A DNA stretch of 64,000 bases from an uncultured Flavobacteriaceae bacterium (lineage in GTDB: Bacteria > Bacteroidota > Bacteroidia > Flavobacteriales > Flavobacteriaceae), in NCBI GenBank assembly GCA_905479065.1, contig CAJQLB010000013.1, forward strand, positions 1 through 64,000, written 5' to 3'. This document shows, in pieces, positions 1 to 64,000 of the stretch; position 1 is the stretch's first letter; every line of letters starts with the position of its first letter. The notes under the pieces are model-generated. The model worked only from the letters and a program-made list of their open reading frames with translations. It was not told the DNA's origin and did no database searches. Made by a program: the position numbers and the translations under genes.

Positions 1-3000
1 ACCATCTGAAGAAGCGGCACGATAGCCTGTTCCTGCTGTGATCAAGGTACTGGCATTTACAGAGGTATCATAATTGATGTAGCTACCAGATGCCTTATCA
101 AAAGGGGCAAAAGCTTTTTCAGTGGGAGCACTTGGGTTTTCAAAAAGATTGGAATTGGCCACAGCAAAATCACCAAAGGTTTGGCCTGTCAGTGGTGCAG
201 ACACCAAATCATTATCATTACTAACACCGTCATCAGTGTACGCATTTACATAGCGTTTATAAAAAATATTACCAGAAACTCTACCTTCTATAAATAAACT
301 TGAATACGTGCTCGAGGTTGATTCTAAAGTTAAGCCAAGTGCTGCTTCTTTTGTGGTGATATTAATTCCTGCATCCAGTGTTAAGCTCGAACCTGGGTTT
401 ATTGTGATAGAATTAGATGACGTGTTTTGATTAATTATGGCATCACCCGAGGTTATGATAATCGAGGCATCTGTTTGAAAACCGTTCACGTCGACAGGAG
501 ACCAACTGTCATTAAATTCATATACTATTTCTTCATCTACTAGACCATCACAGTCATTATCAAGGCCATCAGGCAACTCTATTGCATTGGGGTAAATTTG
601 ATTAGAACTATCATCACAATCACCTAATGACAACTCTGTTAAATTGAATCCTGGACCAGGATTTGAACAACTTAACACTTTTGAACTCGCATATCCATCT
701 TCATCTGCATCATAATAAAATGTTTGAACAGCATTTTCAATAGCTGAACCGGATAGCACATTATCATACACAGCAAATGCATCCATTTTTCCTTTAAAGA
801 AATTATTTTCTGTGTTTCCAAAACTATCTCCTCCTCCTATTCTACCGCCAATACCACTACCACTGTGATTTCCAATAAGCTCAGGAATGGAATTTGTAAT
901 TGAAGCTACTGACACCCCATCGAGATACAAGGTTACATTTTGGTTACTTGTATTTCTTCCATCATAAATAAAAGCGATATGATGCCACTCGTCATCACTT
1001 GGAAATACCGTGTCTAACTCAACAAAAGTAGCAGTACTAGACCTGACAACAAGTTCCAAATTATTATTATTTAACCTGAGTGCAATACCTTTGGAGGTGC
1101 CTCCCTCATCAAAAATATTTTGCACTCCAATAAGATTACTCGGTTTGATCCATACAGAAACGCTTCGTTCAGAAATTTCACCTCTTAAAAATGATTCCTC
1201 AGCATTTGAATATTCTATACTAGTGGCGCCATCAAAAACTATTGATCGATCTCCTTCCTTGAAATCAGTCGTACTGTATTTTACATCTACAGTTGAAGAA
1301 ACAGAATTATTATCATTGCCTGTGGTGTCATTTGTATTATTTCCTGTATCAAAATCCCAAAAAGCAGTTGGACTATCAATAGCAACACAACTGGAAGTCT
1401 TAACTAGAAAATTTGGATATGGAACAGAACCACCTCCATTTCTATAGGTTGGCATTGGAGCAGATGTCTCTATCAAATGACCTCTCATATCTGCAATCAA
1501 GTCATTAGCTAAATTTATAATGTCTTGATTATTGGTTGGTAGTAGATTGGTCGCTTCATTTAAATCTGATGATAAATCGTACAATTCATACTCACTAGTT
1601 TCATAAAAATGCATGAGCTTATAAGCTCCTTTTCTCACTACCGTAACAGGTCTCGAATCCCTTTTTGAATCAATAAGATATCCAGGATGGTGCCAGAATA
1701 AACTCTCTCGTGTCATTAATGCTCCTGTGGTTAACATTTGCCATTGACTTTGACCATCAATATCATAATTTTCGGGTAAAGATGTATTTGCCGCCTCAGC
1801 TAAGGTAGGATAAATGTCAAATGCAATGATAGGTGTTTCATTTACAGTACCTTTATTTGCCAACCAAGATGCCTCAGACCACACAAAAGTAACATTACGT
1901 ATTCCTCCTTCGTAGTACTCCCCTTTCATTCCTTTTAAAGGCGATTGTTCTTGAAAATTTACACTTCGTTTAATTGCGTCTCCATTATCTGAGATAAAGT
2001 AAACAAGCGTGTTTTCTGACAACTTATGCCCTGGTCGTCTCGGATCATCGGTATCTTTAAGGTACTGCACTAATCTACCAATAGCTTGGTCCATACCTTC
2101 GGCCAAAGCTGCTTGGCCTGGTTTAGAATCATGGTTATAAATACTGCTGCTGGTATTGGTTTCTTTGTCATTATATTTTGCTCGTAAATCTACACGTGCA
2201 TCCTGTGGATTAAAAGGACCGTGTATGGCGTAATTACTAAAATGCATAAAAAAAGGATCACTACTATGGTTATCCATAAAATCAAATGCTGCTTCAACCA
2301 GTGCATCAGTTACATGCTTTGGTGTTCCAGTTAAAGGATAATTGTCATGATCAATTGATAATTCCATTGACTCTACTTCGGAATAAGGATCTGCAAAGAC
2401 GTCTAATTCAAGTCCAACATTATCATTAAACGTATACGGAGACGCACTAGTAGCAAAATATCCTCCCGAACCAGGACCTCCATCTGTTCCTCCTCCATAA
2501 TTGAAATCAAATCCTTGATCTTTGGGGGCATTGTTAAATGAGTCTTCATTTTCGTATTCACCAACATGATACTTTCCAAAATGAGCAGTTGTATATTCAG
2601 CAGCCTTTAGTGTCTCTGCAATGGTAATTGCCGAACTGGGAATTTCATCTAAATTATTTGAATTTATTCCCATTTCAGGACCGATAAGAGTTGAGTTAGC
2701 AGCAGTATTTCCTCTATTTAACCCATCACCCCCAATATCCACCGTAAAAATATTATTGTGATCCCTAGCGGCATATTGTCCACTTAAGATTGCCGCTCTG
2801 GTTGGCGCACAATTTGCACCATTAACATAAGCATTTGGGAAGGCAATTCCCTCTGACGCCAAATTGTCAATGTTAGGAGTTTCAAAAAAGTCACTTGGAT
2901 AGCTAGTTCCGTTGATCGAAGTTGTTTTATCACTACTTACTTGATTCCATCCCATATCATCAGCAATAATAACAATAATATTAGGAGATTGGGCTTGGGA

Positions 3001-3054
3001 TCTCTTGCTTAACAATATGAAAAGCAAGGACATATAAATAATAGTTCGTCTCAT
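1..3054 (-). CDS. Secreted Cys-type sulfatase with LamG and MopE-like repeat (3' end outside window)
   Basis: The frame stays open from the ATG at 3054 to base 1 (1018 codons), so the C-terminus is missing. A signal peptide (about residues 1-22) precedes an alkaline-phosphatase-fold sulfatase domain (about 24-450). Visible are metal-binding Asp32-Asp33, the C-A-P-T-R motif at Cys82 that is converted to formylglycine in this family, a G-K-Y-H-V-G motif near 160 and an S-D-N-G motif near 355. A LamG/concanavalin-like domain follows (about 570-790), then an Asp/Cys-rich MopE-type metal-binding repeat (about 810-838) and a beta-rich tail like those before T9SS sorting domains. Seen: motifs and order. 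Known: sulfatases desulfate polysaccharides or small sulfate esters. Inferred: export by T9SS and a sulfated algal glycan substrate. No maturase gene is in the window. Confidence 0.9.
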   Translation of the reverse strand, partial: MRRTIIYMSLLFILLSKRSQAQSPNIIVIIADDMGWNQVSSDKTTSINGTSYPSDFFETPNIDNLASEGIAFPNAYVNGANCAPTRAAILSGQYAARDHNNIFTVDIGGDGLNRGNTAANSTLIGPEMGINSNNLDEIPSSAITIAETLKAAEYTTAHFGKYHVGEYENEDSFNNAPKDQGFDFNYGGGTDGGPGSGGYFATSASPYTFNDNVGLELDVFADPYSEVESMELSIDHDNYPLTGTPKHVTDALVEAAFDFMDNHSSDPFFMHFSNYAIHGPFNPQDARVDLRAKYNDKETNTSSSIYNHDSKPGQAALAEGMDQAIGRLVQYLKDTDDPRRPGHKLSENTLVYFISDNGDAIKRSVNFQEQSPLKGMKGEYYEGGIRNVTFVWSEASWLANKGTVNETPIIAFDIYPTLAEAANTSLPENYDIDGQSQWQMLTTGALMTRESLFWHHPGYLIDSKRDSRPVTVVRKGAYKLMHFYETSEYELYDLSSDLNEATNLLPTNNQDIINLANDLIADMRGHLIETSAPMPTYRNGGGSVPYPNFLVKTSSCVAIDSPTAFWDFDTGNNTNDTTGNDNNSVSSTVDVKYSTTDFKEGDRSIVFDGATSIEYSNAEESFLRGEISERSVSVWIKPSNLIGVQNIFDEGGTSKGIALRLNNNNLELVVRSSTATFVELDTVFPSDDEWHHIAFIYDGRNTSNQNVTLYLDGVSVASITNSIPELIGNHSGSGIGGRIGGGDSFGNTENNFFKGKMDAFAVYDNVLSGSAIENAVQTFYYDADEDGYASSKVLSCSNPGPGFNLTELSLGDCDDSSNQIYPNAIELPDGLDNDCDGLVDEEIVYEFNDSWSPVDVNGFQTDASIIITSGDAIINQNTSSNSITINPGSSLTLDAGINITTKEAALGLTLESTSSTYSSLFIEGRVSGNIFYKRYVNAYTDDGVSNDNDLVSAPLTGQTFGDFAVANSNLFENPSAPTEKAFAPFDKASGSYINYDTSVNASTLITAGTGYRAASSDG

Positions 3055-3096
3055 TTCCTGGGATAAATTAGGTTACTATTAAAATTAAATTTCAGT

Positions 3097-3104
3097 CAAA
3101 TATA
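3097..3104 (-). promoter_or_regulatory. Probable -7 element of sulfatase promoter
   Basis: The minus strand reads TATATTTG, matching the Bacteroidota -7 consensus TAnnTTTG, 42 bases upstream of the sulfatase start. I see no clear TTTG at the -33 position. Confidence 0.5.
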
Positions 3105-3234
3105 ATGTATTTTGTCGAAGATAAAAGCTTTTAGTCGATTATTTAACTTTTAATGTTAGACAACCAGTAGGCACTAGTGTTTAAACGAACTAAACCATTG
3201 TACATTTATAAAATAATGCATTTCATCGATTTTT

Positions 3235-3266
3235 TTTGCTCTTTATAGAATATTTTACTAATATTG
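3235..3266 (+). promoter_or_regulatory. Probable Bacteroidota promoter (TTTG-N20-TAATATTG)
   Basis: TTTG at 3235-3238 and TAATATTG at 3259-3266 are separated by 20 bases, close to the TTTG/TAnnTTTG architecture with one mismatch in the -7 box. It lies 35 bases before the secreted LamG protein start. Confidence 0.55.
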
Positions 3267-3301
3267 GCTCTTTAAGTTAGTCCCAAACAAAAACTTAACA
3301 A

Positions 3302-6300
3302 ATGAAAACTTTTCAACTGCGCAGAAATTATGGCAAATTTGTCATACTCTTTTTTTATTTATCATTTGGTCATACACAATCGCCTGGTGGTATCAATACT
3401 GATTTAAAATTATGGTTAAAAGCAAATTACGGTGTCGAAGAAGATATTTCTGACTCAGCCGAAGACAGTGATGACGTAAAAAGATGGCTGGACAACACTG
3501 TTAATGCTAATCATGCTATTCAAATAACTAATAGCAAAAGACCAACGTATTATCAAGGTGGCATTAATTTTAATCCAATTATAAATTTCGATGGTTCTAA
3601 TCATGAATTAAAATCTTCAATAGTGGCGAATAGTGTCATGACAGTTTTTGCTATCACCGATGGGAGTAACAACTCCACAAAGAGTTTATTACATCTCGAC
3701 AATGGCACCAATGGTTCTATTGAGATGAAACAGTTAAATAGCAACACTCTCGAAGGACGGTACACAGACAGCACTGGAACTTCTTCGGGAATAGTCACGA
3801 ATAATATTACAAATGTGTCAAGTGGAATTCCTTATTTAGTGAATTACAGGCACCTAGAAAACAAAAAAAGCAGACTTTTCATTAATGGTGTCCTGCAAAG
3901 TTTACCAGCATCAAACACAAATGCAAACACACTCTCGGGAACAATGGATGCAAATATTGGCTCAACACCTTCTGACCCTACGACACGATGGCAAGGAGAC
4001 ATTTCTGAACTTATTATTTATAATCACAAAATATCTCAATCAGAACGACAAAAAATTGAATCATATCTAGCTGTCAAATATGGAATTACTCTCGGAGTCA
4101 ATGGCTCTTCTTTGGATTACATAGATTCAGATGGTACGGTGATTTGGGATGTAGATACTGGCAATGCTACTGATGATGCATTCAATTATAACGTTACTGG
4201 AATTGGTAGGGATGACACCTCTGAACTTGAACAAAAGCAATCAAAATCGATTAATACGAATGACGATTTAACAATAGGTATTAAAACCATAGAAACCACA
4301 AACACCCAAAATACGAGTGAGTTTTTTGCAGATAAAACATTTTTAATGTGGGGTAACAATAACGGAGGCACTACTCCAGATTCACCAATTACAAAAGATT
4401 TTGGTAGTGGGGCTAGCAGTATTTCAAGTGTTACACCGATATCTCAAAAATGGAAAATTGTCATAAAAGATTCTGTTCCTACTGTTAAACTTTCTATCCC
4501 GGAATCTATGGTGTCATCCACGAATACTGGTGGACCAATATATGTGATGGTGGTATCAGATGATGCTAACTTTAGTACCAATGTTACTTCTGTAACAATG
4601 GATAATGTTGGTTCAGAACTAGAAACAGAATTTTATTTTGAGGGCACCAAATACATTACATTTGGTTCTACCTCTCAGGTATCGCTCAACAATGGCCGGT
4701 CAGCCTATTTTAACAATACTGGAAGTACAGATACTTATCTAGATGCTGGTAATGTTAATGATTTAGACAACTCAGATTTTACGATTAGTGCATGGATTAA
4801 ACGTGACATAGGGCAAAATAAATTTGATATTGTCTCTAAAAGAAATTATTTTAATGAAAACCTTCCTGGTGGAGATACTTATACCCATGGTTATGCTTTT
4901 AGAATAAACCAATCTAATAAATTTAGAATGGTATGGAGAAATCCTTCAGATACTGCTAATAGTATTTTACAAACTAAGGAGAGTATTCCAGAAAATGAAT
5001 GGCATCATGTTGCTGCGACATATGATTTTAGTGAAAATGAGGCTGTATTGTATATTGATGGAATTCCTGTCTACGACAGTGATGATTATTTAGCAGATAA
5101 AGGAGTTCCGTTATCTCCAATGACGATGCCTTCAGATTCTCATTTTATAATTGGTGCTGCTCATCACATAAATAGACAGCAAAAAATGCGTGGGAGCATT
5201 GACGAAGTTCGCGTATGGGACGTACCATTATCTGCGAATCAAATTCAGTATATCATGAATCAGGAAATTGAGCAAAACATATCTTTAAATGTTGATGGTA
5301 AAATTCTGCCATCTGAGACCACCAAAAATGATATTGATGACATCCCATGGAATAATTTAATCGGTTACTACCCCATGAGTACCTTGGTATTTGGAAGTAT
5401 CAAAGATGAGTCAAATAGTGGCAATGATGCATCCATGATTAATTACAGTAATCTTGATGAACAAACTGCACCACTTCCCTACAAAACGACATCTGGAGGT
5501 ACTGGAAACTGGGATGATTCAGCCACATGGGAAAATGGAGATGTTCAATATTTACCCGGCGTTGTTTCCTATTTATATGAAGATGAACCAAACGATAGTG
5601 ATAAGTTGACCATGGATTACAATATTGTTCAAATAAATCATGATGTAACCTTAGATAATACAAATTCCAGTCTAATTCCGCTATACAAAGATAATAATCG
5701 AACAGTATTAGGATTAATTATTAATAATAACAAAAAGTTAACGGTAAATGGTGACAATGGTGCCCAAACAGGAAATGGATTAATTGTGAGTCATTATCTT
5801 GAATTAGATGGTGATATTGATTTGGAGGGAGAATCACAATTAATACAAACCATTGATAGTGACTTAGTTGTTGGTGCTTCAGGAAAATTAGAAAGAGATC
5901 AACAAGGAACAGCGGATACCTACACCTACAATTATTGGTCATCTCCAGTTGGAACGACAGACTCAGGAGTTACTAATCACAATTATAGCATTTCAGATGT
6001 TTTGAAAGATGAAGATTTAGATATTAACTTTACATCTAGTAGCTATAATGGTTCTTCAGGAACCCCCATTACACTAGCTGATTACTGGATGTGGAAATTT
6101 GTAAATGGTGATGAAGGTGATTACGACGCTTGGCAACACGTAAAAAGTAATGGAACTATAAACACTGGTGAAGGCTTTACCATGAAAGGCCCCGGGTCTG
6201 GTGCCATTACTGAAGAACAAAACTATGTGTTTAGTGGTAAACCTAACAATGGTGATGTGGATATTACGATTGGAGCGGGTAAAAATTATTTAATTGGAAA

Positions 6301-7408
6301 CCCCTATCCTTCTGCAATAAATGCTTACGAGTTTATCAATGATAATAGCGCATCTATTACAGGAACCTTGTATTTTTGGGAACATTGGGGAGGTGGTTCA
6401 CATGTGCTTAGAGAATATCAGGGTGGATACCATTTGCTAAATTTATCTGGGGCCACAACTGCTGCCACAGAAGGATCAAATCATCCAGAGGTAGGTACCG
6501 GCGGAACACCAATTAAATTACCAGGCAACTATATTCCTGTTAGCCAAGGTTTTTTTGTCTTGGGGGATGAAGATGGAGGTACTATTAACTTTAATAACGG
6601 TCAAAGAATATTTCATAAAGAAAGTAGTGGAAATTCAACATTTGTAGAAATGAATGATGAATTCAGTGATTCAGAAATCACACCTAACGCGAACAATCAA
6701 GCAAATAATGTAACAACCTCAGAAGATACTCGACTAAAAATAAGAATTGGGTTTAACTCAACTAACACGATCAGAAGACAATTACTCGTTACAGAAGATA
6801 GTAATGCTTCTACTGGTATTGATTGGGGGTACGATGGGATGATGCAGGAAACACAGTTAGATGATATGTTTTGGTTAATTAATGACCAAAGATTTGCGAT
6901 ACAAGGGACTGACCTCATTGATAACCAAACGATTCTCCCCATTGGTGTTTACACTGACTCTGACGGTCTAAATAGTTTTGTTTTGGATGCATTGACGAAT
7001 GCCCCTGAAGAAACAAGTGTATATCTTCACGATAAAATATTAAATATTTATCACAACTTATCTGAACAAAATTATGATATCTTTCTGCCAGCTGGAGAAT
7101 ATTTAGAACGTTTTGAAATTACATTTAGTAATCAAAATACATTAAACATTACCAATAAAGTCCTTACTGATAATGTTGATGTTTATTACTCAAATAATAT
7201 AAAAAGTATTGTCATTGTAAATCCATTATACAAAGACATTAATGCTTTACAAGTGATGAATCTTTTAGGTCAATCGATTCAAAATATTAAAATTGTTTCA
7301 AATCAAAATTATCAAGAAATAAGACTAAATGAATTAAGTTCAGGTGCTTACATCATTAAATTAAACACTTCAAGTGGAATAGCTTCTAAAAAAATAATCG
7401 TAAAGTAG
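3302..7408 (+). CDS. Large T9SS-exported protein with two LamG-like domains
   Basis: 1368 residues. A signal peptide (about 1-26) leads into a concanavalin-like domain starting with L-W-L-K-A-N (about 35-255) that ends in a flavobacterial surface-protein motif (S-Y-L-A-V-K-Y-G-I-T). A second LamG-type domain spans about 466-650 and contains D-E-V-R-V-W-D. A beta-rich region with N-Y-W-S-S-P-V-G (about 880) follows, and the last ~80 residues look like a type A T9SS sorting domain ending in K-K-I-I-V-K. Seen: domain order and sorting tail. Known: such tails direct export across the outer membrane. Inferred: a cell-surface or secreted glycan-binding or adhesive protein. No catalytic motif is apparent. 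It is divergent from the sulfatase gene, which also carries a LamG domain. Confidence 0.85.
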   Translation: MKTFQLRRNYGKFVILFFYLSFGHTQSPGGINTDLKLWLKANYGVEEDISDSAEDSDDVKRWLDNTVNANHAIQITNSKRPTYYQGGINFNPIINFDGSNHELKSSIVANSVMTVFAITDGSNNSTKSLLHLDNGTNGSIEMKQLNSNTLEGRYTDSTGTSSGIVTNNITNVSSGIPYLVNYRHLENKKSRLFINGVLQSLPASNTNANTLSGTMDANIGSTPSDPTTRWQGDISELIIYNHKISQSERQKIESYLAVKYGITLGVNGSSLDYIDSDGTVIWDVDTGNATDDAFNYNVTGIGRDDTSELEQKQSKSINTNDDLTIGIKTIETTNTQNTSEFFADKTFLMWGNNNGGTTPDSPITKDFGSGASSISSVTPISQKWKIVIKDSVPTVKLSIPESMVSSTNTGGPIYVMVVSDDANFSTNVTSVTMDNVGSELETEFYFEGTKYITFGSTSQVSLNNGRSAYFNNTGSTDTYLDAGNVNDLDNSDFTISAWIKRDIGQNKFDIVSKRNYFNENLPGGDTYTHGYAFRINQSNKFRMVWRNPSDTANSILQTKESIPENEWHHVAATYDFSENEAVLYIDGIPVYDSDDYLADKGVPLSPMTMPSDSHFIIGAAHHINRQQKMRGSIDEVRVWDVPLSANQIQYIMNQEIEQNISLNVDGKILPSETTKNDIDDIPWNNLIGYYPMSTLVFGSIKDESNSGNDASMINYSNLDEQTAPLPYKTTSGGTGNWDDSATWENGDVQYLPGVVSYLYEDEPNDSDKLTMDYNIVQINHDVTLDNTNSSLIPLYKDNNRTVLGLIINNNKKLTVNGDNGAQTGNGLIVSHYLELDGDIDLEGESQLIQTIDSDLVVGASGKLERDQQGTADTYTYNYWSSPVGTTDSGVTNHNYSISDVLKDEDLDINFTSSSYNGSSGTPITLADYWMWKFVNGDEGDYDAWQHVKSNGTINTGEGFTMKGPGSGAITEEQNYVFSGKPNNGDVDITIGAGKNYLIGNPYPSAINAYEFINDNSASITGTLYFWEHWGGGSHVLREYQGGYHLLNLSGATTAATEGSNHPEVGTGGTPIKLPGNYIPVSQGFFVLGDEDGGTINFNNGQRIFHKESSGNSTFVEMNDEFSDSEITPNANNQANNVTTSEDTRLKIRIGFNSTNTIRRQLLVTEDSNASTGIDWGYDGMMQETQLDDMFWLINDQRFAIQGTDLIDNQTILPIGVYTDSDGLNSFVLDALTNAPEETSVYLHDKILNIYHNLSEQNYDIFLPAGEYLERFEITFSNQNTLNITNKVLTDNVDVYYSNNIKSIVIVNPLYKDINALQVMNLLGQSIQNIKIVSNQNYQEIRLNELSSGAYIIKLNTSSGIASKKIIVK

Positions 7409-7414
7409 AGAGAT

Positions 7415-8788
7415 TTATTTCTTAATAAGATCAATCATTTCAGAGAAATTACATTTAGTTTGCTCTCCGGAAATCATCTTTTTTAGAGCAAAAGTTTCTG
7501 TTTTCAGTTCCTCGTCACCAATCAAAACCACAAAAGGGATATTTCTTTTGTTTGCATAGGTCATTTGCTTTTTCATTTTGACCTTATCAGGATATAATTC
7601 AACATTAAAACCTTTCTGTCTCAACATATTGATTGTCTTCAAAGCAAATAGTGCTTCTTTGTCACCAAAATTGATAAATAATACATCAGTATTATTTGAA
7701 ACAGTTTTAGGAAATAAGTTCAATTCCTCTAAAACTAAATAAATTCTATCCAAACCAAAGCTAATACCAACACCACTAACATTTTTCAGTCCAAAAATAC
7801 CTGTGAGGTCATCATACCTACCTCCACCCCCAATGGAACCAATGGTAACACTGGGCGGCGGGGACACTTCAAAAATTGCACCAGTGTAGTAATTTAAACC
7901 ACGTGCCAGCGTCAAGTTTAATCGCAGAGATATGGACTTTAAGCCAATAGAATTAATTACAGAATAAATAAAACTGAGCTCTTTAATACCTTCAAGTCCT
8001 TCCTCAGAACTTGCAAGCATTATTTTGAGATTGTCAATTTGAGCATCAAAGGAACCTTGCAATTCAAACAAGGGCTGCAATTTATCAATACCTTTTTGAT
8101 CTATGCCTTTGTTTAGCATTTCTTGCTTTACTTTCTCCTCACCTATTTTATCTAATTTGTCAAGTGCTACTGTAAAATCTATTAATTTTTCTTGGGCACC
8201 AATAACTTGGGCTATACCCGATAAGATTTTTCTGTTGTTGATATTTACTGTAACATGTTTTAATCCCAATTTATCAAAAACATCATCATATAATTGAATA
8301 AATTCAACCTCTTGTAGTAAACTTTTAGAGCCTACAACATCAGCATCACACTGGTAAAATTCACGAAAACGTCCTTTTTGTGGTCTATCTGCTCGCCATA
8401 CGGGCTGTACTTGATATCGTTTAAATGGAAAACTTATGTCATTTTGATGCTGAACCACATAACGAGCAAACGGCACAGTCAAGTCATATCTTAACGCCTT
8501 GTCAGCAATTTTAGAAGTTAAAAAATTAGAATTTTTCGATTCATAAAGAGCTGAATCAACTTTACTCAAATAATCACCAGAATTTAATATTTTAAAAATT
8601 AACCGATCTCCCTCATCACCATATTTTCCCATTAAGGTATCGTAGTTTTCAAAACTTGGTGTTTCTATAGGTTGAAATCCAAAATGCTGAAAGCTTGACG
8701 TAATGGTATTTCTTATATAATTACGTTTTGCTACCTCTTGTGGATTAAAGTCTCTAGTCCCTTTTGGAATACTTGGTGTCTTTGCCAT
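7415..8788 (-). CDS. hisS: Histidyl-tRNA synthetase
   Basis: 457 residues, class II synthetase charging tRNA-His in the cytoplasm. Motif 2 is clear near residues 125-145 (W-R-A-D-R-P-Q-K-G-R-F-R-E-F). The histidine-specific segment L-A-R-G-L-N-Y-Y-T-G and motif 3 G-I-S-F-G-L-D-R are both present, followed by an anticodon-binding domain over the last ~100 residues. Length is normal for the longer flavobacterial form. The stop lies 6 bases from the convergent T9SS gene. Two genes on the same strand, the DUF6495-like protein and the phosphodiesterase, precede it closely, so co-transcription is possible. Confidence 0.97.
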   Translation of the reverse strand: MAKTPSIPKGTRDFNPQEVAKRNYIRNTITSSFQHFGFQPIETPSFENYDTLMGKYGDEGDRLIFKILNSGDYLSKVDSALYESKNSNFLTSKIADKALRYDLTVPFARYVVQHQNDISFPFKRYQVQPVWRADRPQKGRFREFYQCDADVVGSKSLLQEVEFIQLYDDVFDKLGLKHVTVNINNRKILSGIAQVIGAQEKLIDFTVALDKLDKIGEEKVKQEMLNKGIDQKGIDKLQPLFELQGSFDAQIDNLKIMLASSEEGLEGIKELSFIYSVINSIGLKSISLRLNLTLARGLNYYTGAIFEVSPPPSVTIGSIGGGGRYDDLTGIFGLKNVSGVGISFGLDRIYLVLEELNLFPKTVSNNTDVLFINFGDKEALFALKTINMLRQKGFNVELYPDKVKMKKQMTYANKRNIPFVVLIGDEELKTETFALKKMISGEQTKCNFSEMIDLIKK

Positions 8789-8828
8789 TTCCCTACTTAT
8801 ATCACAAATATCTTACTTTTTTGTAAAC

Positions 8829-9299
8829 CTAACTAACTAGTTTATCAAAATACTTATATAATTCTCCTTTTGTTATTGCGGCACCTTGCTGTATGAGCGT
8901 AAACTTATCCATTTGTTTATCCTTAGAATAATCTTTTTTCGACTCAAAAATTTCCACTGAGTCATTCATTAAATTCTCACGCAGCCACGAAAAGCCTTCT
9001 TGAGTCATTAAATTCATGCTATCAGATATAATTTTCACTCCAATTAAGTGGATTCTTTTTTCTTCAAAATAAAATAAATACATGTGCTTTTGTGAAATGT
9101 TTTCTAGATAAATTACATTGTTCAAAACACCTTCCCAAACTAAATCACTAAAAACATCCAACTCTTGATCAGCTACATCAGGTGTATTAGTTTTTATCGT
9201 CTGCCATTCGTCAGCAGTAATAGACTGAGATGCTAAAAAATTAATAAATTCTTGTTGCATTTCCTCAAATTGCTCTTTTGTTAATCGTGTGTACTTCAT
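8829..9299 (-). CDS. Conserved hypothetical protein, probably DUF6495 family
   Basis: 156 residues, with no signal peptide or membrane segment, so presumably cytoplasmic. It begins M-K-Y-T-R-L-T-K-E-Q-F-E-E-M-Q-Q and is rich in charged and aromatic residues. I recall this as a conserved flavobacterial protein often found next to hisS, and believe it is the family called DUF6495, but I cannot confirm that from sequence alone. It lies 40 bases upstream of hisS and 8 bases downstream of the phosphodiesterase gene on the same strand, which suggests one transcript. Function unknown. Confidence 0.75.
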   Translation of the reverse strand: MKYTRLTKEQFEEMQQEFINFLASQSITADEWQTIKTNTPDVADQELDVFSDLVWEGVLNNVIYLENISQKHMYLFYFEEKRIHLIGVKIISDSMNLMTQEGFSWLRENLMNDSVEIFESKKDYSKDKQMDKFTLIQQGAAITKGELYKYFDKLVS

Positions 9300-9307
9300 A
9301 ATAATAA

Positions 9308-10222
9308 TTAATAGAGTGATTCTATTTGATGATGCTCAGAATAACTCAGAACTCTCGCTGCTTCGAAAGGTCTGTCTGTAGCGATGACATCTACACCCAT
9401 TTTACGCCAATTCATATATAAACTATCTCCTTTTGCAGCTGCCATTTTATCTAAATTCCCTAGAGTTCCCAAAATAATTTTAACGCCAAGCTCATGTAAT
9501 TTCTCATAGAATAAAATAGGAGATAAACGTGTACCCGTAAATGCAAGCATATTTTGTGTTGGAATATCCGAATCCATCAATCGATTTAATTCCTCCAAGT
9601 TTCTTGCAGATACTGATAACAACAAATTAGGGTTTAATTCAAAAACTTGTAAGGCTTGTGCAACATTGTAGGTAATTATAATTGCAACACCTACAGCCTT
9701 TTCTTGCTCTATCATCGCAATTATTTTAGTAATATCAACACCACGCTTCGTGTCTACAGTAAGAATGACCTCATTATCCACTGCCCATCGCAAAACGTCA
9801 ACAAATTTTGGAATTTTAAAATTGGTTTCATTACCAAAATCATCAACAAGATTAAGTCCTTGTAGCTCTTGAAATGAATAATCTATTAGAGCATTGATTC
9901 CTGTAGTAGTTCTTTCAAGAGTTTTATCATGCATTAATACCAAAACATCATCACTAGTTTTTGAAACATCAATTTCAAAAATTGCTGAAATACTATCATT
10001 AACATACTTTAATGTCTCTAAACAATTTTCGGGATAGCCAATTAGTTTTGAACCACCACGGTGAACGCTAATGATTGCAGCATCATTGTTTTCAGTGTAC
10101 CTAAACTTTTTTAATAAACTTTCTGAAAAAGCACCCTGTTGAGTATCTTTAAGAGTTTCACTTGGTTTATTTTTACAGGTGAGAATTAAAGAAAGTGACA
10201 ATAATATGAAAAACCGAATCAT
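9308..10222 (-). CDS. Glycerophosphodiester phosphodiesterase family lipoprotein
   Basis: 304 residues. A short signal peptide ends in a lipobox with Cys16 (L-I-L-T-C), so it is probably anchored in a membrane facing the periplasm. The GDPD TIM-barrel signatures are present: H54-R-G-G, Y-P-E65-N, E83-x-D85 and the second active-site histidine H98 (M-H-D). Known: this family hydrolyses glycerophosphodiesters from phospholipid turnover to glycerol-3-phosphate and an alcohol; metal binding uses the Glu/Asp residues. The substrate here is not visible. It is the first gene of a likely unit with the DUF6495-like gene and hisS, separated from rplI by a strong terminator. Confidence 0.88.
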   Translation of the reverse strand: MIRFFILLSLSLILTCKNKPSETLKDTQQGAFSESLLKKFRYTENNDAAIISVHRGGSKLIGYPENCLETLKYVNDSISAIFEIDVSKTSDDVLVLMHDKTLERTTTGINALIDYSFQELQGLNLVDDFGNETNFKIPKFVDVLRWAVDNEVILTVDTKRGVDITKIIAMIEQEKAVGVAIIITYNVAQALQVFELNPNLLLSVSARNLEELNRLMDSDIPTQNMLAFTGTRLSPILFYEKLHELGVKIILGTLGNLDKMAAAKGDSLYMNWRKMGVDVIATDRPFEAARVLSYSEHHQIESLY

Positions 10223-10237
10223 AATCGCAAAATTAAA

Positions 10238-10266
10238 AAAACCGTTTAGAATAATCTAAACGGTTT
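10238..10266 (-). terminator. Rho-independent terminator of rpsF-rpsR-rplI
   Basis: A perfect 12-bp stem (10239-10250 with 10255-10266) and a 4-base loop. On the minus strand the stem is followed by a T-run. It sits 25-53 bases after the rplI stop. Confidence 0.9.
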
Positions 10267-10290
10267 ATATTGTAAATTGACATTGTTTGA

Positions 10291-10740
10291 TTATGGTTGA
10301 GGAATAACTTCAAAAGGCAAATCTATTGTCACCTCTCTGTGTAATCTGACTACTGCGTTGTATTTTCCTAAACGTTTAACATTACCACCTATCACTGTGA
10401 TAAATTTCTTATCAATATCCTGGCCTTCTTTTGAAAGGGCTTCAGATACATCAATATTGTTTACAGATCCAAACAACTTGTCTCCTGTTCCTACCTTTGA
10501 CGCAATTTTTATCTCTAATGCTTTTATCGCATCGGCCACCTTATTAGCATCATCAACAATCTTTTGTTCTTTAAAAGCACGTTGCTTTAAATTTTCAGCA
10601 AGCACTTTTTTTGCTGATGAGGTTGCTAATACAGCGTTCCCATTTGGAATTAAATAATTTCTACCATAACCGTTCTTAACTGTTACAATGTCGTCCTTAA
10701 ATCCTAGTCCTTCGACGTCTTGTTTTAAAATAAGTTCCAT
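10291..10740 (-). CDS. rplI: 50S ribosomal protein L9
   Basis: 149 residues, the usual length. The N-terminal domain has the L9 pattern (M-E-L-I-L-K-Q-D-V-E-G-L-G, then V-K-N-G-Y-G-R-N-Y-L-I-P). A lysine-rich connecting helix leads into the C-terminal domain with K-L-F-G-S-V. It binds 23S rRNA near the base of the L1 stalk. It is the last gene of the rpsF-rpsR-rplI operon, 12 bases after rpsR, and is followed by a strong terminator. Confidence 0.98.
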   Translation of the reverse strand: MELILKQDVEGLGFKDDIVTVKNGYGRNYLIPNGNAVLATSSAKKVLAENLKQRAFKEQKIVDDANKVADAIKALEIKIASKVGTGDKLFGSVNNIDVSEALSKEGQDIDKKFITVIGGNVKRLGKYNAVVRLHREVTIDLPFEVIPQP

Positions 10741-10752
10741 GTTATAATATTT

Positions 10753-11049
10753 TTATTTGTATAAATCTGTAACGTAAGGCATGAGGGCTAAATGGCGAGC
10801 TCTCTTTACTGCGACAGCGACTTTTCTTTGATATTTTAATGATGTTCCTGTTAAACGTCTTGGCAATAATTTGCCTTGTTCATTAATAAAACGCATTAAA
10901 AAGTCAGAGTCTTTGTAATCAACGTATTTAATACCTGTTTTTTGAAACATACAATACTTTTTCTTCTTGTTTGTTTCAATGTTTAATGGTGTTAGATATC
11001 TAATTTCACCATCTTTTTTTCCTTTAGCTTGTTGTTCTATACTTGACAT
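10753..11049 (-). CDS. rpsR: 30S ribosomal protein S18
   Basis: 98 residues, somewhat long for S18 because of an N-terminal extension of about 20 residues. The core contains [22 protein letters not shown] and [11 protein letters not shown]. It assembles next to S6 on the platform of the 30S subunit, which fits its position 2 bases after rpsF. Confidence 0.97.
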
Positions 11050-11051
11050 AA

Positions 11052-11390
11052 TTACGCTTTTTCTTTTAGTTTAACTCTTCTTCGCTCAGCCCATGACACA
11101 GCATGCTTGTCTAGTTTGACCGTTAAATAACGCATAAAACGCTCATCACGTCTAAATTCAACCTCTAATGGGTTAATGTGTTCACCGTCAATGGTAAACT
11201 CGAATAAATGGTAAAAACCACTTTTTTTGTTTTGGATTGGATAAGCTAATTTTTTCAAGCCCCAATCTTCTTTTGATATCATCTTAGCACCTTTAGAAAC
11301 AAGAAGATCTTCGTATTTCTTTACTGTTTCCTTTATCTGATCTTCAGATAAAACGGGATTTAAGATGAAAACAGTTTCATAATGATTCAT
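11052..11390 (-). CDS. rpsF: 30S ribosomal protein S6
   Basis: 112 residues. It has the S6 beta-alpha-beta core, beginning [12 protein letters not shown] and containing [10 protein letters not shown] and R-x-D-E-R-F-M-R-Y. First gene of the S6-S18-L9 operon; a good promoter lies just upstream. Its partner S18 follows after 2 bases. Confidence 0.97.
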
Positions 11391-11418
11391 AAATTTGATT
11401 TATTTGTTAAAATGGCTG

Positions 11419-11450
11419 CAAAAATATGTATTATAAATCTTTTAGACAAC
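11419..11450 (-). promoter_or_regulatory. Promoter of rpsF-rpsR-rplI
   Basis: On the minus strand GTTG (11447-11450) and TATTTTTG (11419-11426) are spaced by 20 bases, a good match to the Bacteroidota -33/-7 promoter, ending 29 bases before the rpsF start. Confidence 0.7.
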
Positions 11451-11522
11451 ATTTTTACAGGTTAAGTCTTTAAATTCTGTATTTGTTAATATTATGTTAA
11501 AATCAACACTTTAACGATGTTT

Positions 11523-11554
11523 TTTGGTTTTTGTCCGAATTTTTTGTACTATTG
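11523..11554 (+). promoter_or_regulatory. Promoter of LytTR response regulator
   Basis: TTTG (11523-11526) and TACTATTG (11547-11554) are spaced by 20 bases, with one mismatch to TAnnTTTG. It predicts a leader of about 25 bases before the start at 11585. Confidence 0.6.
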
Positions 11555-11584
11555 TCGATATCTTAACCTAAAAACGATAATGTT

Positions 11585-12280
11585 ATGACTTTAAATTGTG
11601 TTGTTGTAGACGATTCTGCAATCCAGCGCTTATCTATAGTCAAATTAATAGAGAATCATTCCTCACTTAATTTGATTGCAGAATACAGTAGTGCTCTAGA
11701 AACCAAAAATGGCCTGAATACCCATAAGGTCGATTTAATTTTTCTTGATATCGAAATGCCAGTATTAAATGGTTTCGAATTACTTGACGTACTAAATAAT
11801 AAACCCCAAATTATTTTTGTAACAGGTAAAACGGAATATGCATTCAAAGCTTTCAACTATGATGCTACAGACTACTTGCAAAAACCGATAACAAGAGAAC
11901 GATTTAATACCGCTGTAGAAAAAGCGATGGAACAACATAAGTTGACCCTTGACTTTCAAGAAACAGATGGTGAACATATTTTTGTAAAAAGTAACCTTAA
12001 AAAGCGAAAAGTCTATATAAAAGATATTAAATGGATAGAAGCGCTTGGTGATTATGTAAAACTAGTGACGGAAGAAAACAGTCTTGTTGTTCTATCGACT
12101 ATGAAAGCTTTCGAAGCTGAACTACCTGAAGGTAAATTTTTAAGAATTCATAAATCTTACATAGTAAATCTTGATAAAATAGATCGCTTCAATAGCAAAA
12201 ATGTTGAAGTAGGGTCGTACGAAATCCCCTTAAGTAGAAACAAAAAAACACTACTTGTTGATGCCCTAAACAATATCTAG
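11585..12280 (+). CDS. LytTR-family response regulator
   Basis: 231 residues. The N-terminal receiver domain (about 1-118) has acidic pocket Asp9-Asp10, phospho-acceptor Asp55 in F-L-D-I-E-M-P, Thr80 and conserved Lys100 (Q-K-P). The C-terminal LytTR DNA-binding domain (about 130-231) contains W-I-E-A-L-G-D-Y-V-K and F-L-R-I-H-K-S-Y-I-V-N. Known: LytTR regulators bind paired direct repeats in promoters and usually respond to a 5TM or 7TM histidine kinase. No kinase is adjacent, so the gene is an orphan here. It converges with priA, 2 bases apart. Target genes cannot be read from the sequence. Confidence 0.93.
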   Translation: MTLNCVVVDDSAIQRLSIVKLIENHSSLNLIAEYSSALETKNGLNTHKVDLIFLDIEMPVLNGFELLDVLNNKPQIIFVTGKTEYAFKAFNYDATDYLQKPITRERFNTAVEKAMEQHKLTLDFQETDGEHIFVKSNLKKRKVYIKDIKWIEALGDYVKLVTEENSLVVLSTMKAFEAELPEGKFLRIHKSYIVNLDKIDRFNSKNVEVGSYEIPLSRNKKTLLVDALNNI

Positions 12281-12282
12281 TT

Positions 12283-14742
12283 TTAGTAGTTGTCTACATT
12301 TATTAAAACTCGAATAGGACGAAAACTTTTAATACTCAAGAAGCTATTTTTTATTTTAAGAATAGCTTCTTTTGTTTTGTTTAAAGACTGTTTCTCTGGT
12401 ATTTTCAATAGAATATTTTTGTGGTATTGATTACGTATTCTCGAAACAGGTGGGAATTCCGGACCTAATACATATGGATTAAATAACTGTCGTAATGAAG
12501 TTGCCAACCACTCAGCTCCTAAATTAACTTTTTGATAATCTTTATGTTTAATCGTTATTTTTATGATTCTGTAAACAGGAGGGTATTTGTAATTCTGTCG
12601 CTCAATAAATTGTTCATGAAACATGGCCTCGTAGTCATTCATTGACACTTGTTGCAAGATTTTATGAAAAGGATTGTACGTTTGAATTAGAACCTTACCC
12701 TGATTTGACGTTCTACCTGCCCTACCAGCTACTTGGTGCATTAATTGAAAGCTTCTTTCGTGAGCTCTAAAATCAGGAAAATTGAGTAGATTGTCTGCAT
12801 TCATAATTCCGACAAGACCGACATTTCTAAAATCTAATCCTTTTGTAAGCATTTGAGTTCCTACCAAAATATCTATTTCATTATTTTCAAAAGCTGTTAT
12901 AATCTTTTCATGTCCATGTTTTCCTCTCGTGGTATCTAAATCCATTCGAGAAACCTTTACATCTGGAAGTAGTGATGAAATTTCCTCTTGTATTTGTTCT
13001 GTCCCAAATCCTTTTTTGTTAAGTGAAGCACTACCACAAGCTTGACAAGATTTTTGCATTATCATGTTGTAACCACAATAATGACATCGCAACTCATTTT
13101 TAAATCGGTGAAATGTTAAACTAACATCACAATTTGGACATTGAGACGAGTGACCGCAAGTTTCACATTCCACAATTGGTGAAAAACCACGCCTATTTTG
13201 AAATAAAATTACTTGCTGAGAACCATCTATAGTATTCTTAATTTCCTCTAACAGGGAATCGCTAAAATGCCCTGTCATTCGTTTACGCTTATACTTATCC
13301 TTAAGGTCAACTAATTGTATTTCAGGCGCTAAAACGTTGTTATAACGCACATTCATTTCAACAAACCCATATTTTTTTGCAACTGTAGCATTGTAATAAC
13401 TTTCAATACTGGGGGTGGCAGTTCCTAAAATGGTTTTTGCTTTGAACAACGATGCTAAAACTATCGCTACATCTCGTGCATGGTAACGTGGTGAAGGATC
13501 AAATTGCTTGTATGAAGACTCGTGTTCCTCATCAATAATAACGAGGCCCAAATTACTAAACGGTAAAAAAACAGAAGAACGCGCACCTAAAACCACTTTC
13601 GCTTTCTCTGAGTTTTTTAAAACTTGGTTCCAAACTTCGATACGTTCACTGCCAGTATACCTCGAATGATACACGGCAATTTGATTTCCAAAATAGTGCT
13701 TCAAACGATTTACAAGTTGTGAGGTGAGAGCTATTTCAGGAACTAAATAAAGTATTTGTTGATTATTTTTTAAAGATGCTTCAATGAGTTTCACATAAAC
13801 CTCGGTTTTACCGGAAGAAGTTACTCCCTTCAATAAGGTCACATTGTGATTTTTAAACGACGTAATTAAGTTGTTTAATGCATTGGTTTGACTTTTATTC
13901 AATTTTTTTGACGGTTCTACTTGAGTATTTGCAAATGAAACCCGATCGACATCCAAAAAATACTCTTGAAAAATATTTTTATTAATTAATGATTTTATAT
14001 GGGACGATGTGGCTTTGCTTTTTAGTTTTAATTCTGACACCTTCACAGGAGCATTTGACATTGAAATTATCATGAAATAAGTCATGATAACATCTCTTTG
14101 TTTTGTAGCGCGTTTGTGTAATGAATTTAATAGATCTTCGCAATTTTTACCGGAATGATATGTCTCATTTAATCGCACATATCTGATTCTTTTTGGCTGA
14201 TAGCGCTCATACAATTCCTCCTTCAAGCTAATAATTTGGTTATCAAGAAGTTTCTTTACAGTTGGTAAACAATTCTTTTTATCTAAAATATCATTGACTT
14301 CCTTAATTTTGAGGACACTTTGATGTGATAAAGCCTCATAAATTAAAAATTCATCATCTTTTAAATTATGAGTATCAAAAATCTTTTGTTTATTTAGTGA
14401 TATAATTGTTTCACTTTCAAGTAAAAATGAACTTGGCATAGCGGCTCTTAGCACCTCTCCTAACGTTGATAGGTAGTATTTAGAAATCCAACTCCATAAC
14501 TTCAATTGATTTAAGGTTACTACAGGAGCTTTGTCCAAAATTTGATGGATAGATTTTGCCGTATATGCATGTGGTGCATTTTGATGAACTTTATGAACTA
14601 TTGCTGTATATATTTTTTGTTTTCCGAAAGGAACTGCAACACGCATCCCAGGTATTAGGAACGAAGACTCAGCTTCTGTAATGGCATAAGTGAAGAGCTT
14701 CTCTAAAGGTATAGGTAAAATGACATCTGTGAAATACATCAT
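12283..14742 (-). CDS. priA: Primosomal protein N' (replication restart helicase PriA)
   Basis: 819 residues. The N-terminal 3'-DNA-binding domain begins with F-T-D-V-I-L-P-I-P-L. The helicase core has Walker A G-V-T-S-S-G-K-T near 305, the DEEH box near 404 and G-T-Q-M-L-T-K-G-L-D-F. Between the helicase halves lies a zinc-binding insert with eight cysteines in C-x2-C pairs (about 525-568). Known: PriA recognises stalled forks and reloads the replicative helicase. Length is typical for Bacteroidota. It follows the YihY gene with no intergenic base, and nadC before that, forming a three-gene run. Confidence 0.97.
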   Translation of the reverse strand: MMYFTDVILPIPLEKLFTYAITEAESSFLIPGMRVAVPFGKQKIYTAIVHKVHQNAPHAYTAKSIHQILDKAPVVTLNQLKLWSWISKYYLSTLGEVLRAAMPSSFLLESETIISLNKQKIFDTHNLKDDEFLIYEALSHQSVLKIKEVNDILDKKNCLPTVKKLLDNQIISLKEELYERYQPKRIRYVRLNETYHSGKNCEDLLNSLHKRATKQRDVIMTYFMIISMSNAPVKVSELKLKSKATSSHIKSLINKNIFQEYFLDVDRVSFANTQVEPSKKLNKSQTNALNNLITSFKNHNVTLLKGVTSSGKTEVYVKLIEASLKNNQQILYLVPEIALTSQLVNRLKHYFGNQIAVYHSRYTGSERIEVWNQVLKNSEKAKVVLGARSSVFLPFSNLGLVIIDEEHESSYKQFDPSPRYHARDVAIVLASLFKAKTILGTATPSIESYYNATVAKKYGFVEMNVRYNNVLAPEIQLVDLKDKYKRKRMTGHFSDSLLEEIKNTIDGSQQVILFQNRRGFSPIVECETCGHSSQCPNCDVSLTFHRFKNELRCHYCGYNMIMQKSCQACGSASLNKKGFGTEQIQEEISSLLPDVKVSRMDLDTTRGKHGHEKIITAFENNEIDILVGTQMLTKGLDFRNVGLVGIMNADNLLNFPDFRAHERSFQLMHQVAGRAGRTSNQGKVLIQTYNPFHKILQQVSMNDYEAMFHEQFIERQNYKYPPVYRIIKITIKHKDYQKVNLGAEWLATSLRQLFNPYVLGPEFPPVSRIRNQYHKNILLKIPEKQSLNKTKEAILKIKNSFLSIKSFRPIRVLINVDNY

Positions 14743-15690
14743 TTATTTGGTTACTTTTTGATGTGCTCTCTTTAATGTTCTCAGAGTCACATTCAGTTCA
14801 AAGCCAAGCAATAATATATTAGCATTAAGCCACAAATAAAACATTAACACCAATAATGCGCCAATAGATCCATACAATTTATTGTATTGCCCAAAATTTT
14901 CGATGTACAAGCCAAATAAATAAGAACTTACGATTATCAGAATTGTTGTAAAGAGCGCTCCTGCTGAAAAAAATTTAGAAATCTTTCTATCTACCGTGCC
15001 AAAATAGTAGAGTAAAGAAGTTCCAAGATACAACATGGCTAGCGAAAAAAAATATTTTGAAAAAATAACCCAAAATAATTCGGTATTTGACTCTGTTATT
15101 CCTTGACTTTCTAAATTTTCAAATAATGGATGAATAACAGATACTTGAAAAGCTGTTAATACAATTACAGTGAAAATTAACAAAAGCGCAAGTATTACTG
15201 CAACACCTAAAGCGTAGATATATTGTTTGAATATATTGCGATTCAATTGTTTATGATATGAGTTTTTAAATCCTGAAAAAACAGCGTTTACGCCATTTGT
15301 CATTAATAAAATTGAAAGAACAAAAACTGAAGAAATAACACTCCCACCACTTATATTTTCAAAAATATTTTTTAAAAAAAAATCTGTCGTAGTTGGAGGT
15401 AAAAAAGACTCTAAAAACAATAAAAAATCGTTCTCAAAACCAGTCACTGGAATGTGTGGAATTAAAATTAAAATAAATAGTAAAAAAGGGAATAAAGCCA
15501 TAAAAAAACTAAATGAAATGGCACTTGCACGAATATTAAGGGTTCCAAGTATAATTCCTTTAATGTACATTTCGGAGAGATCATAAATAGATAACCCCTC
15601 AAAACCTGGCAATCGAATAGACTTTAAAAATTTGACAACCTCTTTAATAATAGGCATCTTAATCAATTTATCTTCAACTTGTCTACTCAT
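14743..15690 (-). CDS. YihY/BrkB family inner-membrane protein
   Basis: 315 residues with about six membrane segments. The YihY/virulence-factor-BrkB fold (once called ribonuclease BN) shows in A-S-A-I-S-F-S-F-F-M-A-L-F-P-F in the first segments and in G-S-I-G-A-L-L-V-L-M-F-Y-L-W-L-N near residue 270. The family's biochemical role is not settled; the RNase BN label was assigned in error. It sits between nadC and priA with no spacer on either side, indicating co-transcription rather than shared function. Confidence 0.9.
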   Translation of the reverse strand: MSRQVEDKLIKMPIIKEVVKFLKSIRLPGFEGLSIYDLSEMYIKGIILGTLNIRASAISFSFFMALFPFLLFILILIPHIPVTGFENDFLLFLESFLPPTTTDFFLKNIFENISGGSVISSVFVLSILLMTNGVNAVFSGFKNSYHKQLNRNIFKQYIYALGVAVILALLLIFTVIVLTAFQVSVIHPLFENLESQGITESNTELFWVIFSKYFFSLAMLYLGTSLLYYFGTVDRKISKFFSAGALFTTILIIVSSYLFGLYIENFGQYNKLYGSIGALLVLMFYLWLNANILLLGFELNVTLRTLKRAHQKVTK

Positions 15691-16548
15691 TTAGATAGCT
15701 TTCAAACTTAAATCCATATTGTGTACAGAATGGGTCAATGCTCCCGAGGAAATATAATTCACACCACATTCAGCGTACTTTCTCACTGTTGTTTCATCAA
15801 TATTTCCAGAAGACTCTGTAAGACATTTATTTCCTATCATTTTTACTGCCTTTACAGTGTCTGTTACACTAAAATTGTCAATTAAAATCCTAAAGACTCC
15901 TTCGCAACGTAAAATTTCTTCAATCTCACCTAAGCTTCTTGCCTCAACAATAATTTTTAAATCTTTGTTAGTATTTTTCAAATACTGTTGCGTATTGATA
16001 ATTGCCTTTGTAATGCTCCCGCAAAAATCAATGTGATTATCTTTAAGCATTATCATGTCAAACAATCCAAATCTATGATTTTCACCTCCACCAATACTAA
16101 CAGCCCATTTTTCAAGAGCTCTGATACCAGGTGTTGTTTTTCGAGTATCTAATATTTTTGTTTTTGTGCCATGTAAAAGATTGACAAAGACGTTTGTTTT
16201 TGTTGCGATGGCACTCATTCTTTGCATTCCATTTAAAACGAGGCGTTCTGCTCTCAATATAGATTGTGATGCTCCCTCAACATAAAACACGATGTCTCCC
16301 TCATTTACAAATACTCCTTCATTAATAATAATATTGATGGACAATGAACTATCAACATAGTTAAAAACATGTTTAGCGAAATTAACACCAGCAATAATTC
16401 CGGCCTCCTTTACCATCAACTTTGCTTTTCCATGTGCTGTTTTAGGTATGCATGCGAGCGAGGTATGATCACCGTCACCAATATCCTCGCGTATAGCATT
16501 CGCGATAATTAGATCAATTTCTTTATCAAATTCCAGTTGAGATATCAT
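15691..16548 (-). CDS. nadC: Nicotinate-nucleotide pyrophosphorylase (carboxylating)
   Basis: 285 residues, the standard length. It makes nicotinate mononucleotide from quinolinate and PRPP in de novo NAD synthesis. Family motifs are R-E-D-I-G-D-G-D-H-T near the N-terminus, L-N-G-M-Q-R-M-S-A-I-A-T, the D-T-R-K-T-T-P-G-I-R phosphoribosyl/quinolinate-binding segment and M-L-K-D-N-H-I. A -7 element TAAATTTG lies on the minus strand at 16585-16592. First gene of the nadC-yihY-priA run; nadA and nadB are not in the window. Confidence 0.97.
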   Translation of the reverse strand: MISQLEFDKEIDLIIANAIREDIGDGDHTSLACIPKTAHGKAKLMVKEAGIIAGVNFAKHVFNYVDSSLSINIIINEGVFVNEGDIVFYVEGASQSILRAERLVLNGMQRMSAIATKTNVFVNLLHGTKTKILDTRKTTPGIRALEKWAVSIGGGENHRFGLFDMIMLKDNHIDFCGSITKAIINTQQYLKNTNKDLKIIVEARSLGEIEEILRCEGVFRILIDNFSVTDTVKAVKMIGNKCLTESSGNIDETTVRKYAECGVNYISSGALTHSVHNMDLSLKAI

Positions 16549-16584
16549 AACTGCTAATTTAAGTTAAAATACTTATTGGTATCA

Positions 16585-16592
16585 CAAATTTA
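16585..16592 (-). promoter_or_regulatory. Probable -7 element upstream of nadC
   Basis: The minus strand reads TAAATTTG (TAnnTTTG consensus) 37 bases before the nadC start. No convincing -33 box. Confidence 0.5.
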
Positions 16593-16624
16593 TAAAGTAA
16601 TCAGACTTTTTATTATGATAATTA

Positions 16625-16751
16625 TTAAATGTCGCCTTGTTATTAATTTCAGACATTTCTTCAATCATTTACTAAAAAATTGATTTATTTTTAAATATCT
16701 TCATTGATCAAAAAAAAAAATTAAATTCATCACATTAGGAGCGACATTTAA
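16625..16751. repeat. 11-bp perfect inverted repeat flanking the rlmH leader
   Basis: TTAAATGTCGC at 16625-16635 is the exact reverse complement of GCGACATTTAA at 16741-16751. The arms are 105 bases apart and the right arm ends 4 bases before the rlmH ATG. In an RNA from either strand the arms could close a large stem-loop. No function is known to me. Confidence 0.7.
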
Positions 16752-16755
16752 AGAC

Positions 16756-17229
16756 ATGAAAATTAAGTTAATCAGCATTGGAAAAACAGATAGTAAACAG
16801 TTGCAAATTCTGATAAACGACTATACAAAGCGACTAAATCATTACATAAAATTCAGTTTCGATACAATTCCAGATTTAAAAAAATCAAAAAAATTAACAG
16901 AATCGCAGCAAAAAGAAAAAGAGGGTGATTTGATTTTATCAAAACTTAAAAGCTCAGACATTATGATTTTGCTTGATGAACACGGAACGCATTTCGATTC
17001 GGTAGGATTTTCAACTTATCTACAAAAACATATGAACTCAGGTATTAAAAACTTGGTTTTTGTTATTGGTGGTCCTTATGGCTTTTCAGAAAACCTTCGT
17101 CGAGTGGCAAAAGGTAAAGTGTCCTTATCAAAAATGACATTTTCACACCAAATGGTGAGATTATTCATCATTGAACAATTATACAGAAGCTTTACTATTT
17201 TAAAAAATGAACCTTATCACCATAAATGA
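16756..17229 (+). CDS. rlmH: 23S rRNA (pseudouridine-1915 N3) methyltransferase RlmH
   Basis: 157 residues, exactly the usual size for this SPOUT-fold enzyme. It carries the C-terminal knot motif V-F-V-I-G-G-P-Y-G-F-S and S-L-S-K-M-T-F-S-H-Q-M-V-R, followed by E-Q-L-Y-R-S-F and P-Y-H-H at the end. It methylates N3 of pseudouridine 1915 in helix 69 using SAM. Divergent from nadC and convergent with hpf. The leader contains half of an 11-bp inverted repeat. Confidence 0.97.
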   Translation: MKIKLISIGKTDSKQLQILINDYTKRLNHYIKFSFDTIPDLKKSKKLTESQQKEKEGDLILSKLKSSDIMILLDEHGTHFDSVGFSTYLQKHMNSGIKNLVFVIGGPYGFSENLRRVAKGKVSLSKMTFSHQMVRLFIIEQLYRSFTILKNEPYHHK

Positions 17230-17280
17230 GATTTTCAAATTCCTAAAGACTAGAAATTTCATATCAAAAAAAGTTAAATT

Positions 17281-17580
17281 CTAATGCGTTTTAAATAGGC
17301 CTTTTCTTTTTTTTAACTGTTTGGTTAAATCTTTAATTGCATACTTAACAGCATCCTCGTAACGTTCCTCATTGGAAGAAGCGAACAACCTAGGTCCAGG
17401 CATACTTAACTCCATTTTACAAATTTTACCCCTAACATCAGCATTCTGTTCTAATTCAAAATGAACAATAGCTCCAATGATACAATCATACTTTTTATGA
17501 AGTTTATTTAATTTCTTGGTAACATACGAATTCATCGTGTCACTTGTAGCCATATGCACATACTGGATATTAATAGTCAT
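17281..17580 (-). CDS. hpf: Ribosome hibernation-promoting factor (short type, HPF/RaiA family)
   Basis: 99 residues. Beta-alpha-beta-beta-beta-alpha fold of the S30AE family: begins M-T-I-N-I-Q-Y-V-H-M-A-T, with Y-E-D-A-V-K-Y-A-I-K-D-L-T-K-Q-L-K-K-R near the end. It lacks the C-terminal dimerisation domain of long HPF. Known: binds the 30S decoding region and stops translation in stationary phase. A full TTTG-N19-TAATTTTG promoter lies 24 bases upstream on the minus strand. Confidence 0.93.
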   Translation of the reverse strand: MTINIQYVHMATSDTMNSYVTKKLNKLHKKYDCIIGAIVHFELEQNADVRGKICKMELSMPGPRLFASSNEERYEDAVKYAIKDLTKQLKKRKGLFKTH

Positions 17581-17603
17581 ATTGGAAAATTTAAAATTTA
17601 TAC

Positions 17604-17634
17604 CAAAATTAACCAGGACTATGCTTAACTCAAA
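17604..17634 (-). promoter_or_regulatory. Promoter of hpf
   Basis: On the minus strand TTTG (17631-17634), 19 bases, then TAATTTTG (17604-17611): a perfect fit to the Bacteroidota promoter, with a short leader to the ATG at 17580. Confidence 0.75.
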
Positions 17635-17652
17635 TGACTAATATCATAGAAA

Positions 17653-18198
17653 CTAAATTTCCTTAGACATCATCTTCGTTGTGTTTTTCAGCATCACGAG
17701 TTGTCCAGATTCATTGGGATGCAGTCCATCCTCTAGAAAATGATTTGATTGCATACCGATAGAAAAGTCTATGTATGACAACTCCCTATCGACACAAAAA
17801 CCTATTAAATTATTTCTAAAGCCTCTAATGCACTCAGAATAATTTTCGTGAACCATATTCTTCTGATTTAAATTAAAAGAAGGTGTTAGCACACCAACGA
17901 AAGGTAGAATTTCACAGTGACGTGCTTGAGCTACCATTGCATAAATATTGGACATTATGAGTTCATCTTTTAAGCCAAACCACAAATCATTCGTACCGCC
18001 AAGTATCAAAAGATGTGTTGGCTCATGTTCATGCAATAATTTTTCACAACGAGATAACATTCCAAATGTTGTGTCTCCTGAAATTCCACAGTTAACAACG
18101 TCAATATGATACGTCAAATGAATTAAATTTGGCCATCCTTTTGAAATATCAATGTCGTACCCCTCAGTCAAGCTATCTCCTAAACACAATAATTTCAT
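17653..18198 (-). CDS. SGNH/GDSL hydrolase (TesA-like esterase/lysophospholipase)
   Basis: 181 residues. The four SGNH blocks are visible: G-D-S-L near residue 7 with the nucleophile Ser, the block II Gly in N-C-G-I-S-G, G-G-T-N-D for block III and D-G-L-H-P-N for the Asp/His pair. There is no obvious signal peptide, so it may be cytoplasmic, unlike E. coli TesA. Its start directly abuts the stop of the acyl-CoA synthetase gene, pointing to a shared transcript and a role in acyl-chain hydrolysis, though the substrate is not shown. Confidence 0.88.
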   Translation of the reverse strand: MKLLCLGDSLTEGYDIDISKGWPNLIHLTYHIDVVNCGISGDTTFGMLSRCEKLLHEHEPTHLLILGGTNDLWFGLKDELIMSNIYAMVAQARHCEILPFVGVLTPSFNLNQKNMVHENYSECIRGFRNNLIGFCVDRELSYIDFSIGMQSNHFLEDGLHPNESGQLVMLKNTTKMMSKEI

Positions 18199-19839
18199 TT
18201 ATTCAAAAATTACACTTTCATTCATATCAAACCACGATTTATAATACGCTTTATGTATCTTTTCAATATGAGTACGCTTAACTTTCATTGTTGGCGTGGT
18301 CAATCCATTCGCAACATTCCAATCCTCTTTCATAACAACCACTTTTTCAATTTTTTCATGTTTTTCAAGGCCTCTATTAACCAATTTAATACTGTCTTCT
18401 AAACTTGATATTAATACTTCTTTGTCTTTTGTGTCACCTGACACACTCAATGTAATTAAAGCGATTGGTTGGGGAATTCCGGTACCAACAATACATATTT
18501 GTTCAATGTTCGTGTTTTTCGACATCATTAATTCAATGTGAGAAGGTGATATGTATTTTCCTTTATCTGTTTTAAATTGATCTTTTACACGACCTGTGAT
18601 GGTTAAAAAGCCGTCATGATCAAACTCACCAATATCACCGGTTTTTAAATACCCCTCTTGATCAAATACAGAAGCTGTAATTTCAGGTTCTTTAAAATAA
18701 CCCTTCATCAAACAATTATTTTTAACACATATTTCACCTTCAGCTGACAATTTAACCTGAACATTGTACAATGTTTTACCGACGGTGCCTATTTTATCGT
18801 GCTCATTTGTGTTAAAGTGAGAAACGCAGCAATCTTCTGTCATACCATAACCTTGGAAAATAGTAATTCCAATTTTACGATACCATGAAATTAAACTTGC
18901 TGATATTGGAGCTGCTGCCGACACAACAAACATAGCCTCTTTTAGGCCTAATTTTTGTTTTAATTTATTTTTAACGATGTCTTTTAAAATGGGAATTGCA
19001 AGAAGTAGATTTAATTTTTTTTGTGGAATTGATTCCAATATTTTCTCTCTGAACTTGGTCCAAATTCTTGGAACTGCAAAAAACAAGTGAGGTTGTGTTT
19101 GTTCTAAATCTTTACTGAAAGTTTCAAGTGATTCTGTAAATGAGATAGTGCCCCCAAGTACAACACCCGCATTAATCATAACCCTTTCAGCAACATGTGC
19201 TAAAGGTAAATACGAGAACAACTTTAAATTTGGAGGTAAATTAAACAATTTTGTCAAAGTTCGAGCACTTACCATTAGATTTCCTGATGAATGCATAACT
19301 CCCTTGGGAACGCCCGTAGTACCTGAGGTGTATATAATCGTATGCAAATCATTAGCTAGTTGTTTATGATCGTAATCTATACTGTTAGTATCTTTAATAA
19401 TATCCTCCCACAATTGACCATCAGATTGTCCATATAAAGCTACACTGATCCGAGGAATTTCTGTAATACCCTCTTTTTGATTTTCATAATCATCTAATTT
19501 TCCAACGATAATAAGTTTTGATTCACTGTGAATTAATATTTGATTTATCGAGACACTGTTGAGGGTCGGGTAAATTGGAATCGACACAAAGCCTGAAATC
19601 ATAATTGCCAAATCTGCTAAAATCCAATGAGCACAATTTTTAGACAATAATGCAACGTGACTATGTTTAGGCAACTTATGAGATGTGATTGCATGTGCAA
19701 TTTTTCTAACTTCAACACCCGCTTCGGCATAGGTGTAAGTCACGTAACCACCATTAACGGGTTGTTTTAAAAAAAGCTTGTTTGGAATCTTCCTCTCCCA
19801 ATACAAAAAAGCATCTAAGGGTGTTTCGAAGTTAATCAT
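18199..19839 (-). CDS. Long-chain acyl-CoA synthetase (AMP-forming)
   Basis: 546 residues, ANL superfamily. The phosphate-binding loop Y-T-S-G-T-T-G-V-P-K-G is near residue 168, the adenine motif G-Y-G-M-T-E is in the middle, and L-K-T-G-D-I-G-E plus G-R-V-K-D-Q-F-K-T mark the C-terminal hinge and mobile domain. Closest in appearance to the FadD15/ACSL group found in Bacteroidota. Known: activates fatty acids with ATP and CoA for membrane lipid synthesis or beta-oxidation. It is co-directional and contiguous with the SGNH hydrolase. Confidence 0.92.
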   Translation of the reverse strand: MINFETPLDAFLYWERKIPNKLFLKQPVNGGYVTYTYAEAGVEVRKIAHAITSHKLPKHSHVALLSKNCAHWILADLAIMISGFVSIPIYPTLNSVSINQILIHSESKLIIVGKLDDYENQKEGITEIPRISVALYGQSDGQLWEDIIKDTNSIDYDHKQLANDLHTIIYTSGTTGVPKGVMHSSGNLMVSARTLTKLFNLPPNLKLFSYLPLAHVAERVMINAGVVLGGTISFTESLETFSKDLEQTQPHLFFAVPRIWTKFREKILESIPQKKLNLLLAIPILKDIVKNKLKQKLGLKEAMFVVSAAAPISASLISWYRKIGITIFQGYGMTEDCCVSHFNTNEHDKIGTVGKTLYNVQVKLSAEGEICVKNNCLMKGYFKEPEITASVFDQEGYLKTGDIGEFDHDGFLTITGRVKDQFKTDKGKYISPSHIELMMSKNTNIEQICIVGTGIPQPIALITLSVSGDTKDKEVLISSLEDSIKLVNRGLEKHEKIEKVVVMKEDWNVANGLTTPTMKVKRTHIEKIHKAYYKSWFDMNESVIFE

Positions 19840-19967
19840 GATTGTTTGTTGTTTCTTTAAAGATATAAAAAGTAAGTGAGCATCATTAAAAAAAATAAAT
19901 CAGGGACGACATTACTTCTTAGATTGCGCAAGGGCTACGAACATAATTTCATCAACTTGTTTTTAAA

Positions 19968-20348
19968 CTACTTGTACTCAATAATCAAAAATTGTGCACT
20001 TCTGTTTCCAATATTTACAATGTGATGTGTTGTTGTTTCATCTTTTGCAAAATATGTTCCTGTAGGAACCTCCACCTGTCTAGATCTATTATTTTCAGTA
20101 ATCTCAAATTCACTTCCCGCCAGAGTGTACCCAAAATGTGGTACATGTTGATGCTGTTCATGTCCTACACTGGGCGCAAATGAACATTTAAGCACTCGGA
20201 TTTTGGCATTATCCTCTAGAACCTCACAAACTTTCTCACCTTTCCACCCTGCTTGAAGAGGATCGGGCAATAATGTGTTAATATTTTTATTGTCTTGACA
20301 ACTAATCATTAAGACAAAAAGGCATCCAATATGATACAAATATTTCAT
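19968..20348 (-). CDS. Cupin-domain lipoprotein
   Basis: 126 residues. A signal peptide with lipobox L-M-I-S-C (Cys17) predicts a membrane-anchored periplasmic protein. The rest is one small cupin barrel with H-E-Q-H-Q-H-V-P-H-F-G-Y as the metal-binding first motif and P-T-G-T-Y-F-A-K-D-E-T-T-T-H-H as the second. The histidines suggest a bound metal; the reaction, if any, cannot be told. It lies 5 bases after the glycosyltransferase gene on the same strand. Confidence 0.8.
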   Translation of the reverse strand: MKYLYHIGCLFVLMISCQDNKNINTLLPDPLQAGWKGEKVCEVLEDNAKIRVLKCSFAPSVGHEQHQHVPHFGYTLAGSEFEITENNRSRQVEVPTGTYFAKDETTTHHIVNIGNRSAQFLIIEYK

Positions 20349-20353
20349 TGTTG

Positions 20354-21583
20354 TTATTTATTTTTTTCTTCAATCCATCGTGACATGTACATTGTACTTT
20401 GCATCGCGTGGTGCTGAAGCATTAACCCAGTGAAATTTGATAAACGATGCTCGTGCATGGACGCAATTATTTGATTCAATTTATCTGATAATTTTGCTAA
20501 ATGAATGCTTTTATTAAACTTTTTTGATAAAATATTAAAACCCAAAGACTGCTGTGAAGCCCATAATTCTTCAGAGTTATACAATTGCACTACATAATCA
20601 ATCATACCACTAATATCATCAGTAACAAAGTTATAAGTTTGTTTTAAATCTAATATCCCTTCAGCTCCAATAGACGTTGTGATAAAAGGCGTGCCATTTT
20701 TCATAGCATCAAAAAACTTACCTTTTAATCCCGCTCCAAATCGCAAAGGAGCTAGACATATTTTAGCATTTTGCATGACCTTATCAACATCTGGTGTAAA
20801 TCCTTGAATAAAAAAGTTGTTGTCCTTACTTTCAAGTTGTTTTGCACGATCATTCGCATAAGCCCCAAAAACATGAAGTTCAACATTCTTTAATTTCGCT
20901 CCAAGCTTCGGCCAAATATTATTTTTTAAATAGATAACTGAATCTAAATTTGGGGCGTGCAAAAAATTACCAATGGTGATAAGATGTTTCCGTTCTGTGA
21001 ATGAAGGAAGGTTGGAAATGTCATTAGGAGTTAAGTTTTTGATTAGTAATGGCAAGTAACACAATAAAGCTTCAGGTACTTCAAAAGAAGTTTTTAAAAG
21101 AACCATTTCAGCCTCTGAAATAATTAAGCTTAGATCAGAACGATAAATACTTGCAATTTCACGTTTAGCGATTTTTCCAAACAAATAATCTCGATTTAAC
21201 AAGGCAGTGTCTTTAAAAGCCTCTTCACGTGCTTTTCTTAAACAATGCAAATCCTCTGTATCAAGTATTTTTAGCGCGTTAGGGCATTGTTGAGCAACTC
21301 TCCAACCAAACTGTTCCTCCATCATAAAACGATCAAATAAAACAACAGTTGGATTTAATTTAGAAATAAACAAATCAAAACTAGAATTATTTAATTCTAT
21401 TCTTCTTTCTTGAATACCTTTAGACGCAAGGTTCAAAGACTTATCTCCTTTTAATGATGAACTTGCAAAAGTGATTTGATACCCCTCAGATAAAAAAAAA
21501 TCTATAAGTTGCATCATTCTAACACCTGCAGCAGAACTTTTTGGTTCTGGCCATACAAAACCAATGATCAAAAGTTTTTTCAT
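20354..21583 (-). CDS. Glycosyltransferase, GT4-like (group 1)
   Basis: 409 residues, GT-B fold. The N-terminal Rossmann half begins K-K-L-L-I-I-G-F-V-W-P-E-P-K-S-S-A-A-G. The nucleotide-sugar half contains L-I-T-I-G-N-F-L-H-A-P-N and the family motif A-P-L-R-F-G-A-G-L-K-G-K-F-F-D-A-M. The G-x-P-F-I-T-T-S-x-G-A-E-G segment after it is typical of GT4. No membrane segment is seen. Donor and acceptor unknown. It abuts the haem-binding-domain gene upstream and the cupin gene downstream; there is no wider polysaccharide cluster here. Confidence 0.85.
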   Translation of the reverse strand: MKKLLIIGFVWPEPKSSAAGVRMMQLIDFFLSEGYQITFASSSLKGDKSLNLASKGIQERRIELNNSSFDLFISKLNPTVVLFDRFMMEEQFGWRVAQQCPNALKILDTEDLHCLRKAREEAFKDTALLNRDYLFGKIAKREIASIYRSDLSLIISEAEMVLLKTSFEVPEALLCYLPLLIKNLTPNDISNLPSFTERKHLITIGNFLHAPNLDSVIYLKNNIWPKLGAKLKNVELHVFGAYANDRAKQLESKDNNFFIQGFTPDVDKVMQNAKICLAPLRFGAGLKGKFFDAMKNGTPFITTSIGAEGILDLKQTYNFVTDDISGMIDYVVQLYNSEELWASQQSLGFNILSKKFNKSIHLAKLSDKLNQIIASMHEHRLSNFTGLMLQHHAMQSTMYMSRWIEEKNK

Positions 21584-22063
21584 TTAATTGGTAGTTAACG
21601 TCATGGCAGCATAAGACTCTCTAACTTTTTGAGCCCATGCTTTTATTTTTTGACGCTGTAAGTCAGTTAAATTTGCTTCTGTATGGGTCCACGTGTATGA
21701 TTTCAGAGGCATTTCTTTAGTATCAATCATTTCGATTAACTCATCAAACTTATGATCTTTCTTTTTTAAAGAAGCTGTTGACCATTGAGATTGGGACATA
21801 TTGAAATGTTTTTTACCTTCATTAATATGCTCCGATATCCAAAAATTAAGTGGTGTAATAGTGTTATACCAAGGATATACTGTATGGTCACTATGACAAT
21901 CAAAACAAGTGTTTTTTAAAATTACTTGAACATCTTCAGGTGGATCTGTCTCGTTTAAAAAAAAATCTACAGTCTCGATATCACCACTATTTTTTTTCGG
22001 ACTAAATAATTGAGCAATAATAAAAACCAATACTACTATGGCTATAATTTTGACATTTTTCAT
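21584..22063 (-). CDS. Haem-binding domain protein (single CxxCH, membrane-anchored)
   Basis: About 159 residues from the ATG at 22063. An upstream start at 22126 would add 21 residues before the signal anchor and is less likely; the chosen ATG gives M-K-N-V-K-I-I-A-I-V-V-L-V-F directly. An N-terminal hydrophobic segment is followed by C-F-D-C-H, the c-type haem attachment motif, in the context T-V-Y-P-W-Y-N-T-I-T-P typical of the Haem_bd family. Probably a periplasmic monohaem protein; partners unknown. It heads the run with the glycosyltransferase and the cupin lipoprotein. Confidence 0.85.
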   Translation of the reverse strand: MKNVKIIAIVVLVFIIAQLFSPKKNSGDIETVDFFLNETDPPEDVQVILKNTCFDCHSDHTVYPWYNTITPLNFWISEHINEGKKHFNMSQSQWSTASLKKKDHKFDELIEMIDTKEMPLKSYTWTHTEANLTDLQRQKIKAWAQKVRESYAAMTLTTN

Positions 22064-22223
22064 TTTATAAATTTCTCCCTTAAAAATAAGAAAATTATCA
22101 TGGAACAAATAAAAATTTAATATCATTTCAGCTTTTAAAAATTCTCCGAGCTAAAAACTCTGTTAGTTTTAAACAATTAGTCAAAACTTCACAATCAATC
22201 GTCTCGCTTTTGTCTAAATAAAT

Positions 22224-22231
22224 TATATTTG
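22224..22231 (+). promoter_or_regulatory. Probable -7 element of purB promoter
   Basis: TATATTTG matches TAnnTTTG and ends 20 bases before the purB ATG. No clear -33 box. Confidence 0.55.
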
Positions 22232-22251
22232 TTTCTTCTAAAAGATTTAAA

Positions 22252-23595
22252 ATGGATATTTCAGAACTTAATGCTATTTCACCTGTTGACGGTCGTTACA
22301 GAAATAAAACCAGCGCATTATCGCGATATTTTTCAGAGGAGGCCCTCATAAAGTATCGTGTTTTGGTCGAGGTTGAATATTTTATTTCCTTGTGTGAAAT
22401 ACCACTCCCTCAACTTAAAAATTTTGACAATTCTTTTTTTAACGATTTACGATCTATTTATCAAAATTTCTCAAGTGATGATGCCAAAGCCATAAAAGTC
22501 ATAGAAAACATCACTAATCATGATGTCAAGGCTGTTGAATACTTCCTAAAAGAAAAATTTGATGTATTAAACTTATCGACATATAAAGAATTTATTCATT
22601 TTGGTTTAACGTCTCAAGACATTAATAATACAGCAGTGCCTTTGAGCATCAAAGAAGCTTTATCAGAAGTATATAATCCTGAATATGAAAATCTATTTAA
22701 CACGCTAAAGAAGCTATCTGAAACATGGAATCATATTCCAATGTTAGCAAGAACTCATGGTCAACCTGCCTCACCGACGAGACTCGGAAAAGAAATTAAT
22801 GTCTTCGTTGTAAGACTAGAAGAACAATTCAATACTTTAAAACAGATTCCCAATGCGGCAAAATTTGGTGGTGCAACTGGTAATTTTAATGCACATCATG
22901 TTGCTTACCCTCAAATTAATTGGGAAAACTTTGGTGCAACTTTTGTAGAAAAAACATTGGGTTTAAAGCATTCCTTTCCAACGACACAAATTGAGCATTA
23001 CGATAATATGGCAGCACTTTTTGATTGTCTAAAAAGAATCAATACCATCATAGTTGATTTAAATAAAGATGTTTGGACATATGTATCCATGGAGTATTTT
23101 AAGCAAAAAATAAAAAAGGGAGAAGTTGGCAGTAGTGCAATGCCTCACAAGGTGAATCCCATCGATTTTGAGAATAGTGAAGGTAATTTAGGTATTGCAA
23201 ATGCCATGTTTGCGTATTTATCGGGAAAATTACCAATTTCAAGACTGCAGAGAGATCTAACAGACAGCACTGTTTTACGCAATATTGGTGTGCCTTTTGC
23301 CCACACACTAATTGGCTTTAAATCTACCTTGAAAGGATTGAATAAATTATTAATTAACGAAGATAAATTTGCTGAAGATTTAGAAAAGAATTGGGCTGTA
23401 GTTGCAGAGGCAATTCAAACAATTTTAAGACGGGAGGGTTTCAAAAATCCATACGAGGCACTTAAAGGATTGACACGTACCAATGATATTATTAACCAAG
23501 TATCAATTGCTAAATTTATTGACTCTTTGGATGTTTCTGACACCATTAAATTTGAATTAAAACAAATTACTCCAAGTAATTACACAGGTATTTAA
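22252..23595 (+). CDS. purB: Adenylosuccinate lyase
   Basis: 447 residues. Fumarase/aspartase superfamily signature S-S-A-M-P-H-K-V-N-P-I near residues 293-303, with the flexible catalytic loop Ser. The start S-P-V-D-G-R-Y and the T-H-G-Q-P-A-S-P-T segment are typical of the E. coli-like PurB group. It catalyses two fumarate-releasing steps of purine synthesis (SAICAR to AICAR, adenylosuccinate to AMP). Its stop overlaps the start of a small membrane protein by one base. Confidence 0.97.
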   Translation: MDISELNAISPVDGRYRNKTSALSRYFSEEALIKYRVLVEVEYFISLCEIPLPQLKNFDNSFFNDLRSIYQNFSSDDAKAIKVIENITNHDVKAVEYFLKEKFDVLNLSTYKEFIHFGLTSQDINNTAVPLSIKEALSEVYNPEYENLFNTLKKLSETWNHIPMLARTHGQPASPTRLGKEINVFVVRLEEQFNTLKQIPNAAKFGGATGNFNAHHVAYPQINWENFGATFVEKTLGLKHSFPTTQIEHYDNMAALFDCLKRINTIIVDLNKDVWTYVSMEYFKQKIKKGEVGSSAMPHKVNPIDFENSEGNLGIANAMFAYLSGKLPISRLQRDLTDSTVLRNIGVPFAHTLIGFKSTLKGLNKLLINEDKFAEDLEKNWAVVAEAIQTILRREGFKNPYEALKGLTRTNDIINQVSIAKFIDSLDVSDTIKFELKQITPSNYTGI

Positions 23596-23792
23596 TGAAA
23601 GATCGAATTATCTTACTAGCTTCATCGATTCTTGTTATCTTTTTTTTTATTGGAGGGCTACTTGACATTCTTAATCATTTTCTTTCGAAGACATTTCTGT
23701 TCGTTGGGTTTTTAGTTCTTGTCCTTTATATCATTTTTATTAAAGCTAAAGAAGACCATGATGACATTCATAATGATGCAAATCTATCTTGA
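23595..23792 (+). CDS. Small two-pass membrane protein, unknown function
   Basis: 65 residues with two hydrophobic stretches (about 5-25 and 32-50) and an acidic, histidine-containing tail (K-E-D-H-D-D-I-H-N-D). The ATG shares one base with the purB stop (TAATG), so translation is probably coupled to purB. I do not recognise a family. The overlap and frame length make it likely real; a link to purine synthesis is only positional. Confidence 0.65.
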   Translation: MKDRIILLASSILVIFFFIGGLLDILNHFLSKTFLFVGFLVLVLYIIFIKAKEDHDDIHNDANLS

Positions 23793-23819
23793 TATTCTTT
23801 AAAAACGCGAAAGTTGTAG

Positions 23820-24365
23820 TTAAAAAAACTCCATGACCTCATTTACAGGAACTTGTCCAAAATCTAGTTGATTAATAAGATTTCCAAGGGTTAAAACTTT
23901 ATTTGGATTCATATTTTCACCCAAAACCCTAATTATTATAAAACCTTTTGTATTAATTCTCCCAAAAATAATGAGTTCATCGATGGCATCATTATTCCCT
24001 AAGTACTTTAATATAATTTTTCCATCGTTATTGTTACCTGCTCTAAGTAACTCTTCGAAAGGCTCTTTATTTAAAATTTCATGAATGTTTTGTAATTCAA
24101 TCTCGAATTGATTTAAATTATTCTCTTCTAAACGATATCCAAGGATATTTAATTTTTCTATGGACTCAAAAGCTTCTTTTTGATCACCGGTAAAATTGAT
24201 ATTATTCGAAGACACCAAGCTCATTGGAATATCATAAACAACAAAATTAGAAGCTTCTTGATTAAGCACAAAATACTCCTGCAGTGTTTGATCAAACTTA
24301 CAGCTCAGACCCAATGAAAAAATGGATATCACTAAAAATAAATACTTGATGGAAGAAAATTTCAT
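23820..24365 (-). CDS. DUF4252 lipoprotein
   Basis: 181 residues. Signal peptide with lipobox G-L-S-C (Cys22). The body resembles the DUF4252 family and its neighbour: a region ending in weakly conserved G-x-I-N-x-x-G and L-G-N-L-I-N-Q-L-D-F. It lacks cysteine pairs or obvious catalytic residues. It is the last gene of a four-gene unit headed by an ECF sigma factor. Known only as a recurrent Bacteroidota companion of ECF sigma genes; inferred to be a periplasmic or outer-membrane component of the sigma's regulon or sensing path. Confidence 0.82.
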   Translation of the reverse strand: MKFSSIKYLFLVISIFSLGLSCKFDQTLQEYFVLNQEASNFVVYDIPMSLVSSNNINFTGDQKEAFESIEKLNILGYRLEENNLNQFEIELQNIHEILNKEPFEELLRAGNNNDGKIILKYLGNNDAIDELIIFGRINTKGFIIIRVLGENMNPNKVLTLGNLINQLDFGQVPVNEVMEFF

Positions 24366-24392
24366 ATAACTGAAAAAATATATTACTTGCCT

Positions 24393-24956
24393 TTACTGCC
24401 CTGCTTTTTTAAAATGTTTTACTCCGGGTACATCCATTTTTTCTGAAAGTGTTGAGATTTGTCTTAAATCAATATCACCATTTAGAAATAAAATCACAGT
24501 TTCAATATCACGTTTTTCACCATTGATAGAGATATTTTGGTCCGAGGTTATTTCTTTAAGTCCATTGACAAACATTAACAACTCTGTTACGTGAAATTCA
24601 TCTTTTCCCTCTCGAATATACATGCTGACCATTTGATCACCGTCTTTTATTCGCATTAGCTCATCAAGGTTAGATTTATTTAAGTACTGCTTAACGCGTT
24701 TTGTCATATCGTTTGCTATCCCCACATCGCCAGTAGTTAAAACTTTTAAACTCGTAATGTTTTTTATCATATCCCAGAATTGTTGCTCATCTGCATCACT
24801 AGAATTGATTTCGATACTCGAAAGCATACTAAACATTTTATTATTAACCACAATGGACGTGACACCATCCATGTTTTCAAAATCAGTAAATAGGTTTTGC
24901 CCGAATGACATGGTAGTTATCATTACTAGAATAAGTGATATTTGTATCTTTTTCAT
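24393..24956 (-). CDS. DUF4252 secreted protein
   Basis: 187 residues. A cleavable signal peptide (about 1-19, ending S-F-G-Q) without a lipobox, unlike its lipoprotein neighbour. DUF4252 features include a V-T-S-I-V-V-N-N-K-M-F strand early and an L-L-M-F-V-N-G-L segment late. It appears to be a diverged paralogue of the next gene, 27 bases downstream. It lies 12 bases after the probable anti-sigma gene. Function unknown. Confidence 0.85.
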   Translation of the reverse strand: MKKIQISLILVMITTMSFGQNLFTDFENMDGVTSIVVNNKMFSMLSSIEINSSDADEQQFWDMIKNITSLKVLTTGDVGIANDMTKRVKQYLNKSNLDELMRIKDGDQMVSMYIREGKDEFHVTELLMFVNGLKEITSDQNISINGEKRDIETVILFLNGDIDLRQISTLSEKMDVPGVKHFKKAGQ

Positions 24957-24968
24957 AATGTATTTGTT

Positions 24969-25469
24969 TTAATTATTAATTTTAAAAATTTTATTTTTTG
25001 TTTCTGTAAAAGATTCAAGTAAGAAGATGTTCTCCGCCCCTTTGTTTAAGGATTTTGACATTAAAGTTAAAGCATTAAAACCCTCTGAACCTTTGTTAAT
25101 ATTATTTGCTAGCAAGTCCATCGCTTTTCTAGTTTGATTAAATACTATTAATTGATCTTCTGTCAACTCATTAAAATTCAATGAACTTGACATGGCTGTT
25201 TTGGTAAAAATAGTAACTGCTATTACAATCATTGCTGCTGTAGCTAACCATTTGTAAGTATGATGATAACTATTAGTTTGTAAGCTTATGTCGGCTGTTG
25301 ATTTCTCCTTACAAGTCACCTCAAAATAGTTAAATAAAGGGCGATAAACTTCAAATTGTGACGCTATTACCGATTGGGAAAAGTAATCTCGCAACTCAAC
25401 TTCTTCATCGAGAGTTGTTTGTCCATTTTCATATTTATTTAATAATTTTTCGATTCTAACCAACACCAT
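24969..25469 (-). CDS. Probable anti-sigma factor-like membrane protein
   Basis: 166 residues with one transmembrane segment (about residues 71-90, T-A-A-M-I-V-I-A-V). The N-terminal ~65 residues are predicted cytoplasmic, starting R-I-E-K-L-L-N-K-Y-E-N-G-Q-T-T, a pattern common in Bacteroidota proteins encoded after ECF sigma genes. The gene overlaps the sigma gene by 14 bases. Seen: topology and overlap. Inferred: it binds and holds the sigma factor at the membrane. There is no zinc-binding anti-sigma motif, so the mechanism is unproven. Confidence 0.72.
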   Translation of the reverse strand: MVLVRIEKLLNKYENGQTTLDEEVELRDYFSQSVIASQFEVYRPLFNYFEVTCKEKSTADISLQTNSYHHTYKWLATAAMIVIAVTIFTKTAMSSSLNFNELTEDQLIVFNQTRKAMDLLANNINKGSEGFNALTLMSKSLNKGAENIFLLESFTETKNKIFKINN

Positions 25470-25965
25470 AGGACTGGATTTTAATTAATTTACTTCGTAA
25501 TGTTTTTCTCGCTCTTGACAACGAAACACGAATTGTTGCTTCTTTAATATTTAACATTTTTGATATCTCTTTAAACTCATATTGTTCTATATCTCTTAAC
25601 TGCATCACAATTTTTTGTTGATCAGGTAAATCTTCCATTAATTTTGCAACCCAATCAACACTGTTTTTCAACTCAATTTCATTTTGTAAAGTTATATGGT
25701 TGTCTTTGTAATTATTATGAATAATCTTTAAATTTTGCGAATGCTTAGATTTAAGTTTATCAAAACATAAGTTTTTGGTCATGGTCATAGAAAATGCTTC
25801 AATATTTCTGTATTGCTCAATTTGATTTTTATTATTCCACAGTTTGATTAATATTTCTTGAGTGGCATCTTCCGCTTCTTCGCGAGACACAAGCAATCGT
25901 TTTGCTAATCGAAACACTTTATCTTTAAATGGCTCAACCATCTTTAAAAACTCAACTTGTGTCAT
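25456..25965 (-). CDS. ECF-family RNA polymerase sigma factor
   Basis: 169 residues with regions 2 and 4 only. Region 2 has F-R-L-A-K-R-L-L and E-A-E-D-A-T-Q-E-I-L-I-K-L-W. Region 4 has L-P-D-Q-Q-K-I-V-M-Q-L-R-D-I-E and an HTH with E-F-K-E-I-S-K-M-L-N-I-K-E-A-T-I-R-V-S. First gene of a unit continuing with the probable anti-sigma gene and two DUF4252 genes. The divergent S41 protease gene starts 138 bases away. The signal is unknown. Confidence 0.93.
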   Translation of the reverse strand: MTQVEFLKMVEPFKDKVFRLAKRLLVSREEAEDATQEILIKLWNNKNQIEQYRNIEAFSMTMTKNLCFDKLKSKHSQNLKIIHNNYKDNHITLQNEIELKNSVDWVAKLMEDLPDQQKIVMQLRDIEQYEFKEISKMLNIKEATIRVSLSRARKTLRSKLIKIQSYGVG

Positions 25966-26103
25966 ATTAAATTTTAAAAGTTAGTTATTTTATCGCTTTA
26001 TACTTTTTAGACGATACAGTTAATATTTTGTTACAGACAACATAAAATAATCAATATTTTACAATAAAATCTTAACTTTAAGCTTAATTATGAATCCTCT
26101 GTT

Positions 26104-27582
26104 ATGAAGAAATCTGTTATCCCTTTTTTTTTAATCCTTTTGCTAGTTTCTACCTCCTACAGCTGTTTTGAGGATCGAGATGACAATGGGGCGTTTGCGA
26201 GTGAAATTAGTGACTTTGTATGGAAAGGATTAAATTTTTGGTATTTATACAAGGATGAAATTTCTGATTTAGCTAACGATCGTTTTTCTTCAAATGAACA
26301 ATTTGCTGACTATCTGAATCTTTTTTCGGGACCAGAGGAATTATTTCAAAGTTTGAAATACCAACCCCAAACAGTTGATAAATACAGTAGAATATTGGAT
26401 GATTACATTGCCTTCGAACAATTATTGGAGGGGTGTACAGTGCGTTCTGGTTATGAAATAAACTTTTATTTAGTTCCAGGAAGCAATACAGACATTTTTG
26501 GCGTAGTGAGACTGGTACTACCAGGAAGTAATGCAGATGCAGCAGGTTTAGAAAGAGGTCAATTATTTTATGGTGTCGATGGTACGTCTTTAAACAACAA
26601 TAATATCAACGAGTTATTCAGTTCTGACAGCTACACTATTAATCTAGCTTCATATGATGATAATGAAACTACGGAAACAAATGATGACACCATCATTCAA
26701 GAGTCGGAAACAATCTCACTCACAAAAGCGTCATTTTGTGAAGATCCAATTTATAAAACTGATATATTAACAATTGAAGGAGAAAATGTCGCCTACCTCA
26801 TGTATAACGGGTTTGTATCAGAATACAATAACCAATTAAACGCAGTTTTTGCGGATTTTAAATCAAATAATGTGCAACATTTAGTTTTAGACCTACGGTA
26901 TAATCCCGGTGGTTCGGTAAATACTTCCATTTTATTAGCCTCCCTAATAACAGGGCAATTTACTGGTGAAATTCACAGTACTGAGCAATGGAATTCAGAC
27001 ATTCAAACTGCTTTTTTTAATCAAAATCCTGAAAATTTAATCAATAGATTCACGAATACGCTTAATAACAACCCTATCAATAGCTTATCTTTAAATGAAG
27101 TTTATATTTTGACGACAGGCGATTCAGCCTCTGCAAGTGAACTACTGATTAACACATTAAACCCCTACATAGATGTAATACACATAGGAACAACCACAGA
27201 AGGTAAATATCAAGGATCAATCACTTTGTACGACTCAGAAAATTTTCAACGTAACGGAGCGAATCCTAATCACACCTATGCAATGCAACCACTAGTTCTA
27301 AAACTTGCCAATACAGTTGGATTTACAGATTATAGTGAAGGATTAAATCCTGATATTGTTATATCCGAAAATCCTCAAAATTATGGAATTTTAGGAAATG
27401 AAAATGAACCGTTATTAGCACGTGCATTATCAGAAATTTCAATGTCTAATAATCCTATTTATCCCAATGAGGTCGTCATACCATTTACCACTAGCAATAG
27501 CTTTGAGCCTTTTTTAAATGAGATGATTATTGATAAAAAAATTCCGGAAGAGCTTATAAATAAATTGTCCTTCAAAAAGTAA
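26104..27582 (+). CDS. S41-family (C-terminal processing-like) serine protease lipoprotein
   Basis: 492 residues. Signal peptide with lipobox S-Y-S-C (Cys21). An N-terminal helical region, a PDZ-like domain (about 115-210, with L-P-G-S-N-A-D-A-A-G-L-E-R-G), then the S41 catalytic domain. The catalytic Ser lies in T-G-D-S-A-S-A-S-E near 341 and the general-base Lys in T-E-G-K-Y-Q-G near 367. Substrate-strand motif L-V-L-D-L-R-Y-N-P-G-G is present. Known: such proteases cleave C-terminal regions of periplasmic proteins. It faces the sigma/DUF4252 unit and could act on it, but that is inference. Confidence 0.92.
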   Translation: MKKSVIPFFLILLLVSTSYSCFEDRDDNGAFASEISDFVWKGLNFWYLYKDEISDLANDRFSSNEQFADYLNLFSGPEELFQSLKYQPQTVDKYSRILDDYIAFEQLLEGCTVRSGYEINFYLVPGSNTDIFGVVRLVLPGSNADAAGLERGQLFYGVDGTSLNNNNINELFSSDSYTINLASYDDNETTETNDDTIIQESETISLTKASFCEDPIYKTDILTIEGENVAYLMYNGFVSEYNNQLNAVFADFKSNNVQHLVLDLRYNPGGSVNTSILLASLITGQFTGEIHSTEQWNSDIQTAFFNQNPENLINRFTNTLNNNPINSLSLNEVYILTTGDSASASELLINTLNPYIDVIHIGTTTEGKYQGSITLYDSENFQRNGANPNHTYAMQPLVLKLANTVGFTDYSEGLNPDIVISENPQNYGILGNENEPLLARALSEISMSNNPIYPNEVVIPFTTSNSFEPFLNEMIIDKKIPEELINKLSFKK

Positions 27583-27598
27583 CAGCAACAAATTTATA

Positions 27599-29530
27599 TT
27601 ACAAGGTTACGTAAAAACCAAAGTGAACATTGCGCCCTCGTGTTGAATAACCAAAAATCTCCTGATAATCTTCGTTAATAGCATTGTACAGTTTACCAAA
27701 CAATGTAATTTTATCCTTATTTATTTTGTGACTAAAATATAAGTTTAACAAATGATAACTCTTTAAACGGATATTATCATTTGCAAATGTCTCACTATTA
27801 TAAATGCTGTCATTTCTTGTATCATTGTATTGATAACTCACACTTACAAAACTGCTTTTTGTCATTTGATAGCTAAGGGAACCATTTAGTTTAAACTTTG
27901 GAATTCTCAAACTTACTTGATTTTTCAAATCAACAAAGGTAGCATTCAAATCTGCTCTTAACTTGTTCGAGAACTTATAATTGCCTACAAATTCAAAACC
28001 CTTCGTTACAAATTCATTAGAAACATTTGTGTATTGAAATACATAGTCTCCTAAATCCATAAAATCAATGAAATTAGTTTCAGTACGTTTAAAATAAACG
28101 AAACTCAAAATCCCTCTAGATTGTATTCCCAGCTCCACCCCTAATTCAGTCGTTGAATTTTGTTCAGGTAACAATGTTACATTCCCATAAGTAGGGTCGT
28201 ATAATTGATACAAAGAAGGAGTTATATAAGCAGAGCTAACACTACCAAGTACTTTTATATACCCAAAGTTTATGTCTTTTTTAATAGAAGGATTAAAGTT
28301 ATAAACAAGGTGAGTTCCATAGTCGCTATGTGTATTTAATCGTATACCTAGGTTAATATTCAAACCAAATTGAGACTGAAACACTGTATTCACATATGAA
28401 TCAAATAATTGAAAATTTGATGTATCACTGTTAATGTTTTCTTGAAATTCTGTACTGCCAAAAGGAATAAAATCATTATTCATACTACTCGACTGTATTT
28501 GAACACCAGCAACTGTATAAAAGGCATCGTCAATTTGGTAACGGTTAAAAATATCGATAAAAAAATTATTAGATTCAAAGCGTGTTGGAAAGCTAGATTG
28601 CACATGTCGTTTTGTCTCATTTACAGCAGAATTCACAGTAATACTACCCTTGTTATATTTAAAAATAGAAGAAAATCCTATACGATTTTGAAATGAAATA
28701 AGACGATTGTCTGCATCTTTTTTATTAAATCCATCATCAAAATCGGCCTTAAATTTATCTTGACTTCCAAACACAGTGAGTTTGATGTTATCAGAAAGGT
28801 TATAACCAATTTTAAACATACCATTATAGGCATTAAAAACATCAGGCTCCTTGCCGGAAGTTACCGCTGAAAACCCGTCTGCATATTGGTTTCCAAAACT
28901 AATTAAATATTGAAAATTGTCTAATGTCCCTGTTAAAGAGACATGATTTCTGAAATCATGAACATCATAATTCTTGTCCTCCGTTGTTCGATTAGAGCCC
29001 ATAGTACTATTTAGATGTAACGAAAATCGTCTATCACTAGGTGTTTTTAATTTTATATTAATCGTGGCTGTTGCAGCACCTGAGCCATACAGAGTACTAG
29101 AGGCTCCTTTTAATATTTCGATGCGTTCAACCTGTTCAATATTAAGCAATCTCAAATCGTAATCATTCGAGATTTGAGAAGCATCGGTCATAGCGATACC
29201 ATCTATTAAAATTAAAACCTGTCGATTTCTACCGCCTCGAACAAAATAACTAAGATTCTGACCACTGTTACTTTTTGATCCATTAATTTCAAATCCAACG
29301 ACAGTATTAATAATATCGGCTACGGTCATTCCCTTTTGATTATTCAAATCTTGTTGTGTAATTACAGTAATAATTTTACCTGAATTCTCTCGCTTCAAAT
29401 TAAATCTTGAATCGGTAATTACAACCTCTTCTAACAATTGATTATTTATGGAATCAAACAAAACTTGTGCAGTACCCATGGAACAGTAAGCACAACAAAG
29501 TACTTTGACAAGATAGTCTCTCGCTTTCAT
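27599..29530 (-). CDS. btuB: TonB-dependent outer-membrane receptor, probably for cobalamin (BtuB-like)
   Basis: 643 residues from the ATG at 29530, chosen because it gives a signal peptide directly (M-K-A-R-D-Y-L-V-K-V, cleavage after about G-T-A-Q); an upstream ATG at 29596 would add 22 non-signal residues. A plug domain (about 35-150) with V-I-T-Q-Q-D-L and V-E-R-I-E-I-L-K-G-A-S-S-T-L-Y-G-S-G precedes a beta-barrel ending G-R-N-V-H-F-G-F-Y-V-T-L. The cobalamin riboswitch just upstream and the divergent BtuFCD-like genes argue for vitamin B12 or another corrinoid as the ligand. TonB itself is not in the window. Confidence 0.9.
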   Translation of the reverse strand: MKARDYLVKVLCCAYCSMGTAQVLFDSINNQLLEEVVITDSRFNLKRENSGKIITVITQQDLNNQKGMTVADIINTVVGFEINGSKSNSGQNLSYFVRGGRNRQVLILIDGIAMTDASQISNDYDLRLLNIEQVERIEILKGASSTLYGSGAATATINIKLKTPSDRRFSLHLNSTMGSNRTTEDKNYDVHDFRNHVSLTGTLDNFQYLISFGNQYADGFSAVTSGKEPDVFNAYNGMFKIGYNLSDNIKLTVFGSQDKFKADFDDGFNKKDADNRLISFQNRIGFSSIFKYNKGSITVNSAVNETKRHVQSSFPTRFESNNFFIDIFNRYQIDDAFYTVAGVQIQSSSMNNDFIPFGSTEFQENINSDTSNFQLFDSYVNTVFQSQFGLNINLGIRLNTHSDYGTHLVYNFNPSIKKDINFGYIKVLGSVSSAYITPSLYQLYDPTYGNVTLLPEQNSTTELGVELGIQSRGILSFVYFKRTETNFIDFMDLGDYVFQYTNVSNEFVTKGFEFVGNYKFSNKLRADLNATFVDLKNQVSLRIPKFKLNGSLSYQMTKSSFVSVSYQYNDTRNDSIYNSETFANDNIRLKSYHLLNLYFSHKINKDKITLFGKLYNAINEDYQEIFGYSTRGRNVHFGFYVTL

Positions 29531-29610
29531 AATTAAGATGTATTGACCGTGAACAACACGAATTACTTTACGTGAATCTTTATCCCGAAAATTCACATTT
29601 ATTGATGAAG

Positions 29611-29764
29611 ATGGCAGGTCTCCTGACTAACGTCTTTTTATGAGTCTTCCCGGGTTATCCAGTGACATGAAGTGCACAAAAAGCTTGTAGTATACAGTTG
29701 CGGGAACAGTTTTGGATTCTCACCAAATTCCCTTTTAATTTGTTCTGAAATCAAGAACAAAACC
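29611..29764 (-). ncRNA. Cobalamin riboswitch controlling the TonB-dependent receptor
   Basis: Read on the minus strand, the region holds the B12 aptamer landmarks in order: GGGAATTTGGTGAGAATCC, CCCGCAACTGT, GTCACTGG, CCGGGAAGACTC and the 3' box GTCAGGAGACCTGCC. The 5' edge is set from a -7 box at 29771-29778 and is approximate. Between the aptamer and the ATG at 29530 lie short complementary segments (GTGAAT with ATTCAC; CACG/CGTG/CACG) that could form the expression platform. Known: cobalamin binding normally lowers expression of uptake genes. Confidence 0.95.
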
Positions 29765-29770
29765 TAAATT

Positions 29771-29778
29771 CAAAACTA
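29771..29778 (-). promoter_or_regulatory. Probable -7 element of riboswitch-receptor transcript
   Basis: The minus strand reads TAGTTTTG (TAnnTTTG). Transcription would start about 7 bases later, right at the 5' edge of the aptamer. No clear -33 match. Confidence 0.55.
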
Positions 29779-29824
29779 AATTAAACATTTTGTTTAATCT
29801 TACAGTCAAAACATTAAATAATAT

Positions 29825-29832
29825 TATTTTTG
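29825..29832 (+). promoter_or_regulatory. Probable -7 element of btuFCD-like operon
   Basis: TATTTTTG ends 14 bases before the TTG start at 29847. It would start transcription too late to include the other possible TTG start at 29790, so it helps fix the BtuF start. Confidence 0.45.
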
Positions 29833-29846
29833 AAAAAACAATCACA

Positions 29847-30992
29847 TTGAAATTTTCAACACTCTTCCTTTTATCATTGCTGTTATTTTCTTGTATTGAA
29901 AACAACAAATCAGATACGATTTTTGACTCAACAAATGTCAAATCTGCTGAAAACAGTTACGCAACAGGTTTCTCCCTAAACAATTATGACGGGTGGGATG
30001 TCTTGGAAATTTATAGTCCGTGGCCTAATTCTCAAAAGAATTATCACTACTTGATTAAGCATAAATTTGACACCATCAATAAATTATTACCAGTTTTTGA
30101 TTATGATGGTATCATCGAGATTCCCGTTGAAAAAATTATTGTAACCTCAACAACACATATTCCTGCACTTGAACTTCTCGGTACGGAAAACACCTTGATT
30201 GGTTTTCCGGGAACACAATATGTGTCTTCAGAAAAAACAAGGTTACGGATTGATAATGGAGAAGTACGAGAATTGGGAAACAATGAAACAATCAACACAG
30301 AAATTGTTCTTGATTTAAAACCGGACATTCTTGTAGGTTACGGTATTGGCAACCAAAATAAAGCCTTAGAAACCATTAATAACTCTGGGACTTCAGTTCT
30401 ATACAATGGAGATTGGGTTGAGGCATCGCCCCTTGGTAAAGCAGAATGGATTAAATTTTTTGGTATCTTATACGATAAAAAAAAAGAGGCTGATTCAATT
30501 TTTGATATCATTGAAACCAATTATATGGCTGCGAAAACCTTAGCTCAAAACGTCAAAAAACGACCTAAAGTTTTATGTGGTGCAATGCACAACAATGTTT
30601 GGTATTTACCTCAAGGAACAAGTCCTGAGGCTCAAATATTAAAAGATGCAAATGTGAATTATTTGTGGGGTGATACCAAAGGTAAAGGAAGTCTCGCTTT
30701 GAATTTTGAATCTATTTTTGAGAAAGCACAAAATGCTTCCTTGTGGTTTAGCCCGTCTTATTACAATAGCTATGAAGAACTCATGTTGGCATCAACTCAT
30801 TACTCACAATTTAATGCCTTTAAAAATAAATCTATTTATTCGTTTGCTAATACCAAAGGGGCAACTGGAGGAGTTCTCTACTATGAACTTGGAACTGCAA
30901 GACCAGATCTAGTACTTAAAGACATCATTAAAATTAGTCACCCCACGCTATTACAGGAATACAATACTTATTTTTTTAAACCTCTTCAATAA
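29847..30992 (+). CDS. btuF: ABC transporter substrate-binding lipoprotein, probably cobalamin (BtuF-like)
   Basis: 381 residues from a TTG at 29847, giving a compact lipoprotein signal (K-F-S-T-L-F-L-L-S-L-L-L-F-S-C, lipobox Cys16). An upstream TTG at 29790 would put 19 extra residues before it. The body is a type III periplasmic-binding fold: E-K-I-I-V-T-S-T-T-H-I-P-A-L near its start, L-K-P-D-I-L-V-G-Y in the first lobe and G-A-M-H-N-N-V-W-Y-L-P in the second. Known: the family captures B12, haem or siderophores. Context (divergent riboswitch-linked receptor, permease and ATPase downstream) favours corrinoid. Confidence 0.85.
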   Translation: MKFSTLFLLSLLLFSCIENNKSDTIFDSTNVKSAENSYATGFSLNNYDGWDVLEIYSPWPNSQKNYHYLIKHKFDTINKLLPVFDYDGIIEIPVEKIIVTSTTHIPALELLGTENTLIGFPGTQYVSSEKTRLRIDNGEVRELGNNETINTEIVLDLKPDILVGYGIGNQNKALETINNSGTSVLYNGDWVEASPLGKAEWIKFFGILYDKKKEADSIFDIIETNYMAAKTLAQNVKKRPKVLCGAMHNNVWYLPQGTSPEAQILKDANVNYLWGDTKGKGSLALNFESIFEKAQNASLWFSPSYYNSYEELMLASTHYSQFNAFKNKSIYSFANTKGATGGVLYYELGTARPDLVLKDIIKISHPTLLQEYNTYFFKPLQ

Positions 30993-30993
30993 T

Positions 30994-32013
30994 TTGCTAT
31001 ATAAAAAATCAACATATAAATCGATAACCATCCTTTTAATAGTTCTTTTATGTGTGTCCTTTTTTGTCAATATTGGTTTAGGCTCTGTATCAATCTCATT
31101 GAAAGAGATTTTTTTAACTATTATTGGACATCAAGAAAACTACATTATCCAACACTACAGGCTTCCAAAAGCGTTCACAGCTGTTCTGGCAGGTTCAGGC
31201 TTAGGAATATCAGGACTTCTTATGCAAACCTTATTCAGAAACCCGTTGGCAGGACCTTTTGTTCTAGGAATTAGTTCTGGTGCAAGTTTGGGAGTTGCTA
31301 TTGTTATTTTAGGATCAAGCCTCATGGGAGGATTTCTAGCCACTGTTTTTATTTCTAAATGGAGTATTGTAATTGCTGCCAGCTTGGGAAGTTTTATTGT
31401 ACTGTTAGCAGTCATGATTGTTGCAGCAAAAATAAGAGATACCATGGCCATTTTAATTATTGGACTCATGTTTGGTAGTATCACAGCGGCTCTAGTAAGT
31501 GTTTTGTCATATTTTAGTTCAGCTGAGCTAATACAACAATACGTCTTCTGGGGCTTTGGAAATCTAGGCAATTTGACTTGGTACGAAGTTGTTATTTTTT
31601 TTAGTATTTATGCTGTTGGTATTGTTTTAAGCATGATGTCAATGAAAAATCTAAATACGCTACTTCTTGGAGAAAACTATGCAAAAAGTCTAGGGTTGAA
31701 TGTTAAAAAAAGTCGCTTTATCATCATTATAGCAACCTGTCTTTTGGCAGGATCTGTAACAGCATTTGCAGGCCCAATAGCTTTTATTGGATTGGCAGTT
31801 CCTCATATTGCTAGACAAATTTTTAACACATCAAATCATAAAATTTTATTACCATCAGTTTTTATAATTGGTAGTATTGTGATGCTTATTTGCGATTCAA
31901 TATCCCAACTTCCTTCAAGTGATTATACGCTTCCAATAAATGCTATTACTTCATTATTTGGTGCGCCTGTTGTCATTTGGCTCTTGTTAAGAAAACGTAA
32001 AATGGTCTTTTAA
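30994..32013 (+). CDS. btuC: ABC transporter permease, FecCD/BtuC family
   Basis: 339 residues, about 8-10 membrane segments. Typical motifs are R-L-P-K-A-F-T-A-V-L-A-G-S-G-L-G-I-S-G near 57-75, N-P-L-A-G-P-F-V-L-G-I-S-S-G-A and G-P-I-A-F-I-G-L-A-V-P-H-I-A-R. The start must be the TTG at 30994: the next in-frame Met is about 77 residues in, past the first membrane segment. The TTG lies 1 base after the btuF stop, consistent with coupled translation. It forms the inner-membrane channel with the ATPase that follows. Confidence 0.92.
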   Translation: MLYKKSTYKSITILLIVLLCVSFFVNIGLGSVSISLKEIFLTIIGHQENYIIQHYRLPKAFTAVLAGSGLGISGLLMQTLFRNPLAGPFVLGISSGASLGVAIVILGSSLMGGFLATVFISKWSIVIAASLGSFIVLLAVMIVAAKIRDTMAILIIGLMFGSITAALVSVLSYFSSAELIQQYVFWGFGNLGNLTWYEVVIFFSIYAVGIVLSMMSMKNLNTLLLGENYAKSLGLNVKKSRFIIIIATCLLAGSVTAFAGPIAFIGLAVPHIARQIFNTSNHKILLPSVFIIGSIVMLICDSISQLPSSDYTLPINAITSLFGAPVVIWLLLRKRKMVF

Positions 32014-32807
32014 TGAGTTTGATAAATCAACATGTTGTTCTAAACGCTGATAACCTCTTTGTAGGCTACAAAACTCATGCATCAAAAACAATAATAGCAT
32101 CTAACATTAATTTTGAACTTAAACAAGGAGAACTTGTTGGCCTTGTCGGTGTTAATGGTATTGGAAAATCGACCCTATTAAGAACGTTAACAGGTGTGCA
32201 AAATGCTTTGTCAGGGACTATTTTTTTAAACGGAAAACACCTTCAAGCATTTACAAATATAGAAGTAGCAAAGGTCATGAGTGTAGTTCTGACGGAACGT
32301 ATTGTTACAAAAAATCTATCTGTTTTTGAGATCATAGCACTAGGTAGACATCCTTACACAAATTGGTTAGGAAATCTACATAAAATAGATCATGCAATGA
32401 TTAATACTGCCATGAGTCAAACGAACATTGAAAATTTAAAACACAAAAAATGCTTTGAACTCAGCGATGGGCAATTACAAAAAGTCATGATAGCTAGAGC
32501 GTTGGCGCAAGATACAGATTTAATCATATTAGATGAACCAACAACGCATTTAGATATGTATCACAAAGTATCTGCTTTAAAATTATTGCAGAACCTAGTA
32601 AAAGATACAGGGAAAACGATCTTGTTTTCGTCTCACGAAATTGATTTAGCAATTCAACTTTGTGATAAAATGATTGTTATGACTGAACATGAAGTGATTT
32701 CTGGGTCACCAAGGGCACTCATAGAAAAAGGCACGTTTGAAAACCTTTTCCCTGATGACATGATTGTTTTTGACAATAAAACAAAGAATTTTAGAGTAAA
32801 AAAATAA
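32013..32807 (+). CDS. btuD: ABC transporter ATP-binding protein (BtuD-like)
   Basis: 264 residues. Walker A G-V-N-G-I-G-K-S-T near 47, signature L-S-D-G-Q-L-Q-K-V near 150 (a slight variant, with D in place of the usual G), Walker B L-I-I-L-D-E-P-T-T-H-L-D and switch His in F-S-S-H-E. Its ATG overlaps the permease stop by one base (TAATG). It powers the BtuC-like permease. Last gene of the btuFCD-like unit; rmuC downstream has its own -7 element. Confidence 0.93.
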   Translation: MSLINQHVVLNADNLFVGYKTHASKTIIASNINFELKQGELVGLVGVNGIGKSTLLRTLTGVQNALSGTIFLNGKHLQAFTNIEVAKVMSVVLTERIVTKNLSVFEIIALGRHPYTNWLGNLHKIDHAMINTAMSQTNIENLKHKKCFELSDGQLQKVMIARALAQDTDLIILDEPTTHLDMYHKVSALKLLQNLVKDTGKTILFSSHEIDLAIQLCDKMIVMTEHEVISGSPRALIEKGTFENLFPDDMIVFDNKTKNFRVKK

Positions 32808-32808
32808 T

Positions 32809-32816
32809 TACCTTTG
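32809..32816 (+). promoter_or_regulatory. Probable -7 element of rmuC promoter
   Basis: TACCTTTG matches TAnnTTTG, just after the btuD stop and 16 bases before the rmuC ATG. Confidence 0.5.
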
Positions 32817-32832
32817 ATAAACATCTTTTTAC

Positions 32833-34149
32833 ATGAGTGATAATCTTTTTTTAATAGTAACGATTTGTGCTTCAGGAGCACTTGGAGCTTATCTAGGAAG
32901 CTTGTTTACGAAATTAAGTCAAAAAAGTACTCAAGGTGCTCAAATTGAACGAGAAAATCAAATGACCAACATCATTGATGATTTAAACAGACAAATCGAG
33001 AAAACAGATATCGAGCAAAATGAGTTAAGGAATGACAAGAATCGTATAAATCAAGAATTGATTGCTAAAAATATTGAATGTATCAACCTTGAAAAAATCA
33101 ACTTAACACGCGAAGCTGAATTAGAGAAACGACAAGAACAACTACGAAAAGATTTCGAAATACTCGCAACAAAGATTTTAGATGAAAAATCTGAAAAATT
33201 CACACTACAAAACAAGGAAAACATCAAGCAAATTTTGAATCCCCTTCAAGATAAAATACAACTCTTTGAGAAAAAAGTTGAGGACACTCAAATAAGGAGT
33301 GTTAAAATGCATTCGGCTCTGGAAGAACAATTGAAAGGTTTAAAAGACCTTAATCAACAAATGACTAAAGAGGCTACCAACCTAACGAAAGCTCTTAAAG
33401 GAGATAGTAAAATGCAAGGAAATTGGGGTGAGTTAGTTTTAGAGCGTGTGTTAGAAAAATCAGGGTTAGAAAAAGACCGTGAGTATTTCGTTCAGCAAAG
33501 TTTTAATTTACCTGATGGTACACGAGTATTGCCCGATGTCGTCTTGCATTTACCTGATAACAAGCGTATGATTATTGATAGCAAGGTTTCCCTAACCGAC
33601 TACGAACGCTATGTCAATGCAGAAGAGGATGAAAGGCCAGCTTTTTTAAAAGCACATATCAATTCTATTAGAAAGCATGTTGACCAGCTCTCTGAAAAAA
33701 AATACGAAGATTTATATGACATACAATCTCCAGATTTTGTCTTACTTTTTATACCAATCGAACCCGCATTCGCCATTGCCATCAATGAAGACAATTCAAT
33801 ATACAATAAAGCCTTTGAAAAAAATATAGTGATCGTGACACCTGCAACACTGTTAGCTACATTGAGAACCGTAGACACTATGTGGAATAATGAAAAGCAA
33901 CAACGAAATGCCATTGAAATTGCACGTCAAGCTGGTGCTCTTTATGATAAATTTGAAGGATTAGTTTCAGATTTAACAGGAGTCGGAAAAAAAATAGATG
34001 CTGCAAAGACAGACTACTCTGCCGCAATGAATAAACTAGTAGAAGGCAGAGGTAACCTCATTACCAGTGTCGAAAAATTAAAAAAATTAGGCGCTAAAGC
34101 AAAAAAATCCTTACCTGAAATTATCATTAAACGCTCTGAAGAGGGATAA
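32833..34149 (+). CDS. rmuC: DNA recombination protein RmuC homologue
   Basis: 438 residues. An N-terminal membrane anchor (about 5-22) is followed by a long coiled-coil (about 35-190), then the RmuC nuclease-like domain with Q-G-N-W-G-E-L-V-L-E-R, D-V-V-L-H-L-P and the I-I-D-S-K-V-S-L-T-D-Y-E-R-Y motif. Known: RmuC limits rearrangements at inverted repeats and may be a PD-(D/E)xK-like nuclease. Length and order are ordinary. It may be read through from the B12 transporter genes but has its own promoter element. Confidence 0.92.
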   Translation: MSDNLFLIVTICASGALGAYLGSLFTKLSQKSTQGAQIERENQMTNIIDDLNRQIEKTDIEQNELRNDKNRINQELIAKNIECINLEKINLTREAELEKRQEQLRKDFEILATKILDEKSEKFTLQNKENIKQILNPLQDKIQLFEKKVEDTQIRSVKMHSALEEQLKGLKDLNQQMTKEATNLTKALKGDSKMQGNWGELVLERVLEKSGLEKDREYFVQQSFNLPDGTRVLPDVVLHLPDNKRMIIDSKVSLTDYERYVNAEEDERPAFLKAHINSIRKHVDQLSEKKYEDLYDIQSPDFVLLFIPIEPAFAIAINEDNSIYNKAFEKNIVIVTPATLLATLRTVDTMWNNEKQQRNAIEIARQAGALYDKFEGLVSDLTGVGKKIDAAKTDYSAAMNKLVEGRGNLITSVEKLKKLGAKAKKSLPEIIIKRSEEG

Positions 34150-34178
34150 AAAAAACCACCAAGACATTATGGTGGTTT
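34147..34178 (-). terminator. Rho-independent terminator, plastocyanin-like gene (possibly bidirectional)
   Basis: A perfect 9-bp stem (34153-34161 with 34170-34178) and an 8-base loop. The T-run is on the minus strand, so it best serves the 34203-34853 gene; it may also stop rmuC transcripts. Confidence 0.85.
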
Positions 34179-34202
34179 ATAAATTCTCTTATTATTTTAC
34201 AA

Positions 34203-34853
34203 CTATTGCTTTACAAAGCGTTTTGTTTGGGTTCCACTATCGTTAGTCACCTTTACCAAATAGACGCCAACGTTCCACTGAGAGATATTAATTTTAGAAG
34301 TAAAACCAGTCAATTGTTGCGACAAAATTTGCTTACCTAATATATTGTAAACAGTCACATTTGTTTTGCTGTCAGCTTGATTCATAGTGATATTTAATTC
34401 AGACACACTTGGATTTGGGTATATTGAAAAGTCCGCTTTACTAACGTTATTTAAACTTAGAGCGCCTTCAGCAACTACAGTAATAGTACCATACATCAAA
34501 CTAGCATGTGGTGTGCAAATAAAATCATTAACACCGAGTACCGTAAACGTGTGAGAGTATGAATACGGATTTGTATACGTAGAGTTAGTCTCCCCGAGGC
34601 GATCAGGCGAACCAAATGTCTCTACAGCCTGTCCTGAAACACTTTTGACATTGTGTGCACCACCAAGTTGCCATTCCCATGTGACTGTATCGCCAATTTC
34701 AATGGTAATATCTGTATCAAATTTGCCATTATATTGTGGATCAGTTGCGGGAACAGAAAAAAATCCCCAATCTGGTATTGTTATTGTTTCTGTCTGAGAG
34801 AAACTATAATTAATTGTTATAAAAAAAATTAAAGTAAGTAATTTTATTTTCAT
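34203..34853 (-). CDS. Secreted plastocyanin/azurin-like copper protein with T9SS tail
   Basis: 216 residues. Signal peptide ending F-S-Q (about residue 20). A single cupredoxin domain (about 22-128) carries the type I copper ligand set: His67 (G-G-A-H-N-V), then Cys113, His116 and Met120 in C-T-P-H-A-S-L-M. The last ~75 residues form a T9SS sorting domain (F-S-I-Y-P-N-P-S, ending R-F-V-K-Q). Seen: ligands and sorting tail. Inferred: an electron-transfer or copper-binding protein exported to the cell surface, which is unusual for a cupredoxin. No redox partner is adjacent. Confidence 0.9.
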   Translation of the reverse strand: MKIKLLTLIFFITINYSFSQTETITIPDWGFFSVPATDPQYNGKFDTDITIEIGDTVTWEWQLGGAHNVKSVSGQAVETFGSPDRLGETNSTYTNPYSYSHTFTVLGVNDFICTPHASLMYGTITVVAEGALSLNNVSKADFSIYPNPSVSELNITMNQADSKTNVTVYNILGKQILSQQLTGFTSKINISQWNVGVYLVKVTNDSGTQTKRFVKQ

Positions 34854-34871
34854 AGTGTTTTCTTTTTACTA

Positions 34872-34879
34872 CAAAAATA
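34872..34879 (-). promoter_or_regulatory. Probable -7 element, plastocyanin-like gene
   Basis: The minus strand reads TATTTTTG (TAnnTTTG) 19 bases before the ATG at 34853. Confidence 0.5.
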
Positions 34880-34925
34880 GTGATTTTTATAATCTTTTAA
34901 TTAAAGTTCTGTTAAACTACATATT

Positions 34926-37781
34926 TTATTTACTCAAATACATTTTTCTTTTAGAGTATAAGTCATAAAAATCATCATCTTTCAAACTGTCAATAAATAA
35001 TATGCTTTCTCCGGTACTTTTCATTTCGGGACCCAATGTTTTGTCTACATTTGGAAATTTATTAAAGGAAAATACAGGTTGTTTAATTGCATAACCCTCT
35101 AGTTGAGGATTAAAATCAAAATCAGTTACTTTTTTTTCTCCTAGCATCACTTTAGTGGCATAATTTACGTAAGGTTCTTTATAGGCCTTGGCTATGAATG
35201 GGACAGTTCTGGAAGCTCTTGGGTTGGCCTCAATGATATAAACTACCTCATCTTTAATCGCAAATTGAATATTAATTAAGCCAACGGTATTCAAAGCTCT
35301 AGCGATAGTATGCGTATGATCGATAATTTGTTGCATTACCAGGTCTCCTAAATTAAAGGCTGGTAATGTCGCGTTTGAATCACCCGAATGAACACCACAA
35401 GGCTCAATATGCTCCATGATACCAATGATATAGACATTCCCGTCCGCATCACAAATAGCATCTGCCTCAGCTTCAATAGCACCATCTAAATAATGATCCA
35501 ATAACAACTTGTTATTTGGTATTTTACGTAATAAATCGACAACATGCTCAACCAAATCATTTTTATTAATTACAATTTTCATACCCTGTCCCCCTAACAC
35601 ATATGACGGTCTCACTAAAATTGGAAAATCCAATTGATCAGCTAGTGCTAAAGCTTCATCTGCATTCTCTGCAATGCCAAACTCCGGATATGGTATGCTA
35701 TTGGCCTTCAATAAACTTGAGAAACTCCCTCTATCCTCAGCTAAATCAAGAGCTTCGTAACTAGTCCCTATGATTTTCACTCCATATTTAGTTAACTTTT
35801 CAGCTAGTTTTAAGGCTGTTTGACCACCAAGCTGCACAATAACTCCCTCTGGTTTTTCATGTCGAATAATATCATATATGTGTTCCCAAAACACAGGTTC
35901 GAAATATAATTTATCTGCAGTATCAAAATCTGTTGATACAGTTTCTGGGTTACAATTAATCATGATAGTTTCATAACCGCATTCAGCAGCAGCTAAAACA
36001 CCGTGAACACAACAATAATCAAATTCAATTCCCTGACCTATTCTATTAGGTCCAGAGCCTAAAACAACAATTTTCTTTTTATCAGAAACAATACTTTCAT
36101 TGTGAACATAAGTATCCCCTGAGGCTGTCTCCACCGCATTTTCAAATGTTGAATAGTAATAAGGTGTTTTGGCCTTAAATTCAGCAGCACACGTATCAAC
36201 TAATTTATAAACTCGTTGAATATTTTCATCAACTCGCTTTTTAAACACTTGACTTTCAAGGCATCCTAGCATGTGAGCGATTTGACGGTCTCCATAACCT
36301 TTTTGCTTCGCTTCTAACAACAACTCTCTATCTAAAGTGTCAATAGAATATTTTGATATTTCTTTATCTAAGTGAAATAGTTCTTCATATTGTCTTAAAT
36401 ACCACATATCAATTTTTGTGATATCATAAATTTGACTTAATGGTATTCCAATGGCAATCGCGTCATAAATAACAAAAACTCGGTCCCATGACGCATTTGT
36501 TAGTTTTTCTATAATTTGGTTATACTCCGTGTATCCTTTTCCATCAGCTCCCAATCCGTTTCGTTTAATCTCTAAAGATTGTGTTGCTTTATGTAGTGCT
36601 TCTTGAAATGATCTTCCTATACCCATCACCTCCCCGACGGCCTTCATTTGTAAACCTAGGGTACGATCTGATCCTTCAAATTTATCAAAATTCCATCGTG
36701 GTATTTTAACAATAACATAATCCAATGTTGGTTCAAATAATGCTGATGTTGATTTTGTTATTTGATTATCTAACTCGTCTAATGTGTAGCCAATAGCTAG
36801 TTTTGTCGCCACCTTAGCGATGGGGTAACCTGTGGCTTTACTGGCTAGTGCAGAAGATCGCGACACACGGGGATTGATTTCAATTGCAATAATGTCCTCT
36901 TTGTCATCAGGTGAAACTGCAAATTGAACATTACATCCCCCTTCAAAATCACCAATACTTCTCATCATTTTGATCGCCATATCACGCATTATCTGATACG
37001 TGTTGTCAGATAGTGTCATTGCTGGAGCCACTGTTATAGAATCTCCCGTATGAATTCCCATAGGGTCCATGTTTTCAATTGAACATATGATGACAACATT
37101 ATCATTTTTGTCTCGAAGTAATTCTAATTCATACTCTTTCCAACCCATCATGGCTTTGTCAATCATCACCTCATGTATTGGAGAAATTTCTAAACCTGTT
37201 CTAAGTAACTTGTCAAAATCCTTTTCATCATAAACAATAGCTGCTCCAGCCCCACCTAACGTGTAAGAGGCACGTATGCAAAGTGGAAAACCGAATTCTT
37301 GAGCAATTTCTTTTCCTTGTAAAAAAGAGGTCGCCGTAGCCTGAGGAGCCATTTTGACACCTATTTTATTCATCAATCCTCTAAATTGCTCACGATCCTC
37401 TGTAATATTTATAGCGTTAATATCAACACCGATAAGGGACACGTTGAAATCATCCCAAATACCTTTTTCATCGGCTTCGATACACAAATTTAGAGCAGTT
37501 TGACCTCCCATTGTTGGTAAAACTGCATCTATATTAGGATGTTCATTTAATATTTTTACAATGGATTTAGTTGTCAAGGGTAATAAGTAAACATGATCTG
37601 CCATAGAAGGGTCTGTCATGATCGTGGCAGGGTTTGAATTGATTAAAATAGTTTCAATTCCGTCTTCTCGCAAGGACCTTAACGATTGAGATCCTGAATA
37701 ATCAAACTCACAAGCCTGACCTATAACAATAGGACCAGAACCAATAATTAAAATAGATGTTAAATCTTCTCTTTTTGGCAT
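34926..37781 (-). CDS. carB: Carbamoyl-phosphate synthase large subunit, short form
   Basis: 951 residues. It has both ATP-grasp halves: the first with G-S-G-P-I-V-I-G-Q-A-C-E-F-D-Y-S-G and P-T-M-G-G-Q-T-A-L, the second with G-S-G-P-N-R-I-G-Q-G-I-E-F-D-Y and S-Y-V-L-G-G-Q-G-M. The E. coli protein is about 1073 residues; the missing part is the C-terminal MGS-like domain that binds UMP and ornithine. The frame ends normally in a stop, so this looks like the flavobacterial short form, not a truncation. It makes carbamoyl phosphate for pyrimidines and arginine. carA is not in the window. Confidence 0.95.
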   Translation of the reverse strand: MPKREDLTSILIIGSGPIVIGQACEFDYSGSQSLRSLREDGIETILINSNPATIMTDPSMADHVYLLPLTTKSIVKILNEHPNIDAVLPTMGGQTALNLCIEADEKGIWDDFNVSLIGVDINAINITEDREQFRGLMNKIGVKMAPQATATSFLQGKEIAQEFGFPLCIRASYTLGGAGAAIVYDEKDFDKLLRTGLEISPIHEVMIDKAMMGWKEYELELLRDKNDNVVIICSIENMDPMGIHTGDSITVAPAMTLSDNTYQIMRDMAIKMMRSIGDFEGGCNVQFAVSPDDKEDIIAIEINPRVSRSSALASKATGYPIAKVATKLAIGYTLDELDNQITKSTSALFEPTLDYVIVKIPRWNFDKFEGSDRTLGLQMKAVGEVMGIGRSFQEALHKATQSLEIKRNGLGADGKGYTEYNQIIEKLTNASWDRVFVIYDAIAIGIPLSQIYDITKIDMWYLRQYEELFHLDKEISKYSIDTLDRELLLEAKQKGYGDRQIAHMLGCLESQVFKKRVDENIQRVYKLVDTCAAEFKAKTPYYYSTFENAVETASGDTYVHNESIVSDKKKIVVLGSGPNRIGQGIEFDYCCVHGVLAAAECGYETIMINCNPETVSTDFDTADKLYFEPVFWEHIYDIIRHEKPEGVIVQLGGQTALKLAEKLTKYGVKIIGTSYEALDLAEDRGSFSSLLKANSIPYPEFGIAENADEALALADQLDFPILVRPSYVLGGQGMKIVINKNDLVEHVVDLLRKIPNNKLLLDHYLDGAIEAEADAICDADGNVYIIGIMEHIEPCGVHSGDSNATLPAFNLGDLVMQQIIDHTHTIARALNTVGLINIQFAIKDEVVYIIEANPRASRTVPFIAKAYKEPYVNYATKVMLGEKKVTDFDFNPQLEGYAIKQPVFSFNKFPNVDKTLGPEMKSTGESILFIDSLKDDDFYDLYSKRKMYLSK

Positions 37782-37813
37782 TTCTTTGTATTCAATTTAA
37801 ATGTAAAATTTTT

Positions 37814-37821
37814 CAAAAATA
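37814..37821 (-). promoter_or_regulatory. Probable -7 element of carB promoter
   Basis: The minus strand reads TATTTTTG, 33 bases before the carB ATG, between the rpmH terminator and carB. Confidence 0.45.
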
Positions 37822-37837
37822 GTTAACGATTGGATAT

Positions 37838-37868
37838 AAAAAAAGGCATTACGTATAGTAACACCTTT
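37838..37868 (-). terminator. Terminator between rpmH and carB
   Basis: An 11-bp stem with two G-T wobbles (37842-37852 with 37858-37868) and a T-run on the minus strand, 24 bases after the rpmH stop. Confidence 0.8.
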
Positions 37869-37891
37869 AAAATATTAACAATTGTTAATCA

Positions 37892-38053
37892 TTATTTTTT
37901 GTGACTTATTTCGGAAGATACCGATATTTTCTTTCTTCCTTTAGCTCTTCTTCGTGCTAACACTTTTCTACCATTAGCGGAAGCCATTCTTTCTCTAAAA
38001 CCATGCTTGTTTTTTCTCTTTCTCTTTGATGGCTGAAACGTTCTTTTTGGCAT
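37892..38053 (-). CDS. rpmH: 50S ribosomal protein L34
   Basis: 53 residues, highly basic, starting M-P-K-R-T-F-Q-P-S and containing N-K-H-G-F-R-E-R-M and [13 protein letters not shown]. The short acidic-to-basic tail after R-K-K is a common flavobacterial extension. A full promoter lies 62-92 bases upstream and a terminator downstream, so it forms its own unit. In many bacteria rpmH sits beside rnpA and dnaA near the origin; here it does not. Confidence 0.97.
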
Positions 38054-38114
38054 TGTATATTATTTTTAAACACTTATAATCATTGATGTATGGACCAAAG
38101 CCCAAAACTGCGTG

Positions 38115-38145
38115 CAAATATACAAAGAGTTTTTACTTTCGCAAA
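38115..38145 (-). promoter_or_regulatory. Promoter of rpmH
   Basis: On the minus strand TTTG (38142-38145), 19 bases, then TATATTTG (38115-38122). Perfect match to the Bacteroidota consensus; leader of about 55 bases. Confidence 0.75.
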
Positions 38146-38178
38146 CCTAAAATTAAAATTATTTTTAATTGTTTTTAC

Positions 38179-38186
38179 TACCTTTG
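38179..38186 (+). promoter_or_regulatory. Probable -7 element for the TPR membrane protein
   Basis: TACCTTTG ends 15 bases before the ATG at 38202 (24 before the second ATG at 38211). Confidence 0.5.
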
Positions 38187-38201
38187 CCTCTTAAAATTTA
38201 A

Positions 38202-38789
38202 ATGTTCAATATGTTCAATAAAAACATAAAATTAATTTGTGCTCTGTTGGTTCTTTCTTATGCTGTTTACGAGTTTACAGAAGGAAATGTAGGAAACGGT
38301 ATCATGTTCACGTTACTTTCGTCAATTTTTATTTTTCTTTATTTTAAAAATGAATTCATCTTGCTATCATTTCTAAAATTACGTAAACAAGATTTTGATG
38401 GTGCCAAAAAATGGTTAGATAAAATAAAAAACCCTGCAACGACACTCACAAAAAAACAACAAGGCTATTACAATTATTTAAATGGCATTATGGTATCACA
38501 AACAAATATGAATGAAGCTGAAAAATATTTTAAAAATGCGATTTCGTTTGGTTTATCAATGGATCATGATCTTGCTATGGCAAAATTAAATTTAGCAGGT
38601 ATCGCTTTTTCAAAGCGCAGAAAACAAGAAGCTAATACGTTATTATCTGAGGCACAGAAACTTGATAAAAGAGGTATGTTAAGTGATCAAATAAAAATGA
38701 TGAAACAGCAAATGAAAAAGGCCTCTATACCAAATCAACATTACGGCAGTCCAACATCAGCGAGGCAAGGGAGAAGAAGTAGACGATAA
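38202..38789 (+). CDS. Membrane protein with TPR-like repeats, unknown function
   Basis: 195 residues. Two N-terminal membrane segments (about 9-23 and 33-57), then a cytoplasmic helical region with TPR-like pairs: G-Y-Y-N-Y-L-N-G-I and E-A-E-K-Y-F-K-N-A-I near 90-115, then A-K-L-N-L-A-G-I-A-F and E-A-N-T-L-L-S-E-A-Q-K-L near 128-155. A basic, disordered tail (R-Q-G-R-R-S-R-R) ends it. A second ATG three codons in (38211) is an equally plausible start. TPRs bind other proteins; the partner is unknown. Confidence 0.75.
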   Translation: MFNMFNKNIKLICALLVLSYAVYEFTEGNVGNGIMFTLLSSIFIFLYFKNEFILLSFLKLRKQDFDGAKKWLDKIKNPATTLTKKQQGYYNYLNGIMVSQTNMNEAEKYFKNAISFGLSMDHDLAMAKLNLAGIAFSKRRKQEANTLLSEAQKLDKRGMLSDQIKMMKQQMKKASIPNQHYGSPTSARQGRRSRR

Positions 38790-38846
38790 TGCCAATAAAA
38801 AATGCACGACTAATCAGTATTTTTTTATCAATTAAGAATTTCCTGT

Positions 38847-39776
38847 CTACGGCGTACTGTAAAAACCTTCTTTTGGAATTTTAATTGAATATTCTTTTCG
38901 TGATTTATTATTGAGATGTGACTCCCTCAACCATGGATTGTGCAGTTTTAAAATTTTGTAGTTAATACCAAATTGTTGAGAAAATTTTACAAAATCTGAA
39001 ACAGCGGTGTCCAAAGCTACCTTATATGTTGGAATTGGCTTATAAAGATCTTTGTGTCTATAATTAAAGCCATATTTATCTGGATGGTTTAATATTTCTT
39101 TTAACGCAACGATTCGAAATATATAGCGCCCTGTTTCTTCATTTAGCAATAAATCATAATAATCTGAAACGTTTTGACTTTTTAATCGCCGCGCGATACC
39201 ATTTTTCCCAGCATTATACGATGCAGCAGCCAGTGTCCAGGAACCAAATCGCTCTTTTGCATCTAATAAATATTTACAAGCAACTTCTGTTGATTTTTCT
39301 AAATTGTAGCGTTCGTCAACGTTCTGATTTATTTCAAGTCCATTTTCTCGACCGGTAGATGGCATTATTTGCCACACACCTTTTGCACCTGCTGGGGATA
39401 CTACATTGACTAAACCACTTTCGATTACTGCTAAAAATTTAAAATCATCTGGAACGTTATATTTCTCCAAAATAGGTTCTATCACGGGAAAATATTTATT
39501 AGCTCTTTTGAACATGAGTAATGCGTTAGACTGCCAATAAGTGTTTACAAGCAGTTCACGATCCATACGTTCTAAAATATCAGGGTCATTTAAAGGCATC
39601 ATTTCTCCTGCAAAATTTAAATTTGCTGGAACATTTAATGCATAGACATTGTAATCATTAATAATTTTTTTTTCTAAATTCTCATCACTTGGAGCGTCTT
39701 GAACTGCAAAAATAAATGAGAGTGCTATGCTTAAAACACCAAATGCTATGAGTGTTTTTTTTATGTTTATTATCAT
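38847..39776 (-). CDS. Lytic murein transglycosylase (SLT domain, MltD-like)
   Basis: 309 residues. N-terminal signal or anchor (about 6-26). The SLT catalytic domain has the active-site Glu in L-A-V-I-E-S-G-L near 118, then V-S-P-A-G-A-K-G-V-W-Q-I-M-P and A-A-A-S-Y-N-A-G-K-N-G-I. After it comes a region with F-V-K-F-S-Q-Q-F-G-I-N that looks like a partial LysM-like repeat, but the full LysM array of MltD is absent. Known: cleaves the MurNAc-GlcNAc bond with anhydro-product formation during wall turnover. Confidence 0.9.
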   Translation of the reverse strand: MIINIKKTLIAFGVLSIALSFIFAVQDAPSDENLEKKIINDYNVYALNVPANLNFAGEMMPLNDPDILERMDRELLVNTYWQSNALLMFKRANKYFPVIEPILEKYNVPDDFKFLAVIESGLVNVVSPAGAKGVWQIMPSTGRENGLEINQNVDERYNLEKSTEVACKYLLDAKERFGSWTLAAASYNAGKNGIARRLKSQNVSDYYDLLLNEETGRYIFRIVALKEILNHPDKYGFNYRHKDLYKPIPTYKVALDTAVSDFVKFSQQFGINYKILKLHNPWLRESHLNNKSRKEYSIKIPKEGFYSTP

Positions 39777-39827
39777 CCAGATATTTTTATTTAAAATTAA
39801 GTAAAATCTGTAAAAAGAAATAATTTT

Positions 39828-40490
39828 TTACGACATAATCAATTGTGGTAAATGCTTATTCAACCATTTGTATTTATTTAAAATCATGATATGTGTTCCA
39901 CCCTCAACGACGATACAATTTGAGATGTTCTGAATAGGAAACACCGTGTCTTTATTGCCGTGAATATGCACGATATTGGGTAATGTCTCATTACGATCCC
40001 AACAAACCATATTAAATATGGCCCAATCTAAATACCTTTTATCATTTATGGATAAATATTTTTGATAAAGAGCCAACCGTTTTTTAACCATTTGACCAAA
40101 ATTAAATGCAGATAATTTATTAAAATGAGCCACAAGTTGCGTTGGTAAAAATTTGTAAAGTTTTAAACGTCTTGCAACGTACATTTTTTTTGGCAGTTCA
40201 CTTTTAGACTTTATTGATGAAATGATGATTATTTTTTTAATCTCTCGAAATAAGCTCATTTCTTGAACCAAAACACCACCAAACGATACACCAATCAAGA
40301 CTGAGTTGTCATGTGTGATTTTTAAAGACATTCGTTGTGCATATGATGACAATGTTTCGTTGTCTATGGGTGGTATCCATTCCAATAAATGTATTTCAAA
40401 TTTATTTGGTGGTAATTGAATGTATTCAAAAATTGAAGAATTCGCAGCCATTCCAGGCATTAGATAAACATGTGTATAATTCAAATCCAT
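39828..40490 (-). CDS. Alpha/beta hydrolase
   Basis: 220 residues, no signal peptide. A classical triad can be proposed: nucleophile Ser69 in G-V-S-F-G-G, Asp in H-G-N-K-D-T-V-F-P near 180 and His in G-G-T-H-I-M near 200. A helical cap segment rich in Lys/Leu/Tyr (about 100-155) sits between core strands. The substrate is unknown; this is a small, compact member of the superfamily, possibly an esterase or thioesterase. Confidence 0.82.
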   Translation of the reverse strand: MDLNYTHVYLMPGMAANSSIFEYIQLPPNKFEIHLLEWIPPIDNETLSSYAQRMSLKITHDNSVLIGVSFGGVLVQEMSLFREIKKIIIISSIKSKSELPKKMYVARRLKLYKFLPTQLVAHFNKLSAFNFGQMVKKRLALYQKYLSINDKRYLDWAIFNMVCWDRNETLPNIVHIHGNKDTVFPIQNISNCIVVEGGTHIMILNKYKWLNKHLPQLIMS

Positions 40491-40537
40491 AAGAACCCAT
40501 GATGTAACTTACTCCAAAAAGTCACAATTATTTTTTG

Positions 40538-40545
40538 TAAATTTG
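40538..40545 (+). promoter_or_regulatory. Probable -7 element upstream of the acetyltransferase-like gene
   Basis: TAAATTTG (TAnnTTTG) 53 bases before the ATG at 40599. Confidence 0.45.
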
Positions 40546-40598
40546 CAAAACAAATCTATGTAAAATAGATTTACTCCCGTTGTATAAAACAGATTATT

Positions 40599-40895
40599 AT
40601 GATAGATGCAGTAGAATTAATTGACAATGATTTTTTACGTCAATTTGAATTGAAAGTTGAGGGTCAACTTGCTAAAATTGAATATTCACTTCAAGACCGG
40701 AAAATTTTTTTAACCAAACTTATTGTTCCAGATAATATTAGTGACACTTCATTTACGGAGGAATTTCTCAAATTGGTTATGAGAAATATTCAAGAGCGCA
40801 ACATTAGTGTGGTTCCAACTAGTCCTGAAATTGCAAAATTCATTAGAAGAAACAGACGCTATAAGAGTATGTTACCCGTTGGTATTCGCATCTAA
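40599..40895 (+). CDS. Small GNAT-like N-acetyltransferase (YjdJ-type)
   Basis: 98 residues, the size of the short GNAT proteins related to E. coli YjdJ and human GATD. Pattern: an N-terminal strand pair with L-A-K-I-E-Y-S-L, L-T-K-L-I-V-P in the core, a helix with F-L-K-L-V-M-R and a strand V-V-P-T-S-P-E-I-A-K-F-I followed by a basic R-R-N-R-R. The usual acetyl-CoA-binding loop R-x2-G-x-G/A is not obvious, so activity is uncertain. It ends 4 bases from the convergent mtaB. Confidence 0.7.
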   Translation: MIDAVELIDNDFLRQFELKVEGQLAKIEYSLQDRKIFLTKLIVPDNISDTSFTEEFLKLVMRNIQERNISVVPTSPEIAKFIRRNRRYKSMLPVGIRI

Positions 40896-40899
40896 TATC

Positions 40900-42210
40900 T
40901 TAGGCAACTCGTACAACACCGTCCTCACCAATCTCTGATAGTTTCATACTGTGGATCGTGTTCACTAACGCGGGATTCCATGGAACTTTTATTTTTACAT
41001 AATTATCTGAAAACCCTTGAATATAGCCTTGCTTATTTTCAGCTTCAAATAACACATTTCTCACGGTATTTAATTGACTTTCATAAAACGCTCTGCGTTT
41101 TTTCACCGACAAACTTCTAAGCATTTTGCTACGCTTTGCTCTGATATTTTTCGGAACTATGTCAGATAATGTAGATGCAACAGTATTGTCACGTTCTGAG
41201 TATGTAAACACGTGCAAATACGAAATATCTAGATTTGCTAAAAAATTATAAGTTTCTAAAAAACGCTCTTCTGTTTCTCCAGGGAAGCCCACGATGACAT
41301 CAACTCCGATACAAGCATGTGGCATCTTTGTTTTAATTCTCATAATTCGTTCAACATATAACTCTTTCAAATACCGACGTCTCATCAACTTTAAAATGTC
41401 ATTAGAACCACTTTGCAACGGAATATGAAAATGTGGTACAAACGATTTACTTTGAGCAACAAAATCAATGACATCATCACCAAGAAGATTAGGTTCAATA
41501 GATGAAATACGCAACCTCTCTACCCCGACAACATCATCCAGTGCTTTTACGAGATCAAAAAAGGTGTGCTCATGCTTTTTATTTCCAAATTCTCCTTTCC
41601 CATAATCACCAATATTAACACCCGTCAGGACAATTTCCTTAATCCCTTTCATTGCTATATCATTGGCATTTTTTAGAACATTATCTAATTTATCACTTCT
41701 TGAAATGCCTCTTGCCAAAGGTATCGTACAATAAGTACATTTATAATCGCACCCATCTTGAACCTTTAAAAAAGCACGTGTTCTATCACCAATCGAATAA
41801 CTCCCTACATAAAAATCAGCATCTTGAATTTCACAAGAATGTACTTCTCCAAAATCATTTTTAGATAAATCATTTATGTAATCAGTGATTTTAAATTTTT
41901 CAGTAGCTCCCAATACTAAATCTACACCATGAATATCTGCCAATTCTTGAGGTTTTAATTGGGCATAGCAACCAATGGCTGCTACAAAAGCATGTGGGTT
42001 TGATTTTTGAGCCTGTTTTACAATAGTCTTAAATTTTCTGTCAGCATTGTCTGTCACTGAACAAGTGTTTATCACGTAAATGTCTGCATACTCAGAAAAT
42101 TCAACACGCTCAAAACCTTCCTCAACAAAATCCCTTGAAATTGTTGATGTTTCTGAAAAATTAAGCTTGCAACCTAAGGTGTAAAATCCAACCTTTTTTC
42201 TTTGATCCAT
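40900..42210 (-). CDS. mtaB: tRNA t6A37 C2-methylthiotransferase
   Basis: 436 residues. Radical-SAM methylthiotransferase. The N-terminal UPF0004 domain holds three iron-sulfur cysteines (Y-T-L-G-C-K-L-N near 14, N-T-C-S-V-T near 50 and A-I-G-C-Y-A-Q near 84). The radical-SAM cluster C-x3-C-x2-C is in D-G-C-D-Y-K-C-T-Y-C near 153-160. A C-terminal TRAM-like region is weak. The MtaB family makes ms2t6A at A37 of ANN-decoding tRNAs. A -7 element TAAATTTG lies at 42231-42238 on the minus strand. Confidence 0.93.
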   Translation of the reverse strand: MDQRKKVGFYTLGCKLNFSETSTISRDFVEEGFERVEFSEYADIYVINTCSVTDNADRKFKTIVKQAQKSNPHAFVAAIGCYAQLKPQELADIHGVDLVLGATEKFKITDYINDLSKNDFGEVHSCEIQDADFYVGSYSIGDRTRAFLKVQDGCDYKCTYCTIPLARGISRSDKLDNVLKNANDIAMKGIKEIVLTGVNIGDYGKGEFGNKKHEHTFFDLVKALDDVVGVERLRISSIEPNLLGDDVIDFVAQSKSFVPHFHIPLQSGSNDILKLMRRRYLKELYVERIMRIKTKMPHACIGVDVIVGFPGETEERFLETYNFLANLDISYLHVFTYSERDNTVASTLSDIVPKNIRAKRSKMLRSLSVKKRRAFYESQLNTVRNVLFEAENKQGYIQGFSDNYVKIKVPWNPALVNTIHSMKLSEIGEDGVVRVA

Positions 42211-42230
42211 TGTGTTAATTAAGCAAAATG

Positions 42231-42238
42231 CAAATTTA
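42231..42238 (-). promoter_or_regulatory. Probable -7 element of mtaB promoter
   Basis: Minus strand TAAATTTG, 20 bases before the mtaB ATG. Confidence 0.5.
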
Positions 42239-42305
42239 CGACTTAAAAATCATAACCACATTTATTATAGTTTTCTGTAAGACGAATAAAGCCAAGTGAC
42301 CGTTA

Positions 42306-43481
42306 CTAATGTCTTCTGAATTTATTGGTAATATTAAAAACATGTTCTAGAATTGACGCATCTACCTCTGTAAATCTCACATGTCTTCGTGCCATGACAA
42401 TTTTTGAAACCTCAAAAGCTTTCTTAGTAAGGTAAGTTTTAAAACCTGTGTGTCCTCCCCAAGAAAAACTTGGAATAAAATTCCTAGGAAATCCACTACC
42501 AAAAATATTTGCGCTCACACCTACCACCGTTCCTGTATTAAACATGGTATTAATACCACATTTACTATGATCTCCCATCATCAAACCACAAAACTGAAGA
42601 CCAGTTTTAGAAAATCCTTCTAAATTATAATCCCATAATTTAACCTCAGCATAATTATTTTTAAGATTTGAGTTATTGGAATCAGCTCCTATATTACACC
42701 ACTCCCCAATCACAGAATTCCCTAAAAACCCATCGTGCCCTTTATTAGAATACCCAAATAAGACTGTATTAGTTAGTTCGCCACCAACTTTACAATGTGG
42801 TCCTATGGTGGTTGGTCCATAAATCTTTGCTCCCATTTTCAAAACTGCTTTTTCACACAAAGCCAAAGGGCCACGAACTAAACTTCCTTCCATGATTATA
42901 GCATCTTTTCCTATGTAAATTGGACCAGATGAAGCATTTAAGGTTGCATATTCAATTTGAGCTCCTTTTTCAACAAATACTGATTTTGGGTTGATAACAT
43001 TTACGGTATTTGATATTTTTTCAGACTGTTTACCTTTCGTTAACAATTCAAAATCTTGTTGAATTGCCTCTTCGTTTTTTGAAAATATATCCCAGGTGTG
43101 CTCAATGTAAAGGGTCTCTAAAGCAAAGTCAATGATATCAAAATCATCAAAATTGACGACTTCTTGAGATTCCATGACATAAAATGCCAAAATATTTTCT
43201 CCTGAAAAAATTGCTTGATTAGGCTCAAGTTTATTAATTAAATTTATTAGGGAATCATTAGGACAAAAGGAAGCATTAATCATGATATTATTGGGCATTT
43301 CTACCATGGGATATTTATCTGATAAATAATCCTCTGTTACAGTTGTGGTTGTTGTCCCTAAAACAATTTCCCATTTTTCTCTAATGGTAAGGATACCAAA
43401 CCGTATATCTGCGACAGGTCTCGTGTAAGTAAATGGCAACAAATTGTTACGGAAAGCTCCATCAAAAAGAATAAAATTCAT
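42306..43481 (-). CDS. GlmU-like sugar nucleotidyltransferase/acetyltransferase (alternative bacterial form)
   Basis: 391 residues. The N-terminal part (about 1-150) is a diverged nucleotidyltransferase-like region lacking the standard G-x-G-T-R-M motif. The C-terminal half (about 165-390) is a left-handed beta-helix of hexapeptide repeats (I-Y-I-G-K-D-A, V-F-G-Y-S-N, A-N-I-F-G-S-G). This layout matches the Bacteroidota protein family described as an alternative GlmU. Inferred role: UDP-GlcNAc synthesis for peptidoglycan and lipid A. The rpmE2-GlmU-like pair lies on the same strand, with a terminator between. Confidence 0.85.
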   Translation of the reverse strand: MNFILFDGAFRNNLLPFTYTRPVADIRFGILTIREKWEIVLGTTTTTVTEDYLSDKYPMVEMPNNIMINASFCPNDSLINLINKLEPNQAIFSGENILAFYVMESQEVVNFDDFDIIDFALETLYIEHTWDIFSKNEEAIQQDFELLTKGKQSEKISNTVNVINPKSVFVEKGAQIEYATLNASSGPIYIGKDAIIMEGSLVRGPLALCEKAVLKMGAKIYGPTTIGPHCKVGGELTNTVLFGYSNKGHDGFLGNSVIGEWCNIGADSNNSNLKNNYAEVKLWDYNLEGFSKTGLQFCGLMMGDHSKCGINTMFNTGTVVGVSANIFGSGFPRNFIPSFSWGGHTGFKTYLTKKAFEVSKIVMARRHVRFTEVDASILEHVFNITNKFRRH

Positions 43482-43503
43482 AAAAGGGTATTTTGGTAAA
43501 AAT

Positions 43504-43535
43504 AAAAAAGCCTTTCATTAGTTGAAAGGCTTTTT
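43504..43535 (-). terminator. Rho-independent terminator of rpmE2
   Basis: A perfect 13-bp stem (43505-43517 with 43523-43535), a 5-base loop and a T-run on the minus strand, 21 bases after the rpmE2 stop. Confidence 0.9.
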
Positions 43536-43555
43536 GAAAATATATTTACTAAAAA

Positions 43556-43807
43556 TTATTTCTTAAATTTTGCGTATTTGTTTTTAAACTTATCAATACG
43601 ACCAGCGGTATCCACTAGCTTTGATTTCCCAGTATAATATGGATGAGATGTTCTTGATATTTCCATTTTAACTAATGGATATTCAACACCATCAACATCA
43701 ATTGATTCTGAAGTGTCAGCTGTTGATTTTGTTAAAAATACGTCGTCATTTGACATGTCTTTAAACGCTACTAGTCTATAATTATCAGGGTGTATATCTT
43801 TTTTCAT
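43556..43807 (-). CDS. rpmE2: 50S ribosomal protein L31, type B (zinc-free)
   Basis: 83 residues, starting [11 protein letters not shown]. It has no cysteines, so it is the zinc-independent form. The C-terminal S-H-P-Y-Y-T-G-K and R-I-D-K-F-K-N-K-Y are typical. In other bacteria type B L31 replaces the zinc form when zinc is scarce; whether a zinc form exists elsewhere here cannot be told. A -7 box TAAATTTG sits at 43842-43849 on the minus strand. Confidence 0.95.
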
Positions 43808-43841
43808 CGCGAACTGTTTTAAACCTTGTTTTTTCGAAATG

Positions 43842-43849
43842 CAAATTTA
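43842..43849 (-). promoter_or_regulatory. Probable -7 element of rpmE2 promoter
   Basis: Minus strand TAAATTTG, 34 bases before the rpmE2 ATG. Confidence 0.5.
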
Positions 43850-43932
43850 AAATATTTTTACAAAACTACAATGTTTTTGTATTAATTTTTAAAAAGAAGA
43901 ATTACTAGCCAAATTTAAATGTAACGTTTTAG

Positions 43933-43940
43933 TATATTTG
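43933..43940 (+). promoter_or_regulatory. Probable -7 element upstream of the DUF4199 gene
   Basis: TATATTTG overlaps a possible TTG start at 43938, so the ATG at 43974 is the better start. Confidence 0.6.
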
Positions 43941-43973
43941 ACTACTAACAACCATAAATTAAATTATACAAAC

Positions 43974-44501
43974 ATGGAAAAATCTATTAAATCAATTGCT
44001 TTAAATTTTGGCTCATATTTAGGAGTTTTTTTAATATTAATCACCGTTGCCATCTATGCAATAAACCTCAACTTAATGGCCAATATGTACTTAGGTTTGG
44101 GAATGATTGCCCTTATTATTGGAGTCGGAATATTCGCAACTTCTAAAGTTAAACAAGGACTCAATGGATTTATTTCGTTTAAAGACGCCTTTAGCGCATA
44201 CTTTATTACTACTGTTTTAGGTGTGGTCATAAGTTCAATTTTTAGTTTTATTTTGTTCTCTTTTATTGATCCAGATGCTGCTGAAGAGATAAAAAAGATA
44301 ACTATTGAAGCCACAATTAATACCATGAAAGGCTTTAATGCTCCCGTAGATGTGATTGCAGCATCTGTTGAAGAGATGGAAAAAACTGATCAATTTAGTT
44401 TAGGAAGCACGGCACAATCCTTAGTTTTTGGATCACTTTTTCAAGCAGTCATCGGACTCATTGTTGGAGCTATTATGAAAAAATCAAATCCTGATGAATA
44501 A
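43974..44501 (+). CDS. DUF4199 membrane protein
   Basis: 175 residues from the ATG at 43974 (an upstream TTG lies inside the -7 promoter element). Four membrane segments: about 9-30, 35-55, 72-95 and 147-167, with a charged loop (about 100-140) between the third and fourth. The family is a Bacteroidota membrane protein of unknown function, commonly encoded next to a GT2 glycosyltransferase, as here (39 bases downstream). A partner or accessory role for that enzyme is inferred from position only. Confidence 0.85.
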   Translation: MEKSIKSIALNFGSYLGVFLILITVAIYAINLNLMANMYLGLGMIALIIGVGIFATSKVKQGLNGFISFKDAFSAYFITTVLGVVISSIFSFILFSFIDPDAAEEIKKITIEATINTMKGFNAPVDVIAASVEEMEKTDQFSLGSTAQSLVFGSLFQAVIGLIVGAIMKKSNPDE

Positions 44502-44539
44502 TAACTCACTATTTCACGTCATTTAATTGCAACTACTAG

Positions 44540-45487
44540 ATGGATATTTCAGTCGTTATTCCACTGTTAGATGAAAATGGCTCTCTTAAAGAATTACATG
44601 ATTGGATTGCTTCAGTTATGCAATCCAATCATTTGTCCTATGAAATCATTTTTATTGATGATGGAAGTTCTGATGATTCATGGCAAATAATTTATTTATT
44701 GTCACAAAAAGACCCGTCAGTAAAAGGAATTCGCTTTTCCAAAAACTATGGAAAATCACAAGCTTTGCATGCTGGTTTTGAAATGGCAAAGGGAAAAGTT
44801 GTCATTACGATGGATGCAGATTTACAAGACAATCCAGATGAAATTCCAAAATTGTTTGATATGATCGAAAAAGATGATTTCGATTTAGTTTCTGGCTGGA
44901 AAAAGAAGCGTTTTGATTCAGTTCTTACCAAAAACATCCCTTCAAAACTTTTTAATTGGGCTGCAAGAAAAACATCTGGTGTCAATTTGCACGATTTTAA
45001 TTGTGGCTTAAAGGCCTACAAAAATGTTGTGGTAAAAACTATAAATGTCAATGGGGAAATGCATCGCTACATCCCTGTTTTAGTAAAAAATGAAGGATTT
45101 AATAATATAGGAGAGACAATTGTTAAACATCAGGCGCGAAAATACGGAAAAACTAAATTTGGTATGGAACGGTTTATAAATGGATTCTTAGATTTAATTA
45201 CTATTTGGTTTGTCTCTAAGTTCGGAAAAAGACCCATGCATTTTTTTGGCTCTATTGGTGCTTCCATGCTGATTATTGGATTTATTTTTGCTCTGTATTT
45301 GGGCATTGATAAAGTTTTCTTCAACCCATTTGGAAGACTTATAACACAACGACCAGAATTTTACATTTCACTAACCACCATGATTTTGGGTAGTCAATTT
45401 TTTGTTGCTGGTTTCTTAGGTGAAATGATTTTAAGGTCTCGGAAAGACAAACAACACTACAAGATAAAAGACAGGGTAAATATCTAA
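44540..45487 (+). CDS. GT2 glycosyltransferase, polyprenyl-phosphate glycosyltransferase-like (DPM1/GtrB type)
   Basis: 315 residues. The GT-A catalytic domain (about 1-220) has V-V-I-P-L-L-D-E-N, I-D-D-G-S-S-D-D and the metal-binding D-A-D motif in M-D-A-D-L-Q-D-N-P. Two C-terminal membrane segments (about 231-253 and 270-290) follow. This architecture fits enzymes that load a sugar onto a lipid phosphate carrier at the inner membrane. The sugar is unknown. It probably shares a transcript with the DUF4199 gene. Confidence 0.88.
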   Translation: MDISVVIPLLDENGSLKELHDWIASVMQSNHLSYEIIFIDDGSSDDSWQIIYLLSQKDPSVKGIRFSKNYGKSQALHAGFEMAKGKVVITMDADLQDNPDEIPKLFDMIEKDDFDLVSGWKKKRFDSVLTKNIPSKLFNWAARKTSGVNLHDFNCGLKAYKNVVVKTINVNGEMHRYIPVLVKNEGFNNIGETIVKHQARKYGKTKFGMERFINGFLDLITIWFVSKFGKRPMHFFGSIGASMLIIGFIFALYLGIDKVFFNPFGRLITQRPEFYISLTTMILGSQFFVAGFLGEMILRSRKDKQHYKIKDRVNI

Positions 45488-45540
45488 ATATTAGATGAAA
45501 AATAAATCTTTTAATAGCATTACACCTACTGTGAATTTAT

Positions 45541-45548
45541 TAATTTTG
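45541..45548 (+). promoter_or_regulatory. Probable -7 element of phosphoglucomutase gene
   Basis: TAATTTTG (TAnnTTTG) ends 16 bases before the ATG at 45565. Confidence 0.5.
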
Positions 45549-45564
45549 CACCTAATCTAACTAC

Positions 45565-47295
45565 ATGGAATACATCAAAACTGACGTATTGAAAAATGCT
45601 AATGGTTGGTTAACACCAACTTTTGACAAGGATACTCAAAACACAATAAAGCAACTTATTCAAGACAGTCCAAAAATTTTAGAGGATAGTTTTTATAAAA
45701 ATTTAGAATTTGGCACAGGTGGTATGCGCGGTGTTATGGGGGTCGGAACCAATAGAATTAATAAATATACGTTAGGAAAAAACACTCAAGGTTTAAGTAA
45801 CTATTTAAAACAATCATTTCCCAATCAACAAATAAAAGTCGCTATTGCTTATGATTGTCGTCACAACAGCGACGTCTTTGGTAAACTCGTGGCCAATGTG
45901 TTCTCTGCCAACGACATACTTGTTTATCTATTTGAAAGTCTAAGGCCCACTCCTGAGTTATCATTTACACTAAAACATTTAGAATGTCATTGCGGTATTG
46001 TACTTACTGCTTCACACAATCCTCCAGAATATAACGGTTACAAAGTATACTGGCAAGATGGTGGTCAGCTAGTGCCGCCACAGGACGCAGAAATTATTTC
46101 AGAAATTAACTCGCTTGATTATTCTGAAATTAAGTTTACCGAAAATTCAGAATTAATTGAACTTATTGGTTCTGAAATGGATAATATTTTTATCAATAAT
46201 GCTATTAAAAATGGAAGTTTTAACACTCCTATTTCGGCTAAAGAAAATCTTAATATTGTTTTTACCTCTCTACATGGAACATCCATTATGTCAATACCAG
46301 AAACTTTAAATCGTGCTGGCTATACTAATGTAAATATCGTTGAAGAACAACGAGAACCAGATGGGAACTTTCCAACGGTAGTCTCACCTAATCCTGAGGA
46401 GCCAGAAGCTTTAAAACTAGCCATTGATTTGGCCACATCTATTGATGGAGATATTGTTATTGGTACAGATCCAGACTGTGACCGTCTTGGTATTGCTGTG
46501 CGAAATCTCAATAATAAGTTAGAAATCCTCAACGGAAATCAAACCATGATCTTGATGACCAACTTTTTATTGAAACAGTGGGAAAATTCAAAAAAAATTG
46601 ATGGAAAGCAATTTGTGGGATCAACTATCGTATCGACACCAATGATGTCTGTCTTAACAAAATCTTATAACGTAGAGTGTAAAATTGGTCTCACTGGTTT
46701 CAAATGGATTGCCAAAATGATAGAAGATTTTCCACATCTTGATTTTATTGGAGGAGGTGAAGAAAGTTTTGGATTTATGGTTGGTGATTTTGTAAGAGAT
46801 AAAGATGCAGTGACCTCTACCCTTCTTGCCTGCGAAATTGCTGCACAAGCAAAATCTCAAAATAAAACCATCTACGAAGAGTTGATAGATTTGTATGTAA
46901 AACATGGCTTGTATAAAGAAAGACTCATATCGATGACTAAAAAAGGTATTAGTGGTGCCCAAGAAATCAAACAAATCATGATTGATGCGCGAAAAAATCC
47001 CTGGACCAGCATTAATGGCTCTAAGGTCATCAATGTTGAGGATTATTTTTTATCAACAAAAAAAAACATGCTTTCAAAAGAAGAAAGACAAATTAACGTT
47101 CCAAAATCTAATGTCTTAATTTATCACACGGAAGATGGAAGTAAAATTGCATTAAGACCAAGTGGTACTGAGCCAAAAATAAAGTTCTATATTAGTGTAA
47201 ACACAAATTTAGACAATGTGGCTGCTTTTGAAAAAACGGAGCAATTATTGGAAAGTAAAATTGACGCCATTATACAGGAACTCAAAATTAGTTAA
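45565..47295 (+). CDS. Phosphoglucomutase/phosphomannomutase
   Basis: 576 residues, alpha-D-phosphohexomutase fold. The phospho-Ser loop [11 protein letters not shown] is near 148-158, the metal-binding D-P-D-C-D-R-L-G near 300, sugar-binding G-G-E-E-S-F-G near 395 and the phosphate-binding R-P-S-G-T-E-P-K near the C-terminus. Length matches the longer PgcA-type enzymes. It interconverts hexose 1- and 6-phosphates, feeding surface-glycan and wall precursors. It overlaps the exporter gene by one base. Confidence 0.95.
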
Positions 47296-49118
47296 TGAAT
47301 TATTTTAAGCAAATAATACGATTTGCCAAGCCGTATAAAATTTACGCCATTCTAAATATTATTTCGAATTTTTTTTATGCCCTGTTTGGGACCTTATCAA
47401 TGATTTCCTTGTTTCCAATGCTTAAGGTATTGTTTGGTGACACAAAACCTGTTTTAATTGCACCAAAATACACTGGTATAGGTGATGTTAAATTATATGG
47501 AGAAAATTACCTCAATTACTTCGTAACGCAACAAAAAGCTACAGGTAACGAGGATGTCCTTATTTTTATGGTAATGTTAGTAGTTAGCACCTTTTTATTA
47601 AAAAACATATTTAACTACTTAGCAATGTATGTGATAACGTTTTTACGAAACGGTGTTCTCAAAGACATCAGGAATGAGCTGTACAATAAAATCATTACAC
47701 TTCCTATATCTTTTTATTCAGAAAAACGAAAAGGTGATACCATGTCAAGAATTTCAACAGATGTTTTAGAAATCCAACACTCATTCTTGTCTATTTTAGA
47801 GTTGATTATTAGAGAGCCGCTGATGATTTTATTTACGATTGCTGCAATGTTTGTAATCAGTGCTAAATTAACGGTATTCGTCTTTATTTTTATTCCTATA
47901 TCAGGTTTTTTAATTTCTCTTGTTGGAAAATCATTAAAGAGAAAATCAAATAAAGTTCAAAAGGAGCAAGGTTTATTTTTATCCATCGTAGACGAAACAT
48001 TATCTGGTCTAAAAGTTATCAAAGGTTTTAATGGAGAGTCCATTTTTGGAAATAAATTTTATCAATCAACAAATAGGTTTTATAAGTTTTCTAATTCTCT
48101 ATTAAATAGACAAAATTTAGCTGGTCCAACTAGTGAGTTTTTAGGCATAACAGTTATTGCTGTTTTGTTATGGTATGGTGGTCAAATGGTTTTAAATGAA
48201 AAATCCTTAGATCCTGGATTATTTCTGGTTTACATGGGACTTGCTTACAACATACTCACACCTGCCAAAGCTATTAGCAAAGCAAGTTACAAAGTAAAAA
48301 AAGGTAATGCTGCAGCAGAACGTGTCCTAGAAATTTTAAATGTTTCCTCTACTCTACAAGACAAACCAAATGCCCTGATTAAAGAAAATTTTACTGAAGG
48401 AATTGCAATAAATAATGTTTCGTTTCAATATGACGACGACATAGTGCTTAATAACGTTACTATCAATATCAAAAAAGGTAAAACGGTAGCTTTAGTTGGC
48501 CAGTCAGGCAGCGGTAAAAGTACAATCGCAAATCTTGTTACACGTTTTTACGATGTAAGTTCAGGCAGTATCACTATTGATGACATAGACATAAGAGATA
48601 TTACCAAACATTCTTTAAGGCACCTAATGGGCCTGGTGACGCAAGATTCAATTTTGTTTAACGACACCATCAAAAATAATATTCTTCTTGGTGATGAAGA
48701 TGCAACAGAGAATCAAGTTATAGAGGCACTAAAAGTTGCAAACGCTTGGGAATTTGTAAAAGACTTACCGCAAGGAATTCAAACCAATATTGGAGATTCA
48801 GGAAACAAATTATCTGGAGGACAAAAACAGCGCTTAAGTATTGCTAGAGCAGTTTTAAAAAATCCTCCAATCATGATTCTTGATGAGGCAACATCAGCTC
48901 TAGATACCGAAAGTGAACGCTTAGTTCAGGTAGCGTTGGAAAACATGATGAAAAATAGAACTTCCATCATTATTGCCCACAGATTATCAACTATACAAAA
49001 TGCTGATGATATTATAGTCATGCAAAAAGGAGTTATTATTGAGCAAGGTCAACACCAAAAGTTATTGAAAAATAAAGGTGTTTACGATAAGTTGATTGCA
49101 ATGCAATCATTTCAATAA
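47295..49118 (+). CDS. ABC exporter, MsbA-like (fused membrane and ATPase domains)
   Basis: 607 residues. Six-helix transmembrane domain (about 1-330), then the nucleotide-binding domain: Walker A A-L-V-G-Q-S-G-S-G-K-S-T near 402, signature L-S-G-G-Q-K-Q-R-L near 505, Walker B I-M-I-L-D-E-A-T and H-loop A-H-R-L-S. Known: this half-transporter type dimerises and moves lipids or drugs; MsbA flips lipid A. The substrate is not visible. It is translationally coupled to phosphoglucomutase (ATG overlapping the stop) and followed by a strong hairpin terminator. Confidence 0.92.
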   Translation: MNYFKQIIRFAKPYKIYAILNIISNFFYALFGTLSMISLFPMLKVLFGDTKPVLIAPKYTGIGDVKLYGENYLNYFVTQQKATGNEDVLIFMVMLVVSTFLLKNIFNYLAMYVITFLRNGVLKDIRNELYNKIITLPISFYSEKRKGDTMSRISTDVLEIQHSFLSILELIIREPLMILFTIAAMFVISAKLTVFVFIFIPISGFLISLVGKSLKRKSNKVQKEQGLFLSIVDETLSGLKVIKGFNGESIFGNKFYQSTNRFYKFSNSLLNRQNLAGPTSEFLGITVIAVLLWYGGQMVLNEKSLDPGLFLVYMGLAYNILTPAKAISKASYKVKKGNAAAERVLEILNVSSTLQDKPNALIKENFTEGIAINNVSFQYDDDIVLNNVTINIKKGKTVALVGQSGSGKSTIANLVTRFYDVSSGSITIDDIDIRDITKHSLRHLMGLVTQDSILFNDTIKNNILLGDEDATENQVIEALKVANAWEFVKDLPQGIQTNIGDSGNKLSGGQKQRLSIARAVLKNPPIMILDEATSALDTESERLVQVALENMMKNRTSIIIAHRLSTIQNADDIIVMQKGVIIEQGQHQKLLKNKGVYDKLIAMQSFQ

Positions 49119-49141
49119 GTTTTGAATAAACATAAGAAAAT

Positions 49142-49176
49142 AAGAAAAGGATGCAATTTGGAAGCATCCTTTTCTT
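49142..49176 (+). terminator. Terminator after the ABC exporter gene
   Basis: A perfect 13-bp stem (49142-49154 with 49164-49176) and a 9-base loop, 24 bases after the exporter stop. The 3' arm is pyrimidine-rich, but a long T-run does not follow. Confidence 0.75.
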
Positions 49177-49408
49177 GTCGTTATCACATTTGGGGACATG
49201 ATAACTTTTAGTAGGTTAAGGTTTGGTAAAATTAAATATAATTATTCAATTCACCAAAAAAAATGTGCTTTTTATCGTATTTTTTTGCATTTAATCGATT
49301 AAAATGACGTTAAAATACTATTTATCAGCTACTTAACTGTTGTTGTTAAAAATTAAATAATTTAGATTAAACTTTTAGAACATATCTTTATCTAATAATC
49401 AAAAGAAT

Positions 49409-49960
49409 GTGTTTTTGAAAGAAGAGAAACAACTCATTGTTAGATTGCAAAGAAAAGATTCCCGTGAAGCTGCTTTTAAAGAATTAATAAGTCTTTATAA
49501 AAAACGTTTGTACTGGCACATTCGTAAAATTATAATATCCCATGAAGATACAGATGATGTCCTTCAAGATACTTTCATTAAAATTTATAAAAACATAGCC
49601 TCTTTTAAAGGTAATAGTAAACTATATTCGTGGATGTATCGCATAGCTACAAATGAAGCCTTATCGTTTCTTAAAAGAAACAGCAAACATCAACAACACA
49701 GACTAAATGAAGTTGCAAATGATTTTGCTATCAATAATTTGACTTCAGATATTTATTTTGAAGGAAATGACATTCAATTAAAACTACAACAGGCTATCGC
49801 AACACTTCCTCAAAAGCAACGACTAGTATTCAATATGAGGTACTTTGATAACATTAAGTACAAAGATATCTCTGATATTTTAGAAACCAGCGAAGGAGCA
49901 CTTAAAGCATCTTATCATATCGCTGTCAAAAAAATTGAACAACATTTGATAAACAATTAA
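49409..49960 (+). CDS. ECF-family RNA polymerase sigma factor (second locus)
   Basis: 183 residues from a GTG at 49409; a TTG at 49415 is an alternative and there is no suitable ATG. Region 2: E-D-T-D-D-V-L-Q-D-T-F-I-K-I-Y-K and Y-S-W-M-Y-R-I-A-T-N-E-A. Region 4: L-P-Q-K-Q-R-L-V-F-N-M-R-Y-F-D and K-Y-K-D-I-S-D-I-L-E-T-S-E-G-A-L-K-A-S. It starts a three-gene unit with a one-pass membrane protein and a small secreted protein. This is a different subgroup from the ECF factor at 25456-25965, and it lacks DUF4252 neighbours. Bases 49177-49408 before it hold nothing I recognise. Confidence 0.9.
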   Translation: MFLKEEKQLIVRLQRKDSREAAFKELISLYKKRLYWHIRKIIISHEDTDDVLQDTFIKIYKNIASFKGNSKLYSWMYRIATNEALSFLKRNSKHQQHRLNEVANDFAINNLTSDIYFEGNDIQLKLQQAIATLPQKQRLVFNMRYFDNIKYKDISDILETSEGALKASYHIAVKKIEQHLINN

Positions 49961-49992
49961 ACTTTTTTTTATTTATGAAGTCTTAATAGAAA

Positions 49993-50499
49993 ATGAAAAA
50001 CAAATTAAAACAAGTTAAAACACCTGGTTACATAGTTCCAAAAAATTACTTTGTGAACTTAGAAGATGTTGTATCAAAAAAAATATCTCTGCAACAGTGC
50101 CTAGACGACGTAAATAATCCCGGTTTTAAAGTACCAAAGAATTATTTCTCAACTCTTGAAGAAAAGTCATACAAAGCTATTCAAAATGAGGAAACGTCTA
50201 TCAAATCTATTCCTTTATTTTCAATGAACACTGCTCTGTATGTATCAGGAATAGCTGCAGCACTTCTAATTCTTGTAGCTATCTTGATGCCAACTAACAA
50301 TTTATCGCTTGACAACATAGAGACTGAATTAGTAGAAACATTTATCTCTATCAACGATTTTGACACATCGGAGTTGGCTATGATATGGGATACTTCAGAA
50401 ATAAACAGCATTGAATTTTACAATTATCAATTTTTGGACGAAACTATAGATAATTATATTATTGAAGATTTAACTATTGAAGATTTTTTAATTGAATAA
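49993..50499 (+). CDS. Probable anti-sigma factor-like protein with duplicated PG-VPKNYF motif
   Basis: 168 residues. The cytoplasmic N-terminal part has two near-copies of one motif: T-P-G-Y-I-V-P-K-N-Y-F at about 10-20 and N-P-G-F-K-V-P-K-N-Y-F at about 42-52, each followed by x-x-L-E. One membrane segment (about 79-97) and an acidic C-terminal tail follow. Encoded 32 bases after an ECF sigma gene and 2 bases before a secreted protein gene. Seen: topology, repeat and position. Inferred: the repeated motif may contact the sigma factor. No family assigned with confidence. Confidence 0.7.
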   Translation: MKNKLKQVKTPGYIVPKNYFVNLEDVVSKKISLQQCLDDVNNPGFKVPKNYFSTLEEKSYKAIQNEETSIKSIPLFSMNTALYVSGIAAALLILVAILMPTNNLSLDNIETELVETFISINDFDTSELAMIWDTSEINSIEFYNYQFLDETIDNYIIEDLTIEDFLIE

Positions 50500-50501
50500 C
50501 T

Positions 50502-50978
50502 ATGAAACGAATACTATTATTATTTTTTATTTTTATTGGTTGCAATTTAATAGCACAGCCAAACAACAAACAAGATGATCGATTTGAAGAATTAAATGCC
50601 ATGAAAGTTGCATTCATAACCAATCAATTAAATCTTACATCAGTCGAAGCCCAAAACTTTTGGCCCATTTACAATAAACATACGAAAGCTTTTGATGCTA
50701 TTAGAATAAAACAACGATTGGAACTACGTCAAAATAAAAAAAATGATGAAGATTTGACAAGACTAAAAGTAAGACTAAAAGATGATATCGCTGATAAATT
50801 TATTAGCTCCTTTTTAAAAGCTGAAGCACAACAGCTTGAACTAAAAAAGGCCTTAGTTAACAACCTAAAACCTTATATATCTTCAGGTAAAATCATGCAA
50901 CTGATTAAAGCAGAGCACGATTTTAAGCGTAAAATGCTTCAAGAATTGAAAAAACGTCGTGAAAAAAATCGCCCTTGA
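50502..50978 (+). CDS. Small secreted helical protein, possible sensor of the ECF system
   Basis: 158 residues. Signal peptide (about 1-19, ending L-I-A-Q). The rest is helical and very charged, with L-N-L-T-S-V-E-A-Q-N-F-W-P-I-Y-N-K-H near 46-63, reminiscent of the Spy/CpxP-like periplasmic chaperone or sensor type seen after sigma genes in flavobacteria. The strongly basic C-terminus is notable (K-K-R-R-E-K-N-R-P). It follows the membrane protein by 2 bases, so the three genes probably act together. Confidence 0.72.
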   Translation: MKRILLLFFIFIGCNLIAQPNNKQDDRFEELNAMKVAFITNQLNLTSVEAQNFWPIYNKHTKAFDAIRIKQRLELRQNKKNDEDLTRLKVRLKDDIADKFISSFLKAEAQQLELKKALVNNLKPYISSGKIMQLIKAEHDFKRKMLQELKKRREKNRP

Positions 50979-50997
50979 GAGATCACGTTTATTTTTA

Positions 50998-52041
50998 TTA
51001 CTCAAAAGTAAGCATGGCAACAATGCCTCTTCCTGCAGCATAAGCCACATTGTTGTTTAAAAAACGTAACGTGTAGAAGCTTTGGTCGCTTAAGTGTGTC
51101 CAATTTCGCCCTCCATCTTTTGAATAATCAACACCCTTAAATCCAACTGCAACTAGTTCTTGTCCTTCTCCGTAAGGGACATATTGCACGCAACTTCGAT
51201 ACCCTGGTTCTTTATTAACACCGATAAGTTTCCAGGTTTTCCCACCATCACTTGTATACATTTTATTAGCAGACATATCGTCAGGTTTTGTGTAATCTCC
51301 ACCTATAGCAAATCCTAGTGAATCGTTATAAAAATCAATAGAATATATCCCAGTTGTTTCAGCTCCTTTAAGTATCGGAGTTTCATAAGCATTCCAAGAA
51401 ATCCCTTTATCAGGTGAATGAAAAATACGGCTTTGTTGTCCCCCTGTTGCAATCCATGTATCATTACCAACGATAGATATATTGGAATTACTCGCAGCGA
51501 ATGCAGCTTCACCATTAGCTGTTTCTGGCAACACATCACAGGACAATTTGTTCCATGAATCACCGCCATCTCTTGTTATAATAATACTCATACAATCGCC
51601 CGTGGGATCACCAACTGCAATACCCTCTAAATCATTCCAAAAAAGCATGGAGTCATAAAACACTTTGGGATGAATTTCTTTGTAGCATACTTTCATCCCA
51701 TTATTCGTTGTTTTAAACATGAATGCTGGAGTTCCAACACTTAACATTAAAAAATCTTTTTTAGTATGTGCAACTGCTCTAAAATTAAGCTCTAGGGAAT
51801 CTAATTTTTTTTTGGAGATCTTCCACTCTTTCGTAATAGGATTCATCAAGCCATAACTGTTGTTATTAGCTGCAAAAGCTAAACTTTTATCATCTAAAAT
51901 GTCTATTGCTCTAATACTCAATAATGAATCTTGTAACACGGGCTCTATAACTACGGATGTAAAAATACTGGACGTTTGTTTTTTTTCAGCTTTACAAGAA
52001 AAAAAAAGATAACAAAAAACAAAAAGTGTGACGTATTTCAT
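50998..52041 (-). CDS. YCF48/BNR-repeat lipoprotein
   Basis: 347 residues. Signal peptide with lipobox F-F-S-C (Cys16). The body is a beta-propeller built from repeats with BNR-type Asp-box cores: T-R-D-G-G-D-S-W near 159, S-P-D-K-G-I-S-W, T-S-D-G-G-K-T-W and S-K-D-G-G-R-N-W. Known: such propellers in YCF48/HCF136-like proteins assist assembly of other proteins; many in Bacteroidota are of unknown role and are labelled oxidoreductases without evidence. It is on the same strand as the broken SCO1-like gene, 73 bases downstream of it. Confidence 0.85.
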   Translation of the reverse strand: MKYVTLFVFCYLFFSCKAEKKQTSSIFTSVVIEPVLQDSLLSIRAIDILDDKSLAFAANNNSYGLMNPITKEWKISKKKLDSLELNFRAVAHTKKDFLMLSVGTPAFMFKTTNNGMKVCYKEIHPKVFYDSMLFWNDLEGIAVGDPTGDCMSIIITRDGGDSWNKLSCDVLPETANGEAAFAASNSNISIVGNDTWIATGGQQSRIFHSPDKGISWNAYETPILKGAETTGIYSIDFYNDSLGFAIGGDYTKPDDMSANKMYTSDGGKTWKLIGVNKEPGYRSCVQYVPYGEGQELVAVGFKGVDYSKDGGRNWTHLSDQSFYTLRFLNNNVAYAAGRGIVAMLTFE

Positions 52042-52113
52042 AAATAATTTTTTCTAAAAATAAAAAAGATACTTAGAAAAAACGTTGTTTTATTTAAAGA
52101 ATCCCAAATACAT

Positions 52114-52542
52114 TCACGAAGACTTTTTCAATCGTGTAATATGTCGAATAAGTCTCTTGATATCAAGAGGAATAGTTCCGTTATACACGCCTCTGATATA
52201 CCCTAGCTTGTCAACCAGTACGAAGTTTTCTGTGTGAATAAAATCGTTCTCACTTTGTGTTTTGAGAAAATTTCCGTCAGCAAAATATCCAAATCTTGCT
52301 AAATCGTACAATTCATTCTTATTTCCCGTTAGAAGGTGCCATTTATCCTTGTCTATATCATGATCAAGACCGTACGAATTTAATTGATTGACATCATCAA
52401 TCCATGGCATTACCGTATGCGACACTAACATAATGTCTTCGTCGTTTTTATAATGATCTTGTAAAATACTCATATTACTTTCAAGCTTGGGACAGACTCC
52501 AGGACAAATCGTAAAAAAAAAATTTAATTCCCCATAAAAACT
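52114..52542 (-). pseudogene. 5'-truncated SCO1/SenC family gene
   Basis: The frame encodes the C-terminal ~140 residues of a SCO protein: F-F-F-T-I-C-P-G-V-C-P-K-L with both copper-binding cysteines (codons at 52504-52506 and 52492-52494), then V-S-H-T-V-M-P-W, the L-L-T-G-N-K segment, H-T-E-N-F-V-L-V-D and R-G-V-Y-N-G-T. The only ATG (52473) lies after the C-x3-C motif. Upstream the frame runs without a start codon into rsmB on the other strand; the expected signal anchor and ~80 N-terminal residues are missing. So this looks like a remnant unable to make a normal SCO copper chaperone. A non-canonical start cannot be fully excluded. Confidence 0.75.
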
Positions 52543-52550
52543 TACATTTG
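52543..52550 (+). promoter_or_regulatory. Probable -7 element of rsmB promoter
   Basis: TACATTTG (TAnnTTTG) ends 18 bases before the rsmB ATG. It sits at the point where the SCO1-like homology ends on the other strand. Confidence 0.5.
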
Positions 52551-52568
52551 CAATCTTAATACAGGAAC

Positions 52569-53780
52569 ATGCGATTACATAAGAATTTATGCTTTGCGAC
52601 CATCGATGGTTTAATGCAGATATTTAATGAAAAAGAATATGCTGACAAAGTGATTCAGAAGCTGCTTAAAAGAGATAAACGATGGGGTAGTCGAGATCGT
52701 GCTTTTATCGCTGAAACGACCTATGACATCGTGCGTTGGAAACGACTCTATGCTAAAATTGCCGACGTAAAAGAGCCCTATGATCGTGACAACTTATGGC
52801 GAATGTTTGCTGTTTGGGCTACTCTAAAAGGTATCAACTTACCAGATTGGAAATATTTTGAAAACACCCCTACTCGGAAAATAAAAGGTCGTTTTGATGA
52901 ATTATCAAAAGATAGAAGATTTAAAGAATCTATCCCAGACTGGATGGATGAGGTGGGATGTCAAGAGTTAGGAGAGCTAATGTGGGCAAAAGAAATTTCA
53001 AAACAAAACGAACAAGCTTCGGTCATTCTTAGAGTAAACTCACTAAAAACTAATAAAAAAGATTTGCAATTAAAATTGCAATCAGAAGATATTGAAACCG
53101 AGATGTTATCAAATTATCCTTTTGCTTTAAAACTTAAAGAAAGAGCAAATGTCTTTAAAACAGACGCCTTTAAAAATGGATGGTTTGAAGTTCAAGATGC
53201 CTCATCACAATTAGTAGCAGAATTTCTTGATGTAAAACCTGGGATGAAAGTTGTTGATACCTGTGCAGGAGCCGGTGGGAAAACATTACACTTAGCAGCA
53301 CTTATGAACAATACAGGTCAACTTACGGCGATGGATATTTATGAAAGTAAATTAAAAAAACTTAAAATTCGCGCAAGAAGAAATGGCGTACACAATGTTA
53401 CTTTGAAGGTTATTGATTCAACAAAACCTATTAAAAAACTTCACAATAAAGCTGATCGTGTGTTAATTGATGCCCCATGTTCAGGTTTTGGTGTTTTACG
53501 ACGTAATCCAGATGCCAAATGGAAACTCGAACCGGAGTTTTTGGACCGTATTCGAGATGTCCAAGGAGATTTACTTAAGCGGTACTCAAAAATTGTAAAA
53601 GAAGGCGGTAAACTCGTTTATGCAACTTGTTCAATATTACCATCTGAAAATCAACATCAAATAAAAAAATTCTTAGCATCTACTGAAGGAAAAGAGTTTA
53701 ACTTTGTAAAAGACCAAAGTTTGTTAGCACACAAATCAGGATTTGACGGTTTTTATATGGCCCTTTTAGAACGAAAATAG
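52569..53780 (+). CDS. rsmB: 16S rRNA (cytosine-C5) methyltransferase, RsmB/NOL1-NOP2 family
   Basis: 403 residues. An N-terminal NusB-like RNA-binding part starts M-R-L-H-K-N-L, the usual beginning in flavobacteria, so the start is secure. The SAM-binding domain has C-A-G-A-G-G-K-T near 234, D-A-P-C-S-G-F-G with the release Cys near 302 and Y-A-T-C-S-I-L with the catalytic Cys near 353. Exact rRNA target is inferred from family. Divergent from the SCO1-like remnant. Confidence 0.92.
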   Translation: MRLHKNLCFATIDGLMQIFNEKEYADKVIQKLLKRDKRWGSRDRAFIAETTYDIVRWKRLYAKIADVKEPYDRDNLWRMFAVWATLKGINLPDWKYFENTPTRKIKGRFDELSKDRRFKESIPDWMDEVGCQELGELMWAKEISKQNEQASVILRVNSLKTNKKDLQLKLQSEDIETEMLSNYPFALKLKERANVFKTDAFKNGWFEVQDASSQLVAEFLDVKPGMKVVDTCAGAGGKTLHLAALMNNTGQLTAMDIYESKLKKLKIRARRNGVHNVTLKVIDSTKPIKKLHNKADRVLIDAPCSGFGVLRRNPDAKWKLEPEFLDRIRDVQGDLLKRYSKIVKEGGKLVYATCSILPSENQHQIKKFLASTEGKEFNFVKDQSLLAHKSGFDGFYMALLERK

Positions 53781-53788
53781 TACATTAT

Positions 53789-55627
53789 ATGAAACATATC
53801 TTTACTTTATTTTTTATCATTTTCACAACAGTATCCTTTTCACAGGTTCCATCAAATTACTACGATAGTGCCAATGGATTATCGGGATACACTTTAAAAT
53901 CACAATTGTATAATATTCTTACGAACGGAGATACTGATCGAGGTTACGGAGCCTTGTATAGTGGTTATGAATCTACCCATTCAGATAATAGAGTAGAGAA
54001 TGGTTATGAAAATGATAACACTGTGCTCTTATTTTACACTGAGAATCCAAATGGTTCTGACGCTTATGAGTACAATCACTTTTCAAGACAGTGTGGAAAT
54101 TACAGTTCAGAAAATGATTGCTACAATCGAGAACACATCATTCCCCAATCCTCTTTTGGAAGTGCTTCTCCAATGCAAAATGATATTCATCATGTGATAC
54201 CTAGTGATGGTTTTGTTAATGGGCAACGTGGAAGTTTACCTTTTGGAACCGTTGGATCTGCAAATTGGACATCTCAAAATGGCTCAAAACGAGGTTCGAG
54301 TAGTGTTACCGGATATGGTGGTCAGGTATTTGAACCTATCGATGAGTTTAAAGGAGATATTGCAAGAGCGATTCTTTATTTTGTAACTAGATACGAAACC
54401 ACAGTAGCCGCCTATACAAGTTTTGAAATGTTCAATGGCACCCCTAATCAGGCTTTAGAAAATTGGGCTGTTGACCTACTTTTGGAATGGCACAATACCA
54501 TAGACCCTGTTGATGATAGAGAACGTGCAAGAAACGATGCAGCCTATAATTACCAGGGTAATGCTAATCCATTTGTAGATCATCCTGAATATGTAAATCT
54601 TATTTGGAATCCTCAACCAGACACTGAAGCACCATCGAACCCGACAAATTTAACAACCTCAAATACAACAGATAATACCATCGATTTAAATTGGGATATC
54701 TCAACAGATAATGTTGGGGTTCTAGCATATGATGTTTATGTTGATGGTAGTTACAATAGTTCAATTAACACTAATTCATTTACTGTTCAAGGACTGACAG
54801 CTGACACTAATTATTGTTTCACTGTCAAGGCAAAAGATGCGAGTGGCAATGAATCTGGAGCTAGCAATCAAGCCTGTGACACAACCACTGATGATGGTAG
54901 TAGTGGAGGCATTGATATTTTTTTTTCAGAATATATTGAAGGAAGCGGAGTTAATAAAGTTTTAGAAATTGCCAATTTTACTGGTAATACAGTCTTACTA
55001 AGTGCGTATAGCTTAAAATTAAGTACTAACGGCAGTGAAAGTTGGGGAGCAGTTTATAACTTTAATTCAAATGCGCAGATTATCAGTGGCGATGTTTATG
55101 TGATTTCACAGGGAAGTAATACCTTGTGTACATCGGAAGTTGATGATTTAAATAATGCTATTACAAGCTTTAATGGGAATGATGCCATTGGATTGTTTAA
55201 AGATAATGTACTCATAGATATTTTAGGAACTCTAGGTAATGACAGTGACTATGCAAAGGACAAAACACTTGTGCGTAATGGGAACGTCTCCGCCGGAAAC
55301 ATAATTTACACCCCTTCAGAATGGGAATCTTTTCCGACTAATAATTGTGATAATCTAGGAAGTCATGCGCAAACATTATCATTGCAAAGTGAGACAGCAG
55401 TCAACATGAAATTTTATCCGAATCCCAACGCGTCAAACAGTTTACAATTCAATAGTCAAGTAGATATTGCTATTATTATTTACGATATTCTGGGTAAAAA
55501 AATACTTTCTAAAGATATATCTTCTAATGATAACACCATTGATATTTCCCGATTAGGAAAAGGTATTTATCTTGTTCAAATGAGTAATAAAAAAACGCGT
55601 ATCACAAAAAAACTTGTTCGAAATTAA
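53789..55627 (+). CDS. T9SS-exported endonuclease I-family nuclease with FN3 and lamin-tail-like domains
   Basis: 612 residues. Signal peptide ending S-F-S-Q (about 19). The endonuclease I domain (about 25-260) has R-E-H-I-I-P-Q-S-S-F near 114 with the catalytic His, as in Vibrio/E. coli EndA-type enzymes. A fibronectin type III domain (about 285-365), a lamin-tail-like beta domain (about 370-530; F-F-S-E-Y-I-E-G-S-G) and a T9SS sorting tail (M-K-F-Y-P-N-P-N, ending K-K-L-V-R-N) follow. Inferred: extracellular DNA degradation for nutrient use or biofilm remodelling. It starts 8 bases after rsmB. Confidence 0.92.
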   Translation: MKHIFTLFFIIFTTVSFSQVPSNYYDSANGLSGYTLKSQLYNILTNGDTDRGYGALYSGYESTHSDNRVENGYENDNTVLLFYTENPNGSDAYEYNHFSRQCGNYSSENDCYNREHIIPQSSFGSASPMQNDIHHVIPSDGFVNGQRGSLPFGTVGSANWTSQNGSKRGSSSVTGYGGQVFEPIDEFKGDIARAILYFVTRYETTVAAYTSFEMFNGTPNQALENWAVDLLLEWHNTIDPVDDRERARNDAAYNYQGNANPFVDHPEYVNLIWNPQPDTEAPSNPTNLTTSNTTDNTIDLNWDISTDNVGVLAYDVYVDGSYNSSINTNSFTVQGLTADTNYCFTVKAKDASGNESGASNQACDTTTDDGSSGGIDIFFSEYIEGSGVNKVLEIANFTGNTVLLSAYSLKLSTNGSESWGAVYNFNSNAQIISGDVYVISQGSNTLCTSEVDDLNNAITSFNGNDAIGLFKDNVLIDILGTLGNDSDYAKDKTLVRNGNVSAGNIIYTPSEWESFPTNNCDNLGSHAQTLSLQSETAVNMKFYPNPNASNSLQFNSQVDIAIIIYDILGKKILSKDISSNDNTIDISRLGKGIYLVQMSNKKTRITKKLVRN

Positions 55628-55633
55628 GGTACC

Positions 55634-56221
55634 ATGCGTCTGGTCTTTGCCACAAATAATGCCAATAAATTGAGAGAGGTCCAATCTTTAATTCCAAATG
55701 GGATAAAGCTACTGAGTCTCTCAGACATCGGATGCTTTGAAGACATTCCAGAAACACAAGAAACCATAGAAGGGAATGCTCAACAAAAGGCCAATTATAT
55801 TAAATCACACTATGGCTATGATTGTTTTGCAGATGACACTGGCTTAGAAGTTATTAGTCTTAACAATCAACCAGGGGTGCTTTCTGCAAGATATGCTGGA
55901 ATACATCGCAATTCTGAAGACAATATGCAGTTATTACTCAACAATCTAAAGGACCAAACAAATCGAAATGCTCAATTTAAAACGGTTATTGCTTTAAATA
56001 TCGATCAATATCAATACCAATTTACTGGAATCTGCCAAGGAACGATTACTTTAAAAAAAAATGGAAATTACGGTTTTGGTTACGATCCTATTTTTAAACC
56101 CTTAAATTTTAATAAAACTTTTGCAGAAATGGATTTAAATCTAAAGAATAGCATTGGACACAGGGGAAAAGCTATTAAAGCACTGGTTTCGTTTTTAAAC
56201 ACAAGTATCTTAAATAAATAG
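55634..56221 (+). CDS. rdgB: Non-canonical purine NTP pyrophosphatase (RdgB/HAM1)
   Basis: 195 residues. N-terminal F-A-T-N-N-A-N-K-L-R-E-V and the F-A-D-D-T-G-L-E-V motif with the metal-binding Asp are both clear, with G-Y-D-P-I-F-K-P and S-H/G-x-R-G-K-A near the end. It removes dITP, ITP and XTP from the pool. The gene begins 6 bases after the nuclease gene on the same strand. Confidence 0.96.
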   Translation: MRLVFATNNANKLREVQSLIPNGIKLLSLSDIGCFEDIPETQETIEGNAQQKANYIKSHYGYDCFADDTGLEVISLNNQPGVLSARYAGIHRNSEDNMQLLLNNLKDQTNRNAQFKTVIALNIDQYQYQFTGICQGTITLKKNGNYGFGYDPIFKPLNFNKTFAEMDLNLKNSIGHRGKAIKALVSFLNTSILNK

Positions 56222-56222
56222 C

Positions 56223-56230
56223 TATCTTTG
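56223..56230 (+). promoter_or_regulatory. Probable -7 element of DEAD-box helicase promoter
   Basis: TATCTTTG (TAnnTTTG) right after the rdgB stop predicts a start at about 56237 and a leader of about 127 bases. Confidence 0.55.
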
Positions 56231-56236
56231 CACTTC

Positions 56237-56345
56237 GAAACTCGCTAAGTCAAGAGTTTCTGTACCTCAGAGTGAGGATGTGTTATATAAAGTTTAAGGT
56301 AATGTATGTCGATACGCTTTTATGGTAACACTGCGATTATAATCG
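56237..56345 (+). promoter_or_regulatory. Structured 5' leader of DEAD-box helicase mRNA
   Basis: Contains a 7-bp perfect hairpin (56237-56243 with 56254-56260) at the predicted mRNA 5' end, a short open frame of 16 codons (56278-56328, ATG to TAA) and a perfect 12-base palindrome CGATTATAATCG (56334-56345). The helicase ATG follows at 56364. A regulatory role is inferred, not shown. Confidence 0.5.
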
Positions 56346-56363
56346 AATACTTAATTACATAAA

Positions 56364-58226
56364 ATGAACACATTCCAAGAATTAGGTCTAAATAAAGACC
56401 TTTTACAAGCCATTTCAGACATGGGATTTATTAAACCCAGTGAAGTGCAAAACAAAGCAATTCCAATTCTTTTACAGGAAGATACTGACCTGGTTGCCTT
56501 AGCCCAAACAGGAACTGGAAAAACAGCAGCATTTGGTTTCCCAATGCTTCAAAAAATCAATATTGAAAGTAGAACGACTCAAGGTTTAATACTCTCTCCT
56601 ACTCGTGAATTATGCTTACAGATTACCAACGAAATAAAACAGTACGGAAAGCATTGTAAAGGTTTGAACGTCGTGGCTATTTATGGTGGTGCAAGTATCA
56701 CAGATCAAGCCAGAGATGTCAAGCGTGGAGCACAAATTATTGTGGCTACACCAGGTAGAATGAAAGACATGATAAGTAGACGCTTGGTTGACATCTCAAA
56801 AATTGAATATTCTGTATTGGATGAGGCTGACGAAATGCTTAACATGGGCTTTCATGAAGATATTACCGATATCCTCTCACATACCCCTTTAGAAAAGAAT
56901 ACTTGGCTGTTTTCAGCAACCATGCCAAAAGAAGTCGCGAGTATTGCAAAAGAGTTCATGGCTGACCCCATTGAAATTACTGTTGGAAATAAAAATGAAA
57001 GTACTAATCAAGTATCTCATGAGTATTATTTAGTAAATTCAAGAGATCGCTATCAGGCTCTAAAACGTTTATCCGATGCCAATCCTGACATCTTTTCTGT
57101 TATTTTTTGTCGAACTAAGCGTGATACGCAGAAAGTAGCTGAACATTTGATAGAGGATGGTTACAGTGCAGGGGCTTTACACGGAGATTTAAGTCAAAAT
57201 CAGCGTGATCTCGTTATGAAATCATTTAGGAACAAACAAATTCAAATGCTTGTTGCGACAGACGTTGCCGCACGAGGCATAGATGTTGATGACATTACAC
57301 ATGTTATAAATTACCAATTACCCGACGAACCAGAAATCTACACACACCGATCTGGAAGGACAGGACGTGCGGGTAAAACAGGTATTTCAATGGTTATCGT
57401 CTCAAAAAGTGAGGTGCGCAAAATTAAAAATATTGAGCGTATCATAAAAAAGAAGTTTGAGAAAAAAGAAATACCTGACGGGATGGAAATTTGTGAGGTG
57501 CAATTAATGTCTCTTGCTAATAAAATACACCACACAGAAGTCAATCATGAAATTGACAAATACCTCGTGAGTATTAATGACTTATTTGAAGAGACCTCAA
57601 AAGACGAATTAATAAAAAAGTTTTTCTCGGTTGAGTTTTCTCGGTTTTTTAATTATTATCAAAAAACAAAAAATTTAAATATTTCAGAATCTGATAGTGG
57701 TTCTAGAAACAATGATAGGAACTCTAATGACACACGCTATTTCATTAATGTTGGACGCAAGGATGGTTTTGATTGGGCACGATTAAAAGACTTTTTAAAA
57801 GAAAACCTGCAATTAGAGCGAGACGATGTCTTTAAAGTTGATTGTAAAGAAAGTTTTTCTTTTTTTAACACTGAGACCTCTCTTGAAGAAAAGGTTCTTG
57901 CATTTTTTACAGATTTTAAACACGACGGACGTTTTGTAAATGTTGAAGTGAGTAATAACCGTGGCGGTGGTAAAAGTAAAAAACGAGGTGGTAATAAAAG
58001 AAGTGGAAGACGATCTGAAAGCAGACGAAGTGACAGACGCACAAATAGAGAGCACCACGAATTTGAATCTAAAAAAACCAGTCATAGGCGCTCTAACAGT
58101 AATAAAAGTGATGAGCAGCACCAAAAAGGTAGGTCTACAAAGAAAGCGTCAAAGCAAAGACGTTCTAAAAATAAAGACACGTCTACTGATTTTGTGTCCT
58201 CTAGGCCTAGGCGCTCTAGACGTTAA
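56364..58226 (+). CDS. deaD: DEAD-box RNA helicase (CsdA/DeaD-like) with DbpA-type RNA-binding domain
   Basis: 620 residues. Helicase core: Q motif region near 24, Walker A A-Q-T-G-T-G-K-T near 48, P-T-R-E-L-C, D-E-A-D near 153, S-A-T, R-G-I-D and H-R-S-G-R-T-G-R-A-G. A DbpA-like RNA-binding domain (about 455-525) follows. The last ~95 residues are a disordered Arg/Lys/Ser-rich tail with R-G-G repeats. Known: such helicases remodel rRNA and mRNA, often at low temperature. The long leader suggests post-transcriptional control. Confidence 0.93.
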   Translation: MNTFQELGLNKDLLQAISDMGFIKPSEVQNKAIPILLQEDTDLVALAQTGTGKTAAFGFPMLQKINIESRTTQGLILSPTRELCLQITNEIKQYGKHCKGLNVVAIYGGASITDQARDVKRGAQIIVATPGRMKDMISRRLVDISKIEYSVLDEADEMLNMGFHEDITDILSHTPLEKNTWLFSATMPKEVASIAKEFMADPIEITVGNKNESTNQVSHEYYLVNSRDRYQALKRLSDANPDIFSVIFCRTKRDTQKVAEHLIEDGYSAGALHGDLSQNQRDLVMKSFRNKQIQMLVATDVAARGIDVDDITHVINYQLPDEPEIYTHRSGRTGRAGKTGISMVIVSKSEVRKIKNIERIIKKKFEKKEIPDGMEICEVQLMSLANKIHHTEVNHEIDKYLVSINDLFEETSKDELIKKFFSVEFSRFFNYYQKTKNLNISESDSGSRNNDRNSNDTRYFINVGRKDGFDWARLKDFLKENLQLERDDVFKVDCKESFSFFNTETSLEEKVLAFFTDFKHDGRFVNVEVSNNRGGGKSKKRGGNKRSGRRSESRRSDRRTNREHHEFESKKTSHRRSNSNKSDEQHQKGRSTKKASKQRRSKNKDTSTDFVSSRPRRSRR

Positions 58227-58316
58227 TTATAAGTCTTGTTAATTTTAAGTCAAAGTTAAAGCCCAAATCATGAATAATTCATTTTGTTTAGTATTTTTAG
58301 GCGTTAGTTTATGTGA

Positions 58317-59090
58317 ATGAATCGAATACTCCTAATTATTACCGTATTACTTACTCTGCAAATAAGTGCTCAAAATGAGCGCACAGTTCGTGGCAAAATC
58401 ATCGAAGCGGGTACAGTCAATCCCTTAGAAAGTGTCAATATTGTCAATCTTAATAAAGTCATTGGAACAGCAACTAATCAAAAAGGTGAGTTCACGATTA
58501 GAGTCAATGTAAATGACACACTACATCTCTCATATTTAGGATATAAATCGATCAAGGTAAGGGTCACAAATGATTGGATTAATTTTGCAACTTCTGCTAC
58601 CATAGAAATGACTGAACTAGCACTAGCTTTAGAAGAAGTTGTTGTCAACCAAATGAAACTTACAGGTTATGCTGAACTAGATATTCAACAGGTCCCTTAC
58701 CAGCAAAACTTTAGATATAGTATTTCTGGATTGAATACCGGTTATGAATCCAAACCGCGTTCATCAGGAGCTATTACAAGAGTTCTTGGAGCCATATTTA
58801 ATCCAGCCGACTTCTTGTACAAAATGTTCGGTAAGCGTCCCAATGAAATGCATAAGTTGAGAAAAATGAAAAAAGATGACGAAATACGAAATATTTTGTC
58901 TGCACGTTTTGATCGCCAAATGCTAACAGCCTTATTACAAGTTGATCGTGTTGATTTAGACTTATTAATTACCGAATGTAATTATTCAAAGGACTTTGTC
59001 AGAACAGCTAACGATCTTCAAATACTAGATGCTTTAAGTGAATGTTATGAGGAATACAAAGTCCTCAGTAGAGGTCGCAAACGGCTTTAG
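58317..59090 (+). CDS. Secreted protein with carboxypeptidase-like regulatory domain
   Basis: 257 residues. Signal peptide (about 1-18, ending Q-I-S-A-Q). A CarboxypepD-reg-like beta-sandwich (about 22-105) with V-R-G-K-I-I-E-A-G and H-L-S-Y-L-G-Y-K-S-I, the same module that begins many SusC-type receptors, then a helical region (about 130-257) without a clear family. There is no TonB plug or barrel, so it is not a receptor. Function unknown; it ends 3 bases from the convergent TrmH gene. Confidence 0.8.
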   Translation: MNRILLIITVLLTLQISAQNERTVRGKIIEAGTVNPLESVNIVNLNKVIGTATNQKGEFTIRVNVNDTLHLSYLGYKSIKVRVTNDWINFATSATIEMTELALALEEVVVNQMKLTGYAELDIQQVPYQQNFRYSISGLNTGYESKPRSSGAITRVLGAIFNPADFLYKMFGKRPNEMHKLRKMKKDDEIRNILSARFDRQMLTALLQVDRVDLDLLITECNYSKDFVRTANDLQILDALSECYEEYKVLSRGRKRL

Positions 59091-59093
59091 TTA

Positions 59094-59753
59094 TCACAAT
59101 AACTCAGTATTGTATCGCTCCAAGATAGCATCTACACTTTTTATGGTCTTTTTACACCAATCAAAGCGTTTTTCTAAAATATCATTACTTGATAATTGCC
59201 AATCTATTTTAGAAGCTCTTAATTGCTGGGTAACCTCTTGTAAAATAATGGCAGCAGACACTGAAATATTTAAACTTTCAGTAAAACCAACCATAGGAAT
59301 GGTTAAAAATTGATCTGCATGTTCCAAAACCTCATCGGATAACCCCTCTGTTTCTCTTCCAAAAAAGAAGCAAGACTTCTTAGAAATATCAAAACTATTT
59401 AACGAACATTCATGAATGTGTGGCGTTGTTGCGACAATTTGATATCCTTGTTTCTTTATAGATTCAATCGCTTGTTTTGTTGAATTATGGCGCATTAAAT
59501 CTACCCACTTTTGAGCACCCATAGCAATTTCACGGTCAATTCGTTTAACATTTAGCTCCTCTATAACATGCAACTCTTGTATCCCAAAGACATCACAAGT
59601 ACGCATTACGGCACTGGTATTATGAAGTTGATAAACATCTTCAGTAGCCACTGTAAAATGCTTTGTTCTATTTTTTAAAACTTCATTGAATCGCATTACA
59701 CGATGCTTTGTAAGGTACGATTCGAGATAAGTAACTAATTTTTCATCAATCAT
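59094..59753 (-). CDS. trmH: tRNA (guanosine-18-2'-O)-methyltransferase, SpoU/TrmH family
   Basis: 219 residues. SPOUT fold with the three SpoU motifs: N-T-S-A-V-M-R-T-C-D-V-F-G, F-F-G-R-E-T-E-G-L-S and G-F-T-E-S-L-N-I-S-V-S-A-A. The C-terminal extension with W-x-L-S and repeated aromatic/charged residues resembles TrmH rather than rRNA enzymes of the family. Product name follows family; target tRNAs not shown. Confidence 0.9.
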   Translation of the reverse strand: MIDEKLVTYLESYLTKHRVMRFNEVLKNRTKHFTVATEDVYQLHNTSAVMRTCDVFGIQELHVIEELNVKRIDREIAMGAQKWVDLMRHNSTKQAIESIKKQGYQIVATTPHIHECSLNSFDISKKSCFFFGRETEGLSDEVLEHADQFLTIPMVGFTESLNISVSAAIILQEVTQQLRASKIDWQLSSNDILEKRFDWCKKTIKSVDAILERYNTELL

Positions 59754-59789
59754 TTATATCAAAGATAAATAAAATAGTAATTTGTCACT

Positions 59790-60473
59790 ATGAAACATGT
59801 TGTAGTACTTACAGGAGCAGGTATGAGTGCAGAAAGTGGTCTAAAAACTTTTAGAGACGCCAATGGCTTATGGGAAGGTCATGACATCATGAAAGTCGCT
59901 ACCGCTGAAGGATTTTCAAAAAATCCTGAACTGGTATTGGAATTTTATAATCAACGGCGAAAGCAATTATTGCAAGTAAATCCAAACAGCGCACATCATG
60001 CACTTTCAGCTCTAGAAAAAACCCATAAAGTTACCATCATCACACAAAATGTCGATGACTTACATGAAAGAGCTGGAAGCAAAAATATACTTCATCTACA
60101 TGGTGAATTGCTCAAAGTTCGGAGTACTGTTGATGACTCACACATTTACAATTGGAAACATGACTTAAGTTTGGGAGATTTGTGTGAAAAAGGCTCCCAA
60201 CTCAGGCCACACATTGTCTGGTTTGGTGAACCAGTCCCACTGATATCACAGGCTATTGAAATTTGCAAATCAGCAGATTCATTGCTCATCATCGGCACTT
60301 CCTTACAGGTCTATCCTGCCGCGAGTTTAGTGCAGTACGTCCCACCAGAAAAAGACATCTTTTATATCGACCCAAAACCAATAATGGCTCTCAATAAACA
60401 CGTAACAATTATATCTGAAAAGGCCACCACTGGCGTACAAAAAGTAATTGATGAGTTAACAAAATATAATTAA
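59790..60473 (+). CDS. Sirtuin (Sir2) NAD-dependent lysine deacylase, zinc-cysteine-free
   Basis: 227 residues. NAD-binding G-A-G-M-S-A-E-S-G and F-R-D at 9-23, T-Q-N-V-D-D-L-H near 85-92 and catalytic His104 (H-L-H-G-E). Tyr53-x-x-Arg56 matches the motif that gives class III sirtuins (CobB/SIRT5) affinity for succinyl- or malonyl-lysine. The zinc-binding module is degenerate: in residues 105-148 there is only one cysteine (C132) instead of four. Inferred: an active deacylase of acidic acyl groups with a structure held without zinc. Divergent from trmH. Confidence 0.87.
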   Translation: MKHVVVLTGAGMSAESGLKTFRDANGLWEGHDIMKVATAEGFSKNPELVLEFYNQRRKQLLQVNPNSAHHALSALEKTHKVTIITQNVDDLHERAGSKNILHLHGELLKVRSTVDDSHIYNWKHDLSLGDLCEKGSQLRPHIVWFGEPVPLISQAIEICKSADSLLIIGTSLQVYPAASLVQYVPPEKDIFYIDPKPIMALNKHVTIISEKATTGVQKVIDELTKYN

Positions 60474-60501
60474 CTAGAGCCAGCGATAAAACTTAAATTT
60501 T

Positions 60502-61659
60502 TCAATTTAAATATCTCTTTTTTTTACTTCCCTCGTACATTTTATAATTAACTAAGCGAGCTTCAAGTTTTGCATTAAATAATTTAATTTTTCGAGAAGG
60601 CTTCAAACCAACGCTCTTTAAACCTTCCAAGTTGGATGTAATAAACCACGCATTGGTTCCCGGATAACCATGTTTTAATGTACTTCCTATATCAGCATAA
60701 AATGAGACAACATCTAATTGTTCAAGACGTTCTCCATACGGTGGATTGAAGACCATATGAAGTGGTGTCTCCTCCCCTTTTTTAGTCTTAAAAAAATCCT
60801 CATGATTTACGCTAATAAACTCCTCTAAATGTGCATTTTTTACATTATCTAAGGCCTTTCTGACAGCTGAAGGTGATTTATCAAAACCTGATATTTTAAA
60901 GTGAAAATCCCTTGTTTTTGACAATAAAGAAGATTCTATTTTTTCAAATAATTCAACATCCCAATCTTGCCAACGCTCAAATGCAAATTCTTTTCGCATT
61001 AAATTTGGAGGAATATTACAAGCAATCATAGCTGCCTCAATTAATATGGTACCACTACCACACATTGGGTCCCTAAAATCGGATTGACCGTCCCATCCAG
61101 ATAACATTATTAACCCTGCAGCCAAAACCTCATTAATTGGTGCGATATTAGTCGCTGTTTTATAGCCACGTCGATGTAAGGATTCACCAGAACTATCAAG
61201 AGAAACCGTACAATGATTTTTATCAATATGAATATTAATTTTCAAATCAGGAAAACGTAAATCAATATTTGGACGTACTCCCTTTTGATCTCTAAAACGA
61301 TCAACAATAGCATCTTTTGTTTTTAAGGCAATGTATTGTGAATGTTTAAAGCGTAATGAGTGTACAGTAGCGTTAATTGCCAATGAACCATTTTCAGAAA
61401 GATGCTCTTCCCATGGCATGTTATAAATATGCTGGTAAAGCTCTTGCTCACTTGCTACTTGAAAGCTAGAAATTGGCTTTAATATTTTAATCGCTGTCCT
61501 GAGTGCAAGATTGGCCTTATACATAAAACCTTTATCTCCAGAAAAACTCACCATTCGAATACCTTTGTTAACATCACGCGCACCTAAATTTGTGAGCTCT
61601 TTTGCTAATAAATCTTCAAAACCAAACAAGGTCTTTGCAACCATTTTAAAATTTTCCAT
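60502..61659 (-). CDS. THUMP-domain RNA methyltransferase (RlmL/TrmN-like)
   Basis: 385 residues. A THUMP RNA-binding domain in the first ~150 residues (K-T-L-F-G-F-E-D-L-L-A-K-E-L) is followed by a SAM methyltransferase domain with D-P-M-C-G-S-G-T-I-L-I-E-A near 197 and the N-P-P-Y-G-E-R-L catalytic motif of N2-guanine/N6-adenine methylases near 308. It corresponds to the N-terminal half of E. coli RlmKL, so the likely product is m2G in 23S rRNA; a tRNA target is also possible. Confidence 0.9.
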   Translation of the reverse strand: MENFKMVAKTLFGFEDLLAKELTNLGARDVNKGIRMVSFSGDKGFMYKANLALRTAIKILKPISSFQVASEQELYQHIYNMPWEEHLSENGSLAINATVHSLRFKHSQYIALKTKDAIVDRFRDQKGVRPNIDLRFPDLKINIHIDKNHCTVSLDSSGESLHRRGYKTATNIAPINEVLAAGLIMLSGWDGQSDFRDPMCGSGTILIEAAMIACNIPPNLMRKEFAFERWQDWDVELFEKIESSLLSKTRDFHFKISGFDKSPSAVRKALDNVKNAHLEEFISVNHEDFFKTKKGEETPLHMVFNPPYGERLEQLDVVSFYADIGSTLKHGYPGTNAWFITSNLEGLKSVGLKPSRKIKLFNAKLEARLVNYKMYEGSKKKRYLN

Positions 61660-61766
61660 AAATATTGAGTATCCGATGATGCAATTATTTCAACTATTTA
61701 CATCGGTTGTTGTAAATAAATCCTTTTTAATGATATTTCCATGTTTAATAAAAAGCAAAAATAAAG

Positions 61767-61774
61767 TATTTTTG
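61767..61774 (+). promoter_or_regulatory. Probable -7 element upstream of the methyltransferase-ZIP-DUF4268 run
   Basis: TATTTTTG (TAnnTTTG) ends 19 bases before the ATG at 61794. Confidence 0.5.
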
Positions 61775-61793
61775 CCTTGACACTCGAGATTGT

Positions 61794-62525
61794 ATGACAA
61801 AAGACATGAAACATTGGTATTCTTCGTGGTTTGACACACCTTTCTACCACATTCTATACAAGGACCGTGATGATAAAGAAGCTCAGTCATTCATGGATGC
61901 TCTAACTTATTATTTAAATATTTCACAAAATTCAACAATTTTAGATCTCGCATGTGGAAAAGGAAGACATTCTTTATACTTAAATAGTATTGGTTACGAT
62001 GTGACAGGACTGGATTTATCAAAGCAAAGTATCAGTGAAGCCAAACAAAAAGAAAATGGACGTCTTTGTTTTGATGTTCATGATATGAGCAAACCTTATT
62101 TTAAACAGTTTGATACTGTGTTTAATTTATTTACTAGCTTTGGTTACTTTGATTGTGATGAAGATAACTTAAATACAATTAAAGCGATTAAAGCAAATTT
62201 AAAACCTAACGGTATCGGGGTTATTGATTTTATGAATATCGATGTTGTTAAAAACAGTCTTAAGCAAGACGACATAAAAACAGTTAATGGTATTGATTTT
62301 TATCTGAAACGTTCTGTCAAAAATGGCTATATTGTTAAAGATATTGCTTTTAATTTCAAGGGTCAAGATTTCAATTTTTATGAACGCGTAAAAGCGTTTA
62401 GTTTAAACGATTTTAAAACTATGTTCGAGCAAGCTGAACTGACCTTATTGGATGTTTTTGGTGATTATCAACTAAATACATTTAACAAGCAAAATAGTGA
62501 ACGATTAATAATGATATTTATGTAA
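61794..62525 (+). CDS. Class I SAM-dependent methyltransferase
   Basis: 243 residues. SAM-binding motif I I-L-D-L-A-C-G-K-G-R-H near 50 and motif II V-T-G-L-D-L-S near 75, with F-N-L-F-T-S-F-G-Y-F in motif IV. The start W-Y-S-S-W-F-D-T-P-F-Y-H is a conserved opening of this group in Bacteroidota. A second Met at codon 5 is possible. Substrate unknown. It heads a run with a ZIP transporter (2 bases after) and a DUF4268 gene. Confidence 0.88.
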   Translation: MTKDMKHWYSSWFDTPFYHILYKDRDDKEAQSFMDALTYYLNISQNSTILDLACGKGRHSLYLNSIGYDVTGLDLSKQSISEAKQKENGRLCFDVHDMSKPYFKQFDTVFNLFTSFGYFDCDEDNLNTIKAIKANLKPNGIGVIDFMNIDVVKNSLKQDDIKTVNGIDFYLKRSVKNGYIVKDIAFNFKGQDFNFYERVKAFSLNDFKTMFEQAELTLLDVFGDYQLNTFNKQNSERLIMIFM

Positions 62526-62527
62526 TT

Positions 62528-63202
62528 ATGAATAAATACCTTTTCCCAATCTATGCTGTTTTAATTGGTTATGTTTTTGTTTATTTTACCAAACAAGAGA
62601 AATCCAAAGGCATCAAGTTACTGCTAGCATTCAGTGGCGCCTTTTTACTATCAATTACGATATTTGAGTTACTTCCAGAAGTATATCAACACCTAGAGGC
62701 TAAGCGAACTGGCTTGTTCATTATGTCAGGAATTCTCATACAAATCATTCTAGAGTTTTTCTCCAAAGGTGCTGAACATGGCCATGTTCACATTCATAAA
62801 AACAGTAAAAAATTTCCATGGGTATTATTTTTAAGCTTGTGTCTTCATGCCTTTCTTGAAGGATTTCCAATCAATCAACATAATGACATGGTCTATGGTG
62901 TAATCATACACAAAATTCCAATTGCCATTTTAATCACGATGTATTTAGTACAATCAGATTTTAAAAGAATACAAATTTTATCATTTTTAATTTTATTTGC
63001 CATGATGACTCCCATCGGTACTATTATTGCAAATAATATGTTAGTCGACTCAACGTACTTAGTATATATAAACGCCATAGTCATTGGTGTGTTTTTGCAT
63101 ATTTCAACAACTATTTTATTTGAAAGCAGTGACGGACATAGCTTTAATTTAAATAAAATACTAGCTATTGTTGTTGCCGTAGCTGTTGCCTATTTCGTTT
63201 AA
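62528..63202 (+). CDS. ZIP-family divalent metal transporter
   Basis: 224 residues, about eight membrane segments. A His-rich cytoplasmic loop (H-G-H-V-H-I-H near 87-93) precedes the two metal-binding helices: L-H-A-F-L-E-G-F near 113-120 and I-I-H-K-I-P near 133-138. Known: ZIP proteins bring zinc, iron or manganese into the cytosol. It starts 2 bases after the methyltransferase gene and overlaps the DUF4268 start by one base (TAATG), so these genes are co-transcribed. Confidence 0.9.
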   Translation: MNKYLFPIYAVLIGYVFVYFTKQEKSKGIKLLLAFSGAFLLSITIFELLPEVYQHLEAKRTGLFIMSGILIQIILEFFSKGAEHGHVHIHKNSKKFPWVLFLSLCLHAFLEGFPINQHNDMVYGVIIHKIPIAILITMYLVQSDFKRIQILSFLILFAMMTPIGTIIANNMLVDSTYLVYINAIVIGVFLHISTTILFESSDGHSFNLNKILAIVVAVAVAYFV

Positions 63203-63630
63203 TGTTTAGCAAAGAAAATTCTAGGATATTGCGTGAAACTTTCTGGATAAGTTTTGGAAAATCATTCCCAAGAAAATGGATTCTTTATCAAACCAAACTT
63301 AAAGGGCTAGCTTTCAAATTTCATTTTGACACCAAATCTGCTATGGTGACTTTAGATATAGAAGGCACGACTGAAAATCGAATAAAGTATTGGAGGAAAC
63401 TACAATCCCTGCAAGAAATTTTAATCAATGAATACCTTCCAAATGCAATATTTGCAGAATCATATGCTCTTGATAATGGAAAAGAAATATCTCGAGTTTA
63501 CGTTCTTATCGATGACAAAGTTTCCATACATAATAAAGAGTCCTGGCAACATACAATGATTTTTTTCAATGAGACGATGGATGCTTTTGAAAATTTCTAT
63601 GACACTTATAAAGATTTTATTTCAGTGTAA
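63202..63630 (+). CDS. DUF4268 family protein
   Basis: 142 residues, soluble. It resembles the DUF4268 family: F-W-I-S-F-G-K near the start, K-F-H-F-D-T in the middle and W-Q-H-T-M-I-F-F-N-E near the end. DUF4268 domains also occur at the end of some restriction-like nucleases, but here the domain stands alone and without catalytic residues. Function unknown. Bases 63631-63858 after it hold no gene I recognise. Confidence 0.8.
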   Translation: MFSKENSRILRETFWISFGKSFPRKWILYQTKLKGLAFKFHFDTKSAMVTLDIEGTTENRIKYWRKLQSLQEILINEYLPNAIFAESYALDNGKEISRVYVLIDDKVSIHNKESWQHTMIFFNETMDAFENFYDTYKDFISV

Positions 63631-63858
63631 CATTATCCCTCGGATGTTCATAAGTTCCTGTAAGTCAATTAAAAATCTATGTAACGGTGTCAACGTTTTA
63701 GAGACAAATAATAAGTTTGATTTAATCAACTGCTAATTATAGTTATCCGATAGCGCGGTGATTGGGATACTTCATTTAGATTATTAAAGATAAGTAATTA
63801 GAGACAACTATTTTTTTTACAGATATTAATGTACTAAATCTAACTACAATGCAATATG

Positions 63859-64000
63859 TTAAATGATGAAAAACAAAATCATAATAAAATGTGATATGGC
63901 GCCTGCTAAAACAAAAAAATGCCAAATGACATGGTTGTAAGGGATACGATGTATAGCATAAAAAATAATTCCGACGGTGTAAAATAGCCCCCCTGCAAAG
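63859..64000 (-). CDS. Hemolysin III family (PAQR-like) membrane protein, C-terminal part only
   Basis: The last 47 codons are in the window; the start lies beyond base 64000. Visible: F-A-G-G-L-F-Y-T-V-G-I-I-F-Y-A, then R-I-P-Y-N-H-V-I-W-H-F-F-V-L-A-G-A-I-S-H, the final helices with the conserved histidines of the YqfA/HlyIII group. Known: related to eukaryotic progestin/adiponectin receptors; bacterial role in membrane homeostasis is proposed, hemolytic activity not general. Confidence 0.85.
   Translation of the reverse strand, partial: FAGGLFYTVGIIFYAIHRIPYNHVIWHFFVLAGAISHFIMILFFII

Follow-up and report, generated by a model that had tools for sequence, protein, structure and literature searches.

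A probable recent 5'-truncated remnant of a SCO1/SenC gene next to rsmB in a Flavobacteriaceae genome

Results

A SCO1/SenC gene without its 5' part abuts rsmB

In the window, i.e. the whole stretch of 64,000 nucleotides that was analysed, a SCO1/SenC copper chaperone gene without its 5' part lies directly beside the divergent gene rsmB, Table 1. We consider it very probable, from the sequence comparisons below, that it is a recently 5'-truncated pseudogene. It looks like an ordinary and recent gene remnant; 5'-truncated pseudogenes are known as leftovers of deletions. One deletion of a few kb (3.0-9.1 kb separate the two genes in relatives) would have joined the upstream region of rsmB to about codon 74 of the SCO gene. 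It would have taken the promoter, the partner genes, the SCO signal or anchor, the linker and the first part of the thioredoxin fold. The remnant would be too young for stops to have accumulated, and copper delivery would fall to two complete SCO paralogues elsewhere in the genome.

Table 1. Features at the rsmB-SCO junction, in window positions.
Feature	Positions	Strand	Basis and remarks
rsmB, 16S rRNA methyltransferase	52569..53780	+	Pfam PF01189; open over full length, 403 aa
rsmB TANNTTTG-type -7 box TACATTTG	52543..52550	+	Pattern scan, alignments
Putative deletion junction zone	52513..52542	.	AT-rich; SCO homology ends at about 52524, followed by rsmB upstream DNA
SCO1/SenC gene remnant	52114..52524	-	Last ~136 codons and stop; open, no frameshift
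Copper-binding CxxxC motif (CPGVC)	52492..52506	-	Codon listing, TGT-CCT-GGA-GTC-TGT; ahead of the first ATG
First in-frame ATG	52471..52473	-	ORF list; a 119-aa protein from here lacks both cysteines
Distal His codon of the SCO copper site (FIHTENF)	52234..52236	-	Counted by hand on translations
YCF48/BNR-repeat gene	50998..52041	-	Pfam PF14870; downstream neighbour of SCO, retained from the ancestral order

On the minus strand, the frame runs without interruption from 52623 until its stop codon at 52114. According to Pfam, the reading of 52569-52117 matches PF02630 (SCO1-SenC) with an E-value of 2.7e-14 (53.7 bits, cut-off 22.8) over positions 26-131 of 134. The first 25 positions are gone, which leaves the thioredoxin-like fold incomplete, as read from the sequence alignment. 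Protein alignments to the orthologues start at codon 52524 or 52527, at about residue 74 of the orthologue from Flavivirga, and over the C-terminal half the remnant shares 59-67% identity with orthologues from 19 relatives. The preliminary description had let the homology run to about 52542; these alignments move the end to about 52524. rsmB starts at the very position, 52569, that it gave as the upper limit of the gene. What it had said of the rest of the frame agrees with our results: the motif and the C-terminal half are kept (Pfam match and codon listing), the 136 codons are open with neither stop nor frameshift, and there is no coding sequence upstream of the remnant for an N-terminal membrane anchor or lipoprotein signal.

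According to excerpts of PMC7558416, SCO proteins bind copper through a CxxxC motif and a distal histidine in a thioredoxin-like fold, which faces the periplasm and is tethered by one membrane segment; the same ligand set is found in excerpts of PMC3994876. The remnant keeps both ligands. Its CPGVC (52506-52492) aligns with the CPGICP of the orthologues, and the FIHTENF around the histidine (52236-52234) is the same in them. The intact Flavivirga orthologue matches solved structures with E-values of 2.4e-20 (4hde) and 9.5e-19 (1on4); in 11 of the 12 listed hits with SCO or similar names, the alignment starts at residue 46-51 of this orthologue, whereas the remnant begins at about its residue 74. 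Compared with the SCO1/SenC chaperones (PF02630; 4hde, 1on4, 1xzo), the remnant is alike in family, CxxxC motif, distal histidine and C-terminal half, but it lacks the signal or anchor, the linker, the first 25 domain positions and a usual start before the motif.

The first SCO-homologous codon and the start of rsmB are 45 bases apart, and a run of ten T occupies 52522-52513 of the minus strand within the junction zone. The promoter-like rsmB box TACATTTG is of the type of TANNTTTG, the -7 box consensus; in alignments, TANNTTTG is found at the equivalent position in two relatives (G020 and G022), Flavivirga and two congeners (G002 and G003). A gapless comparison of the DNA upstream of rsmB gave 7, 5, 7, 6 and 4 matches per ten bases with Flavivirga and 8, 6, 4, 5 and 2 with G020; the extract from G022, 9 bases, is too short for it. 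This is too weak for a base-level breakpoint or a microhomology, and on these alignments the putative breakpoint is not placeable to the base. At 52513-52550, the putative deletion lies near the rsmB -7 box, so that SCO coding sequence may now stand where rsmB once had its -33 region. No clear TTG is seen by eye at the usual distance.

Relatives carry a full-length gene in a conserved unit

The orthologues have 207 aa in G022, 211 aa in G020 and 210 aa in Flavivirga, i.e. about 73 N-terminal residues more than the remnant. We surveyed 397 sampled genomes of the family at a match threshold of E<=1e-40. Matches were obtained in 42 of them, the genome of the window included. The open frames of the 41 other homologues span 208-279 aa in 40 cases, and the last one (171 aa, G288) touches a contig edge. 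We inspected the N-termini of 28 of these homologues and of nine named loci. A longer N-terminus, lipoprotein-like by eye, is present in 27 of the 28 orthologues read; the remaining one is at a contig edge. A family of orthologues that share this short N-terminus would speak against a truncation, as the preliminary description had said; the 397 sampled genomes gave none.

Next to rsmB and in the opposite orientation, G022, G020 and Flavivirga jejuensis have in succession an ECF sigma factor gene, two small genes, a YHYH gene, a YwqK/MORN-like gene (its MORN_2 match is below the cut-off) and SCO. The block also holds an EF-hand gene and CotH in G022 and G020, and neither has a hit in Flavivirga. 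SCO is followed by YCF48 in G022 and Flavivirga, and no YCF48 hit was obtained at the SCO locus of G020. The YCF48 gene of the window is 52% identical to that of G022, 54% to that of Flavivirga and 64% to those of G002 and G003. We located rsmB in 19 of the 41 homologue-bearing genomes: in 15 of these, rsmB and SCO are divergent on the same contig, 3.0-9.1 kb apart, and in four (G337, G095, G386, G170) they are on different contigs. Of 38 loci compared, some from close relatives of one another, 37 have YwqK-like and YHYH genes ahead of SCO on its upstream side, and the exception is the locus at a contig edge. The unit lies at L115:2133-7687 in G022, L116:1612-7237 in G020 and L039:472-4414 in Flavivirga, and the Reichenbachiella locus (L114) is among the 37.

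By identity, the remnant is an orthologue of the SCO gene in this Flavobacteriaceae YHYH-YwqK-SCO unit (Flavivirga jejuensis KACC 14158, Aquimarina megaterium and, more distantly, Reichenbachiella versicolor). For G022, G020 and Flavivirga, the orthology is also given by the place beside rsmB. The window differs in that the partner genes and the 5' part of SCO are missing. The longer gene of the relatives, together with the several kb of other genes between it and rsmB, supports the recent 5' loss that had been suggested from the window.

No usual start or promoter for a copper-binding product

As had been stated, the sole ATG lies behind the motif (first ATG at 52473, motif at 52506-52492). 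A codon scan gave no in-frame ATG, GTG or TTG before the motif. The TTG at 52507 is out of frame, crosses the motif and meets a stop at 52483. A frameshift at the ten-T run, masking a start further upstream, was also considered and ruled out: in three frames scanned to 52800, every upstream ATG, GTG or TTG is stopped before reaching the run. Nor did a pattern scan of 52401-53000 give an exact TANNTTTG box on the minus strand. With neither a recognised promoter nor a usual start for a copper-binding product, it is improbable, judging by these scans, that the remnant is an expressed SCO protein.

A live gene that includes the motif would have to start at a rare codon. Such codons exist in frame and are open into the remnant and its motif (ATA at 52623 and 52590, ATC at 52575, ATT at 52560, 52554 and 52509). 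The product would lack a leader and stay in the cytoplasm, as a thioredoxin-like fragment that still carries the copper ligands, and selection would have maintained it from the time when the ancestor of the genus lost the operon. The survival of all 41 invariant residues (see below) favours this, and the absence of the operon from the congeners as well suits an old, common deletion. Against it stand the lack of an exact box and of usual starts, the missing first 25 Pfam positions, the membrane-tethered and periplasm-facing state of SCO proteins (excerpts of PMC7558416), the lack of any other short member among the 41 homologues save the contig-edge copy, and the interval of the congeners, which gives no SCO hit. 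We regard a live gene of this kind as very unlikely. The preliminary description had offered an odd start codon and a cytoplasmic, leaderless SCO as its alternative; the open rare codons speak for that part, whereas an exact promoter-like box, a usual start and a short relative are all missing. It is highly improbable that, after an old loss of the operon throughout the genus, the fragment was selected as a leaderless cytoplasmic copper or thiol protein with an ATT or other rare start. If true, this would be a SCO protein without an anchor or the start of its fold, unlike its 40 longer relatives.

The ATG at 52473 is a usual start codon with an open frame of 119 aa, and the C-terminal half that it covers is conserved, so a protein with a copper-independent role might be made from it. 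Such a protein would have neither of the copper-binding cysteines and no beginning of the fold, none of the 41 relatives is so short, and the ATG is an internal methionine common to the orthologues (KLTKNM). This reading appears extremely unlikely.

A clean frame limits the age of the putative truncation

The clean frame, in which none of the 41 invariant residues is changed, and the branch ratio given below, which is no outlier, count against a pseudogene. An alignment of 37 orthologues has 41 invariant columns; the remnant keeps every one of them, and there is no stop in its 136 codons. A further set of 60 columns, each conserved in 35 or more of 38 rows, shows four departures in the remnant and 0-5 in the other rows. 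Under a simple neutral model with the base composition of the window and kappa 2, the probability of keeping the 41 residues without a stop drops under 5% once 0.027 substitutions per site are exceeded; for stops alone, the limit is 0.135. Since the 41 residues survive without a stop, an unselected remnant would under this model be at most about 0.03 neutral substitutions per site old.

Among 20 sequences, the SCO of the window has the lowest mean identity (61.8%) and the longest terminal branch. Its SCO/rsmB branch ratio of 4.33 ranks 16th of 20 (range 0.83-8.58) and is no outlier; the ratio for the whole tree is about 2.7. A codon model with one ratio, fitted to the 20 sequences over 136 codons, was saturated, with the window branch at its upper bound. 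The rsmB of the window is 86% identical to those of G002 and G003, and the synonymous distances, 5.1 and 6.2, are saturated and mean only that the divergence is large. From the clean frame and the saturated rsmB it follows that the genus is much older than the truncation and the congeners had losses of their own, or else that selection maintains the fragment. We consider the young truncation far likelier, because a selected fragment would need a rare start and would have no anchor and an incomplete fold.

Genes of the operon are missing from the genome and its congeners

In G002 and G003 the gap between rsmB and YCF48 is 111 bp, and the stretches read around these genes hold no SCO at E<=1. 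The two draft genomes are 93% and 90% complete. A third congener, G001, is 62% complete, rsmB was not seen in it, and it says little. Genome-wide checks covered the YHYH, CotH and YwqK-like genes. YHYH is absent from the genome of the window (G000) and the three congeners, while the control, G020, was positive. A search for CotH, run without a control, was negative in all four. For the YwqK-like gene, G000 gave a weak match of 32% on contig C18 and nothing else. No match was found in plasmid records.

The first 83 residues of the G022 SCO were searched against G000 at E<=1. Besides the two paralogues, the six hits comprise four weak ones, among them the motif of the window itself, and on this search at E<=1 a transposition of the N-terminal part to another place was rejected. 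Because YHYH and CotH are absent, the YwqK-like gene has one weak match and the SCO N-terminus finds only these hits, we infer a single deletion at the locus. Like 5'-truncated deletion pseudogenes in general, the remnant has a single junction, open neighbours and a coding stretch without a start; it differs from them in that no decay is visible yet.

The junction could also be an assembly artefact, a misjoin of rsmB and SCO with the operon left in unassembled sequence. The genome is a draft of 48 contigs (97.87% complete), and the homopolymer of ten bases lies right at the junction. On the other hand, rsmB, SCO and YCF48 are arranged and oriented as in the relatives, the same two flanks are adjacent without the operon in G002 and G003, and YHYH was not found in G000 or its congeners. 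An artefact is therefore very unlikely.

As far as these genomes show, the genus no longer has the operon, which was lost in one old event or in separate ones. With both informative congeners lacking it, parsimony would favour one loss in the ancestor of the genus, and this counts against the recent truncation. A single ancestral loss would be too old for an open, unselected remnant, so that the preferred reading, a recent pseudogene, requires losses that were separate or came in stages.

Two complete SCO paralogues remain

The preliminary description had proposed a search for another SCO gene, and G000 has two complete ones, both on contig C15: one of 259 aa with CPTIC and one of 237 aa with CQTIC, lengths counted from the listed TTG starts. 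The 259-aa paralogue adjoins cytochrome-oxidase-like genes, according to our own reading of the neighbours. The other (G000:C15:155059-155460; L118:4838-5551) has CQTICP instead of CPxxCP and adjoins a FeoB-like gene, again by our own reading. A fourth PF02630 hit, on C38, was rejected as a SCO gene: it contains AACKPC and, by our own reading of the sequence, resembles a TlpA-type thioredoxin. Since two complete paralogues remain, copper delivery to the oxidase is probably unaffected by the loss.

Implications

A "SCO1/SenC" call on the 119-aa frame from 52473 would be wrong as an annotation of a copper chaperone. The remnant also points to the conserved YHYH-YwqK-SCO unit. A literature word search found no paper on this unit, nor any that pairs YHYH with SCO1 or CotH with YHYH; the YHYH domain led only to papers apparently on phages. 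Our guess is that the unit is a regulated extracytoplasmic copper or metal module. With two congeners that carry no trace of SCO at the locus, the remnant seems to catch the loss of this operon at an early stage.
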